This document shows, in pieces, positions 1-64,000 of a stretch of 64,000 nucleotides of DNA. Origin of the DNA: Vreelandella subglaciescola (GTDB lineage: Bacteria; Pseudomonadota; Gammaproteobacteria; Pseudomonadales; Halomonadaceae); contig JAKDRW010000004.1 of NCBI GenBank assembly GCA_030454225.1, positions 1 to 64,000 on the forward strand, given 5' to 3'. The notes beneath the pieces were generated by a model. That model had not been told where the DNA came from. It was given only the letters and a program-made list of their open reading frames with translations, and did no database searches. The position numbers and the translations under genes are program-made. Numbering within the stretch: the first letter of the stretch is position 1; each line of letters begins with the position of its first letter.

Positions 1-28
1 CAACAGCCAGTACCTTCAGACCGCTCAA

Positions 29-121
29 TCAGCGCCCTCGTGAATAAGGCGGGTTGAGCGCTTCAAAGCCACCGGCGTAGGTTTTGCCCACGCCGCGGAT
101 GTGCAAAATCGGGTCGTTCAC
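29..121 (-). pseudogene. Truncated N-terminus of an ABC transporter ATP-binding protein
   Basis: Minus-strand reading VNDPILHIRGVGKTYAGGFEALNPPYSRGR* matches the usual start of an ABC-2 type ATPase, then stops before any Walker A. Confidence 0.5.
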
Positions 122-269
122 CGGCGTCTCCTTAAAGCCCACAGGTTAGCACGCTTCACGACCGGGGCGGCACCAGCCAACGCTTGAGCCGCCCCGGGCC
201 GCCGTGTTACCTATATTAGCTTTCTACATACTGGCCGGAAGAGCGTCGGCCCCGCAAACCGAGAAGCGC

Positions 270-2003
270 ATGACAGACAAAAGCCCTGCCGCCGGCCCCC
301 TGACCCGCGGCCCCTACCCGGAACTTACCCTGCACGCCATTATTATTGGCTATATCCTGGGCGTGGTGCTCGCCATTTCGATCGGCTATGCGTCGCTGAA
401 GCTGGGCTTTTCCATCGAGGGCTCGGAGCTGGCGGCGATTCTGGGCTTCGGCATCTTGCGCGGCATGCTGCGCCGCCGGTCGATCGTGGAAAACAACGTG
501 GTGCAAACCGTGGCCTCGGGGGTCAACGGGGCGTCGTCGGGTATGATGTTTTCCGTGCCGGCCATCTTTATTCTGGGCTACGGCGCAGACTTTAATCCCT
601 ACGTGCTGACCTTCGGCGCCATTGCCGGGGCCTTTTTGGGGATCGCCTTTATCATCCCTCTGCGCAAGCAGATGATCGACTACGAGCGTTTGACCTACCC
701 CGGCGGGGTGGCAGTGGCGTCGATTTTAAAATCCCCCGGGGCCGGTATTCGCAAGGCACTTTTACTGGTCGGCGCGATGCTGCTCTCCGGCGTAGTACAC
801 GTGGTCTCGCTGACCACGGGGGTGGAGTATTGGCCGCTGTTCGAGCAGCTGGGCCTGCCGGCCTACCTCAACGGCACCTGGTATCTTTCCCTGATGACCG
901 CCGCCGTGGCGTTTATTGCCGGCCGCGGCGGGCTGGCATTTATTATCGGCGGCTTTGTCTGCTACTGGGTGCTGGCTCCGCTGCTGGACATCACCGGAGC
1001 CTTCCCCATCGTTGACGGCACGCCGATTACCGACCCCGACCAGCTGCGGCTGCTGCTGTTTCGGCCCACGGGCATCGGCATGCTCATCGGCGGTGCCATG
1101 GTGGGCGTGGTGTTTGCCCTGCCGCTGATCGCATCGGCGGTCAAGTCGATGCAGTCGTCCGCCAAGAGCGACGCGGCGCTGAGCCGCGATGAAATGCCCA
1201 TCAAACTGCTCTACTTCGCCGTGGTCGGGGCGGCGATACTGCTGGGCGTAATGGCCGTGACCTCGGCGCAGGAAGTGGGCCTGCTGCGCGGCGTGGTAAT
1301 GGCGGCGCTGGGCACCCTGTGGATCTGGATGGCGGGGATCATCCTGTCCGAGTCCATCGGCCGTACCAACTGGTCACCGCTGTCGGGGCTGACGCTGATC
1401 GCCGTGACCCTGCTGATCATGGTGACCCAGATGTTCGGCGGGATGAGCACCGGCCCGGCCATCGTCGCCGCGATTACCGTGGGGGCCGCCACCTGCGTGG
1501 CCATGAGCCAGGCCACCGACCTGATGCTGGATCTGAAAACCGGCTACCTGGTCGGTGCCACGCCGCGCAAGCAGCAGCTGGGGCAGTTTATGGGGGCCTG
1601 GCTTGGGCCCATCGTGGTCATCGTTTTGATCTTCATGCTGCACAAGGCCTTTGGCCTGGGCGGTAGCGAGTTCCCCGCGCCCCAGGGCCAGGCGCTGGCG
1701 TCCATGGTGGAGGGCATCACCGGCGGCGACGTGCCGGCAGAGAAGTACATCGCCGGGGCGCTGCTGGGCGGGCTGCTGTCGCTGCTGCAGACGGGGTTGG
1801 GGATTACCGTGGGCCTGGGCTTTTATCTGCCCTTCAGCATTGTGCTTACCTACTCCGTGGGCACGCTGATTCGCGAGGTGGTGGACCGCACCAAGGGCCA
1901 GGCCTGGGCCGAGAACAAAGGCATTCCCATCGCCGCGGGCCTGATCGTGGGCGAGGCGCTGGTGGGTGTGGGTAACGCCGTTTACGTAATTGCAGCCGCA
2001 TAA
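270..2003 (+). CDS. OPT family oligopeptide transporter
   Basis: Long polytopic ORF; LTLHAIIIGYILGVVLAISIGYASLKLGF N-terminus typical of OPT; ATG at 270 preferred over 204. Confidence 0.85.
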   Translation: MTDKSPAAGPLTRGPYPELTLHAIIIGYILGVVLAISIGYASLKLGFSIEGSELAAILGFGILRGMLRRRSIVENNVVQTVASGVNGASSGMMFSVPAIFILGYGADFNPYVLTFGAIAGAFLGIAFIIPLRKQMIDYERLTYPGGVAVASILKSPGAGIRKALLLVGAMLLSGVVHVVSLTTGVEYWPLFEQLGLPAYLNGTWYLSLMTAAVAFIAGRGGLAFIIGGFVCYWVLAPLLDITGAFPIVDGTPITDPDQLRLLLFRPTGIGMLIGGAMVGVVFALPLIASAVKSMQSSAKSDAALSRDEMPIKLLYFAVVGAAILLGVMAVTSAQEVGLLRGVVMAALGTLWIWMAGIILSESIGRTNWSPLSGLTLIAVTLLIMVTQMFGGMSTGPAIVAAITVGAATCVAMSQATDLMLDLKTGYLVGATPRKQQLGQFMGAWLGPIVVIVLIFMLHKAFGLGGSEFPAPQGQALASMVEGITGGDVPAEKYIAGALLGGLLSLLQTGLGITVGLGFYLPFSIVLTYSVGTLIREVVDRTKGQAWAENKGIPIAAGLIVGEALVGVGNAVYVIAAA

Positions 2004-2015
2004 AGGGGAAGTCGG

Positions 2016-2564
2016 ATGAAAAACGCAGCGTTCATGTTTGTGGTGCTGGCCTTTCTCGGCGGCGCCTATCTGACCTCGCTTGACGAGATCCATGTGGACT
2101 GGCGGCTGTTCACCCCGGTAATGGTACTGGGCTTTATCGGCGCCTTTGTGTATCTCCGCGAAGCCAACCGCGCCGCCATCCACAGCGACACCCTGAAAAA
2201 CAATCAGCAGATACTGGCAGCGTCGCTGCACAACATCGTCACCCAGCTGGATGCGCTGGAAGGCCGCAAAGAGCGCATACCCACCTACGACATGCGCTTT
2301 GAAATCGACCGCTTGTTTCGCGAGGATCTGCGGCAGTTCGCCGAGGCACGCAACAGCATGAAGCACCTTTACGGCCTGCAGCACTTTGCCGACATCATGA
2401 GCTCCTTTGCCGCCGGTGAGCGCTATATCAACCGCATCTGGTCGGCCTCGACGGACGGCTACGTCGATGAGGTGCTGCTCTACGTGGCCAAGGCCAACGC
2501 CCAGTTCAAGCACGCTCAGGCGGCGTTTGATGCCGCCCAGCCTAAAGCCGCTGCCGGCTACTGA
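2016..2564 (+). CDS. Hypothetical membrane-anchored protein (two N-terminal TM segments)
   Basis: 182-aa ORF 12 bp after the OPT gene. Confidence 0.7.
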   Translation: MKNAAFMFVVLAFLGGAYLTSLDEIHVDWRLFTPVMVLGFIGAFVYLREANRAAIHSDTLKNNQQILAASLHNIVTQLDALEGRKERIPTYDMRFEIDRLFREDLRQFAEARNSMKHLYGLQHFADIMSSFAAGERYINRIWSASTDGYVDEVLLYVAKANAQFKHAQAAFDAAQPKAAAGY

Positions 2565-3016
2565 TAGCGCTGCCCGCGGTGCTCTAACCAGCCGCCGGGG
2601 TGGCGGCCGCGCGAGTCGCGGTGGGTCCAGTGGAGCACGCCGCCTTTCGCGTTCCAGGCGTACTCGCCGTAGAACGCAACGGCGTCGCCCACCTCCAGCC
2701 CGTCGATGCGCGGGGCGAGATCAATATTGTGCGCCACCAGCAGGGTTTGGCCGCTTTCCAGGCGCAGAATAAACCGCTGGTGGCGGCTGCCTTTCAGGTC
2801 ATCGTCGAGTAGCGTCACCACCTCGCCGTTGTCCATAATCTGCTGCTGGTCGTGACGCCGCTGATAAGTCGGGTGAGAGTCGTTTACTCGCTGCTCTGCG
2901 GCAGGCGGCGGCGCCTCGATACCGCCGGTGAGCCGTGACAGCAGCGACGGGCTGTACTGGGCCACGCCGGCTACCGTCATCACCAGCAGCAGCCCCCAGA
3001 TGGCGGCTCTTTTCAT
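2558..3016 (-). CDS. DUF3465-like exported protein
   Basis: GSRHQRFILRLESGQTLLVAHNIDLAPRID...GVLHWTHRDSRGRHPGGWLEHRGQRYQ pattern; N-terminal hydrophobic segment. Confidence 0.75.
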   Translation of the reverse strand: MKRAAIWGLLLVMTVAGVAQYSPSLLSRLTGGIEAPPPAAEQRVNDSHPTYQRRHDQQQIMDNGEVVTLLDDDLKGSRHQRFILRLESGQTLLVAHNIDLAPRIDGLEVGDAVAFYGEYAWNAKGGVLHWTHRDSRGRHPGGWLEHRGQRYQ

Positions 3017-3060
3017 CGCAGCCGCTCCTTTTTTATAACGACCGATTCACAACGATCGGC

Positions 3061-3615
3061 TCACGACGACCGAGGATGGCAGGACGCCAGCAACCCGGCA
3101 AAGAAGGCGCTGCCCTGCTCCCGGACGTAATCAATATTGCGCTCGGGGATTGCCTCGGGGTCGGGGTAGCGCTCAAGGGCGGCCTCAAGGCTTGCCTCGC
3201 GCAGAATATGCAGCGTGGGGTACGGCGAGCGGTTGGTGTAATGGGCCGCGTCGTCCTCGGGCTCGCCGTCAAAGCGATAGTCGGGGTGAAAGCTTGCCAG
3301 CTGGTAGGTGCCTTCGTAGCCGTGGGCGTCAAGGGCGTCCTCGGCCCGCCCCAGCAGGTCCAGATAGCGGTAGAAATCCTCAAACCCCCGGGGCAGCACC
3401 ACAAGCGTGGTTTCCACCTGGAGGTCGTCGTCCAGCAGCGCGCATTCGGCCAGCAGCGCCTTGAGCACCGCCTTGGGCTGGGACGCCTCCACCGCCGCGT
3501 AGCGAATGCTGCCCCGCGCGACTTCACGGCGGGAAAACGGGCAGAGGTTATGCGCAACGATCACCTGCTTCACCCAGTTCTCGGTGGCGGCAATACAGGC
3601 CGGCGGCTCGGGCAT
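3061..3615 (-). CDS. DUF1415 domain protein
   Basis: WVKQVIVAHNLCPFSRREV...HPDYRF...NRSPYPTLHILRE; start at internal ATG 3615. Confidence 0.8.
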   Translation of the reverse strand: MPEPPACIAATENWVKQVIVAHNLCPFSRREVARGSIRYAAVEASQPKAVLKALLAECALLDDDLQVETTLVVLPRGFEDFYRYLDLLGRAEDALDAHGYEGTYQLASFHPDYRFDGEPEDDAAHYTNRSPYPTLHILREASLEAALERYPDPEAIPERNIDYVREQGSAFFAGLLASCHPRSS

Positions 3616-3688
3616 GGTCGGATTCTCCGGGGGTTGAACGCGGCCGCACCCGGCGGCCGTTGGGCTGCCGGCGAGCGCCGGCAGCTGG

Positions 3689-4924
3689 CTAGCCGCCATT
3701 AAGCCACAGGCAGCTGACGGTATCGCCCTTTTCCACCGTGGCGTTGGCCGGCACTTCCACCAGCACGTCGGCATTGACGCACGACGACAGCACGCCGGAG
3801 TTCTGGTCGGCGAAGGCCGTGGCCACCGGGCCCTGGGGGGTAAACTCAAGGCGTGCACGCATGTAGTGGCTGCGCGGGCCGGTGCGGGTGGCAAAGTCCG
3901 CCGTGGCGGCAAGGCGCGGCAGTTCGGCAAGCGCGGCACAGCCGGTAAGCGCGCCCACCAGCGGGCGTAAAAACAGCCAGGCGCCGACAAAGCTTGAGAC
4001 CGGGTTACCGGGCAGCCCGACAAAGCGCGCCTCGCCACCCGACCCGGCGGGTAAGCGGCCCAGGGCCAGCGGCTTGCCGGGGCGGATGGCCAGCCGCCAA
4101 AGATCCAGCTCACCCAGCTGCTCAAGGGCGTGCTTGACGTGGTCTTCCTCGCCCACGCTGACCCCGCCGGTGCTGATTACCACGTCGGCCGCAGCCGCCG
4201 CGTCGCGTAGAATAGCGCAGGTCTGCGCGAAATCATCGGGCACGCTGACGCGGCTGACCACCTCGGCGCCGAAGCCCTCCAGCAGCCGGGTGAGCATCGG
4301 CCGGTTGCTGTTGTAAAGCTGGCCTTCGCCAAGCGGGGTGCCCGGGTCGATGACTTCATCCCCGGTGGACAGCAGCGCCACCTTCGGCCGGCGGCGCACC
4401 GCCACCTTAACCACGCCTTGGCCGGCGAGATGCCCAAGGGCGGAGGCGGAAAGCCGCGTGCCGGCGGCGAGCAACAGGCCCCCGGCGGTGACGTCGCGGC
4501 CCCGTCGGCGGATGCTATCCCCCGGGGTAATATCGTCGGGGAAGCGAGCATAGTCGCCGTCGCGCTCGACGCGCTCCTGCATCACCACGCTGTCGGCCCC
4601 CGGGGGGAGCGGCGCGCCGGTAAACAGCCGCGCGCAGGTGCCGGGCGTTAGCGGCTCGGGGGCGTAGCCGGCGGCCACGCGCTGGCTGACCGGCAGGCGC
4701 TTGCCGGCGTCTTCGGCGCGCAGGGCGTAGCCGTCCATGGCGCTGTTATCAAACGCCGGCACGTCGAGGCGCACGGTTTCATCGGCGGCCAGCACCCGGC
4801 CGGCGGCCTGCTCGAGCGGCAGCGTCTCAGCGTCAAGCGGGGTGACGCCGTCAAGCAGCGCGGCCAGCGCCTGCTCGACGCTGCCCAGGGTGGCAGGCGC
4901 TTGAGAAGAGCGCTGATCAGCCAT
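3689..4924 (-). CDS. moeA: Molybdopterin molybdotransferase MoeA
   Basis: FDNSAMDGYA, STGDEV, STGGVSVGEEDHVK, GLPGNPVSS motifs. Confidence 0.92.
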   Translation of the reverse strand: MADQRSSQAPATLGSVEQALAALLDGVTPLDAETLPLEQAAGRVLAADETVRLDVPAFDNSAMDGYALRAEDAGKRLPVSQRVAAGYAPEPLTPGTCARLFTGAPLPPGADSVVMQERVERDGDYARFPDDITPGDSIRRRGRDVTAGGLLLAAGTRLSASALGHLAGQGVVKVAVRRRPKVALLSTGDEVIDPGTPLGEGQLYNSNRPMLTRLLEGFGAEVVSRVSVPDDFAQTCAILRDAAAAADVVISTGGVSVGEEDHVKHALEQLGELDLWRLAIRPGKPLALGRLPAGSGGEARFVGLPGNPVSSFVGAWLFLRPLVGALTGCAALAELPRLAATADFATRTGPRSHYMRARLEFTPQGPVATAFADQNSGVLSSCVNADVLVEVPANATVEKGDTVSCLWLNGG

Positions 4925-5450
4925 GCTGCCCCCGGCCCGGGATCACCAGGCTGGCGAAGTTGCAGGGTTTGTGGCGGTGGTCCAGCTGTTCGGCAAGGAT
5001 GCCGTCCCAGCCGGTGCAGCAGGCGCCGGTGGAGCCGGGCAGACAAAAAATCACGCTTGAATTGGCAAGCCCGCCAAGCGCCCGGCTTTGCACCGTGGAG
5101 CTGCCGATCTCGTCGCCGCTGAGCTGGCGAAAGCGCTCGCCGAAGCCCTGAATTTGTTTATCCAGCAGCACCGAGACGGCCTCGGGGGTAGAGTCGCGGC
5201 CGGTAAAGCCGGTGCCGCCGGTGGTGATCACCACCTGCACCTCGGGGTCGGCGATCCACCCGGCGACAATCGCGCGGATGCGGTAGACGTCATCGTTGAC
5301 CAAACGCTTTTCGACAATGCGGTGCCCCGCCGCCGTGGCACGCTCAACAAGCGCTTGGCCGCTTTTATCGGTGGCCTCGGTGCGGGTGTCGGAAACCGTC
5401 AGCACGGCGACGTTTAGCGGGATCATGCCTTCATTTACGGACTTGCTCAT
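4917..5450 (-). CDS. moaB: Molybdenum cofactor biosynthesis protein MoaB
   Basis: AVLTVSDTRTEATDKSGQ..., TTGGTGFTGRDSTPEAV; overlaps moeA start. Confidence 0.9.
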   Translation of the reverse strand: MSKSVNEGMIPLNVAVLTVSDTRTEATDKSGQALVERATAAGHRIVEKRLVNDDVYRIRAIVAGWIADPEVQVVITTGGTGFTGRDSTPEAVSVLLDKQIQGFGERFRQLSGDEIGSSTVQSRALGGLANSSVIFCLPGSTGACCTGWDGILAEQLDHRHKPCNFASLVIPGRGQHG

Positions 5451-5467
5451 AGACTCTTGCATAGCCG

Positions 5468-5782
5468 CTAGGCCTCCTGCTTTTGTGCCTGGCGCGCTTC
5501 AAACGCGGCCAGCTGTTCGGGGGTGGCCTTCTGCTGGTACTTGGCCTTCCATTCGCCGTAGGGCATGCCATAGACGTATTCCCGCGCGGCCTCATAGTCA
5601 AGCGTTTCGCCGCGCTCTTCGGCCTCGGCCACCAGCCACTTGGCCAGGCAGTTGCGGCAGAAGTCCGCCAGGTTCATCAGCTCGATATTTTGCACTTCTT
5701 TATGCGCATCAAGGTGGCGCAGCAGATGGCGAAAGGCGGCGGCTTCCAGCTCGGTGCGAGTCGCGGTATCAAACGTTTCCAT
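5468..5782 (-). CDS. DUF1244 domain protein
   Basis: AAFRHLLRHLDAHKEVQNIELMNLADFCRNCLAKW..YGMPYGEWKAKYQ. Confidence 0.85.
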   Translation of the reverse strand: METFDTATRTELEAAAFRHLLRHLDAHKEVQNIELMNLADFCRNCLAKWLVAEAEERGETLDYEAAREYVYGMPYGEWKAKYQQKATPEQLAAFEARQAQKQEA

Positions 5783-5908
5783 GCAAAAACTCCTTGGCAG
5801 ACCCTGAAGGCGGGCAGTTAACAGTGCCGGCCAGCTTAACAAAATCCCCGCCGGCGGCCAGCGCCCAGGCTTGGGGCTATCGCCGCCAAGAACGAATCAC
5901 AGCGCAAT

Positions 5909-5924
5909 TTGACCATTTGGTCAA
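5909..5924. promoter_or_regulatory. Palindromic operator-like site TTGACCATTTGGTCAA
   Basis: 7-bp arms TTGACCA/TGGTCAA around TT in the divergent intergenic region. Confidence 0.5.
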
Positions 5925-6057
5925 CAAACGGGCTGGACAAAGCGGGAGTAGCGGCGCCATCATCGGCATACTCGACTGGTTTACTCAGGTATCCTGACTG
6001 ACACAGCAACTCAGCAACATTGGCGCACCACGACCCGGCTGCCCCAGGAGGCCACCC

Positions 6058-6702
6058 ATGATACCCCGCAACATGCTCACAGGGCTGGTGCTTGCCGGCG
6101 GCGCAGGCCGCCGCATGGGCGGGCGCGACAAGGGCTTGGAGCCGTTTGCCGGCCGGCCCATGGTGGCTTACGTCTGCGCGCGCCTGAGCGGCCGGGTGAG
6201 CGAGCTCTGGATCAGCGCCAACCGCCACCCCGACGAATACCGGCGCTACGCCGACCGGGTGCTGGCGGACGCCCCACCGCCGGGCATGGCGCAAGATAGC
6301 GGCGCAGAGCACGGCTATCAGGGCCCGCTAATGGGGCTGTATACCGGCCTTTCTGCGGCGCAAACGCCCTGGCTTGTGGTGCTGCCCTGCGATACCCCGG
6401 CGCTTCCCGATGACGTGATTGAGCGGCTGGCGGCGGCGGTGGATGACGACGCCGAGATCGTCGTCGCCCACGACGGCGAGCGCGCCCACCACGTAATCGC
6501 GCTTGTGCGCACCGGCCTTGCCGCGCCGCTGGGCCAGGCGATTGAGCGCGGCGTGCGCTCGGTCAAGGATTTTTACGCCGGGCACGCGGTACGCTATGTG
6601 AACATGGCCGACCGCGCCGCGGGGCTTGCCAACGTCAACACCGCCGCCGAGCGCGGACGGCTGGAAGCCATGCTGGAACAAGAGGCAGCCGTATGTCGTT
6701 AA
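6058..6702 (+). CDS. mobA: Molybdenum cofactor guanylyltransferase MobA
   Basis: LTGLVLAGGAGRRMGGRDKGLEPFAGRPM nucleotidyltransferase signature. Confidence 0.9.
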   Translation: MIPRNMLTGLVLAGGAGRRMGGRDKGLEPFAGRPMVAYVCARLSGRVSELWISANRHPDEYRRYADRVLADAPPPGMAQDSGAEHGYQGPLMGLYTGLSAAQTPWLVVLPCDTPALPDDVIERLAAAVDDDAEIVVAHDGERAHHVIALVRTGLAAPLGQAIERGVRSVKDFYAGHAVRYVNMADRAAGLANVNTAAERGRLEAMLEQEAAVCR

Positions 6703-7958
6703 CCGCGCCGACCACACCGCTTTCCTGCTTTGAGCTGGACGACCGGCTTTTGAGCGTAGACGAGGCCCGCCGCACCCTGCTGACGCTAATCCAGGCCCCG
6801 CTGGGCCATGAGCGCATTGCGCTGGGCGAGGCTCACGGTCGACGACTGGCCGAGGCGCTGACCGCGCCGATTGACGTGCCGCAAAACACCAACGCCGCCA
6901 TGGACGGCATCGCCCTTGCCTGGCGGCCGGGGCAAACCCGTTGGGCGCTTGTCGGCCGGGCGCTTGCCGGCGTGCCGTTTGCCGGCGCGCTGGCCCCCGG
7001 CGAATGCGTGCGCATTGCCACCGGCGCGCCGCTGCCGGACGGCGCCGATACGGTGATTATGCGCGAACAGCTAACGCTGGACGACGACTACGCCACGGTG
7101 AACGCCCCCGAGCGGGTAGTGGCCAGGCAGAACGTCCGCCAGGCCGGCGAAGACATCGCCCGGGGGCAGGTTGCCTTGGCCGCCGGCGAGCGGCTCGACG
7201 CCGCGCGGATGGGCTTTGTGGCGTCTCTCGGCCTGGCGTCAGTGACGGTATACCGCCGCCCCCGAGTGGCCGTATTTTCTACCGGCAGCGAGGTCACCGC
7301 GCCGGGCGAGGCGCTGCCGGCGGCGGGCATTTATGACGCCAACCGTTTTACCCTGAGTGGCTTATTGCACGAACGCGGCGCCGAGGTGGTGGATCTGGGC
7401 ATTCTACCCGACTGCCCCGCCACCATCCGCCAGGGGCTGGAAGGCGCCGCCGCCAAAGCCGACCTGATACTCACCAGCGGCGGCGTCTCCGTCGGCCAGG
7501 CCGACTACACCCGCGAGGCGCTCACGGCGCTGGGTAAGCTGGCTTTCTGGCGCGTGGCCATGCGCCCCGGCAAACCGCTGGCCTGCGGCTGGCTGGGCGA
7601 GGCGCGTACGCCGTTTGTGGGGCTGCCGGGCAACCCGGTGGCGGTCATGGTGGCGTTTCTCCAGTTTGTAGTGCCGCTGCTGGCGCGGTTGGAGGGCCAG
7701 CCGCTCGCCCCGCCGCCAAGGCTTGTTGCCATCGCTGATGAAGCCCTTGCCAGCCGCGCCGGGCGCTGCGATTTTATCCGCGGCGTTTACACAAGCGATG
7801 CCCGGGGGCAGCTGCGCGTGCGCAGCACAGGCGCCCAGGGCTCCGGAATACTCGCGTCGATGGTCGACGCCAACTGTCTGATTGGGCTGCCCGAGGCCTG
7901 CACGTCGGTGCAGCCGGGCGAGACGGTCACGATTCAGCCGCTGAGGAGAGAGGCATGA
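6693..7958 (+). CDS. moeA: Second MoeA-family molybdopterin molybdotransferase
   Basis: [43 protein letters not shown]; overlaps mobA. Confidence 0.9.
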
Positions 7959-8950
7959 CACAACAACAACTCATCGATAGCTTCGGCCGCCGCGTCAACT
8001 ACGTGCGCATGTCGGTCACCGACCGCTGCGACTTTCGCTGCGTCTACTGCATGAGCGAGGAGATGACATTTCTGCCCCGGGCGCAGGTGCTGACGCTCGA
8101 GGAGCTGGGGATGATCGCCCGGGCCTTTACCGAAATGGGCGTGGAGAAAATCCGCCTGACCGGCGGCGAGCCGCTGGTGCGCGGCGGCATTACCCAACTG
8201 GTGGACGAGATCGGCGCGCTACCCGGGCTTGACGATTTCACCATGACCACCAACGGCGCCAGCCTGCCCAAGCACGCCGAGGCGCTGTACGCCGGCGGCC
8301 TGCGGCGGCTCAATATCAGCCTGGATTCGCTGGACGCCGAGCGCTTCAAGCGCCTCACCCGCACCGGCAACCTCGACAAGGTGATCGCGGGTATCCGCGC
8401 GGCCAAGGAGGCCGGCTTCAAGCGCATCAAGCTCAACGCGGTGATCCTCAAGGGCCGCAACGAGGACGAAGTGGTGGATCTGGTCGAGTTCGCCCGCAAC
8501 GAAGGCCTGGACATCAGCTTTATCGAGGAAATGCCGCTGGGCGACGTCTCCGACCACTCGCGCGCTGAAACCTACTGCTCAAGTGATGAAGTGCAGGAGC
8601 GCATCGAGGCGCGCTACCCGCTGATCCCCACCACCGAGACCACGCCGGGGCCGTCGCGCTACTTCCGCATGGCCGATAGCGGCTCGCGCGTGGGCTTTAT
8701 TTCGCCGCACAGCCATAATTTCTGCTCCACCTGCAACCGCGTGCGCGTCACGGTCGAGGGGCGGCTGTTACTCTGTTTGGGCAACGAACACTCGGTGGAC
8801 CTGCGCGCCGTGCTGCGCCGCTACCCCGGCGACATGGACGCGCTGAAAGACGCCATCATCAACGCCATGCCGCTCAAACCCGAGCGCCACCATTTCACCA
8901 CCGACGGCGACGTTCAGGTGGTGCGCTTCATGAACATGACCGGCGGTTAA
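7955..8950 (+). CDS. moaA: GTP 3',8-cyclase MoaA (radical SAM)
   Basis: [14 protein letters not shown] radical-SAM motif and C-terminal [20 protein letters not shown]. Confidence 0.95.
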
Positions 8951-8976
8951 TCCGCCGCCGGCCATGTTCAGCGGAG

Positions 8977-11900
8977 TCACAGCGACGTCGCGCCGCTGCC
9001 CTGCCACTGCGCCTCAAGCTCGGCGACCGGCAGCGGCCGGCCAAACAGGTAGCCCTGAAAGGCATGGCAGCGGTGCGCGGCGAGCCACTGGCGCTGGGTA
9101 TCGGTTTCCACGCCTTCGGCAATCACCGCAAGCCCCAGGCTTTGCGCCAGCGCAATGGTACTTTCCACAATCGCGCCGTTGGCGGCACTGGCGGGCAGCT
9201 GGCGCACAAAGCTCTGGTCGATTTTTAACTGATCAAGCGGCAGGTGCGCCAGATAGGCAAGCGACGAATAGCCGGTGCCGAAATCATCCAGCGAAAAACG
9301 CAGGCCATGTTCCTGCAAATGCTGCATTTTTTGCCGGGCATCGTCCTGGGCCTCGACGAACAGGGTTTCGGTCACTTCGAGCTTGAGCCGGGTGGCCGGG
9401 GCACCGGTGCGTTGCAGAATGGCTTTCATCCGGGGCACGAAGTCGTCCTCGCGGAACTGCACGGGGCTGATGTTGACGGCGATATCCCAACGGGCGGTTT
9501 GCGGGTCATCCTGCCATGCCACCAGCTGCTCGCAGGCGGTTTCAATCACCCAGGCGCCTACGTCGTTGATCATCTTGGTGCTTTCCAGCAGCGGGATAAA
9601 GTCTCCCGGCGACACCATACCGCGGGTGGGGTGCTCCCAGCGCAGCAGCGCTTCAACCCCGGTAAGCTCGCCGTGCTCGTCGACCTGGGGCTGGTAAAAT
9701 AGGCGCCACTGCTTATGCCACAGCGCCTGGCGCAGATCCCCTTCCAGGTAGGTTCGGCCCAACAGCTCTTTTTGCATCTGCGGGTCAAAAAACGCCAGCG
9801 TGTTGCGCCCCGCCGTTTTAGCCTGAAACAGCGCCATATCGGCCTGCTGCAGGCAGGTCTCCACGCCGTCTTCCGCGCCGCTGAGCATGGCAATGCCGAT
9901 ACTGCCGGTAATCACCACCGGCCCGCTGTCGAGCATGACCGGGCGGTGGATGGCCGCCAGCAGCTTGTGGGCAATGCGCTCGGCCTGCTCGGCGGCGCGC
10001 TCGAGGTTGTCATCCAACTGGTGCACCAGCACCGCGAACTCGTCGCCGCCCAGCCGCGACAGCGTATCGCTATCGCGCAGCATGTCGCTCAGCTCACCCG
10101 CCATGCGCTGCAGCAGCTGGTCGCCGGCGTAGTGGCCCAGGGTGTCGTTGACCTGCTTGAAGTTATCCAGATCGATAAACAGCAGCGCCCCGTGCGACGC
10201 CTCGCGCCGGTGGCTTTTCAACGCATCGCTGACACGATCGAGAAACAGGCGGCGGTTGGCAAGCCCGGTCAGCGGGTCGTAGAACGCCAGCCACTGTATT
10301 TCGCGCTCGGCGGCTTTGCGTTCGGTCAAATCGCTCAGCGTCGCCACGTAGTGGGTCAGCGCGCCCGACCCATCGCGCACCGCGCTCAAAGTGAGCCATT
10401 CGGGGTAAACGTTGCCGTCCTTACGCCGGTTCCATACTTCGCCTTCCCAAGAGCCTGTGCGGGCAACGCCGCCCCAAAGCGCCTGATAAAATGCCGCATC
10501 GTGGCGGCCTGAACTGAGCATCCGCGGGTTCTTCCCCAGCACTTCCTGTTCCGAGTAGCCGGTGATGCGCGAAAACGTAGCGTTCACCTTGAGAATATTT
10601 CCCCGATCATCGGTAATCATCATCCCCAAGTGAGTGTGAAACGCCGTGGCGGCAATGCGCAGGTCGGCCTCGTCTTCCCGGGCCTGGGTGACATCGCGCG
10701 CCGCCATCAAGATGCCGTCAAAGTGGCCGTCGCGCGCGGCCAGCGGGCTCAGGATGGCGTGAAAATAGCGCTGCTGTCCATCCATCCAGAGCGTATAAGG
10801 AAACTCCTCGACGTTGCCCCCACGCTTGACGCGCTCGAAGGCCACGTCGAGCTCATCGCTCACGCGGCGCGGCAATACCTCACCGTAATAGCTACCCAGC
10901 ATCGCCCCGGCATCGCGCAGCAGCCATTGTTTGTCCACCGCATGCAGGTAGGTCATGCGCCCGCCTTCATCGAAGACAAAGATCATGTCCTGAATCGAGC
11001 CCACCAGCGCCTCAAGGCGCGCCTCCCGCATTTGCGCCTGGGCGCGCGCCGCTTCGCGCTCGCTGATGCGGGCCACCAGCTGCTGCGCCAGGCGCAGACG
11101 GTTGAGGTAGTGGCGCAGCCCCCAAGCGCCCAGCAGCGCGACCGCCGCGGCAATCAGCGAAAGTGCCCAAGCGCGCTGCTGCCAGCCGTCCAGCACCGAG
11201 TCCATCCGGTCGCCCACGATCACGGTATAGGGCAGGTCGGGCAGTTTTTGCAGCCAGTAAAGGCGTTCGGTGTCGTCCAGCGGCGACGTCAGCCACATAG
11301 AGGCCGTGGTGGCTTCACCAGCAAAAAAAGCGCTCAGGCGGTCGCTGCTAACGGGCACATTGAGCGAGTCCTCGCCCGCCACACTGTGCCGTCTGGCCAG
11401 CAGCTGCTGATCGGAGTCCACCAGCGCGATGGTTTCTCCCGCACGCATCGACAGCTTCGCCAGGGTATCGTCAAACACACGGGGCGCCAGCCGCGCCGTG
11501 ACCAAACCGGCAAAATCACCGTTGGCGTCGCGCAGCCGCCGCGTATAGGCAATGTAGTAATCGCGAATAAACGCCGACCAGTAAAGCGGGCTTATGTCCT
11601 GCTCAAGGTCGGGGGTTTCCTGAAACGCGCGAAAGTACGTCATCCGGCTTAAGTCAAAGCCCGGCGGATGATACGCGCTGGAACTTGCCCTCACGCGCCC
11701 GCGGGTGTCCATCACGGTCAGCTCGTCCACCAGCGGCAGGGTATCGCGGCGCGCCTTGAGCGCGTCTTCCAGCCGGTACGGCGCCATCAGCGCCGCATCA
11801 AGCGGGGGGGGCAAGCAGCTGGCCTACGCCCACCAGCGCCTGATCGCTCAGGGTGAACGTCGTGTTGACCCACTGCGCCACCAGATCGGCACGCGTTGAG

Positions 11901-12070
11901 TTATGCTCGTCTGCCGCCTGAATTTCGCGGCGATACTGATCAGCCAGCAGCCAGGCAAATACCGCCAGCATCGCGATAAGTGCAAGGCCATAAAGGCCAA
12001 TGGCACCTAAGCGTAGCCGCCGGTTGGCACATACTGCGGTATGATCCGCCATGCAAGAGGCATCGGCCAT
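8977..12070 (-). pseudogene. Cache/PAS/GGDEF/EAL cyclic-di-GMP protein, interrupted by +1 frameshift at a G8 tract
   Basis: 945-aa ORF (8977..11814) with RLGGDEFAV, GVEALLRWEHP, DDFGTGYSS; N-terminal TM/sensor segment lies in another frame (11798..12070); 7 instead of 8 C restores ...LLAPPLDAALMAPYRLED. Confidence 0.8.
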
Positions 12071-12339
12071 GGCACAAGGAGCCTTTTGTTAGTGTGGTGA
12101 GGGCTGCCAGATACACTTGCCCTTTCGCTGATGCACCCGCGAAGGCGTATACATTTACTGACATAGTTTGCTCTTATGTTAGCAAACGTCCGCTGGTACA
12201 AGTCGGAAATAACCATAATCGACTGCTTTCTATGGATGAACACCCGCCACCGCATGAAAATTGGGGGGAGAAACAAACGGTAAGGCCACCGCCGACGCCA
12301 TAAATGCCGGACAACCCACCCACCAAACGAGAGGCACAC

Positions 12340-13002
12340 ATGCTCATTTCGCGAGAACGCCGCCCGTATTCGCTACGCGCCGGTGCGGCGCTGCTATTGA
12401 TGCTGCTGCTTTCGGGCTGCGCGGCGTTTTCCCCGGCCCCGCCCGAGCGCCAGGACAACCTGTGCGAGATGTTCCGCCAGCAGCCTGGCTGGTACGACTA
12501 TGCCAACGATTCTGTCAAAAAATGGGGCACGCCGATTGCCACGCAGATGGCGTTTATCCAGCAGGAGTCGTCGTTTAAAAGCCACGTTCGACCGCCGCGC
12601 ACGCATATTCTCGGATTTATCCCTGGCCCCAGGCCGTCGTCGGCCAAAGGCTACGCCCAGGCACAGGATCCGGTTTGGGGGGAGTATCGCGACGATGCCG
12701 GCAGTTTTTTTGCCCGCCGTACGCACATGCGCTACGCCACCGATTTTATTGGCTGGTATAACGCCCGCACGCACGCACAAACGGGCATTTCACTGCATAA
12801 CCCCGAACACCTGTATCTGGCCTACCACGAAGGTGCCGGCGGCTATCAGCGCGGCAGCTACCGCGCCAAGCCGCAGGTGCGCCGCGCCGCGTCGCGGGTG
12901 GCGCAGCGCGCGGGGCGCTATCAGGCCCAGCTGAATGCCTGCAAAGCCGAGTTTCAGTGCCGTCGGTTTTACCAGGTCTGGCCGTTTTGCCGCGCCGACT
13001 GA
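12340..13002 (+). CDS. Lipoprotein, SLT/lysozyme-like transglycosylase
   Basis: Lipobox LLLSGCAA; AFIQQESSFKSHV and ...YLAYHEGAGGYQRGSY. Confidence 0.75.
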   Translation: MLISRERRPYSLRAGAALLLMLLLSGCAAFSPAPPERQDNLCEMFRQQPGWYDYANDSVKKWGTPIATQMAFIQQESSFKSHVRPPRTHILGFIPGPRPSSAKGYAQAQDPVWGEYRDDAGSFFARRTHMRYATDFIGWYNARTHAQTGISLHNPEHLYLAYHEGAGGYQRGSYRAKPQVRRAASRVAQRAGRYQAQLNACKAEFQCRRFYQVWPFCRAD

Positions 13003-13085
13003 GCGTACGGGCCGTATTTGACAGGGCGTGAAGAGAACGCTACCGTCAAATAAAAGAAAATGAGAATCAATACAAGGCGTCCCGT

Positions 13086-13457
13086 ATGAATAGCGAAAGT
13101 CGCCAGCTGCGCCAAACGATTATTTTTCTGCGTACCTCTGTCGAAGCGGTTCAGCACTCCATTGCCGGGCGTCTCGACGACCCGCTGCCGTGCTGGCTCG
13201 ACACCAGCCTGCTCGACCTGCTGTCGCGCGAGCTTCACCGCTGCCATAAAGAGGCGCAGCCGCTGTCACACGACGCAGCCGCTCAGCTATGGCTGGCCGC
13301 CACGCGCTGCGAACTGTTGCTCAAACAGTGCCCGGGCGTTCTCAGCAGCACGCTTTGCTATCACCAGCTCGCCGCAATTTTGCTGCCGATCAACGCCGCT
13401 GCCGCTTGCCTTGTGCTGCCCACAAAAAAGCGCCGCTGGCCTTGGCAGCGGCGCTGA
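13086..13457 (+). CDS. Hypothetical protein
   Basis: 123-aa ORF with upstream AT-rich region. Confidence 0.5.
   Translation: MNSESRQLRQTIIFLRTSVEAVQHSIAGRLDDPLPCWLDTSLLDLLSRELHRCHKEAQPLSHDAAAQLWLAATRCELLLKQCPGVLSSTLCYHQLAAILLPINAAAACLVLPTKKRRWPWQRR
13423..13455 (-). terminator. Intrinsic terminator oriented on the minus strand
   Basis: AGCGCCGCTG-gccttgg-CAGCGGCGCT stem; A-run on + strand side gives a U-tract only for minus-strand transcripts. Confidence 0.6.
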
Positions 13458-13606
13458 AATAGCGGCGTGCGATCACCGCGACCCTAAGTGGTCTAACGAG
13501 CGACGGCGTATTAAACTAATGCTAATGGGCAGCAGATGAATTATTACCAAGCGCCTCCAACCGGCACGCCATTGATATACTTCATCAACAACAGGAGAAC
13601 CTCCTC

Positions 13607-14074
13607 TTGCTGTCACTACTGAGCCTAGTTGTATCACTCGGGTTAGTGGGGGCTACTGCCTCTAGCGGCGCGCGTTTTCGCCCCGACGCCTGGTATCGCG
13701 TCCTTTCCAAACCCGCCTGGACACCCCCCGATTTGGCGTTTCCTATTGCTTGGGGCATCCTGTATTTGCTCATGGCGATTGCCGCTTGGCGCGTGTACCT
13801 GGCCGAGCCGTCAGCTGCACGCAGTGCCGGATTAGTATGTTACGCGCTGCAGCTGGCCGCTAACGCTGCCTGGTCGTGGCTGTTTTTTGGCCGGCGGAAA
13901 ATCGTCAGCGCGCTGCTGGATATCGTCCTGCTACTGGGCCTGATTATTACCACCACGGCTCTGTTTTCCCGTGCTAGCGAGTTGGCCGCTTGGCTAATGC
14001 TGCCTTATATACTCTGGGTCATGCTTGCACTGGCGCTTAACGCCAGCGTCTGGTGGCTTAACCGCCGCGCATAG
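13607..14074 (+). CDS. tspO: TspO/MBR family protein
   Basis: YRVLSKPAWTPPDLAFPIAWGILYLLMAIAAW...LNAAWSWLFF-like pattern; TTG start. Confidence 0.85.
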   Translation: MLSLLSLVVSLGLVGATASSGARFRPDAWYRVLSKPAWTPPDLAFPIAWGILYLLMAIAAWRVYLAEPSAARSAGLVCYALQLAANAAWSWLFFGRRKIVSALLDIVLLLGLIITTTALFSRASELAAWLMLPYILWVMLALALNASVWWLNRRA

Positions 14075-14098
14075 CCTGAAATATAGCTGCCAAAGTGT

Positions 14099-14950
14099 CT
14101 AGCTCACCATATCCGCCAGCGCCTGCTGCAGGCGCGACTCCAGAATTGCCACGATACCGGGGTGCTCACCCACCAGCCGCGTGGGGGTAATGCGCCGCTC
14201 CGGCTGGCGGCTTGCCGCCGCACAAATAGCGGCGATATCGCCGTCTTCGCCGGCGTGGCGACCGGGCGACAAAAACAGCAGCGCCAGCACCACGTCGTTA
14301 CCTGCCAGCGCCTTGCGCTCCAGCGCATCTTCCAGCAGCGGCTCGTTGAAGCGATAGGCGTCGCCCTCGCGGCGCTCCATCGACGCCGGCATCACGCCCA
14401 CGGCCTCGTCAACCAGCAGCACGCTCAGCTGCCCCGCCAGCCGGTTACGCACCGCGGTAACCTCCGGCGCGGGGCTGCCGTGATCCACCAGCACCACGTT
14501 GAACGCCGCGTCGGGGCGCTCGGTTTCGCGCGGCCTCTCACGCACGTTATCCGCAAGTATTTGCGCGAGACGCAGATCGACCGGCGCCTGCTCGTCGACC
14601 AGCGGCGGCGCTACCGTGACGCGCACACCGGGAAAGCGCGCCTGAAGCTGCGCCATACGCATAGGCAGGTACTCGCTCAGCGCGCGGCTGGGGCCGAAGA
14701 AAAACGGCACCACGACAATAGCCGTCACGCCTCGCGCGGCTTCACGCTCCGCGGCCGGTCCAAGCGTTAACGCCGGCTCGCCGCCGAGCGTCTCGGGCGC
14801 CACTTTATGCGAATGCAAAAGCGAAGCGGCGTGGACCGTTTCACCGCAGCGGATACTTAAACGCGCCGCCACCCGACGCAGGTTAAGCGTTGCCTGCGGG
14901 CGCAGCGAACCATTATCGACCAGAAAAATTGCCCGCGTAGAAGCTGTCAT
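14099..14950 (-). CDS. CbiX/sirohydrochlorin chelatase-like protein
   Basis: VLVDHGSPAPEVTAVRN and VVPFFFGPSRALSEYLP. Confidence 0.7.
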   Translation of the reverse strand: MTASTRAIFLVDNGSLRPQATLNLRRVAARLSIRCGETVHAASLLHSHKVAPETLGGEPALTLGPAAEREAARGVTAIVVVPFFFGPSRALSEYLPMRMAQLQARFPGVRVTVAPPLVDEQAPVDLRLAQILADNVRERPRETERPDAAFNVVLVDHGSPAPEVTAVRNRLAGQLSVLLVDEAVGVMPASMERREGDAYRFNEPLLEDALERKALAGNDVVLALLFLSPGRHAGEDGDIAAICAAASRQPERRITPTRLVGEHPGIVAILESRLQQALADMVS

Positions 14951-15032
14951 TCGGCGACCCTATATTGGAGAATATCGATATACTATTGCACTGAGCCAGC
15001 ACGCCGCTAGCGACGGACCTTCAGGAGCCAGC

Positions 15033-15920
15033 ATGTCGACAGAACAAAAACAGCCGTCCGCCGTACCGCTTTCCAGCCTGCTGCTCGCCGTTGTGGGTGC
15101 CGTGGGCATGGCCACCATCGGCGTGATCTCGCGCATTACCCAGCTAAACGCTGAAAGCATTACCTTTTATCGCCTGGGACTAGGCGCCCTGTTTCTGTTT
15201 TTGTACCTGATTATCACCCGGCGCGGCCAGCATTTACGCCACGCACCCGGCTGGGGCGTGGTCGTCAGCGGCGGCTTTTTGGCGGTATTTATTCTGTGCT
15301 ACGTGCAGGCGATGAACTATACCCAGATGGCCAACGCGATTTTAATGGTCTATCTGGCGCCGGTGTTTTCGGCGCTGGTGGCACATTTTTTGTTTCACGA
15401 ACGGCTCGGGCGCGTCCAGGTCGGGTGCATTGCTGCTGCCCTGTTCGGCTTTGCGATGATGCAGGAGTTTCACCTCCAGCTGGACGGCGGCCGTGATGCC
15501 GTGGGCCTCGGGTTCGGGCTTTTGGCCATGCTCGCCTACAGCGCGTTCATCCTCACCAACCGGGGCTTGCCCCCGCGCACCAATGATCGTACCGGCGCTT
15601 TCTGGCAGCTTTTTTTTGGCGCGCTAGTGATTCTGCCGTTTGCTTTGCTCAAGCCGGCAGGGCTGGGCGCCGAGGCCTGGCAATGGCCGTGGCTGCTGGG
15701 CGCCGGCCTGGTACCGGGCTTTCTCGCGCTGCTCTGCGCGGTGCTGGCCATGAACCGCCTGCCCACGGCGCTTTACGGCACCCTGGCCTACTGCGAACCG
15801 CTGGCCGTCGTATTGTTCGGCTGGAGCCTGTTTGGCGAAGCGCTAACGCCACTACAGCTGTCGGGCGGCGGCGTTATTGTAGCCAGCGGCATTTTTCAGG
15901 CACGCCTGAGTCAGCGTTAA
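15033..15920 (+). CDS. EamA/DMT family transporter
   Basis: Ten-TM DMT-like ORF. Confidence 0.8.
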   Translation: MSTEQKQPSAVPLSSLLLAVVGAVGMATIGVISRITQLNAESITFYRLGLGALFLFLYLIITRRGQHLRHAPGWGVVVSGGFLAVFILCYVQAMNYTQMANAILMVYLAPVFSALVAHFLFHERLGRVQVGCIAAALFGFAMMQEFHLQLDGGRDAVGLGFGLLAMLAYSAFILTNRGLPPRTNDRTGAFWQLFFGALVILPFALLKPAGLGAEAWQWPWLLGAGLVPGFLALLCAVLAMNRLPTALYGTLAYCEPLAVVLFGWSLFGEALTPLQLSGGGVIVASGIFQARLSQR

Positions 15921-16222
15921 AACAGCAGCCAGGATAGCAGCAGCAGTCCGATGGCCACCCGCACAATCGCACCGAATAGCGACCCACGCAGCAGCGCGCG
16001 CAGGCCGCTGAACAACAGCCAGAGCCCGATCACCAGCACCACAATACTGAAAAACGAACCGCTGATGCCCAATGACCGCGCTAAGCCATCGAAAAAGTCG
16101 TGTATGGCGTCGAAGGTATTATCGAACAGCGCGAGCAAAAACGTGACCACGGCATGAATCGCGTCACCGATCGTCTCGCCGATATCGTCAAAAAATCCAC
16201 TAGCTTGCATGGCAACATCCAC
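15917..16222 (-). CDS. Small membrane protein, hypothetical
   Basis: 101-aa ORF with C-terminal TM segments. Confidence 0.55.
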   Translation of the reverse strand: MDVAMQASGFFDDIGETIGDAIHAVVTFLLALFDNTFDAIHDFFDGLARSLGISGSFFSIVVLVIGLWLLFSGLRALLRGSLFGAIVRVAIGLLLLSWLLF

Positions 16223-16360
16223 AGCTCATAAAAACGGGGTCTATCATCCCTTTATCTACCCGCCGGTCACAACTTTCATTTTGCTCCAGCGCGGGCGACA
16301 AAGCACGCATAGACGTTTGATGTATTGTACTCCCAACGGCATTTGGGTATCACATACCCC

Positions 16361-16560
16361 AGTGCAAGCGGGAGAGACTGCTCTTGAAGAGCAGCGCCGA
16401 AGGAGCAACAGCCCCGGAAACTCTCAGGCAATCGGACCGCTTGTGCTCAACATCATTCCGAAGAGTGGCCGCGCCAGGCGTCATGCGCCACACCGAAGGA
16501 GCAAGCGCCCAGGGGCGTGAATCTCTCAGGTTCAAAACGGAAGGGGCAGGTATTGGTGAC
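16361..16560 (+). ncRNA. Tandem glycine riboswitch
   Basis: Two copies of gCCGAAGGAGCAA / CTCTCAGG core with P1 caagcgg...ccgcttg around the first aptamer. Confidence 0.88.
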
Positions 16561-16628
16561 CCACCAGCGCCTGTGTCCGACGCGTCTACCGTTTAACCAC
16601 AACCTTTGACGACCTGCGGGAGAGATTC

Positions 16629-17873
16629 ATGCGCCATATTGCTGTTATTGGTGGCGGCATCACCGGCATCACCACCGCCTATAGCCTGCTCAAGCGCGGC
16701 TTTGCCGTGAGCGTGTTTGAACAGAACCGCTACGCCGCGATGGAAACGTCCTTTGCCAACGGCGGCCAGCTATCGGCCTCCAACGCCGAGGTCTGGAATC
16801 ACTGGCCCACCATTACCAAGGGGCTGCGCTGGATGCTGCGCCGTGACGCCCCGCTGCTGGTCAACCCGCGCCCCAGCTGGCACAAGCTCAGCTGGTTTGC
16901 CGAGTTTATGCGCGCCATTCCCCAATACGGCGACAACACCACCGAAACCGCACGGCTGGCGATCGCTGCGCGCGAGCACCTGTTTCAGTGGGCCGACGAT
17001 GAAAACATCGACTTTGACGTCAAGCACAAAGGCATCCTGCACTTTTACCGCGACAAGGCGGGCTTTGACCACGCGGCAAAAGTATCACAGCTGCTGGCCC
17101 GGGGCGGACTCGAGCGCCGCACGGTGACCCCCGACGAAATGCGCGCGCTGGAGCCGACGCTTGCCGGAGACTATTACGGCGGCTTTTATACCGAAAGCGA
17201 CGCCACCGGCGACATCCACAAATTTACCCAAGGGCTTGCCCGCGCGGCCGAGCGCCGCGGCGCGACGCTCAACTACGGCTACCGCGTAGAGGATCTCGGC
17301 GCCAGCGCTGACGGCGCCTGGGTGGTGGCCAGCGCCGGCGGCGAGTCCGTACGCCAAACCTTTGACGGCGTGGTCGTCTGCGCCGGTACCGCCAGCCGGG
17401 CTCTCGCCGCCAAGCTTGGCGACCGCGTCAACGTCTACCCGGTCAAGGGCTACTCGATCACCGTGCAGCTTGACGACGCGGCCTCGCAGCAGGCCGCGCC
17501 CACGGTCAGCCTGCTCGATGACGAAACCAAGCTGGTGACCAGCCGGCTGGGAGCCGACCGCTTTCGCATTGCCGGTACCGCCGAGTTTAATGGCTTTAAC
17601 AAGGACATCCGCGACGATCGCATTCGCCCGCTGATCCGCTGGGTGGAAGAATGCTTTCCCGGCGTCAGCACGCGCCGTGTAGTGCCCTGGGCGGGGCTGC
17701 GGCCGATGCTGCCCAACATGATGCCCAAAGTCGGCGGCGGGCGCCTGCCGACGGTATTTTACAACACCGGCCACGGCCACCTGGGCTGGACGCTCTCGGC
17801 GATTACCGCCGAACTGCTGGCTGATGCCGTCAGCGCCTCTTCAACGCTTGGCGTCTCGGCGCCCGCCCGCTAA
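16629..17873 (+). CDS. dadA: D-amino acid dehydrogenase (DadA-like FAD oxidoreductase)
   Basis: IAVIGGGITGITTAYSLLKRGF; C-terminal GHGHLGWTLS. Confidence 0.85.
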   Translation: MRHIAVIGGGITGITTAYSLLKRGFAVSVFEQNRYAAMETSFANGGQLSASNAEVWNHWPTITKGLRWMLRRDAPLLVNPRPSWHKLSWFAEFMRAIPQYGDNTTETARLAIAAREHLFQWADDENIDFDVKHKGILHFYRDKAGFDHAAKVSQLLARGGLERRTVTPDEMRALEPTLAGDYYGGFYTESDATGDIHKFTQGLARAAERRGATLNYGYRVEDLGASADGAWVVASAGGESVRQTFDGVVVCAGTASRALAAKLGDRVNVYPVKGYSITVQLDDAASQQAAPTVSLLDDETKLVTSRLGADRFRIAGTAEFNGFNKDIRDDRIRPLIRWVEECFPGVSTRRVVPWAGLRPMLPNMMPKVGGGRLPTVFYNTGHGHLGWTLSAITAELLADAVSASSTLGVSAPAR

Positions 17874-17963
17874 CGCCCGACGTTCCCAACTAACGCCATG
17901 CCCGCTTTTGCGGCCATGGCGTTTTTTCTTCAAGCGATTTTCCGGCGTTATTCTACGCGCGGG

Positions 17964-19349
17964 CTATTCGCCGGTCAGCGTCTCGAGCGCAGCGTTCAGC
18001 GAGGCGCGCTCGCGCTCGGCATACAGCGCGATTTCATCGACCACCGGCGCCCCCAACGCTGCCTCGAACTGCGCCTGATTCGGCCGGCTGCGATTCGCCT
18101 CTTCCTTGGGTGTCGCACTGCCAGCCTGGCTGAGATTGGATTGAAAAATCCCCGCTGCGCTAACCGGTAAAAAATCCTCGTACACCATCGGCGTTGTCCA
18201 TAGCGCGCCGTGCTCAAGCAGCGTCTCCACGCTGGCCGCGCGGATCTCCTCTGCCCCAAGCCCCAGCGCCCCCTGATCGCGCGTCGGCCAATAATGGAAA
18301 AAAGCCAGCCCTGCACGACGCAGCGCTTCCTCATCATCGGGAAACTCGGCAAAGGCATCCGCCAGCCGCGCCTGGTGCGCGGCGTTGTCTGGCGCCGGCT
18401 CGCCCTGGCGCGAGGCCGCCAGCAGCCGATCGTATAGCGCCCGCCCTTTGGCCGTCAGCGCCACGCCGCGCTGTTCGATTTCGCCAAAGCGCGCGGTGTG
18501 AAAACCCGCATCGCTGCCGGCAAAGCGTACCGGCTCTTCAAGCGCTTTGAAGCTGGTCTGGCGCAGCAGCAGCGGGCAGCGCCGGTTCGGCGGGCCCTCA
18601 ATAATCGCCTTCGGGTCGATGCCGTAGCCGGGCATGCGCCGCTGGACTTCATCGATATCCAGCGTGCGCGGCGTCAGGTGATTAATATGCGGGCCACGAA
18701 AGCACACCACGTCGGCGAGCAGGCGATGCTCGGCGCTCAGCGACTCATACGTCGGCCGGTCTACGGTGGCGTCGCTGTGCCAGCGGAAGGTCTCCAGCGC
18801 TTCGCCGACAAAGGTGTCGGCCTCTCGCTTATCAAGCCCGCCCTGCAACTCGCAGCGCTCGATCAACGCCTTGACCCCGGGGGTAAAAATATCCCGCGCG
18901 TGCAAAATCGCCAACGCCCGCTCGCGCAGCGCCGCCGAGGCAATCAGCTCGGGGCGCAAAAGCGAGGTAAACACGCGGAAAGGATTGGCCCGCAGAGCGT
19001 CGTCATCTACCGGGCGAAACGCCGTAGAGTGGACCGGCACGCCGGCCTGTGAAAGATCGTAATAGCCCACCGGAAACATCCCCATCACCGCGAACAGGCG
19101 GCGCAGCATGGCAAGCTCGGCGGGGGTGCCCACGCGAATGGCGCCGTGACGCTCAACGCTCAAGCGCTGAGCGTCACCCGCGGCGTCAAGCCGTTCAGCA
19201 AGCGCTGTATCAGCGGCCAGCATCTCGCGGTTGACGACCTCTACCAGCGCTAAAAGCGCGCCGTACTGGGGTACTTCATTACGGTACATCGCCGACATGG
19301 CGTGAGAGAAGCGCTCACGGATTTGGTCGGGGCTGACCCACTGACTCAT
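17964..19349 (-). CDS. DUF1338 / 2-oxoadipate dioxygenase-decarboxylase family (HglS/YdcJ-like)
   Basis: PVHSTAFRP, FRGPHINHLTPRTLDID, PNRRCPLLLRQTSFKALEEPV. Confidence 0.8.
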   Translation of the reverse strand: MSQWVSPDQIRERFSHAMSAMYRNEVPQYGALLALVEVVNREMLAADTALAERLDAAGDAQRLSVERHGAIRVGTPAELAMLRRLFAVMGMFPVGYYDLSQAGVPVHSTAFRPVDDDALRANPFRVFTSLLRPELIASAALRERALAILHARDIFTPGVKALIERCELQGGLDKREADTFVGEALETFRWHSDATVDRPTYESLSAEHRLLADVVCFRGPHINHLTPRTLDIDEVQRRMPGYGIDPKAIIEGPPNRRCPLLLRQTSFKALEEPVRFAGSDAGFHTARFGEIEQRGVALTAKGRALYDRLLAASRQGEPAPDNAAHQARLADAFAEFPDDEEALRRAGLAFFHYWPTRDQGALGLGAEEIRAASVETLLEHGALWTTPMVYEDFLPVSAAGIFQSNLSQAGSATPKEEANRSRPNQAQFEAALGAPVVDEIALYAERERASLNAALETLTGE

Positions 19350-19666
19350 GGCTAACTCCTTGCAAGGCAATATGCCTCAGCATAACCAACCGCCATGCAC
19401 CGCTTTTGCCAAATTCGCCGCCTTTTCTACGAAAACGCGCCGACGGCTCTATATTCCGGCACAGGCTGCACGTCGAACGGCTACTTTCTTATGCTTTGGT
19501 CGCGGTTATTTGTGATGACGATACTAATAATAATTTGCCGGATAGTCGGGAACGACGCATACTCAAGAATTGAGCTTGCCGTTTTGGCATCGTCTGCGTA
19601 CGCGGTTAGACGTTCATAATAGACACAGTCTCGCCAGTCCCTGTGACTTGGCGAAGGAAACCAGTG

Positions 19667-20629
19667 ATGGCTTGCACCCGGGAAAAAGCCCCCCACTTGA
19701 CCGAAAACATGGGCACCAATAGCACGGCACACGCCGATATAACGCTTTTCGGGCGCTACCAAGCGGCGTTCTTGCAGGCTCGCGAAGCCATCATCTTTGT
19801 TCGGCAAGAGCAGATTGTCGACTACAACTCGGCCGCACTGGGGCTGCTGGGTATCGATAGCGAGGCGTTGGTTTCCACCCTGGGCCTGATGCATTTCTCT
19901 CCCTATCGCCAACCCAACGGCAAGCGCAGCCGCACGCTTGCCAGCATATACGTCAAGCAGGCCATGCGTCGCGGCCAGGCGCTGTTTGAATGGCAGCTGA
20001 AAACGCTTGACGGCGGCGACTTTTCCGCCGAAATCATGCTCGTACGTCTCGACATTGCCGGCGATACGCTGCTGAAAGCCACCCTGCGCGATATTTCGCG
20101 GCAGAAACGCCTGCAAGCAGAGCTTTCGCGCAACGCCATGACCGACCACCTGACCGGCGCGTTCAACCGCCAGCGGTTCGACGAAGAGATGCGCCGGGCG
20201 CTTGCCAGGCTGCGTCGCAAGCATATATCCACCGCGCTGATTCTGCTCGATATCGACCATTTCAAACCCGTTAACGACACCTACGGCCACGCCGCCGGCG
20301 ACGACGTGCTGGTCGAGCTGGTTGCGCTGCTCGACGCCAGCCTGCGGATTCCCGACTTGCTCACGCGCTGGGGCGGCGAGGAGTTCGCCATGGTATTGCC
20401 CGACACTAGCCAGGCCGAGGCGCTACAGCTAGCCAAGCGGCTGCGTCAGCTGATTGCCCGCCACTCTTTCGGCGTCGTCGGCCAAATTACCGCCAGCCTG
20501 AGCGTCACCAGCCTGCACCCCGACGACGATACCCGAAGCTGCCTCAAACGCCTGGACGACGCGCTCTATCAAGCCAAGGACCTGGGTCGCAATAAAGTAC
20601 TCGAGGCCGACCCCGACCCCGCGGTGTAA
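19667..20629 (+). CDS. PAS-GGDEF diguanylate cyclase
   Basis: DHLTGAFNRQRF and RWGGEEFAMVLP. Confidence 0.85.
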   Translation: MACTREKAPHLTENMGTNSTAHADITLFGRYQAAFLQAREAIIFVRQEQIVDYNSAALGLLGIDSEALVSTLGLMHFSPYRQPNGKRSRTLASIYVKQAMRRGQALFEWQLKTLDGGDFSAEIMLVRLDIAGDTLLKATLRDISRQKRLQAELSRNAMTDHLTGAFNRQRFDEEMRRALARLRRKHISTALILLDIDHFKPVNDTYGHAAGDDVLVELVALLDASLRIPDLLTRWGGEEFAMVLPDTSQAEALQLAKRLRQLIARHSFGVVGQITASLSVTSLHPDDDTRSCLKRLDDALYQAKDLGRNKVLEADPDPAV

Positions 20630-20707
20630 GCCCGCACCGGCGCTTTAGCCGTTGGCGGGCAGCGCTTGACCCCTTAGGCTAGGCGTTCATCATGCTCAGG
20701 AGCCGCC

Positions 20708-22378
20708 ATGCCCGCCCCCGCCGCGAACCACCTGCTCACCGAGCTTGCCGCCACCCAGCGCCAGCGCCTCAACCTGGCCGTTGCCTGCGGCCTGCTGGCG
20801 GGCAGCCTGACGTTTTTGCAGGCCGCGCTATTCGCCTGGATCGTTAGCGCGCTGCTGGTCAATCACCAGACGCTCGCACACAGCGCCCCGCTGTTTGCGC
20901 TTTGGCTTCTGGCCCTGCCGCTGCGCGGCCTTTTCAGCTACGCTCAGGAAACTCTCGCCCAGAAGGCCTCGCTCGCTGTGCGCCAGCAGCTTCGCCGGCG
21001 GCTGCTCGACCACTTGGTGCGCCTCGGACCGGTGCGGCTGGCGGGCTACCACAGCGCGTCGCTTTCCTATCAGGTGGTTGAGCAGGTCGAAGCGCTGGAT
21101 GGCTACTTTGCGCGTTTTCGCGTCCAGCTGGTGCTCGCCGTTCTGCTGCCGTTGACGGTGCTCGGCATTACCCTGTATCTGGACTGGCTGGCGGCGCTCT
21201 TCCTGCTGCTTGCCGCGCCGCTGATCCCGCTATTTATGGCGCTGGTGGGTATGGGCGCCGAACGCCTGAATAGCGAACAGTTCGCCGCCGTGTCGCGGCT
21301 TTCGGGCCATTTTATCGACCGTGTTCGCAGCTTGACCACGCTACAGCTGTTTGGCCAGACCCAACGCGCCACCCACAGCGTTCACGCCGCCGCCGACGGC
21401 TACCGACAGCGCAGCTTGCGCACCCTGCGACTGGCTTTTTTATCCTCGGCGGTGCTCGAGTTTTTTGCCTCGGCGGCCATCGCCGTGGTGGCCATTTACG
21501 TCGGCTTTGGCCTGCTGGGCTACATCAGCTACGGCCCCGCCGATAAGCTGACGCTATTCAGCGGCCTGCTGATTTTGCTGCTGGCACCCGAGTTTTTTCA
21601 GCCGCTACGCAGCCTGGCCCAGCACTACCACGACCGCGCCGCCGCGCTGGGGGCGGCCGAACGGCTGGCCGAGCTGCTAAGCCGGACGCCCCCCGCCACG
21701 CGGCTCAAAACGCCGCCATCGGCGCTTGCGCCCGGCGCCTTTGAGCTGCTGTTGCTAAAAGACGCCTGCGTTGCCCACCCCGGGCGTGGCGTCGTGCTGG
21801 GGCCGGTGTCGCTGCGTATTGGCCGCGGCGATACCGTGGTCGTCACCGGCGCGTCCGGTAGCGGCAAGTCAACGCTTTTGCAGCTCGCGGCGGGATTTGT
21901 CGCGCCCGACGACGGCGTGCGCCAAAGCTCTGCTGATTTACGCTTTGCCTGGATGGACCAGCGCCCGCTGCTCATCCACGCCACGCTTGCCGACAACCTG
22001 CGCCTGGCTGTCCCCGAAGCAAGCGATGCCGCCCTTTATCGGGCGCTGGAAAGCGCACAGCTGAGCGAGCTTCTCGCGCAGCTACCAAGCGGGCTGGAAA
22101 CGCCCATCGGCGAGCGCGGCACGGGGCTTTCGGGCGGTCAGGCGCAGCGCTTGGCGCTGGCGCGAATTTTTCTTTCAGCAGCACCGCTGGTGCTGCTCGA
22201 CGAACCCACCGCCAGCCTCGACGAACACAGCGAGCAGGCCGTCATGGCGGCCTTTGTCGCGCTGCAGCGCGCCGGACGCACGCTGGTCATTGCCACCCAT
22301 CACCCGGCGCTGATCGCGCTTGCCACGCGCCGCTGGCATCTTGATCACGGCCGGCTGGAGGAGCTCGCCCATGGCTAA
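20708..22378 (+). CDS. cydD: Thiol reductant ABC exporter CydD
   Basis: ABC TM domain, [24 protein letters not shown]. Confidence 0.9.
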   Translation: MPAPAANHLLTELAATQRQRLNLAVACGLLAGSLTFLQAALFAWIVSALLVNHQTLAHSAPLFALWLLALPLRGLFSYAQETLAQKASLAVRQQLRRRLLDHLVRLGPVRLAGYHSASLSYQVVEQVEALDGYFARFRVQLVLAVLLPLTVLGITLYLDWLAALFLLLAAPLIPLFMALVGMGAERLNSEQFAAVSRLSGHFIDRVRSLTTLQLFGQTQRATHSVHAAADGYRQRSLRTLRLAFLSSAVLEFFASAAIAVVAIYVGFGLLGYISYGPADKLTLFSGLLILLLAPEFFQPLRSLAQHYHDRAAALGAAERLAELLSRTPPATRLKTPPSALAPGAFELLLLKDACVAHPGRGVVLGPVSLRIGRGDTVVVTGASGSGKSTLLQLAAGFVAPDDGVRQSSADLRFAWMDQRPLLIHATLADNLRLAVPEASDAALYRALESAQLSELLAQLPSGLETPIGERGTGLSGGQAQRLALARIFLSAAPLVLLDEPTASLDEHSEQAVMAAFVALQRAGRTLVIATHHPALIALATRRWHLDHGRLEELAHG

Positions 22379-24128
22379 GCCCGAACGTCTGCTCACCACC
22401 CTGCGCCCCTGGCTGAGCGTACTCGCCAGCCGCCAGCGCCGGCTGTGGCTGGGCGCGCTACTCATGGCGCTGACGCTGTTTTCCGCACTGGGGCTGCTGG
22501 CCGTTTCCGGCTGGTTTATCACCGCCACCGGGCTTACCGGCCTGCTGTTTACCGCCGGCATTGCCGCCACGCTTGACGTGTACGTGCCCGGCGGGGCGAT
22601 CCGCCTGTTTGCCATCACCCGCACGGCGAGCCGCTATCTGGAGCGGCTGTACAATCACGACACGGTGCTGCGCCTGCTCGCCGACCTGCGCACGCGCCTT
22701 TTCGGCGTGCTTGCACAGCTGGATAGCCGCGCGCTTGCCAGCCGCCGCGCCAGCGACTGGCTCAACCGCCTGACCGCCGACATCGACACCCTCGACAGCC
22801 TGTACTTACGCCTGATGGCGCCGCCCGCGGTGGCGCTACTTGCCGGCGCGGTTCTCAGCGGCGTAACCGCGCTTTTTGTGCCACTCGCCGGCGGTTTTCT
22901 AGCCGCCGTTCTGCTGCTCGGCTGGCTGTGGTTGACGCTAGGCCAGGCGCGGCTGGGCATGGCCGCCAGCCGACGCCACGTCGACGAACTCGAAGCCCTG
23001 CGCGGCAGCGTGATGGAAACGCTGCAGGGGCTCGCCGAGCTCGACGCCTACGGCGCGCTGCCCCATCAGCAGCGCAGCCTGGATCAGCTAGAGGCACGGC
23101 TGCACCACAGCCAGCGAAGCTTAGGCCGCTGGGTAGCGCTGGGCAATGCGCTGCAGGCGTGGCTTTTGGGCATCGCAACGCTTGGCACCCTGTGGCTTGC
23201 CGCCGCTGCCTTTCAGGCGGGCAGTATCAGCGGCGCGGTGATGGTGATGCTACCCATGGCGGTGATGGCAATGAGCGAGGCCTTCGCCACGCTGCCCGCG
23301 GCCTTTACCTGGCTGGGCGCCACCCGCGGCGCCGCCGAACGCCTTAACGGCCTGGCGCCGCCGCGCACCAGGCAGCCCGCCGCCCAAGCGACGAGCGCAG
23401 AGACGCCGCCGGATAACGCCCGTACGCTGTGCCTCGATAACGTCGGCGTGCGCTATCCCGGCGCCTTTCAGCCGGCGCTCGACGGGCTATCGCTAAGCCT
23501 TGCCGCCGGCGAGCGGCTGGCCGTGGAAGGCGCGTCGGGGTCGGGAAAATCTACGCTGGCCGCGCTACTCGGGCGCCAGCTCTCCCCTTCTCTGGGCGCG
23601 ATTACGCTGGGCGGCGTGGCCCTTGAGGCGTGGCCGGAAGCCGCACTGCGAAGCCGCGTGGCCGTACTCACCCAGCAAACCGAGCTGCTCGACGACAGCC
23701 TGGCGGCCAACCTGCGCCTGGCCGACGCCGACGCCGATGACAGCACGCTGTGGCGGGTGCTCAAGCAGGTGCTGCTGGCCGACTGGGCCCTTACGCTACC
23801 TCAAGGGCTTCACACCCGAGTCGGCGAAGGCGGCCGGCAAATTTCCGGAGGACAGGCGCGCCGGGTGGCGTTGGCGCGGCTATATTTATGCCAGCCAGAC
23901 CTGGTGGTGCTCGATGAACCCTTTGCCGGCGTCGACGCATCCACCGCGCAGGCTCTGGCCTCGGCGCTACACCTGTGGCTTTCCGACCGCACTGTCGTCT
24001 ACCTTGTACATAAGGCCGACGGTGATACCGCGCTACCCGGCATGACCCGAACCCTGACCCTGACCGCTGGCCGGCCGGATCAAACTGCGACAATACGCCA
24101 TGGCACAGGCGCGACTACGCAGCGATAA
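22371..24128 (+). CDS. cydC: Thiol reductant ABC exporter CydC
   Basis: [24 protein letters not shown]; overlaps cydD. Confidence 0.9.
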   Translation: MAKPERLLTTLRPWLSVLASRQRRLWLGALLMALTLFSALGLLAVSGWFITATGLTGLLFTAGIAATLDVYVPGGAIRLFAITRTASRYLERLYNHDTVLRLLADLRTRLFGVLAQLDSRALASRRASDWLNRLTADIDTLDSLYLRLMAPPAVALLAGAVLSGVTALFVPLAGGFLAAVLLLGWLWLTLGQARLGMAASRRHVDELEALRGSVMETLQGLAELDAYGALPHQQRSLDQLEARLHHSQRSLGRWVALGNALQAWLLGIATLGTLWLAAAAFQAGSISGAVMVMLPMAVMAMSEAFATLPAAFTWLGATRGAAERLNGLAPPRTRQPAAQATSAETPPDNARTLCLDNVGVRYPGAFQPALDGLSLSLAAGERLAVEGASGSGKSTLAALLGRQLSPSLGAITLGGVALEAWPEAALRSRVAVLTQQTELLDDSLAANLRLADADADDSTLWRVLKQVLLADWALTLPQGLHTRVGEGGRQISGGQARRVALARLYLCQPDLVVLDEPFAGVDASTAQALASALHLWLSDRTVVYLVHKADGDTALPGMTRTLTLTAGRPDQTATIRHGTGATTQR

Positions 24129-24260
24129 AATATACGCCTTTGGCATACATCAAATTATCGTGATACGCCTATTCCCAAGCGATAATCCGCTGTGCACGCC
24201 GGGCGTTAATCGCACGGCCGCTGCCTTTTCCAACTTTGCGACACGCTCTGGGAGGTCATA

Positions 24261-25673
24261 ATGGAGCTGGACCCGCTGCTGCTCTCTAGGCTGCAATTTG
24301 CCTTTGTGGTGCTGTTTCACGCTATCTTCCCGGTGTTTACCATCGGGCTGGCGTCTTACATCGCGCTGCTTCACGGCCTGTTTTATAAAACCGGCAACGC
24401 CGCCTGGGATCGTCTGGCGCTGTTCTGGACCAAGGTATTTGCCGTGGTATTTGGCATGGGCGTGGTCTCGGGCATCGTCATGTCGTTTCAGTTTGGCACC
24501 AATTGGAGCAACTTTTCCCAGGCCACCTCCAACTTCCTGGGGCCGATGCTGAGCTACGAAGTGCTGACCGCCTTCTTCCTCGAAGCCGGCTTTTTGGGCG
24601 TACTGCTGTTCGGCCGCCATAAAGTCCCCGAAGGCGCGCACCTGTTTGCCGCGCTGATGGTGGCGCTGGGCACCTTTATTTCCTCTTTCTGGATTCTTGC
24701 GGCCAACAGCTGGATGCAAACGCCGGTGGGCTACGAGCTGATCGACGGCCAGTTCCATATCACTTCCTGGTCGGATGCCATCTTCAACCCGTCGTTCCGC
24801 TACCGCTTTACCCACATGGTGGTGGCGTCTTTCCTCACCGGTGGCTTTGTGGTGGCCGGCGTCAGCGCCTGGTTTTTGCTGCGCCAGCGCGACGTTGAAG
24901 CCAACAAGAAAGCGCTTTCCATGTGCCTGTGGATGCTGCTGTTTCTGGCGCCGGCGCAGGCGCTGATTGGCGATGCCCACGGGCTGAGTACGCTTGAGCA
25001 CCAGCCGACCAAGGTGGCGGCCATGGAAGGCAACTGGGAGACCCAGTCCGGCGCACCGCTGCTGCTGTTCGCGCTGCCCGACCAAAACGCCCAGACCAAC
25101 CACTTTGAGCTGAAGATTCCACATATGGCGAGCCTGATCCTCACCCACAGCTTTGACGGCACGGTACCGGGGCTTAACGAGGTCTCGGCCGACGAACGCC
25201 CGCCGGTCTTCATCGTCTTCTGGGCATTTCGCGTCATGATCGGGCTAGGGGTGGCGATGATCGCCATGGCGCTCGCCGGGCTGGCTCTCCGCCGGAGCGG
25301 GCGTGTGTACCAGCACCCGCTCTACCTGAAAACGCTGGTGGGCATGATTGGTGCCCCCTTTGTCGCGGTGCTCGCCGGCTGGATAGTGACCGAGTCGGGG
25401 CGGGCGCCTTGGCTGGTATACGGCGTCATGACCCAGGCCGAAGGGCTAACACCGTCGCTGACCGGCGGCATGGCGCTCTTCACGCTGATTGGCTATATGG
25501 CGGTGTACGCGGTGGTATTCGTCGTGGGTATTTACTACCTGACGCGGGTGATCCGTCAGGGCATGCTGCCCGAAGCCGACCAAATCCACGGCGAAGTGGA
25601 GCGGCCCAATCGCCCGTTCTCCGCGGTACACACGCCCTTTGACGACAACGACCTGCAGGGAGACAAGTCATGA
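24261..25673 (+). CDS. cydA: Cytochrome bd-type quinol oxidase subunit I (CIO-like)
   Basis: SRLQFAFVVLFHAIFPVFTIGLA, GRAPWLVYGVMTQAEG; short Q-loop length. Confidence 0.9.
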   Translation: MELDPLLLSRLQFAFVVLFHAIFPVFTIGLASYIALLHGLFYKTGNAAWDRLALFWTKVFAVVFGMGVVSGIVMSFQFGTNWSNFSQATSNFLGPMLSYEVLTAFFLEAGFLGVLLFGRHKVPEGAHLFAALMVALGTFISSFWILAANSWMQTPVGYELIDGQFHITSWSDAIFNPSFRYRFTHMVVASFLTGGFVVAGVSAWFLLRQRDVEANKKALSMCLWMLLFLAPAQALIGDAHGLSTLEHQPTKVAAMEGNWETQSGAPLLLFALPDQNAQTNHFELKIPHMASLILTHSFDGTVPGLNEVSADERPPVFIVFWAFRVMIGLGVAMIAMALAGLALRRSGRVYQHPLYLKTLVGMIGAPFVAVLAGWIVTESGRAPWLVYGVMTQAEGLTPSLTGGMALFTLIGYMAVYAVVFVVGIYYLTRVIRQGMLPEADQIHGEVERPNRPFSAVHTPFDDNDLQGDKS

Positions 25674-26668
25674 ACCTTGATATTACCCTGGTATGGGCCG
25701 GCATCATCGGCTTTGGCGTCATCATGTACGTATTGATGGACGGCTTTGATCTGGGGCTGGGGATTCTCTATCCTTTTGCCCCCGATGAAACCTCGCGCGA
25801 CGTGATGATGAACTCGGTGGCGCCCATCTGGGACGGCAACGAAACCTGGCTGGTGCTGGGCGGTGCCGGGCTGCTCGGCGCTTTCCCGCTGGTCTATTCG
25901 GTATTTTTACCGGCGCTTTATATCGGCGTGTTTCTGATGCTCGCGGGGCTGATTTTTCGCGGTATTTCTTTCGAGTTCCGCTTCAAGTCGCAGAAAAACC
26001 GCCACTGGTGGAACCGCGCCTTCTGCTGGGGGTCGATCGTTGCGGCTTTCGCCCAGGGCGCGGTCGTCGGCGCCTATATCCAGGGCTTTCCGGTCGAAGA
26101 CAGGGTTTACGTCGGCGGCCCCTTTGACTGGCTGACGCCTTTTAGCGTGCTCACCGGCTTTGGCCTGATGGCCGGCTACGCGCTGCTGGGCGCCACCTGG
26201 CTGATCCTCAAGTCCGAAGGCCACGTACAGGACTGGGCCTATTCCATTACGCCCAAGCTGCTACTCGGCGTGCTGGTGGTGTTCGGCGTAGTCAGCCTGT
26301 GGACGCCGCTGGTCAGCGTCGACGTGCGCGAGCGCTGGCTCGAGCAGATACACCTGATCTGGATATTTCCGATTCTTGCCATGCTCTGCGCCGCGGCGCT
26401 GTATCGCGCGGTGAAACGCCGCGCGGAAGGCCGTCCGTTCATCATGGCGCTGGGGCTGTTCATCTTCACCTACCTGGGCATGATCGCGAGCAAATGGCCG
26501 GTGATCGTCCCGCCGAACTACACCATCTGGGACGCCGCTTCGGCGCCGGAATCCCAGGTGTTTCTGCTGATCGGCACGGTGTTCGTCATCCCCATTATCC
26601 TGGCCTACACCACCTGGTCGTACTGGGTATTTCGTGGCAAGGTGAAAGTCGGCGACGGCTACCATTAA
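25670..26668 (+). CDS. cydB: Cytochrome bd-type quinol oxidase subunit II
   Basis: VLMDGFDLGLGILYPF, WDGNETWLVLGG; overlaps cydA. Confidence 0.92.
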   Translation: MNLDITLVWAGIIGFGVIMYVLMDGFDLGLGILYPFAPDETSRDVMMNSVAPIWDGNETWLVLGGAGLLGAFPLVYSVFLPALYIGVFLMLAGLIFRGISFEFRFKSQKNRHWWNRAFCWGSIVAAFAQGAVVGAYIQGFPVEDRVYVGGPFDWLTPFSVLTGFGLMAGYALLGATWLILKSEGHVQDWAYSITPKLLLGVLVVFGVVSLWTPLVSVDVRERWLEQIHLIWIFPILAMLCAAALYRAVKRRAEGRPFIMALGLFIFTYLGMIASKWPVIVPPNYTIWDAASAPESQVFLLIGTVFVIPIILAYTTWSYWVFRGKVKVGDGYH

Positions 26669-26706
26669 GCGTTCTGCATGGCTTTACACGCTGATTGACG
26701 GCGCAT

Positions 26707-26743
26707 AAAAAACCGCCTCGCACAGGCGAGGCGGTTTTCTTTT
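26707..26743. terminator. Intrinsic terminator (bidirectional)
   Basis: AAAACCGCCTCGcacaggCGAGGCGGTTTTCTTTT. Confidence 0.85.
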
Positions 26744-26775
26744 ATACGGACATTACGCCCGCGGCTAAGGCCGGC

Positions 26776-27429
26776 TTACTGCGGCAGCTTTGCCTTGCGC
26801 ACGTAGGGCAGCGGCGCATCAAAGTCGCCAAACTTGGCCTTGGCATCGCCGTCGGATACCGTCGGTGGAATAATCACGTCCTCGCCGACCGTCCAGTCCG
26901 CGGGCGTAGCGACGCCGTGCTGGCCGGCGGTCTGCAAGGCGTCGAGCGCGCGCAGAATCTCGCCAAAGTTACGCCCGACGTTCATCGGGTAGGTCATGGA
27001 CAGCTTGAGCTGCTTGTCGGGGCCGATAATAAACACCGCGCGCACCGTGGCACTGTCTGCCGGGGTGCGGCCGTCGGGCAGATAGGCTTCGGCCGGCAGC
27101 ATGTCGAACAGCTTGGATACTTTGAGCGCTTCATCGGCGATAATCGGGAAGCCGACGTCGCTGCCGCTGTAGGACTCGATGTCCTTGACCCAGCCCTTGT
27201 GCTCTTCCACGCCGTCAACCGACACGCCGATCACCTTGGTGCCGCGCTTTTTCCACTCGGCGTCAAGCTTGGCGACCGCGCCAAACTCGGTGGTGCACAC
27301 CGGAGTGAAGTCTTTGGGGTGGGAAAACAGGATGGCCCAGCTGTCTCCGATCCAGTCGTGAAAGCTAATATCTCCCTGGCTGGTCTGCGCGTCAAAATCC
27401 GGCACGGTTGCATTAATACGTAGCGACAT
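26776..27429 (-). CDS. 1-Cys peroxiredoxin (Prx6 type)
   Basis: FSHPKDFTPVCTTEFGAVAKL; C-terminal DWTVGEDVIIPPTVSD. Confidence 0.9.
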   Translation of the reverse strand: MSLRINATVPDFDAQTSQGDISFHDWIGDSWAILFSHPKDFTPVCTTEFGAVAKLDAEWKKRGTKVIGVSVDGVEEHKGWVKDIESYSGSDVGFPIIADEALKVSKLFDMLPAEAYLPDGRTPADSATVRAVFIIGPDKQLKLSMTYPMNVGRNFGEILRALDALQTAGQHGVATPADWTVGEDVIIPPTVSDGDAKAKFGDFDAPLPYVRKAKLPQ

Positions 27430-27569
27430 CGTTGGCTCCTGAGGTTGGCGAATCAATACGGCCTCCATCATAGCCCTATGCCCAGTTTATGTTCAAATCG
27501 AATTAAATTCTAAATCCTTATTACTTAATATCCGGCGCAGGGTATTCGTCGCCTGGGCTCGCACTGACG

Positions 27570-27866
27570 CTCCGGCTCCTCCGTTATGCGAGCCCGTCGC
27601 TACGCCGCCTCACCGGGAAACCACAGCGTAAAGCATACGCCATCAGCGGCGTGCGGATCTCGTGTGCCAGGTCTTCGGAAAATCGCGACAGATGCGTGAA
27701 GCCGCGATCAGCGGCTTGCCGTGCTATCCAGCACCCAGAAAAAATGTTCGGTATTGCCCAGCATGTTGGCATACAGCTGGGGTCTTTCGCGCAGCAGCAG
27801 CGCCGTGACCAGCGCGAACATGGCCGCCAGGCGCAGGCTCAACGAAGGCGCCTTGTTCCTGTTCAT
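27570..27866 (-). pseudogene. Internally deleted heavy-metal-type sensor histidine kinase remnant
   Basis: [25 protein letters not shown]..., then FTHLSRFSEDLAHEIRTPL H-box in another frame; catalytic domain missing. Confidence 0.7.
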
Positions 27867-28150
27867 GGCACCGCCGTTAACTGATAGCCCACGCCGCGCA
27901 CGGTCTGGATGAGCTTGGGCTGATAGGGGTCGTCTATCTTGGCGCGCAGACGGCGGATGGCAACATCAACTACGTTAGTGTCGCTGTCGAAGTTCATTTG
28001 CCACACGTGGGAGGCAATCAGCGTGCGCGATAGCACTTCGCCCGCGTGGCTGAGCAACAAATGCAACAGCGCGAACTCCTTGTTGGTCAGGCTGATGCGT
28101 TCGCCCGCGCTGTCCACCGGAACGGCTTCGCGCGAGCTGGCAAAAATTGC
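27863..28150 (-). pseudogene. OmpR/CopR-type response regulator remnant (DNA-binding domain only)
   Basis: [75 protein letters not shown]; receiver domain absent. Confidence 0.75.
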
Positions 28151-28325
28151 CCGTAACGATCCCGAATCGCAAAACCTCAACACCGTGGACGAATTACTGT
28201 TGCTGGGCGGCGGCGTGCCGGTCACGGTGGACGACGCAGTCATCGGCGCCGTGGGCGTGGCCGGTGCCGGCGGCTCGGCCATTGACGAAGACTGCGCGCT
28301 GGATGCTATCGAAAAAGTGTTATAA
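28140..28325 (+). pseudogene. C-terminal remnant of GlcG/HbpS-family heme-binding protein
   Basis: + strand: [58 protein letters not shown]. Confidence 0.7.
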
Positions 28326-28392
28326 TATTCATCCTGAGTACAATGCCTGTACAGCATATGGCGTTTAAACCGCTTTCCCCAGGAGTCTGCTA

Positions 28393-28812
28393 ATGAACAT
28401 GAAACTGACCACTACGCTTGCCACCGGCGCCCTGATGGCGACTATGGCCACCGTTACGCTAGCCGCCGACAACCCTATGAGCGTCCACGTGCTCAATATC
28501 GAAAACGGTCTGCCTTCTCCCGGCGTCGACGTCACCTTGGAGCAGCGCCACGACGACGGCCAGTGGGAGCAGATCAACGCCGCCGTAACCGGCGACAACG
28601 GCCGCATCAGCGCGCTTTATCCGGAAGACACCGAGCTGGAAAACGGCGTATACCGCGTCACCTTTGACACCGGCGAATGGTTTGAAAACCACGATACCGA
28701 CACCTTCTTTCCGGAAATTCCGGTAGTATTTGCCATCGACGGCGAACTCGAGCACTACCATATTCCGCTGCTGCTGAGCCCCTACGGCTACTCGACCTAC
28801 CGCGGTAACTAA
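28393..28812 (+). CDS. uraH: Exported 5-hydroxyisourate hydrolase (transthyretin-like)
   Basis: Signal peptide then [23 protein letters not shown]... [19 protein letters not shown]. Confidence 0.9.
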
Positions 28813-28860
28813 GGCCGATGATCCGCTCCGGGGTGATTAACATCGTTGCCCAAAAACGAG

Positions 28861-28897
28861 AACGCCCCCGCTGCCTTAAGGTAGCGGGGGCGTTTTT
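28861..28897 (+). terminator. Intrinsic terminator
   Basis: AACGCCCCCGCTgccttaaggtAGCGGGGGCGTTTTT. Confidence 0.85.
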
Positions 28898-28941
28898 GTC
28901 AGCAAGCTAGTGCGAGCTTGGCATTGCTGCAAGGAACCTGT

Positions 28942-29793
28942 TTACAGGTGCCATTCCAAGTTAAACGTGGTGGCATTGGTATCGACACCCTTGTTACCAA
29001 ACTTGTTGCGCCAGAATTCGTAACCCACGCCGGCCCACAGACGGTCTTCCTCGCCAAAGGCAAGTTTGCCTACGTCCATCATCAGCGATGGGCGCGAAAG
29101 ACGCTCGGGCTTGGTGTCATCAGAGCCGTCGCCCTTGCCCTTGGCGCCGTTGTAGTTGAAGAACCCCTGGAACTTCATCGGTACGGGGCCCGCGTCAAAG
29201 GGCAGCCCCCACGCCAGGTTGACCTGGTAGTAGTCGTCAAACTCGCGATCGCCGTCAAACTTGCTGTGGTTCCACTCGTGAGAGTAGAAAAAACTCAGGT
29301 CGAGGAAACCTTCGGGCACGTCAAACTTGAGCGTCGGGCCCGCCAGCAGCTGACGCTTGCGCGGGGCAAATTCGGTGTTTTTGGTGTTCATGTCGACACC
29401 GCCGGTAAACGCGACGTCTTTCACCGGGCCAAAGGCCAGCTCTTCGCCAAACAGCTTGCCGTAGTGCAGCTGGTTACGATACATGACGTAGGCTTCGGTA
29501 GCTCCCGAATCACCGCCGCTGGCGGGGTCGTTACTATCCGACTGAAGCAGGTCGATGTTGAATAGGTGCTGGCCCAGCGAGTGGCCGCCGACGTAGTTGA
29601 ACTGCAGAATATTCTTTTCAATATGCTTGTCCCCGTTTTCCTGAGGACCCGGCCCCGGCTCGGTGAACTGGGTGCCGTAACGATAGCCGATGAAGGAGTC
29701 GCTCCACGTTGCCGCTTGCGCCTGGGTGAAAGCACAGGCTGCCAACGTAGTTGCGCCGACCAGTGCGGCCACGGAATGCTTGGTGTTAAACAT
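28942..29793 (-). CDS. Tsx-like nucleoside-specific outer-membrane channel
   Basis: Signal peptide, WSDSFIGYRYGTQFTEPG; terminal aromatic-rich beta strand FNLEWHL. Confidence 0.75.
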   Translation of the reverse strand: MFNTKHSVAALVGATTLAACAFTQAQAATWSDSFIGYRYGTQFTEPGPGPQENGDKHIEKNILQFNYVGGHSLGQHLFNIDLLQSDSNDPASGGDSGATEAYVMYRNQLHYGKLFGEELAFGPVKDVAFTGGVDMNTKNTEFAPRKRQLLAGPTLKFDVPEGFLDLSFFYSHEWNHSKFDGDREFDDYYQVNLAWGLPFDAGPVPMKFQGFFNYNGAKGKGDGSDDTKPERLSRPSLMMDVGKLAFGEEDRLWAGVGYEFWRNKFGNKGVDTNATTFNLEWHL

Positions 29794-30020
29794 CGATCAA
29801 ATACCCTATTGTTTTATTGTAAGAGTCGAGCCCAGCGCAGCGTTCGCTGCCTGTCTCACTATCTGCTGCACCGCATTATTGCCTTTATTGTCAGTGCGAC
29901 AAACAGCGCCGTTGGTACATCGTTGTGTACCTTGGCTTGCCCGCTGCCAGAGCGAGACGAACTTCGGTCACAGCTGCTGTCTCATGCTGCTTCTTTAGCA
30001 ACACTTTACACAGCTGGTTT

Positions 30021-30030
30021 TTGTATACAA
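30021..30030. promoter_or_regulatory. TTGTATACAA palindrome upstream of tsx-like gene
   Basis: Perfect 10-bp palindrome seen in several intergenic regions of this window. Confidence 0.5.
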
Positions 30031-30172
30031 GGGAAAAATACATAAAAGACGGCGCAATGACAACAACCCGGCCAATAAGTTGTGTTTCTTATGCGCCACG
30101 CCGGAATACAGCTTCGCTGGGCGCAGGCGCCGCCTGTGCTTACAGGTTTCCCCCACTCGCACGCCGATGGCG

Positions 30173-30931
30173 CTAGCTCAGCGCCGCCTTGGCGCCAAAA
30201 ATAGCCATCAAATCGGTTTCTGACTGGCGTCCGCACAGATCCAGCAAGTTCTCCAGACTGTTCAAGTGCTGGTGTACGCCTTCCCTGGCCGCCTCAGCGT
30301 CGCCGCTTATCAGCCGCTCAAGAAGCCGCGCGTGGTCGCCTTCCAGGTAGCACGATCCCAGGCTCGGGCGCTTATATAGCGCGATCACGATGGACGTGCG
30401 CATAATCAGATCGGTAAGCATAGAGCTCAGAATGCGGTTGGGCGCATGCGCCGCCAGCAGGTGGTGAAAGCTTAGCGAATGCTCGATACGCGCAGGTTCA
30501 TCGCCTTCGGCGTAGGCCTGCTTTTCCCGTTCAACGTGGTGCTCAAGCGTGGCCAGCGACGAGGCGTCAAGCTTGCCCGCCTGCAGCGCCACGGCTTCGC
30601 CTTCCACCAGCCGGCGGGCGGCAAACGTCTCGCGGGTTTCCTCGATAGTCGGCGCCCTGACCCGCGCCACCTGGTTGGGCCGCTGATCCAGCACATGCTG
30701 CGAGGCCAGCCGAGTAAGCGCCTTGCGCACCACCGTACGGCTGACGCCGAAAACGTCGCCCAGCGTCACTTCGGGGAGTTTGGTATCCGGCGGCAAGCGC
30801 TGCATCAGCACCGCCGCACGGATATGGTCAACGATATCCTGATCGCTGACGCGCCCACGCTCTTGCGCAGACTGCGATAGCGTTTTACGCCAGACGGGGT
30901 TCATCCTGCCGCTCTCCACATGTATCAGCAA
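30173..30931 (-). CDS. GntR-family (FCD) transcriptional regulator
   Basis: LPEVTLGDVFGVSRTVVRKALTRLASQHVLDQRPNQVARV wHTH and helical C-domain. Confidence 0.88.
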   Translation of the reverse strand: MLIHVESGRMNPVWRKTLSQSAQERGRVSDQDIVDHIRAAVLMQRLPPDTKLPEVTLGDVFGVSRTVVRKALTRLASQHVLDQRPNQVARVRAPTIEETRETFAARRLVEGEAVALQAGKLDASSLATLEHHVEREKQAYAEGDEPARIEHSLSFHHLLAAHAPNRILSSMLTDLIMRTSIVIALYKRPSLGSCYLEGDHARLLERLISGDAEAAREGVHQHLNSLENLLDLCGRQSETDLMAIFGAKAALS

Positions 30932-31015
30932 AAAAAGCGCATTCTAGCCTCGAATAACGCCAAAAAGACAGCCCCGGGGTGCAGTGCTGCCCTATCGCCG
31001 GTTAATCGCTGCCGC

Positions 31016-32491
31016 TTAGCCGCGCTGATGGTCAGCGGTCACGCTGATGATTTTCATGGTGTTGGTGCCGCCGTGGGCGTTCATGTGATCACCGCGAGTC
31101 AGGATAATGTGGTCGTTGACCTGGGCAATGCCCTCGTCGACGAGTAGTGTCAGGGCGTTGTCGTGAAGCTCGGCGGCGTCCATGCGGCTGGTGTCAAAAG
31201 CACAGGATACAACGCCGCGGTACATCGCCATGCGGCGCTGGGCAACGGCGCTGTGAGCCAGCCCCACGATCGGCAGGCCCGAGTGAATGCGCGAGGCAAT
31301 CAGCGCGGTGTAGCCGCTCGAGGTCATACAGGCAATCGCCGACACGCCTTCGAGGTGGTTGGCCGCGTACATTGCCGACAGCGCGACGGTCTCGTCGCTG
31401 CGGGTAAAGCCCTGGTGGATCCGGTGACCGGATTCCTGGGTGCTGCGCTCGCGCTCGGCACCCAGACACACGCGGTCCATCGCTTCGATGGTTTCTACCG
31501 GGTAGTCGCCAGCGGCGGTTTCGGCCGACAGCATCACGGCGTCGGTACCGTCCAGCACGGCGTTGGCCACGTCGAACACTTCGGCACGCGTGGGCAGCGG
31601 CGACTCGATCATGGATTCCATCATTTGCGTGGCGGTGATGACCGCGCGGTTCAGGCTGCGCGCGTGCTTGATGATGCGCTTTTGCACGCCGATCAGCTGG
31701 GCATCGCCAATTTCCACGCCCAGATCGCCACGAGCGACCATGACCGCTTCGGAGGCCTTGATGATGCCGTCCAGCGTTTCATCATCGGCTACCGCTTCGG
31801 CACGTTCGACCTTGGCGATCAGGCCGATTTCCTGACCTTTTTCGCCCAGCAGCTTGCGCGCCTCCTGCATGTCGGCGGCAGAGCGCGGGAAGGAGACGGC
31901 CATGTAGTCCACGCCGATTTCCAGCGCGGTTTTCAGGTCTTCCTTGTCCTTGTCGGTCAACGCCGGTGCCGACAGGCCGCCACCTTGCTTGTTGATGCCC
32001 TTGTTGTTGGACAGCTTACCGCCGACCACAACGCTGGTATGGACTTCTTTGCCCTTAACGGCGTCCACATCGAGGACCACACGGCCGTCGTCCAGCAGCA
32101 GGCGGTCGCCAACGTGCAGATCTTCGGCCAGCGTCTTGTAGTCGCAACCCACACGGCTGATGTCACCGTCTTCGTTACCCAGCGCCATATCGAGGACGAA
32201 GGGCTTGCCTTCTTCGAGCTCGACGGCACCGTCTTTAAAACGGGCGATGCGGATCTTGGGACCTTGCAGATCGGCAAGCGCGGCCACGCTTTTGCCGATA
32301 CGGTCGGCAATCTCGCGCACTTCGGTCAGGCGGCGGCGATGATCGTCGGCCGAGCCATGGGAAAAGTTGAGGCGAACCACGTCGACGCCGGCACGCAGCA
32401 TGCGCTCGAGCTCGCCTTCGCGATCGCTTGCGGGACCCAGGGTTGCCACAATTTTTGTGCGGCGAATAGGAGTATAGGCATTGTTATTCAT
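31016..32491 (-). CDS. pyk: Pyruvate kinase
   Basis: RRTKIVATLGPASD, MVARGDLGVEIG, MMESMIESPLPTRAEV. Confidence 0.95.
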   Translation of the reverse strand: MNNNAYTPIRRTKIVATLGPASDREGELERMLRAGVDVVRLNFSHGSADDHRRRLTEVREIADRIGKSVAALADLQGPKIRIARFKDGAVELEEGKPFVLDMALGNEDGDISRVGCDYKTLAEDLHVGDRLLLDDGRVVLDVDAVKGKEVHTSVVVGGKLSNNKGINKQGGGLSAPALTDKDKEDLKTALEIGVDYMAVSFPRSAADMQEARKLLGEKGQEIGLIAKVERAEAVADDETLDGIIKASEAVMVARGDLGVEIGDAQLIGVQKRIIKHARSLNRAVITATQMMESMIESPLPTRAEVFDVANAVLDGTDAVMLSAETAAGDYPVETIEAMDRVCLGAERERSTQESGHRIHQGFTRSDETVALSAMYAANHLEGVSAIACMTSSGYTALIASRIHSGLPIVGLAHSAVAQRRMAMYRGVVSCAFDTSRMDAAELHDNALTLLVDEGIAQVNDHIILTRGDHMNAHGGTNTMKIISVTADHQRG

Positions 32492-32710
32492 ACGGACCTC
32501 GGCAGCACCAGAATGGCGCAAAAATCGTTAACGTTGGTGCGGGCTGAACCCGGCACGACTCAATGTTCCAGGGCGACAAAGAAGCAGGGACAAAAAAACC
32601 GGCATCAGGCCATTCGCAATGCGAACAAAACGCCTGACGCCGGGGAAAGAGTCGCTGTGCGTACAGGGCGTTCGCATGGAACCCTGATACACAACAGCCA
32701 TATAGAACAA

Positions 32711-32734
32711 CGGCAGGCGATAAGGCGCCTGCCG
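32711..32734 (-). terminator. Stem-loop between glxR and pyk
   Basis: CGGCAGGCG-ATAAGG-CGCCTGCCG perfect stem. Confidence 0.5.
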
Positions 32735-32835
32735 TGATGGTGCATACGCCACCTCGCGTTCTACGCGATGGCGCATGCACTGAGCGGCGTATGCAACAGG
32801 GCACACGCCGCTTTCTCCGGCCGCAAAATGCCGGA

Positions 32836-33723
32836 TTACTGACCGATTTCGTGGTCAGCCATTTTTTCCAGCGCGCGGACGATGCCGGCGTGATCCCAGT
32901 CTGCGCCGCCGTTGGCTGCACAGGCCTGGAACAGCTGCTGGGCGTTGGCCGTACCCGGCAGCGACAGGTTCAGCGTGCGTGCGCCTTCCAGTGCCAGGTT
33001 GAGGTCTTTCTGGTGCAGCTTGATCTTGAAGCCCGGATCGAAGGTGCGGTCAATCATGCGGCCGCCGTGCACGTCGAGAATCTTCGACTGTGCCAGACCA
33101 CCGAGCAGCGATTCGCGCACTTTGGCTACGTCAGCACCGGCTTTGGAGGCAAACAGCAGGCCTTCAGACACGGCTTCGATAGTCAGCGCTACAACGATCT
33201 GGTTGGCAACCTTACACGTCTGGCCAGAACCGTTTTCACCGATGTGAGTAATGGATTTGCCCATCACTTCGAGAATCGGCTTGGCGCGCTCAAAGCCTTT
33301 CTCGGTGCCACCGACCATGATGGTCAGCGCAGCATTGATCGCGCCGCCTTCGCCGCCGGATACCGGTGCGTCAACGTACTCGCCGCCGGCTTCCTGAATG
33401 CGCTTGGCAAATTCCTGGGTGGGAATCGGCGCGATCGAGCTCATGTCGATCACCAGGGTGTCTTTCTTGAGGCCGTGGATAACGCCTTCTTCGCCAAACA
33501 GTACCAGCTCGACGTCCGGGGTATCCGGCACCATGGTGATAACAACGTCAGACTGCGCAGCAACCTCTTTCGGGTTGGCGCAAACGTTGGCACCTTTTTC
33601 CTTGAGGTCGGCCGGCAGCGACGAACCGAACTCAACGGTGTTGATCTCGTGGCCAGCGTCCAGCAGGTGACCTGCCATCGGGCGACCCATGATGCCTAGT
33701 CCGATAAAACCGATCTTGCTCAT
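32836..33723 (-). CDS. glxR: 2-hydroxy-3-oxopropionate (tartronate semialdehyde) reductase
   Basis: IGFIGLGIMGRPMAGHLLDAGH; DAPVSGGEGGA. Confidence 0.9.
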   Translation of the reverse strand: MSKIGFIGLGIMGRPMAGHLLDAGHEINTVEFGSSLPADLKEKGANVCANPKEVAAQSDVVITMVPDTPDVELVLFGEEGVIHGLKKDTLVIDMSSIAPIPTQEFAKRIQEAGGEYVDAPVSGGEGGAINAALTIMVGGTEKGFERAKPILEVMGKSITHIGENGSGQTCKVANQIVVALTIEAVSEGLLFASKAGADVAKVRESLLGGLAQSKILDVHGGRMIDRTFDPGFKIKLHQKDLNLALEGARTLNLSLPGTANAQQLFQACAANGGADWDHAGIVRALEKMADHEIGQ

Positions 33724-33779
33724 AATGGTTCTCCTTTCACAGTAATCGTATTACAGAAAGACGAGCGTCTCGCCAAGAC

Positions 33780-34556
<777 letters not shown>

Positions 34557-34591
34557 GTAAATCTCCTTATGTCTTTTCGTGTATGTCAAAG

Positions 34592-34623
34592 CACCCGACA
34601 CCGGGCAAAGCCGGTGTCGGGTG
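34592..34623 (-). terminator. Stem-loop between gcl and hyi
   Basis: CACCCGACACCGG-gcaaag-CCGGTGTCGGGTG, 13-bp perfect stem. Confidence 0.6.
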
Positions 34624-34634
34624 TTAGCCGTTTC

Positions 34635-36419
<1,785 letters not shown>

Positions 36420-36513
36420 TAAAAACTCTCCTCAATCAGGAACCTTTGGCCGCTTGAGATACGCGCGGGCCGGGAAACCTCGGTGAAAAACGCCCCATCG
36501 TCAGGAACATTTC

Positions 36514-36590
36514 TGTAGTTGATTCTGTAGTTAATACAGTTGCATCCGGGACTGTTGCATCCAGAAATAGTGTATCCAAGCGCTGTAATC
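36514..36590. promoter_or_regulatory. Array of TGYATCC/TGTAGTT-type repeats in the gcl upstream region
   Basis: TGCATCC at 36541 and 36556, TGTATCC at 36571 (15-bp period); TGTAGTT at 36514 and 36526; inverted repeat CTGTA-gttaa-TACAG 36525..36539. Confidence 0.5.
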
Positions 36591-36765
36591 ACAACCGTAC
36601 CCAGTACTTGTATTCAAAAATATGCGTCCGACGCAAAACTGTCAATAATTTGTGGAAATATTTTCCACTAATTTGAAAACGCGACCGAAGGCTTCTTAAA
36701 CCCGCCTACATTTGGCTAAAAAATCAACGGGTTAAAGAGGCTCTGCATTTATTCGCGACGATGGC

Positions 36766-37479
36766 TTATTTTGCCGCTACGGTTGATTCGGCGCGGTTGT
36801 CGGGTAGCGTCATCAGCCCTGCCACTTGGCCTAGCGCGGCGTCGAACGCGTTGAGCAGGCGCACGCCGGGCGGCGCCACAATGGCACCGTGTAGCCCGGC
36901 CAGCGCGGCGCCGCCAATAATGATGACCGACGGCGCATAGCGGGCCGCCTGGGCGTCAACCAGCCGCTGCAGCTCAGGCACGGCCAGCGCCTGCTGCTCG
37001 GGCAGACGCAGATGATCCAGGACGATGGCATCAATTCCCAGACAGTGACGGGCAATGCCCAGCTGCGTGAGCGTGTCGTCGATCATGCGTGGCCAACGTT
37101 GCCCCGGCGTGACGATGGCGAATCGCTCGCCCAGCTGCAGCGCCGTCAGCAGCGCGGCCTCGAGCATGCTGACCACGGGCACCGGGCTGATGTCCCGTAC
37201 GGCGGCCAGCCCCGGGTCACCAAAGCACCCCAGCAAAAACGCATCCGGCAGCTGCCGTGACGCGCCGTCCTGCTGTGGCGCCAGACATTGCTCGACCAGC
37301 CCGGCGGCGGCTTCGGCAGCCGTTGCGCAGGTGCGCGGCGAACCGATATACGCCGCGCCGCTCGCGGCCGTCAGCGCAGATACTCGCGTGTCATCACCCA
37401 GCCGTGCACGGGCCAGCCGCGCCATGTGGTCGGTCATACCGGCATTGGTATTGGCATTCACCAGTGTCAGGTGTTTCAT
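36766..37479 (-). CDS. Asp/Glu/hydantoin racemase family protein (possible allantoin racemase)
   Basis: LVNANTNAGMTDHM, LLGCFGDPGL, VTPGQRWPRMI. Confidence 0.75.
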   Translation of the reverse strand: MKHLTLVNANTNAGMTDHMARLARARLGDDTRVSALTAASGAAYIGSPRTCATAAEAAAGLVEQCLAPQQDGASRQLPDAFLLGCFGDPGLAAVRDISPVPVVSMLEAALLTALQLGERFAIVTPGQRWPRMIDDTLTQLGIARHCLGIDAIVLDHLRLPEQQALAVPELQRLVDAQAARYAPSVIIIGGAALAGLHGAIVAPPGVRLLNAFDAALGQVAGLMTLPDNRAESTVAAK

Positions 37480-37495
37480 CGGCTACCCCGCTTGC

Positions 37496-38245
37496 TCAGG
37501 TTCCCAGGCCGAAGATCTGGTGCAGATCCGGCGCGCTGGCTTCTTCTTCCACAATCGAAAGCGACGCTTCAATTTCCTTTAAGTGACGCTGCATAAAGGC
37601 CTTGGCGTTCGTCCCTTCGCGGCGCTCCAGATACTCAACCAGATCATCGTGATCGTGGGATTCGCAGCCCAGATGCCCGATATTGCCGTAAACCGCCAGT
37701 ATCAGCGACGAACGCGAACACAGCTGGCGCACAAAAGCGGCCAGCGTGGTATTGCCGGAAAGCTCCGCCAGGCGCTCGTGAAACGCGGCGGACAGCTTGA
37801 TCGCCCGGCTCTGCTCTCCCACGCTCAGCGCCTCGCGCTCGTCACTGGCCATGCGTTTGAGCTCGCGCACGTCATCCGCGGTAATACGCCGGGCCACCTC
37901 CGGCATGAGGCCGCATTCGACCAATTGGCGTGCGGCAAACACGTCCCGGGCTTCATTCGCCGTGGGCCGAGTCACGCTGGCACCGCGACGCGGCGTAAGC
38001 GTGACCAGCTGCTCCAGCGCCAGACGCTGCAAAATCTTGCGCACGCCGGTGCGGCTGATATTGAACACTTCGGTCAGCGCGTCTTCGCGCAATCGGGCGC
38101 CCGGCCGCAGCTGGTGCTCGATAATGGCATCGCTGATGATGTGATAGATGACTTCGTGGCGCTCCGCGCCGTCGCCGTTCTTCCCCACGCGTTTCGAGCG
38201 AACGAGTCCCGGCAGCTCTTCCCCCTGATCGTGCGACTTCTTCAT
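37496..38245 (-). CDS. GntR-family (FCD) transcriptional regulator
   Basis: LREDALTEVFNISRTGVRKILQRLALEQLVTLTPRRGASVTRPT. Confidence 0.9.
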   Translation of the reverse strand: MKKSHDQGEELPGLVRSKRVGKNGDGAERHEVIYHIISDAIIEHQLRPGARLREDALTEVFNISRTGVRKILQRLALEQLVTLTPRRGASVTRPTANEARDVFAARQLVECGLMPEVARRITADDVRELKRMASDEREALSVGEQSRAIKLSAAFHERLAELSGNTTLAAFVRQLCSRSSLILAVYGNIGHLGCESHDHDDLVEYLERREGTNAKAFMQRHLKEIEASLSIVEEEASAPDLHQIFGLGT

Positions 38246-38410
38246 AGCAGTATCCTTATCGCCTTCCCCGGCGTTCTTCTGGCCTTGTTATTGGATGTGC
38301 TGCGCAGCGCCTCGCGCGGGGCTTATTGCTGAAATGCGAGCGGTTGAAGCACTGAGACACCTGATGTTCTGACGACAATATATATAACCAAAAATAGACA
38401 ATATCAGATA

Positions 38411-38426
38411 TTTTTGTATACAAAAA
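38411..38426. promoter_or_regulatory. TTTTTGTATACAAAAA operator-like palindrome
   Basis: 16-bp perfect palindrome between a GntR gene and a divergent purine-type permease. Confidence 0.65.
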
Positions 38427-38729
38427 ACGCCGTTAGACTAAAGGATGATCAGCCTCATGGCCGCGGCATAACGCCTATCGTGCATCCTCTCACGACGCGG
38501 CACAATTCTCCTAAAGTGCGGCCAGACGGCCACAAAAAAATATTAAAATACTGTTTTAACAAGTTATTTATATGGGCACAGCGCATCAGCGACGCTATGC
38601 CGCGGCCAGTAGCTACCACTGGTCCGTCAACAAGGCCCGCTGGGAGGCGCAAAGAAAAGCGTCAAACTTATTTATTTTTTACGACCGTTTTGTGTACAGT
38701 GGCCCGACCCTAACGAAACAACCTGCTCT

Positions 38730-38744
38730 TTGTATTGCATACAA
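38730..38744. promoter_or_regulatory. TTGTAT-TGC-ATACAA operator-like variant
   Basis: Same half-sites with 3-bp spacer immediately upstream of the permease start. Confidence 0.5.
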
Positions 38745-38765
38745 CAACAAAGGAGAGAACCCCAC

Positions 38766-40208
38766 ATGAGTGAAACCAACGCGTCTCCGGAGCTGGGAAA
38801 GCAGGCGGGGACGAAAAGCACATCCCTGTTTGAGTTCTATAGCCAGCCCAAATTTCTGAAGGCACTGCCGCTGTCGCTACAGCACCTGCTTGCCATGATC
38901 GCCGGCGTTATTACGCCGCCCATCATCGTGGCCGGCGTCGTCGGCGCCTCGCCGGCAGATAAACTGCTACTCATTCAGATGGCGGTACTCGCTTCGGGTA
39001 TCTGCACCATCTTCCACCTTTACGGTGTGTGGAAGTTCGGCGCCCGACTGCCGGCCATCTTCGGCGTGGGCTTCGCCTACGTGCCGACACTGATCGCGGT
39101 AGGCGGCCAGTTCGGTATCGAGGGTATCCTCGGCGCCCAGCTGATCGGCGGTATCACGATGATGGTCGTCGGCTACTTCATCCAGTACATCCGTCACCTG
39201 TTCCCACCGGTCGTGGCCGGTACCGTGGTACTGGTTATCGGTTTGTCGCTGTACGACGTGGCGATCAAGTACATGGCCGGCAGCGGCAACCCGTCAGCTG
39301 AAGGGTTTGGCGACCTGATGAACTGGGCGGTCGGCGGCATTACCCTGCTGACGGTATTGATCGCCGCGCAGTTTGGTAAAGGCGTGGTCAAGCTCTCGGC
39401 CATCATCGTGGGTATTGTGGTCGGCTATTTGATCGCGCTGGCACTGGGCATGGTCGACTTCACCAGCATCGGCAATGCGGCCTGGTTCGCTGCACCGGAA
39501 TTCATGCCGTTCCAGATGGAGTTCCACGCCGCGGCGATCGCCTCGATGGTGGTAATCTGCGTGATCAACTCGGTACAGACAATCGGTGACCTGTCTGCAA
39601 CAGCCGTGGGCGGCATGAACCGCGAGCTGGAAACCAAGGAACTGACCGGCGGCCTGCTGGGCAACGGTTTGACCACGGCCCTGAGCTCGTTCTTCGGTGC
39701 GCTGCCGACCTCGACGTTCAGCCAGAACGTGGGCATCGTTGCCATGACCAAGGTTGTCAGCCGTTTTGTGCTGGTGATTGCCGGTGCCTTCATGATTCTT
39801 GCCGGCCTGAGCCCGAAGTTCAGCGCCGTGATGACCACCATCCCGTTCCCCGTGCTCGGCGGTGCTACCATTACGGTCTTCGGCATGATCACCATGACCG
39901 GTATTCAGCTGCTGGTGAAGGACGAGATGTCTGCACGCAACATGACCATCGTGGGTCTGGCACTGGCGCTGAGCCTGGGCATTGCGGCCGTCCCCGAAGC
40001 CATCGCGCAGTTCCCCGTGGTCGTGCAGAACATCATTGGCGGCGCGCCGATCGTTATCGCCGCCATCACCGCCTTTGTGCTTAACATCGTACTGCCCAAC
40101 AAGTCGCTGTCCGATGAAGCCAAAGAACGGGAAGCCATTGCCAAAGCGGATGAAGAAGCCAACCAGGCAGCCGCTGCGCAAACCAAGCAGACGAACGGCG
40201 CAAGCTGA
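38766..40208 (+). CDS. NCS2-family nucleobase (xanthine/uric acid type) permease
   Basis: QHLLAMIAGVITPPIIVAGVVG; QNVGIVAMTKVVSRFV. Confidence 0.9.
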   Translation: MSETNASPELGKQAGTKSTSLFEFYSQPKFLKALPLSLQHLLAMIAGVITPPIIVAGVVGASPADKLLLIQMAVLASGICTIFHLYGVWKFGARLPAIFGVGFAYVPTLIAVGGQFGIEGILGAQLIGGITMMVVGYFIQYIRHLFPPVVAGTVVLVIGLSLYDVAIKYMAGSGNPSAEGFGDLMNWAVGGITLLTVLIAAQFGKGVVKLSAIIVGIVVGYLIALALGMVDFTSIGNAAWFAAPEFMPFQMEFHAAAIASMVVICVINSVQTIGDLSATAVGGMNRELETKELTGGLLGNGLTTALSSFFGALPTSTFSQNVGIVAMTKVVSRFVLVIAGAFMILAGLSPKFSAVMTTIPFPVLGGATITVFGMITMTGIQLLVKDEMSARNMTIVGLALALSLGIAAVPEAIAQFPVVVQNIIGGAPIVIAAITAFVLNIVLPNKSLSDEAKEREAIAKADEEANQAAAAQTKQTNGAS

Positions 40209-40390
40209 TACGCTAAACCTTGTGTCGGCGCAGGAAAGCGCTGGCACAAGTGAGTGACAATGATGCCGTGAATGCGCGGCGGAATGAGCCGGCTTAATAC
40301 TGCTATCCTCTTCCGCCTACCGCGTTCGCGGCATTTTTTATGTTACTCCCCTGTTTACCACCCCTGTTTTGCTGCCGGAGGGCACCGCTG

Positions 40391-42025
40391 ATGCAATTTT
40401 GGGACAACCTGACCATGCGTATGAGCTGGACACTGGTTCTGCTCGCGTTTCTTACTCTGCTGTTGATACTCAGCGGCACTGGCCTTTATGCCGTGGATCA
40501 AAGCCGGCAAAGCATCGAGCAGTTGACCCAAGTCAACGTCAACCAGCAGGCAGCGCTTAACCGTACCAACTCGACGCTGCAAAGCGCCCGTCTGGACATG
40601 GCGCACCTGTATGAAGAGCTGATTGAGCAGGATACGTCTTTCAGCACAGCCGACAGACAGCGCCAGGCAGACGAGCTCAGCGAGCAGCTGAATAATGCCG
40701 AAAGTGCGTTCGCCAATTTCCTCGACCTGCCAGCCAACCCTGCACATGCCTCGCTTATTGCGCCCATCAAAACCAGCTTTGAGACCCTGCTGACTACCCA
40801 TGTGCAGCCTGAGGCCAAAGCGCTGTATCAGGGCAACGCTTCCGCGTATCAGCGCGAGCGCGACGCTGCAGAGCGTGCTTACGCTCGCTTCTATCAGGAT
40901 GCGATAGGCTTTTTCCACGCCGTTGAAGCCGAGGGCAACACGCGCCTTGAGCGCTTTGATACCGTGGTCGGTTTCGCCACTGCCACCATCATTGCGGTCT
41001 TTGTCTTTGCCATTCTGGTCACGGCACTGGTGTACTGGGGCGTGGGTGCCAATTTGATACGTCCGGTCAAGCGCGTCATTCAGCACTTTGAAATCATGGC
41101 CAAAGGCGATTTATCCCGACATATGGAAAATCGCGGCAACAATGAAATTGGCCAGCTGCTCATGGCGCTCAACCATATGCAGGACTCGCTGTTGAACACT
41201 GTGACCACGGTGCGCACCAGCGGCGGCGAAGTCTATGCCAGCGCCAGCGACATTGCCCGGGGCAATCAGGAACTTTCGGCACGCACCGAGCGCCAGTCGG
41301 CGTCCCTGACCCAGACCGCGTCAAGCATCGAGGAAATGACCTCGACCATGGAGCGCAGCAGCGACAACGCCTCCCAGGCCAACCGCGTGGCCGAAGAAGC
41401 CGCCGGCAAGGCCGAACAGGGCAGCCAGGTTGTCCACAGCGTGGTCGAGCGGATGCAGGAAATTCGTCAAAGTTCTCAGCAAATCACCGATATCATCGCG
41501 CTGATTGATTCCATCGCCTTTCAAACCAATATCCTCGCACTCAATGCCTCGGTTGAAGCGGCGCGCGCCGGCGAGCAGGGGCGCGGCTTTGCCGTCGTCG
41601 CCAATGAAGTCCGTCAGCTCGCTACCCGCAGCGCGACGGCCGCGACCGATATCCGCAAGCTGATTGATACCTCGGTCGGGCAGGTGGAAGCCGGCGCCCG
41701 GCAGGCCGACCTGGCCGGCGAGACCATGACCGATATCATCGCTTCGGTCAGGCGCGTCACCACGCTGATGGATGAAATCGACGTGGCCACCCGGGAGCAG
41801 CGTAGCGGCATTCAGGAAATCAACACCGCCGTCAACGACATGGAGCAAACCACCCAGCAAAACGCGGCCATGGTGCAGCAGGCCAGCGCCGCCGCGCTGC
41901 AACTGCAGGACGAAGCCGACCGCCTCAACCAGGTTGTGGCACGCTTTACCCTGCCCCGCGAGGCCGGCGAGTCTTTGCCACCGTCACACGAAACTCAGCC
42001 CGCGCCTGCGCTGCCGGCGTTCTAG
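40391..42025 (+). CDS. Methyl-accepting chemotaxis protein
   Basis: 4HB sensor, HAMP, IDSIAFQTNILALNASVEAARAGEQGRGFAVVANEVRQLA hairpin. Confidence 0.95.
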   Translation: MQFWDNLTMRMSWTLVLLAFLTLLLILSGTGLYAVDQSRQSIEQLTQVNVNQQAALNRTNSTLQSARLDMAHLYEELIEQDTSFSTADRQRQADELSEQLNNAESAFANFLDLPANPAHASLIAPIKTSFETLLTTHVQPEAKALYQGNASAYQRERDAAERAYARFYQDAIGFFHAVEAEGNTRLERFDTVVGFATATIIAVFVFAILVTALVYWGVGANLIRPVKRVIQHFEIMAKGDLSRHMENRGNNEIGQLLMALNHMQDSLLNTVTTVRTSGGEVYASASDIARGNQELSARTERQSASLTQTASSIEEMTSTMERSSDNASQANRVAEEAAGKAEQGSQVVHSVVERMQEIRQSSQQITDIIALIDSIAFQTNILALNASVEAARAGEQGRGFAVVANEVRQLATRSATAATDIRKLIDTSVGQVEAGARQADLAGETMTDIIASVRRVTTLMDEIDVATREQRSGIQEINTAVNDMEQTTQQNAAMVQQASAAALQLQDEADRLNQVVARFTLPREAGESLPPSHETQPAPALPAF

Positions 42026-42032
42026 CATAAGA

Positions 42033-42060
42033 AAGCGCCGCCGGATGTCCGGCGGCGCTT
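42033..42060. terminator. Intrinsic terminator between convergent genes
   Basis: AAGCGCCGCCGGatgtCCGGCGGCGCTT. Confidence 0.75.
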
Positions 42061-42083
42061 GGTCACTGACAGCCTTTCACGGC

Positions 42084-44075
<1,992 letters not shown>

Positions 44076-44112
44076 CTACGCCGGTACCCTTCCTCGAACC
44101 GCGCGAAACGCG

Positions 44113-44224
44113 ATGAAGAAATTAGCCGGATCAGGTTCAACGGGACCAGCGCTTGGGATGCGGCCATGTCAACATGGCGTACATCTGCGCTATCTCAGCC
44201 GGAATCACCGGCACCCCGTCAAGC
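44113..44224 (-). ncRNA. TPP (thi-box) riboswitch
   Basis: Minus strand GGGGTGCCGGTGATTCCGGCTGAGATAGCG...CCCGTTGAACCTGATCCGGCTAAT. Confidence 0.95.
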
Positions 44225-44527
44225 GAGAAACGCTACTCTAAGCCAAGCCACGGCATGTTGGCAACTGTCTTCGGGCGCGCTTTCAAGAACGGCGTTACTA
44301 CCTGCCTCATGTGACATAACGTTTGGATTTTAAACAGATTTCAGGCAACAATAGCTATATCCACATAGCCACTGCAGGCTTAAGCTAATGCCATCAATCC
44401 ATTCCACACGGCCAGCCACGGAACTATCCACACGGAACTCTCAACATTAAAGCACTCTAATACGGGTGAACTGGCTGAGACTCAGTCAATAATACTTGCC
44501 ATAACGTTAGCCAACGCGAGGGAAAAG

Positions 44528-44992
44528 ATGAAAAAAATTGCCGGATATTCACTGCTATTAGGCCTGACACTTGCCGCAGCCGGCTGTGCCACGCAGTCTC
44601 CTGACGGTTCATCCGACGGTGCGTCTGACAACACGCCAGACGTGGCTTTGGCCAACACATACTGGAAGCTCACCGAGCTTGCCAACGGCCAGGTTGAAAC
44701 CGTGGACAACCAGCGCGAAGCGCATTTCGTTTTGCACACTGACAATCAGCGAGTCGCCGGTGCGACGGGCTGCAACCAGCTGATGGGTAGCTACGCGCTC
44801 GACGATCAGCAGATTGCCTTCCAGCAGCTAGGCACCACGATGATGGCCTGCCAGGACGGCGCCGATACCGAACGTGCCTTTTTAACCGCGCTGAATCAGA
44901 CCGATACCTGGGAAATCGACGGCAACACGCTGACCCTGTCCAACGACGACGCCCAGCCGATCGCCCACTTTGAAGCGGTTGCGCTGTACTAG
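44528..44992 (+). CDS. META-domain (HslJ-like) lipoprotein
   Basis: Lipobox LAAAGC; ATGCNQLMGSYALDDQQIAFQQLGTTMMAC. Confidence 0.85.
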   Translation: MKKIAGYSLLLGLTLAAAGCATQSPDGSSDGASDNTPDVALANTYWKLTELANGQVETVDNQREAHFVLHTDNQRVAGATGCNQLMGSYALDDQQIAFQQLGTTMMACQDGADTERAFLTALNQTDTWEIDGNTLTLSNDDAQPIAHFEAVALY

Positions 44993-45045
44993 TCGATCTG
45001 TACGAGTCCAGCGGTATTAATACGCCTTGTTAACAGGAATGCTCC

Positions 45046-45819
45046 ATGAGCCCTAACGACCTGCTTAGCCTCAAGAACAAAGTCGCCATCGTTACCGGCG
45101 GCGGTAATGGTATCGGCCGCGCCAGCAGCCTGATGCTTGCCGCTCACGGCGCCAGCGTGGTGGTTGCCGATTTAAAGATGAAGAACGCCACCCGCGTCGC
45201 CGATGAAATCGAGGCTCAAGGCGGCCGCGCGCTGGCCGTGACCTGCAACGTCACCGACGACGACGACCGGCGCGCGCTGATCGACAAGACCCTCGAGGCC
45301 TTTGGCGGCATCCATATTCTGGTCAACAACGCCGGCGGCGGCGGCGCGGGCAAGGAAAGCCCCGATGACATCGACGTTGAGCGCTTTGCCAGCGTCTTCG
45401 AGCTCAACGTGTTCAGCATCTGGCGGCTGTGCCAGCTGTGCGCGCCGCACATGCGCAAGGCCGGTGACGGCTCGATTATCAACATGTCGTCCATGAGCTC
45501 GGTCAACAGGAGCCCGGCGATCAGCGCTTACGCCTCGTCCAAGGCGGCGATCAATCACATGACGGCGAATCTCGCCCACGACTACGGCCCCGAAATTCGC
45601 GTCAACGCGGTGGGGCCCGGCGCGGTGCGCACCGATGCGCTGGCCTCGGTCCTGACGCCGGAGATCGAAAAAGCCATGCTCACCCATACCCCGCTTGAGC
45701 GGCTGGGCGAACCCGACGACATCGCCGGTGCGGTGCTGTACTTTGCCGCGCCGATTTCCCGCTGGGTCAGCGGGCAGGTGCTGTTCGTTAACGGCGGCGG
45801 CGTGCAAACGCTGGATTAA
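45046..45819 (+). CDS. SDR-family oxidoreductase (7-alpha-HSDH-like)
   Basis: VTGGGNGIGRA, NNAG, YASSKAAINHM. Confidence 0.9.
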   Translation: MSPNDLLSLKNKVAIVTGGGNGIGRASSLMLAAHGASVVVADLKMKNATRVADEIEAQGGRALAVTCNVTDDDDRRALIDKTLEAFGGIHILVNNAGGGGAGKESPDDIDVERFASVFELNVFSIWRLCQLCAPHMRKAGDGSIINMSSMSSVNRSPAISAYASSKAAINHMTANLAHDYGPEIRVNAVGPGAVRTDALASVLTPEIEKAMLTHTPLERLGEPDDIAGAVLYFAAPISRWVSGQVLFVNGGGVQTLD

Positions 45820-45910
45820 ACCGGCAGGGGCGCATCCACGCCGGGAACGTGCGTAGCAGGGCAGGAATGCGCTATAGTCTCGGTGCGTTTTCGCACTGCA
45901 GGAGACAAGG

Positions 45911-46648
45911 ATGCGCCGCTGGCTTATCGCCGCCCTGCTCGCACTCACCGCGTCGCAGACGTTTGGCAGCAACACGACACCCATCGCCTTCTGCCACGAT
46001 AGTGAAGATCGACCGCCACGTTTTTATCTCCGTGACGGCGAGTGGCAAGGCCAAGACATCGACGTGCTTGACCGGCTGTTTGCCGATAGCCCGTGGCGCT
46101 ATCGGCTCGACGCCGTCCCCTGGCGGCGCTGCCTGCAAAGCACCGAGGCAGGCAGGCAGCATCAGGCCGTATTAAGCGCGACTTACAGCGTTGCCCGAGC
46201 CAAGCATTATTACTTCAGCAATAGCTACTATTCGCACACGCCGGCGTATCTCTACATGGCCAGCGACGACCGGCCAACCCCTGAGATCACGCGCCCCACG
46301 GACTTCTATCGTTATCGCGTTTGCGGCGTCGCCGGTTTCAACTACGCCGGATTCAACCTGTCCGGCAAAGGCATAGACCAGAACGCCAAAGACCTGCCAC
46401 AGCTGGTCGATAAGCTGATCGCCGGGCGCTGCGATATCGCCCTTTCCCGGTTCGAGATTATTCAAGGGCTCAAGGAACGCGACCGGATTCCCTGGCCGGC
46501 GGCGCTTGAACTACGCGCGATTCCCCGCGCCAGCCTTGAGCGCTACTACATCATGGTGTCGCACCATGCGCCCAATGCCCAACGGCTGCTACGTTTTATC
46601 AATCGCGGTATTGAACGGCTTTCCACGCCGCCACGGGACGCTTCATGA
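45911..46648 (+). CDS. Periplasmic substrate-binding protein (SBP_bac_3-like)
   Basis: Signal peptide; DIDVLDRLFADSPWRYRLDAVPWRRCLQ ... RCDIALSRFE. Confidence 0.75.
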   Translation: MRRWLIAALLALTASQTFGSNTTPIAFCHDSEDRPPRFYLRDGEWQGQDIDVLDRLFADSPWRYRLDAVPWRRCLQSTEAGRQHQAVLSATYSVARAKHYYFSNSYYSHTPAYLYMASDDRPTPEITRPTDFYRYRVCGVAGFNYAGFNLSGKGIDQNAKDLPQLVDKLIAGRCDIALSRFEIIQGLKERDRIPWPAALELRAIPRASLERYYIMVSHHAPNAQRLLRFINRGIERLSTPPRDAS

Positions 46649-48723
46649 AGCGCGTTGAACGCCGGCTGGATACCTGCTCGCTGACCGCGCGCTTCACCTT
46701 TTTTGTGGTGATGCTCACAGTGGTCAGCGGCCTCGTCTTTGGCGGCCTGCTGGGCTACGACAGCATGCGCGACGAAGTCCACGAACAATACCGAATCGCC
46801 AACCAGCGTCTTGATTTCATTCAGGAACCGGCCCGCTTTGCCCTGTATCACCTGGATACGGAAACCGTGCGCGCCCTGCTGCAAAGCTTTCAGCAGGATC
46901 CGGCCTACCGCCGCATTGATCTGGTTAGCGACCAGGGAGAGAACTTCGGCCACGTCAACCATGCCCCGGCCCAACCGGCTTTGTTAACGCCGCTGATCAA
47001 GCGTGCCTTTTTTAACGACCTGCCGGCCGCACGTGACGAGCGCCTGTTTCACGTCTCGCAGTTTAATACCCGGAAAGGGATCTACGTTGGCCGCCTGAAG
47101 GCCGACTTTGATCTTGACCACATTATCAACAAGGCCACCGCGGCGCTGTTCACGACTTTCTGGCTGACCTGCATTCAGGCGCTGGTGCTGGGTATTCTGG
47201 TAGCCGCGGTGTTTTACGCCTCGGTGGGGCGCCCGCTGCAGGCCATTACCCGGACCATTCGCCGTCACGCGCGGCGCGGGCAGCCGTTCGCCACCCTTGA
47301 TCTGGACGTCTCCGGGTTTGAGCTCAAGCGGCTCGTGCGCCATTACAACGAACACGCCAGCCGTGGCGAGCGCTATTTGAACGAGCTGACCGAGGCCAAC
47401 CGCGTACTCGACGAGCAAACCCGGCGCGACCCGCTGACCCAGGATTACAATCGCCGCGAACTGGTCCGGCGCCTTGCCGCGATGCTGGCCGGTCTGGAAT
47501 CGGGGAGCGAGCCGCTGGCGCTGGTTATCTGGGATATTGACGGCTTTTCCCGCGTCAACGACCGCTATGGCCAGGACATCGGCGACGCCGCCTTGAAAGA
47601 GGTCTCCTCGCGCCTGCGCCACGCGTTCAGCGACGGCGCGCCGCTGTACCGCCTGCAGGCCGACATCTTCGCCATGTGTTTTCGCCCCCGCGATATGGAC
47701 CACCTGACGACGCGGCTGTCGGATGCACTCCGCGTCGAGACCACGCTTGAAGCCGAAAAAAGCTGTTCGACCATCGAGCTGACGCTATCCGCCGGCATGG
47801 CGCTGGCACCTGAGCATGCCGCCACGCCGGAATCCCTGCTGCATGCCGCCCACATCGGCCTTGCCAATGCCAAGCACGCCGGGCAACAGTGCCTGCGCAC
47901 CTATTCCCCCGAGGCCGGCGAGCGGCAAAAACGCAAGGTCGCCGCGCTGTTGCTGCTGAAAGAACGCCTTGCCGACGGCAATTTCGCCCTCGCCTACCAG
48001 CCCAAGGTGTGCTTGAAGGATGGCTCGCTCAAAGGCTGCGAAGCGTTATTCCGCCTGAACCGGGGCGAGCTCTCGGCCCCTTACGAGCTGCTGCAGGAAG
48101 CTGAAGCTACCGGGCTTATCATCCCGCTCGGATTGGAAATCATCCGTCGGGCGCTGACCGACTTTGCCCCGCTGCTGCCCGCTCTTGACGATGATTTCCG
48201 GCTAGGCATCAACATCTCGCCGCAGCAGCTGGTCGAGCCCGACTTCAGCCACCGGCTGGAGCAAATGCTGCAACACTACCGCTTTCCCGCCAACCGGCTG
48301 GAACTGGAAATTACCGAAGCCACCCAGCTCATCAATAATCACGCCTTCAAGGACAATCATCGCCGGCTGCGCGATCTCGGCGTGAGCTTCTCGCTGGACG
48401 ATTTTGGCACCGGCTACGCCTCCATCGAGTACCTGCTGTTTATCGGCTTTGACTTTCTCAAGATCGATCGCCAGTTCGTCAAGGACCTGCCGGAAGACGC
48501 CAACAGCCTGCGGGTGTGCCGCGCCGTGTTGACGCTGGCCCGCGAGCTCGGCTGCCGCACCGTGATTGAAGGCATTGAGACCCCCGCGCAGGAAGCGCTG
48601 ATGCGCAAGCACCAGGCCACGCTGGGGCAGGGCTATTTGTACGCCAAGCCGATGGATATTGACGCCTTCAAGCGCTATTGCCATACCCGCAAGGCCACGC
48701 CGCGCATTCCGCCTGAGGCGTGA
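46645..48723 (+). CDS. Membrane sensor with degenerate GGDEF and intact-looking EAL domain
   Basis: RLQADIFAMCF in place of RxGGDEF; GCEALFRL, NISPQQL, DDFGTGYAS, LKIDRQFVKDL. Confidence 0.88.
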   Translation: MKRVERRLDTCSLTARFTFFVVMLTVVSGLVFGGLLGYDSMRDEVHEQYRIANQRLDFIQEPARFALYHLDTETVRALLQSFQQDPAYRRIDLVSDQGENFGHVNHAPAQPALLTPLIKRAFFNDLPAARDERLFHVSQFNTRKGIYVGRLKADFDLDHIINKATAALFTTFWLTCIQALVLGILVAAVFYASVGRPLQAITRTIRRHARRGQPFATLDLDVSGFELKRLVRHYNEHASRGERYLNELTEANRVLDEQTRRDPLTQDYNRRELVRRLAAMLAGLESGSEPLALVIWDIDGFSRVNDRYGQDIGDAALKEVSSRLRHAFSDGAPLYRLQADIFAMCFRPRDMDHLTTRLSDALRVETTLEAEKSCSTIELTLSAGMALAPEHAATPESLLHAAHIGLANAKHAGQQCLRTYSPEAGERQKRKVAALLLLKERLADGNFALAYQPKVCLKDGSLKGCEALFRLNRGELSAPYELLQEAEATGLIIPLGLEIIRRALTDFAPLLPALDDDFRLGINISPQQLVEPDFSHRLEQMLQHYRFPANRLELEITEATQLINNHAFKDNHRRLRDLGVSFSLDDFGTGYASIEYLLFIGFDFLKIDRQFVKDLPEDANSLRVCRAVLTLARELGCRTVIEGIETPAQEALMRKHQATLGQGYLYAKPMDIDAFKRYCHTRKATPRIPPEA

Positions 48724-48825
48724 TCCAGCGCCGCGTTCGGCCAGTGCCAAAAAGTGGTGCAAAGATTACGCAAACCCATTACACGGGCACGACAATTTGC
48801 AGCATGTAAACACTGGCTCCCCTTT

Positions 48826-48835
48826 TTGTATACAA
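48826..48835. promoter_or_regulatory. TTGTATACAA palindrome upstream of DUF4214-like gene
   Basis: Perfect palindrome 38 bp upstream of ATG. Confidence 0.35.
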
Positions 48836-48872
48836 TTAAACTAATGTCGCTCACCCCAAACGGAGACGGCAT

Positions 48873-50090
48873 ATGACACCAACAAACCAGAATCCTTTTG
48901 CCGACGGCAGCTACGGCAACGACCGCTTCAATGCCACCAACGGCCACTTTGCCGATGCAGGCGGCTTTGATCAGCTGACGCTTTCCGGCGTCTTTTCCGA
49001 CTATTCCGCCGGCCTTGTCGGCCACCGCCATTTGCTGCTGAGCAATCAGCAGACCGGCGACAACGTGCTGGTGCTGGACTGGCGCGGCCAGGGGCGTATT
49101 GAGTCTTTCGTCGATGCCAGCGGGCAACAGGTGTTTGAAGGCCAGATGGAACAGGCCCTGTTTGCCCCTGCGTATGGCCAGCACTTTGGTCCGGGCAGCC
49201 ATCCGCTTGAAGGCCTGACAGGTCTGGGCAACATTCCCACCGCTCAGGCCATGGAAACCCTCGGCGAAACCGATCTCAGCCCGGTGCAGTTTCTCAACCA
49301 GCTCTCCATCAACGCCAAACTTGCTCAGCTTGACCTGCACGAGGTAGCGGCGGAGCTAACCGGTGATGCCAGCGATAACGCGGACATCGGTCAGGCATTT
49401 GCCACCGCCGCCCAGCACCACCTGAGCCCGCAGGAGCAGCAAACCTGGCACGAACTCAATTATGACGAGAAGTTGGCTCAGACCGACTACGAAGGGCTCG
49501 ACCTGAGCGGCTTCATCAACGACGACGAGACCGGCAACGACGACGCTGACGACGAAGCAGAAAACGACGAGACCGATACTGATAGCGACGACGATCTCGA
49601 CGAAGACGAAGACGAAGACGAAGACGAAGACGAAGACGAAGACGAAGACGAAGACAGCGATGATGACGACGTCGACGGCGATGACAATCAGCAAGACGGC
49701 GGTCATCAGGCCAGCATCGACGCCGAAACCGCGTCACTGCTGAGCGATCTGTTCCAGGCCGTGCTGGACCGCCCGCTGCACAACGCCGAGCACACCGAGT
49801 GGGCCCATGAGCTTGCCGACGGCGACAACCTTGCCGACATCGCCGACGACTTCCTCGACTTTGACGAGTACGAAGCCCGCTTTGAAACCGACAACGATCA
49901 GGCTTTCGTCAGCCAGTCGTTCGATCATCTGCTGGGGCGTGCACCCGGCGCCGAGGAGCTTGACGCCTGGACCAATCAGCTGGAAAGCGGCGTTGACCGC
50001 GAAGACATGCTGGTCGATTTTGTCACCGCAGCAAATGAGAATGCCGATGTCGTCGGCGTTAGCCAGCCGGCGGATATCGCCATTGGCTGA
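48873..50090 (+). CDS. Acidic-repeat protein with DUF4214-like C-terminus
   Basis: Central (DE)9 tract; C-terminal LDRPLHNAEHTEWAHEL... and LGRAPGAEELDAWTNQLESGVDREDMLVDFV. Confidence 0.8.
   Translation: MTPTNQNPFADGSYGNDRFNATNGHFADAGGFDQLTLSGVFSDYSAGLVGHRHLLLSNQQTGDNVLVLDWRGQGRIESFVDASGQQVFEGQMEQALFAPAYGQHFGPGSHPLEGLTGLGNIPTAQAMETLGETDLSPVQFLNQLSINAKLAQLDLHEVAAELTGDASDNADIGQAFATAAQHHLSPQEQQTWHELNYDEKLAQTDYEGLDLSGFINDDETGNDDADDEAENDETDTDSDDDLDEDEDEDEDEDEDEDEDEDSDDDDVDGDDNQQDGGHQASIDAETASLLSDLFQAVLDRPLHNAEHTEWAHELADGDNLADIADDFLDFDEYEARFETDNDQAFVSQSFDHLLGRAPGAEELDAWTNQLESGVDREDMLVDFVTAANENADVVGVSQPADIAIG
49599..49652 (+). repeat. (GACGAA)9 hexanucleotide tandem repeat encoding (Asp-Glu)9
   Basis: Nine perfect contiguous units read directly. 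Confidence 0.95.
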
Positions 50091-50121
50091 TAGCACGCCT
50101 CGAACGCGCACCTAAGGCCAG

Positions 50122-50159
50122 AAAAAAGCCCCCGCTCAAGAACCTGAGCGGGGGCTTTT
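50122..50159. terminator. Intrinsic terminator (bidirectional)
   Basis: AAAAAAGCCCCCGCTCAagaaccTGAGCGGGGGCTTTT. Confidence 0.9.
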
Positions 50160-50203
50160 GCATTGTGCTGCGTTGTCGCTACAACACCACCGAACAGTCC
50201 GAA

Positions 50204-50794
<591 letters not shown>

Positions 50795-50849
50795 CAGGTG
50801 CTCCTTGACGAGTCATGTAGGGGTGGCGCACCGGCGTTGCCGGGACGCA

Positions 50850-52235
50850 TCACGAATGTTTTTGCGGCGGCGTCAGAAGGCGTGACAGCGCCGCTTCGTC
50901 GAGCTGCTGGCGGTTGACCTTGAGATAGGCCAGACGCTCTTCGGAGGCCAGCATCACGTCTTCCACGCCGGCCACCTCGGCCAGTCGCTCAAGCAGCGTA
51001 TCCAGCGCATCGCCGTGGGCCGCGTCAAGCGACACGATCTCGCTGGATAGCGGCGGCGGCTTGGGCATCGACCACATGATAACCCACCAGACCAGCGCCA
51101 ACGCCGCGCAGCCCAGAAACACCGCATCCAACCCGAACGCGTGAGACAGCCAGCCGCCCAGGGTACCGCCCAGAAACGCGCCGAGAAACTGCCCGGTGGA
51201 ATACACGCCCATGGCGGTACCCTTAGCGCCCGCCGGCGCCAGCTTGCTGAGCATCGACGGCAATGTGGCTTCCAGCAGGTTAAAACCGGTGAAAAACGCC
51301 AGCAGCAGCACAAACAGCCCCGTCCCGTGAGACAGCGGCAGTCCCAGCCCCGCCAGGCTAAGCGTGATCGTACCGATTGCCAGCAGGCAGATCAGCTTTA
51401 TGCAGTGCTTTTTTTCCGCCACGATCACCAGCGGCACCATCAGCACAAAGGCCCCGCCCATGATCGCCAGATACGCCAGACCATGCCAGGACGCCTCGAT
51501 GCCCGCATCCACCAGCCGCAGCGGCACCGCGACAAAGCTTGCCATCAGCACCAGGTGCAGCGCGAAGATGGACAGATCGATGCGCCACAGATCAGGCCGG
51601 GTAATCACGCTGCGCAGCTGGCGGCGGTCCATCCCCACGTCCTGGTGTTTCACGCGGCGCGGCGCGGCCGGCACCCAGCGCCACAGCACGAAAAGCCCCA
51701 CCCCGGTCAGCCCGGTGGTAAACCAGAACACGCTGGAAAGCCCGGCCTCGGCGGCAAGCCAGGGCCCCAGCGCCATGGCCACGGCAAAGGCCACGCCGAT
51801 GGACAGCCCGATGGTCGCCATCGCCGCGGTGCGCACCTGCTCGCGGGTCTGGTCGGCCAGCAGCGCCATGATGGCCGCTGCCACCGCCCCGCTGCCCTGC
51901 AGCGCGCGCCCGGCAATAATCCCGACAATCGAGTCGGACAGCGCCGCCACTGTGCTGCCCAGCGCAAACAGCACCAGGCCGATGGCAATGATGCGTTTGC
52001 GCCCGAAGCGATCCGACATCAGCCCGAAGGGAATTTGCAGGCAGGCCTGGGTCAGCCCGTAAATGCCCAGCGCCAGACCCACCAGCAGCGGCGTCGCTCC
52101 GGCCAGCCCATCGGCATACAGCGCCAGCACCGGCAACACCATGAAAAGCCCGAGCATGCGCGAGGCATAAAGCCCCGCCAGACCGCTGATCGCGCGGCGT
52201 TCAGAGGGCAGCAACAGTGCAGAAACCTTGGCCAT
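50850..52235 (-). CDS. MFS transporter
   Basis: 12-[23 protein letters not shown]. Confidence 0.9.
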
Positions 52236-52436
52236 AGTGCCTCGACGTTGATGAATCAGGCGCGAGCGCCAGTAACGTACCACCGCGTCGCGCGCAAAAA
52301 TAATGCGGAAAAGTGTTCCATTCTAGCGCGCTTCGTCGTCGCTGAAAACGCCGACACGCCGCACAGGCCAATGTGCTTTGCCCCAACGCCTCGGCAAACC
52401 GTATACTGCTCTTTTGCCGCGCGTTATGAGGTATTG

Positions 52437-55271
<2,835 letters not shown>

Positions 55272-55282
55272 CCGTCAGGGCA

Positions 55283-55849
55283 TCAGGGCAAATAGCCGGA
55301 TACCGCGCGCCGGAAGCCGGGCTTGTCCAGAAAGTCGGACTCCATCTTGACCACCGAGCCGTCGCCGGCGGTGATAAACACAAACGACCGCCGGGCATCG
55401 CGGAAGATAAACGCCGGCGGCTGAAGAAAGTAGTAGAAGCGGTGCGTGTCGCCGGCCCACACGCCCACGTCGCGCCCCCGGGCGAACATCGTCTGGAACA
55501 CGGCGACGGCCTCGTCGCAGCCGGCGTTGGCGGTGGCTGTGTCGGTATCGGCGGCTTTTATCACCTGCTGAAAAAGCGCCTCCGGCGCACAGCCGGCACC
55601 GCCAACCGTCAGCTCGTTGGCAAAGGTAATATAGTCAGCGCCTTTGACGTGGCTGTACTTGAGGATCAGCATCTCTGCCCCGCCGCCCGGATGCGCCACA
55701 TACAGCGGCCCCGCCGGCACGCGAAAGCGCAACCCGTCATGAATCACCTGCATGGGTAACGCCACGCTCAACCCCACGGGCGACGCCGCCGCCTGGCCGC
55801 CCAGCCAAAGCATTAGCGCCCAACACCCCGCCATCAGCGTTTTCCCCAT
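55283..55849 (-). CDS. Hypothetical exported protein
   Basis: ORF with signal-peptide-like start MGKTLMAGCWALMLWLGGQAAA. Confidence 0.6.
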   Translation of the reverse strand: MGKTLMAGCWALMLWLGGQAAASPVGLSVALPMQVIHDGLRFRVPAGPLYVAHPGGGAEMLILKYSHVKGADYITFANELTVGGAGCAPEALFQQVIKAADTDTATANAGCDEAVAVFQTMFARGRDVGVWAGDTHRFYYFLQPPAFIFRDARRSFVFITAGDGSVVKMESDFLDKPGFRRAVSGYLP

Positions 55850-56040
55850 CGTCGACTCCTCCCTGTCGCCTGCCCATATGCGACAATCCCGTTCACGCGC
55901 CCCAAATCGGAAGTCTGGCAGGTTCATAGGGTGCCTGCTACTTTGCGGCGTGCTCGCCATGGGAATGGCTCGCTATGTAAGCAAAGCATGTAATACAGGG
56001 CGCTGAGCGCCACGACAAGGAGGTTATAGTAATAGATATT

Positions 56041-56190
56041 TTGTCGTTTATCAGGCGTATAGTCGCTGATTTGGTGATCATTATTGGAGAGATACCCAGC
56101 AAGCAAAGAAGCCACTTATGGTGGATGCAAGCTGTATCACTCGTCCTGTTCATCATCATTATCGACTACTACATGTCAGGTCCCGCGTGA
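56041..56190 (+). CDS. Possible small single-TM protein (TTG or unusual start)
   Basis: AAGGAGGT just upstream; reading LSFIRRIVADLVIIIGEIPSKQRSHLWWMQAVSLVLFIIIIDYYMSGPA*. Confidence 0.25.
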   Translation: MSFIRRIVADLVIIIGEIPSKQRSHLWWMQAVSLVLFIIIIDYYMSGPA

Positions 56191-56206
56191 TTTGAAAAAC
56201 CTTCTG

Positions 56207-57652
56207 TCACAGTGAATGGTAAATATTCAATGCCTCTTGCTCGGACAGTTCGGCTGCATCGCCCAATCGCCTGGAAATCTCCTCTTTGCGATTCTGCCCC
56301 GCGCTCATCAGCCACATAGGCACCGTCAGAGAAAGTGCGTCCGCCCAGAGCCGCTGCGTATCATCATTCACCGGCACTTCCCATGCTGTATTGCCGGGGG
56401 CCAGTCGCAAACATAGCTGGAGAAGCGCATCCATCTGTGCCAAGTCAAAACACTCCGGCACTATGCGATCCAATACCTGCCAGGTGATAAACAGCAAGTG
56501 TCGGCTCAAGTCGTCCGTATCGGCCGGAGGGGTCATGCCGACATTCCGGTAGGCCTGCTGGAGCATCTGCCGACCGGATACCTCCTGGTACACTGACAGC
56601 ATGCAGGCGTCAGGCGGCGGCATGCCACCATCAAAGCTGGACAATGCCTGAGCCCGGCTGCTGGCCAGCAGCACCCATCCCGGGGCATCGTTCAAAAGAG
56701 CCTGTAGGCGGGATGTCTCACGCGCTGGATCACTCTCCTTTGCTGCGATCAGCGTCAACATGGGGTCTTGGCTCCCGGCATCCTTGATTGCGGCACCAGC
56801 CGCTTCTGCGACCCCATGGCGCGCTTGCAACTCCCGGGCCACCACGACGAACCGCTTGAAGCCGGCCTCAACCGCCAGGCTCAGCCGTCGAAACACGTCC
56901 GGCGAGACATGCACTTCCGGCAGTGTCGAGGTGCTTAGAATCTGGTGGGTGATCGACTGCGTTTCGAGCCGGTCGAACACTCGGGCAAAGGCCATCTGGC
57001 TTGCCTGATCTGACGCTTCGCACACCGTCATCATCGGCCATGCTTCCAGAGCACGAAGAAGCGCCGACTCCATTGCCGACCGTTGTGATTGAGTTGCTAT
57101 CGATTCCGTGTTGTCCGGTGGTGGCGAAATCAGCAGCGCCTGATGAATGGATATGGTCTGCGTTGGGCTGCCGCGGCGGGTGACGGCAACGGATGGCGCC
57201 AGCCCAGACGCCGGAGGTGATGCCGGCACCGTGCGCAACGCCACGCTGGAAGACCCCAGGGGCAGTGGCGGATCAACAATGATCACCACGCGGCATTCGT
57301 AATGCGGCACGGCCTCCCATGATTGGGTGTCGTTTTTACGGTGCAGGAACAGCACCCGGGCAACCACGATGCCTACCGGCTGCGTCATGTTGTACTGCCC
57401 TATCGTGCCCTCCGGCTCCACGACAAGAGCATCCGGCTGATCGAGGGGGCCTTCAATGCGAACGATCCACCGCGGTGGTTTTGCACTGAGCTTGCGATGG
57501 AAAGCTCCTTCGGCTGGGTCAAACTCAACCGTTGGCTCGTTTCCGCAAGTACGGATAATCGCATGTTTGCGCGTAATCACCGGGCTCATTCTGTCTTTTA
57601 ACGCTTCAAGCGTCTCCAGAACCGCCGCGCTGTGGGTGTTGATTGTCTTCAC
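56207..57652 (-). CDS. Uncharacterised protein of the accessory (defence-like) module
   Basis: 481-aa ORF, GTG start overlapping the helicase stop (GTGA). Confidence 0.8.
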   Translation of the reverse strand: MKTINTHSAAVLETLEALKDRMSPVITRKHAIIRTCGNEPTVEFDPAEGAFHRKLSAKPPRWIVRIEGPLDQPDALVVEPEGTIGQYNMTQPVGIVVARVLFLHRKNDTQSWEAVPHYECRVVIIVDPPLPLGSSSVALRTVPASPPASGLAPSVAVTRRGSPTQTISIHQALLISPPPDNTESIATQSQRSAMESALLRALEAWPMMTVCEASDQASQMAFARVFDRLETQSITHQILSTSTLPEVHVSPDVFRRLSLAVEAGFKRFVVVARELQARHGVAEAAGAAIKDAGSQDPMLTLIAAKESDPARETSRLQALLNDAPGWVLLASSRAQALSSFDGGMPPPDACMLSVYQEVSGRQMLQQAYRNVGMTPPADTDDLSRHLLFITWQVLDRIVPECFDLAQMDALLQLCLRLAPGNTAWEVPVNDDTQRLWADALSLTVPMWLMSAGQNRKEEISRRLGDAAELSEQEALNIYHSL

Positions 57653-59874
57653 TCGTCTTCCTCCATGTCGCCGTCTCCCTCGCTGCCGTAGATGTCATCC
57701 AGCGACAATCCGAGATCCGAGGCCATCTGTCTGAGCCGGGACACATCCCCACCTTGATTCATGGCGTGGTCCGCAAACTCAAGCGCGCGCAATAATTCGG
57801 AGCGCGTCAAAGATCCATGAATGTCCTTGTCCATGTCCGGCGGAACCACCAGGGCATCCCAGATTTCAGCCCGCACCTTGCCCGGCGCCTTTCGGAGCAC
57901 GCGGCCGCGACGCTGGATAAATTGGCGCGGATTCTGGCTCGACGCCAAAATGATGGCGTGAGAAATCTCGGGAATATCGACCCCTTCATCCAGGCAGCGA
58001 ATGGACACCATCACCCCACTGCTGGCGCGAAAGTCCGCGAGTGTGGCATCAAGGTCGCCAGGCATGTCCGAGTAGTACGTCCAGACCGGGAAGCCGCCTT
58101 CGGCAATTTGCTGCACCACCTGCTTCAACTGCTCCTGATCCTCGCAGTAGACCAGCCAGTGCTGGCCGGGCTCATAGTGCGCTTCCAGTACATCCCCGGC
58201 GATACGCTCCTTGGCAGCCGCTTTCTTGGCGACCCGGGATCGCTTGATCTTCAAGAGCCGAATGGCCTGGCTGTCCTTGGGGCTTCCATCCGCCTCCCTT
58301 GGGCCACGCTGAATGGCGCGACGCAGCTGATCCGTCAGCTCTTCCCATTGTTCGGATTCTTCGGCATTCAGGCTGACCGTGACGGGATGGTAGCGGTAAG
58401 GGGTCAGTCGCCCTGCTTCCATGGCATCGGCAAGCGTGAAGGGCTTTCCCACCATCCCCTGAAAGTACATCATCAGCGCCTCGGTGCCGTCAGGATCACC
58501 AAAGCGCTTCGGGGTGGCAGAGAGGCCTAGGCGAAACCCGGCATTGATGCGAAATAGCTGCTGGTGCTTCTGGCTTCCCGTCTGGTGAACCTCGTCGGCC
58601 ACCAGCAGCAAGTTACGTGGCTTCTTCAAGCGCTTCCAGAACGCGGGCGTTGAGGCTGTCTGCATGGTCGCCAGAATGGCCATGGGTGACCTGGGATTGG
58701 GTGAGGCAGTCTGAGCCTCTAGCACCATCGGCTCCCGCCATCGGTCATGGCCACCTCCCACGCGCAATATGTGGGCGTCAGGAATCTCTGTCCTGATCTC
58801 GCTATACCAGCCCTTCATCAATAGCTGGCTGGGCACCACGACCAGCACGATGCCCACTTCACGCAAATGATCCCGTATCGCGTGCAGCGCGGTGAAGGTC
58901 TTTCCTGACCCGGTAGCATGAACGAAGATCCCCCGCCGGCCGGCTTCTTCCCACAGCGTCAACGCCTGACGCTGATGGGGTTCCGCCACCCGCCTGCTGG
59001 GCCAAACGGCCTCGGCATCTTGTTCTTCATGGTATGCGTCCTCTTCGGGCAGTGGTGTATCCAAGCCAGCAGCAATGACGGTAGCCCGGCGACGCTCTTG
59101 ATACCGCGCCAGCATGGCCTTCACTTCCTCGGGGTCATCCGGCGCCGCCTGGATGACGGAATCCCGCATGGCCTGATCCAGAGCCACCGTTTCCACCCGG
59201 GCATAACGGTTTTCCCAGACCTCGTTGAAGTCGTGCTGATGATCGCGCACACGCGGGCCATCGGCTTGGCGCCAGCTACAAAACACGTCGATGGACTCAA
59301 TGTTGCCTTGCAGGCCCCAGCCGCTATAGGTCTCATTGACCGAGCCCTTGAAGCTCAGGGTGTTGCCCTGGGCGTCATGGAACAGCCCCATCTTTTCATG
59401 AAACAGGCCATCCCCGCCGCGCAACAGGGCAATCCGTACATCGAGGAATCCGTGGTGAATCAGGCCGCCCAGCAAAGCGTGGTGCCATTCTCCTTGGGCG
59501 TCGCGCTGAAGCGCCTGCACTTCTCGGAGAAATGCCTCTCGACTGATGTTGGTCAGCGCGGCCGTGGCCTCACCATTCCCGCGTGCCTCAGATTGAACGG
59601 CGCCAGCAAGGGCGTCCTTGTCATCGCGGGACAGGTAAGGAGAGATCAAAAGCTCCATCCGCCCACCACGCACCAGGAAATCCGTTAGCTGGGGGTACAT
59701 CAGGGCGAATACCGTGGATCGAAAATACCCCGACGTGCGCTGAATTACCTGACTCGCGGCCATGGCTGGCGCGTAAAAATCCGCGGCGAGATTATTGCGA
59801 CCTGACCGATAGGATGTCTCCCAGGTCTTTTCGGCCAGATCCGCGGCGCCTACTCCCTGCTTCGCTGTGCTCAT
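57649..59874 (-). CDS. PLD-family nuclease fused to SF2 DEAD/DEAH helicase (SauUSI-like architecture)
   Basis: PLD: FHEKMGLFHDAQGNTLSFKGSVNETYSGW; helicase: ATGSGKT, VADEVH, SATPKR, RCLDEGVDIP, QRRGRVLRK. Confidence 0.9.
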   Translation of the reverse strand: MSTAKQGVGAADLAEKTWETSYRSGRNNLAADFYAPAMAASQVIQRTSGYFRSTVFALMYPQLTDFLVRGGRMELLISPYLSRDDKDALAGAVQSEARGNGEATAALTNISREAFLREVQALQRDAQGEWHHALLGGLIHHGFLDVRIALLRGGDGLFHEKMGLFHDAQGNTLSFKGSVNETYSGWGLQGNIESIDVFCSWRQADGPRVRDHQHDFNEVWENRYARVETVALDQAMRDSVIQAAPDDPEEVKAMLARYQERRRATVIAAGLDTPLPEEDAYHEEQDAEAVWPSRRVAEPHQRQALTLWEEAGRRGIFVHATGSGKTFTALHAIRDHLREVGIVLVVVPSQLLMKGWYSEIRTEIPDAHILRVGGGHDRWREPMVLEAQTASPNPRSPMAILATMQTASTPAFWKRLKKPRNLLLVADEVHQTGSQKHQQLFRINAGFRLGLSATPKRFGDPDGTEALMMYFQGMVGKPFTLADAMEAGRLTPYRYHPVTVSLNAEESEQWEELTDQLRRAIQRGPREADGSPKDSQAIRLLKIKRSRVAKKAAAKERIAGDVLEAHYEPGQHWLVYCEDQEQLKQVVQQIAEGGFPVWTYYSDMPGDLDATLADFRASSGVMVSIRCLDEGVDIPEISHAIILASSQNPRQFIQRRGRVLRKAPGKVRAEIWDALVVPPDMDKDIHGSLTRSELLRALEFADHAMNQGGDVSRLRQMASDLGLSLDDIYGSEGDGDMEEDE

Positions 59875-59897
59875 TGGTCTACGCCTCAGTGAACTTG

Positions 59898-59905
59898 TGA
59901 TATCA
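59898..59905. promoter_or_regulatory. TGATATCA palindrome in an AT-rich divergent promoter
   Basis: tTGATATCATATCATATAAG-like element inside the 76-bp gap between divergent genes. Confidence 0.4.
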
Positions 59906-59950
59906 TATCATATAAGAAGCTGGTAAAACTGATGCCCATGAGGATACGCC

Positions 59951-61177
59951 ATGCCACCCCCTCACGACCTACAAGGACTGACCCCGGAAGCACTTGCCGC
60001 TTTCCGCTCTGTCGCCAATACCCATGCTTGCCCCGAAGTCATGAGGTATCTCGAACAGATGGAGCAAAGGCACTCGACCATCGAAGCCACACTGACAGAG
60101 GCGCGCCATGCCCCGCTGTACTCTGTTCAGCGAACGACCCACGGCACCCTCTACGAAGGCAATGCGTTGACCTACATGCAGCAGCAGACGGCGGGCTCTC
60201 TTGACCTGATTATGACATCGCCGCCATTCGGGCTGGTGCGAAAGAAGGCCTACGGCAACGCCGCCGCAGAGGAGTATTGCGACTGGTTCCGCCCCTTTGC
60301 GATGGAGATGTACCGACTGCTCAGCGATACCGGTAGCCTGGTGATCGACATTGGCGGGAGTTGGGAGAAGGGGCAGCCGACCCGTTCGCTCTATCATTAC
60401 GATCTGCTGGTCATGCTGGTGCGCGAGTTCGGGTTCTATCTATGCCTGGAGCACTATTGGTTCTCCCCCTCAAAGCTGCCTAGCCCGGCCGAGTGGGTCA
60501 CGATCCGGCGCATACGCCCCAAGGATGCCGTCAACTGCGTCTGGTGGTTATCCAAGACGCCCTTCCCCAAGGCGAGCAACAAGCGCGTGCTGTCGCCCTA
60601 CTCCGACTCCATGGAAAACCTGCTGCGTAAAGGTTATGAGGGGCGCAAGCGCCCTAGCGGGCATGACATCAGTGAGCGTTTCAGCGAGCGCCAGCAAGGG
60701 GCCATCCCATCGAACCTGCTGGCCATCGCCAATACCGAGAGTAGCTCGCACTACTCGGCGTACTGCCGGGAGCATGGGTATCCCATCCACCCAGCGCGGT
60801 TCCCCGCCAAGCTCCCCGAGTATTTCATTCGCATGCTGACCGACCCGGGCGATCAGGTGTTCGACCCATTTGCCGGGTCATTCCTGACCGGCCGCGTATG
60901 TGAAGAACTGGGCCGCAAATGGGCAGGCACGGAAGTGCAGCGCGATTACATCCAAGGGGCGCTTTCGCGTTTTGCCCCCGATGCCCCGAACGTATTGCGC
61001 TACGACAAGACCACCTATGCCCTGCCCGGGCCATGCGCTTTCGGCAACACCGATGATGTCCCCCTGGTGCCAGACGGAGGGCGTCACCGGGCTAATAAAC
61101 GGCCGGCATCCGTTGATGCCGCGGATGAAGACGCAGAGGACGAAACAGGACAAAAGGAGAGCCGTCATGAGCTTTGA
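59951..61177 (+). CDS. DNA methyltransferase, beta-class N4-cytosine/N6-adenine type
   Basis: Catalytic TSPPFG precedes SAM motif DPFAGSFLTGRVCEELGRKWAGTEV. Confidence 0.9.
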   Translation: MPPPHDLQGLTPEALAAFRSVANTHACPEVMRYLEQMEQRHSTIEATLTEARHAPLYSVQRTTHGTLYEGNALTYMQQQTAGSLDLIMTSPPFGLVRKKAYGNAAAEEYCDWFRPFAMEMYRLLSDTGSLVIDIGGSWEKGQPTRSLYHYDLLVMLVREFGFYLCLEHYWFSPSKLPSPAEWVTIRRIRPKDAVNCVWWLSKTPFPKASNKRVLSPYSDSMENLLRKGYEGRKRPSGHDISERFSERQQGAIPSNLLAIANTESSSHYSAYCREHGYPIHPARFPAKLPEYFIRMLTDPGDQVFDPFAGSFLTGRVCEELGRKWAGTEVQRDYIQGALSRFAPDAPNVLRYDKTTYALPGPCAFGNTDDVPLVPDGGRHRANKRPASVDAADEDAEDETGQKESRHEL

Positions 61178-61487
61178 CCCCCAAGCCTTCCAGGAACAGG
61201 AAGAGCAACGCACGCAGAAGCTAGAGGAAATCACGGGTAGCGACATTGCCTTTCGCACGCTGAAGGATATTTGCGCAGAGATAGATGGCAGCGATACGCG
61301 CCTGGAAAACGACGTGATCCGGCTGTATGAGACCGCGGAGGCCATTGAACTGGAAGCCCTGGGCACCAGTCGCGGACTGGAAGGCCGCAAGGCCATGAAT
61401 CAGCTAATGACGACGCGCGGGAAGTCCCTGTTTGCCAGCCTGATGGCCGAAGATGCTGATAATGAACCCACCTCGGAGGATACCTGA
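61167..61487 (+). CDS. Uncharacterised 106-aa protein of the accessory module
   Basis: ATG overlaps methyltransferase end by 11 bp; stop lies 1 nt before the next ATG. Confidence 0.75.
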   Translation: MSFDPQAFQEQEEQRTQKLEEITGSDIAFRTLKDICAEIDGSDTRLENDVIRLYETAEAIELEALGTSRGLEGRKAMNQLMTTRGKSLFASLMAEDADNEPTSEDT

Positions 61488-61488
61488 C

Positions 61489-63552
61489 ATGGCCAAGCCA
61501 TCCCTCTCGTTCCAGCACGTCACGCTCGAAAACATCGGCGCCTACTTCGGCGAGCACACGGTGGATTTCCCGAGCGGCCATCGCAACATGATGATGATTC
61601 ATGGCAACAATACCGGCGGCAAAACCAGCTTCATCAACGGCCTGAAGTGGTGCCTCTTTCACCAGATCAGCACCAGCCACGAAGGTCTGCTTGACCCGTT
61701 TACGCTGTATAACCGCAAGGCACTGGCCAAAGGCTCGGCTCACCCCATGAGCGTCACCATAGAGGCGGAATACAACGGCCAGCCGATCATTATCAACCGG
61801 ACGGCCAAGTGGCTATACGACAAGACCCGGCCCCGCTCGTATGAGGAGGTGGCCACAGGCTTCACCATTACGCAGTTCGACGAGAACGGCTCCCGCCAGC
61901 CGTTGAGCGAGGAAGATTCCGAGCGCTTTATCCGCCGCATCGCGCCCCCGGTGCTTGGTCGCTTCTTCCTGTTCGATGGTGAACTGCTGAGCGAATACGA
62001 AACGCTGGTGTCTCGTAGTGCCGGGAGCAACCCCAAGCTGGGAGAAGCGATTAGCGGCGTGCTGGGGCTCCCCGTTCTGGAGAAGGCAGCCGGCGTGCTG
62101 CAGGCGGCCAAGAAAGAGGCCGACCGCAAAAACATGACCCTGGCCCGCGGGGAAAGCGCCGAAGGCTTGGTGGAGCGCATCAAAGGCCTTGAGAGCAACC
62201 TTGAGCGCTGCACCGAGGAATGCGCAGAAATTGACGACCAACTGGACGCCTTGGGTGACAGCTTGGCCGCGGCGGAAGCGGAGTATAAGTCCTACGCCGC
62301 CACGGAAGCTGATCTGAACCAGATATCGGTGCTGGAAAAGCACAACGCCGACCTGGATGCCGAAATCACCAGGAACCAGACCACCTTGGCAAAGGCCAGC
62401 AGCAACGTGTGGCACGACCTGGCGAAACCGACCTTGGAGCGCCAATTAGACAGCCTGGTATCGAAAAGCGATGCGCTGCACCAGCAAAGCCAGCAGACCT
62501 TGAAGCGGGATCACCTGGAAGAACTTCGACGCGCCCTGCTGGATGAGGAGGATTGCCCGGTATGTCTACAGCACCTCAAGCCGGACGCCCGGGCATCCGT
62601 CAAAAGCATGCTGGATGCGCTGGACGCTGACCGTGAAGTTAGGCAGCAAAAGACCGACGACTACGAGGACTTGATCGCCAAGCGGAAAGAGGTGGAGCGG
62701 CTTAGTCGGGCCATGACGCCGATCAAAACCGAATATGAAATGCGGACGGAGCGCATCAAGGAAATCGTGAGCACCAAGGCGCGAAACCTCTCCGAAATCG
62801 ATCACATCAAAAGCGAGGCAAATAGCATCTCGCCGGATGTGATTGAGGGGGCAAGGAAAAAGGTGCTGTCGCTGACACGAGAGCAAGCCGCTCTGGAAGA
62901 GCATAAGAAAACGGCTCTGAAGCACCAGAAAGACCTGGAGATCGAAAAGGACGAGCAGCTAAGTCGCATGCAAAGCACCATCGAGCATGACGAAGAAGCC
63001 AAGCAGGTCAAGCGCGTCCTCTCTCGGCTGGCGCACATGGAATCGGTCATCGACCAGGCCAAGAATCGCCAGGCTGAGGCGATGCGCAAGAAAGTCGAGG
63101 AGTACACCAGTCATGCCTATCGGGCCATGACGCATGAAACCCACCATGCAGCCGTCAAAATCGAGCCAGGCACGTTCAACATGACGATCCTGGATGATGA
63201 GAACAACCCCGTCACTCGTCCTTCCTCGGGCGCGACCCAGATTCTTGCGCTGGCGCTCATTATCTCTCTCGGCCAGATTGGCCGGAAGATCGGCCCTCTG
63301 GTCATGGATACGCCGCTGGGTCGCCTTGATCCCAGTCACCGCATCAAAGTGCTGAGTTACCTGCCGCAGCACACCCACCAGGTCGTGCTTCTCTACCATG
63401 GCGGCGAGATTGACAAGGCGACCTACGAGCGCGTCGCCAAGATGGGGCAGATTGGCAAGGAATACGAAATTTCGAAGGGTAGCGCCGAAAGCTCTTCCCG
63501 GCTGGTGCCCAAGCAGAGTGCGGCGTTCTCAGGAGGTGACGACCATGAGTGA
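61489..63552 (+). CDS. DndD/Rad50-like SMC-type ATPase
   Basis: Walker A GNNTGGKTSF, coiled coil with CPVC, SSGATQILALALI signature, VMDTPLGRLDPSHR. Confidence 0.88.
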   Translation: MAKPSLSFQHVTLENIGAYFGEHTVDFPSGHRNMMMIHGNNTGGKTSFINGLKWCLFHQISTSHEGLLDPFTLYNRKALAKGSAHPMSVTIEAEYNGQPIIINRTAKWLYDKTRPRSYEEVATGFTITQFDENGSRQPLSEEDSERFIRRIAPPVLGRFFLFDGELLSEYETLVSRSAGSNPKLGEAISGVLGLPVLEKAAGVLQAAKKEADRKNMTLARGESAEGLVERIKGLESNLERCTEECAEIDDQLDALGDSLAAAEAEYKSYAATEADLNQISVLEKHNADLDAEITRNQTTLAKASSNVWHDLAKPTLERQLDSLVSKSDALHQQSQQTLKRDHLEELRRALLDEEDCPVCLQHLKPDARASVKSMLDALDADREVRQQKTDDYEDLIAKRKEVERLSRAMTPIKTEYEMRTERIKEIVSTKARNLSEIDHIKSEANSISPDVIEGARKKVLSLTREQAALEEHKKTALKHQKDLEIEKDEQLSRMQSTIEHDEEAKQVKRVLSRLAHMESVIDQAKNRQAEAMRKKVEEYTSHAYRAMTHETHHAAVKIEPGTFNMTILDDENNPVTRPSSGATQILALALIISLGQIGRKIGPLVMDTPLGRLDPSHRIKVLSYLPQHTHQVVLLYHGGEIDKATYERVAKMGQIGKEYEISKGSAESSSRLVPKQSAAFSGGDDHE

Positions 63553-64000
63553 TTTCAACGAACAGACACAGCAAGCCGATATGGGCCGCACCGTCAGCCT
63601 GTCCGCCCGGGCTCGGGCCACGCTCAAGATGGCAACCGGCGTGACGATAGGCGCTATCGACCTGCCCTTGTTTGAAACGGACACCGAAGCGATCCGGTTT
63701 GCCTGTCTGCTCGGACTTCGCTATCACGGCGATACGATGCCGCCACTGGCTGATGGACGCGATGCCAACGCCCAGACCGTGATTAACGTCGGCACGCTGG
63801 ATACCAGCGCACCCTCCTTCATCAGCACTGTCAAACTGCTGGCGCCTGACACCGTGCAGAAAGAAAGGCTCACCCGCATTGTTCGCGCCCATGCAGAGTG
63901 GGGGCTGGCCCAAATCCAAAAATGGATTGAGGAGGCAGAGCTTGAGGGTGATGACCTTGATCTGGCCCATCTGGTGAAAAAAGGCGAAGCCCTGCTGGAC
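63545..64000 (+). CDS. Uncharacterised protein, truncated by window edge
   Basis: ATGAGTGA overlap with preceding gene; MSDFNEQTQQADMGRTVSLSARARATLKMATGVTIGAIDLPLFETDTEAIRFACLLGL... Confidence 0.7.
   Translation, partial: MSDFNEQTQQADMGRTVSLSARARATLKMATGVTIGAIDLPLFETDTEAIRFACLLGLRYHGDTMPPLADGRDANAQTVINVGTLDTSAPSFISTVKLLAPDTVQKERLTRIVRAHAEWGLAQIQKWIEEAELEGDDLDLAHLVKKGEALLD

Follow-up and report, generated by a model that had tools for sequence, protein, structure and literature searches.

The window analysed here, a stretch of 64,000 nucleotides, ends in a locus of the PbeABCD/CxC-ABC-ATPase-DndE type. Its genes code for PbeA, a DNA methyltransferase (MTase), a small protein, PbeC and PbeD, followed by a DNA-binding protein that resembles sigma factors and the RNA polymerase alpha-CTD (sigma/alphaCTD-like). 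They lie in an island of ~11 kb (window positions 56207-64000, continued beyond the window at L002:8001-11265) whose G+C content is 0.59, against ~0.64 in the flanks on both sides. When its boundaries were sought by synteny, a single flanking gene was recognised in the regions of relatives. Outside the island, a gene next to ssb (48873-50090) codes for a protein of 405 aa that contains an extended Asp/Glu repeat (EDEDED...).

The pbeA gene (57649-59874, minus strand) is an uninterrupted ORF of 741 codons, present in one copy in the assembly; the plus strand of the same interval has 11 stops. Its product is assigned as an HKD/PLD nuclease fused to an XPB-like SF2 translocase based on PADLOC, motifs, an AlphaFold2 model and the PDB fold match. 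The initial annotation had read this ORF as a single polypeptide combining nuclease and helicase. This is borne out, with the PLD domain at the amino terminus and the SF2 motor behind it, and all the motifs then quoted are found in PbeA. The HKD motif, F-H159-E-K161-MGLFH-D167 ... F-K-G177-S178-V-N180-E, follows the pattern HxK(x)5D(x)9GSxN and occurs once. The SF2 motifs are Walker A (TGSGKT, 321-326), DEVH (427-430), SATPKR (452-457), DEGVDIP (629-635) and QRRGRVLRK (654-662). Among 72 aligned homologues H159, K161, G177, S178 and N180 are invariant, as are T321, G324-K325-T326, D427/E428/H430, S452-A453-T454 and Q654-R655-G657-R658 of the motor, and D167 is conserved in at least 90% of them. 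Such invariance argues that the motifs are not due to chance and that both the nuclease and the helicase activities are under selection; it holds alike in the two PbeA clades described below. The presence of a single HKD motif implies that the active nuclease should be a dimer, by analogy with the dimeric nucleases SauUSI and BfiI (PMC7913695).

Family profiles place the protein among PbeA homologues. Pfam identifies ResIII (2e-20) and Helicase_C (4e-14), and the PADLOC PbeA profile matches residues 13-708 with an E value of 7e-202, compared to 1e-8 for the type IV profile mREase_IV. NCBIfam TIGR04095 (DNA phosphorothioation system restriction enzyme) scores 340 bits, under its cut-off of 600. 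The AlphaFold2 model has a mean pLDDT of 87.3 and a pTM of 0.65. Its comparison to solved structures, which had been suggested for SauUSI in particular, returned SauUSI (7CLG) as the top PDB fold match over all 741 columns (E 3.6e-20), followed by archaeal XPB. The TM-scores are low (0.34), so that the domain order agrees while the relative placement of the domains does not.

The MTase gene (59951-61177, plus strand) is divergent from pbeA, 76 bp apart. It codes for a beta-class enzyme that matches M.PvuII (1BOO) over 283 residues (E 2.7e-92, 313 bits) and Pfam N6_N4_Mtase (7e-39). The protein is circularly permuted, its motif IV (TSPPF) preceding motif I. This arrangement and the homology to M.PvuII make it a probable N4-cytosine (m4C) methylase. 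It is the single N6/N4-type methylase found with the Pfam family in the 72%-complete assembly. The gene dndC was found neither in the locus nor in the assembly, an absence that is weak on its own given this completeness. The PvuII site CAGCTG occurs once in the 11-kb island, where about 7.5 copies are expected, and 73 times in the rest of the window against 57 expected. Pooled over 17 related islands it is found 36 times versus 53 expected, with other palindromes more depleted, and CAGCTG as the MTase target is suggestive only.

The MTase stop is overlapped by the gene of a 106-aa protein (61167-61487, plus strand; RBS-like AAAAGGAGAG) which occupies the PbeB position directly upstream of pbeC. 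This assignment follows position and size: comparison to other PbeB and small proteins of these loci gave an hhalign probability of 0.7%, and no profile match was found. The pbeC gene (61489-63552, plus strand) codes for a DndD-like ABC ATPase (PADLOC PbeC, E 4.5e-202) with a CxxC zinc-hook formed by C368 and C371 (numbering of the longer ORF starting at 61453). This hook is conserved in at least 90% of the CxC group and is missing from canonical DndD. The clade-2 DndE-like PbeD (158 aa; 63545-64000 in the window, plus strand) aligns to the PbeD family with an hhalign probability of 97% (E 9e-11), its gene running past the window end to contig base 64021. It is followed in L002 by genes for a 987-aa sigma-like protein and a 95-aa protein. 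The former is related over ~110 residues to proteins from sister loci that resemble sigma factors (hhalign 98%) and shows a weak Sigma70_r4 match; in the sister proteins, Sigma70_r4 and RNA polymerase alpha-CTD domains are clear.

On the minus strand, the pbeA stop shares 4 bp (GTGA) with the start of a gene coding for a 481-aa protein (56207-57652). Residues 33-300 of its product resemble the amino terminal part of AAA_5 ATPases (hhalign probability 94%, E 2e-7) that sit near Pbe loci and PvuII-like MTases. The alignment to these ATPases reveals neither Walker A nor Walker B in the 481-aa protein, which could serve as an adaptor or be a degenerate remnant without ATPase function. Its AlphaFold2 model has a pLDDT of 36 and no fold is therefore claimed. 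Searches for relatives yielded no plasmid match and, class-wide, returned the window's own copy only; a match in Aliivibrio (L109) was rejected as it falls in a chemotaxis-receptor-like ORF region. Note that an AAA_5 ATPase, a ~400-aa protein and a PvuII-like methylase, 53-55% identical to that of the window, form a triad in L032:17321-21400, L033:9753-13885 and L111:8878-13059. Two of these copies adjoin Pbe. The one on an Ensifer plasmid lacks any annotated Pbe gene in its vicinity, and the triad may represent a distinct module, McrB-like and linked to a methylase.

The distribution of modification genes was surveyed in 80 genome loci together with plasmid and relative loci, whose flanking genes were labelled with profiles. 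In genome contigs a single-sequence scan gave nothing and the loci were obtained by an alignment-based scan. A quick tree of 88 PbeA proteins, with SH-aLRT support and no bootstrap, features two groups set apart by branches with SH-aLRT values of 99-100. The clade that includes the window comprises 31 methylase-linked, 4 phosphorothioation (PT)-linked and 11 unlabelled proteins, and the other clade 0, 27 and 15, respectively. As labelling was based on flanks of 10 kb and used a methylase profile whose seed came from the methylase clade, this split may be somewhat sharper than the truth. Some unlabelled loci hold weaker methylase matches. The tree requires 9-10 label changes versus about 26 when labels are shuffled.

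The gene order MTase-PbeA-SP-PbeC-PbeD-sigmaHTH is found in an Aurantiacibacter plasmid, and the Pbe core is accompanied by a methylase also in L021, L027, L029, L030, L032-L034, L038 and L064. The linked methylases take three forms: PvuII-like SPPF enzymes that occur singly, tandem pairs of the SPPY type (Firmicutes, Bacteroidales), and DPPF enzymes as pairs or as fused double-domain proteins. These single, paired or fused forms would fit protection of both DNA strands, a palindrome requiring one enzyme and an asymmetric site two. MTaX1-like genes were found only in the methylase clade, whereas sigma-like genes are present in both clades and are thus unlikely to code for methyl-specific readers. 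Correlation with PbeA is weaker for the MTase (Mantel r 0.52) than for PbeC (0.95), which argues that MTases are exchanged.

In Clostridia, Olsenella and alphaproteobacteria, SspABCD-like PT genes lie directly beside PbeA (L016, L017, L076, L078, L081, L083, L086, L094, L096, L099, L100 and L102-L104). They code for a cysteine desulfurase, a DUF4007 protein, a ~1100-1200-aa ATPase and a PAPS-reductase/DndC-like protein, so that Pbe takes the place of SspE as the partner of an Ssp modification module. In L064:9911-12054 (Bradyrhizobium) and L075:9995-12129 (a gammaproteobacterial MAG) the PbeA sequence is divided between two ORFs, due to frameshift, sequencing error or decay.

Within the methylase clade, three of the four PT-linked loci (Aliivibrio L028, Oleispira L031 and MAG L093) group with Amphritea L059. 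Whole-genome searches of this nested group found dndC in all four genomes and a PvuII-like MTase in none, compared to matches to the latter in three of four comparison genomes; the fourth, G377 (L035), has a fused DPPF-type methylase instead. A fifth genome with dndC, the gammaproteobacterial MAG G383, carries L075 and is outside the tree owing to its split PbeA. All five are gammaproteobacterial (Aliivibrio, Oleispira, Amphritea and two MAGs). No dndC was found in the 13 other genomes tested, namely that of the window and 12 further ones, the majority of which carry a linked methylase. A gammaproteobacterial nested group thus appears, from gene content and phylogeny, to have swapped the methylase for dnd genes, and this swap is the best evidence in this analysis that the methylase and the PT module would fill the same role. 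In Aliivibrio (L028:1825-9911) three genes directly upstream of pbeA code for proteins of 534, 449 and 1727 aa that resemble DndFGH, the 1727-aa product being HerA/TrwB-like, and dndE-dndB are found downstream of pbeA.

The system characterized by Xiong et al. in 2019 is PbeABCD linked to DndCDEA in H. jeotgali A29 (PMC6459918). A virus whose DNA bears the self mark evades this system, viral DNA cleavage was not seen, virus DNA stays intact, and PbeABCD is neither toxic nor active when PT is absent (PMC6459918). The window's locus shares with it homologues of PbeA (PLD-ResIII-Helicase_C), PbeC and PbeD, and a putative counterpart of PbeB judged from position and size. It differs in the self mark, which here is probably m4C set by the PvuII-like methylase rather than PT, in the divergent pbeA forming a two-gene unit with the 481-aa gene, and in the extra sigma-like DNA-binding gene. 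Xiong et al. reported that 155 of 320 pbeAC loci lacking dndCD had a nearby MTase (PMC6459918). Rakesh et al. (2024) listed methylase-paired CxC ABC-ATPase-DndE versions and argued for cleavage (PMC10853773). These have in common with the present locus the HKD-SF2 fusion, the CxC ATPase, the clade-2 DndE and a circularly permuted N4-C methylase, as well as a small protein at the corresponding position; here, however, no MTaX1 gene was recognised, the 987-aa sigma-r4/wHTH protein follows PbeD, and the 95-aa and 481-aa proteins are additional. The methylase is a close homologue of that of the PvuII restriction-modification system, but no PvuII-type endonuclease gene was recognised, and the proposed agent of restriction is a multi-subunit complex driven by ATP.

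We consider it likely that the locus codes for a methylation-paired PbeABCD (CxC-ABC-ATPase-DndE) defence which acts, like restriction-modification, against DNA lacking the host m4C mark, with PbeA as the effector. The M.PvuII-like enzyme would mark the host genome with m4C at a probably palindromic site. PbeC-PbeD, the zinc-hook ABC ATPase and its DndE-like DNA-binding partner, would scan DNA for this site and sense the missing mark, probably aided by the adjacent sigma-r4/alphaCTD-type DNA-binding protein. PbeA has no recognition domain in cis and specificity must therefore lie in PbeC-PbeD, perhaps with the sigma-like protein. On unmarked DNA PbeA would be recruited and translocate by its SF2 motor, and the HKD-domain dimer, whose catalytic residues are invariant, would nick or cut DNA or at least block replication. 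Support comes from the full set of Pbe components around pbeA, the M.PvuII-like MTase, the lack of dndC and of a second N6/N4 MTase in the 72%-complete assembly, the recurrence of the core with a methylase in other loci, the methylase/PT clade split, and the complementarity of dndC and PvuII-like MTase across genomes. The single, paired or fused forms of the methylases, the invariant HKD and helicase residues in both clades and the evasion of the PT version by self-marked virus also speak for it. The exchange of MTases and the dissimilarity of the small protein to other PbeB count against it. No experiments on a methylase-paired Pbe were found in the open-access literature. By analogy with the PT-type system, which displays no viral cleavage and is neither toxic nor active when PT is lacking, a simple restriction enzyme would not fit well.

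The initial annotation had likened PbeA to SauUSI and asked whether, with a methylase close by, it cuts unmodified or foreign-modified DNA. SauUSI also has an amino terminal PLD nuclease followed by an SF2 ATPase and is the closest solved fold; this part of the likeness stands and would favour type IV cleavage of foreign-modified DNA, with a methylase nearby that is incidental or serves another system. Family membership does not follow. SauUSI is defined by a coupler (618-805) and a carboxyl terminal SRA target-recognition domain (806-953) (PMC7913695) that bind 5mC/5hmC, and works as a lone homodimer. Pfam identified neither domain in PbeA, whose chain stops at residue 741, ~60 residues past the helicase, and whose sequence similarity to SauUSI is confined to ~100 residues of the helicase (E 1.5e-8). 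Moreover, the full-length family match is PbeA, PbeC and PbeD adjoin it, most loci of its clade hold a methylase, and cutting the product of its own methylase would kill the host, which makes a type IV enzyme very improbable. Judged from its sequence and neighbours, PbeA is one predicted part of a known multi-gene anti-virus system that depends on partners, not a stand-alone SauUSI-like enzyme. The question of its target is answered by context: PbeA would act on DNA lacking the self mark and not on foreign-modified DNA.

Two other explanations retain the Pbe assignment. The system might depend on PT, with a methylase unrelated to it and with dnd or ssp genes that lie outside the locus or were not assembled. 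In favour are the PT dependence of the characterized Pbe (PMC6459918), an assembly completeness of only 72% and the use of dnd genes by one nested group of the methylase clade. We consider PT dependence of this locus unlikely, given that dndC, the PT gene sought, was found neither in the assembly nor in the 12 other methylase-clade genomes tested, the majority of which have a linked methylase. Alternatively, the small protein may restrain PbeA until infection disturbs methylation or the inhibitor, leading to cleavage of host DNA in a suicide response (Rakesh et al. 2024, PMC10853773). The rapid evolution of the protein in the PbeB position and the intact virus DNA in the PT system (PMC6459918) are consistent with this. 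However, a self-marked virus escapes the latter system, in which cells also tolerate losing the mark, pointing to discrimination of self from non-self rather than host killing, and we regard a suicide system as unlikely here.

The pairing of Pbe with methylases was already proposed by Xiong et al. in 2019 (PMC6459918) and Rakesh et al. in 2024 (PMC10853773). To our knowledge, the placement of this locus and its PvuII-type methylase are new, as are the split at the level of clades and the swap nested in one of them. The only Pbe system tested requires PT in self DNA and does not cut the DNA of the virus; a methylase-paired Pbe, whose mark is easy to map and to mutate, is a tractable system to study self-mark reading and HKD cutting, and this split and swap supply matched pairs for such work. 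The swap from methylase to dnd renders directly testable whether Pbe reads any self mark. It is conceivable, though we hold this tentatively, that the core PbeA-PbeC-PbeD with the sigma-like protein is indifferent to the chemistry of the mark and that the nested group is a natural replacement of methylation by phosphorothioation. If so, the Pbe core would check a defined site for the host mark while evolution swaps m4C, m6A-type double methylases and phosphorothioate, keeping sensor and effector as the mark changes.
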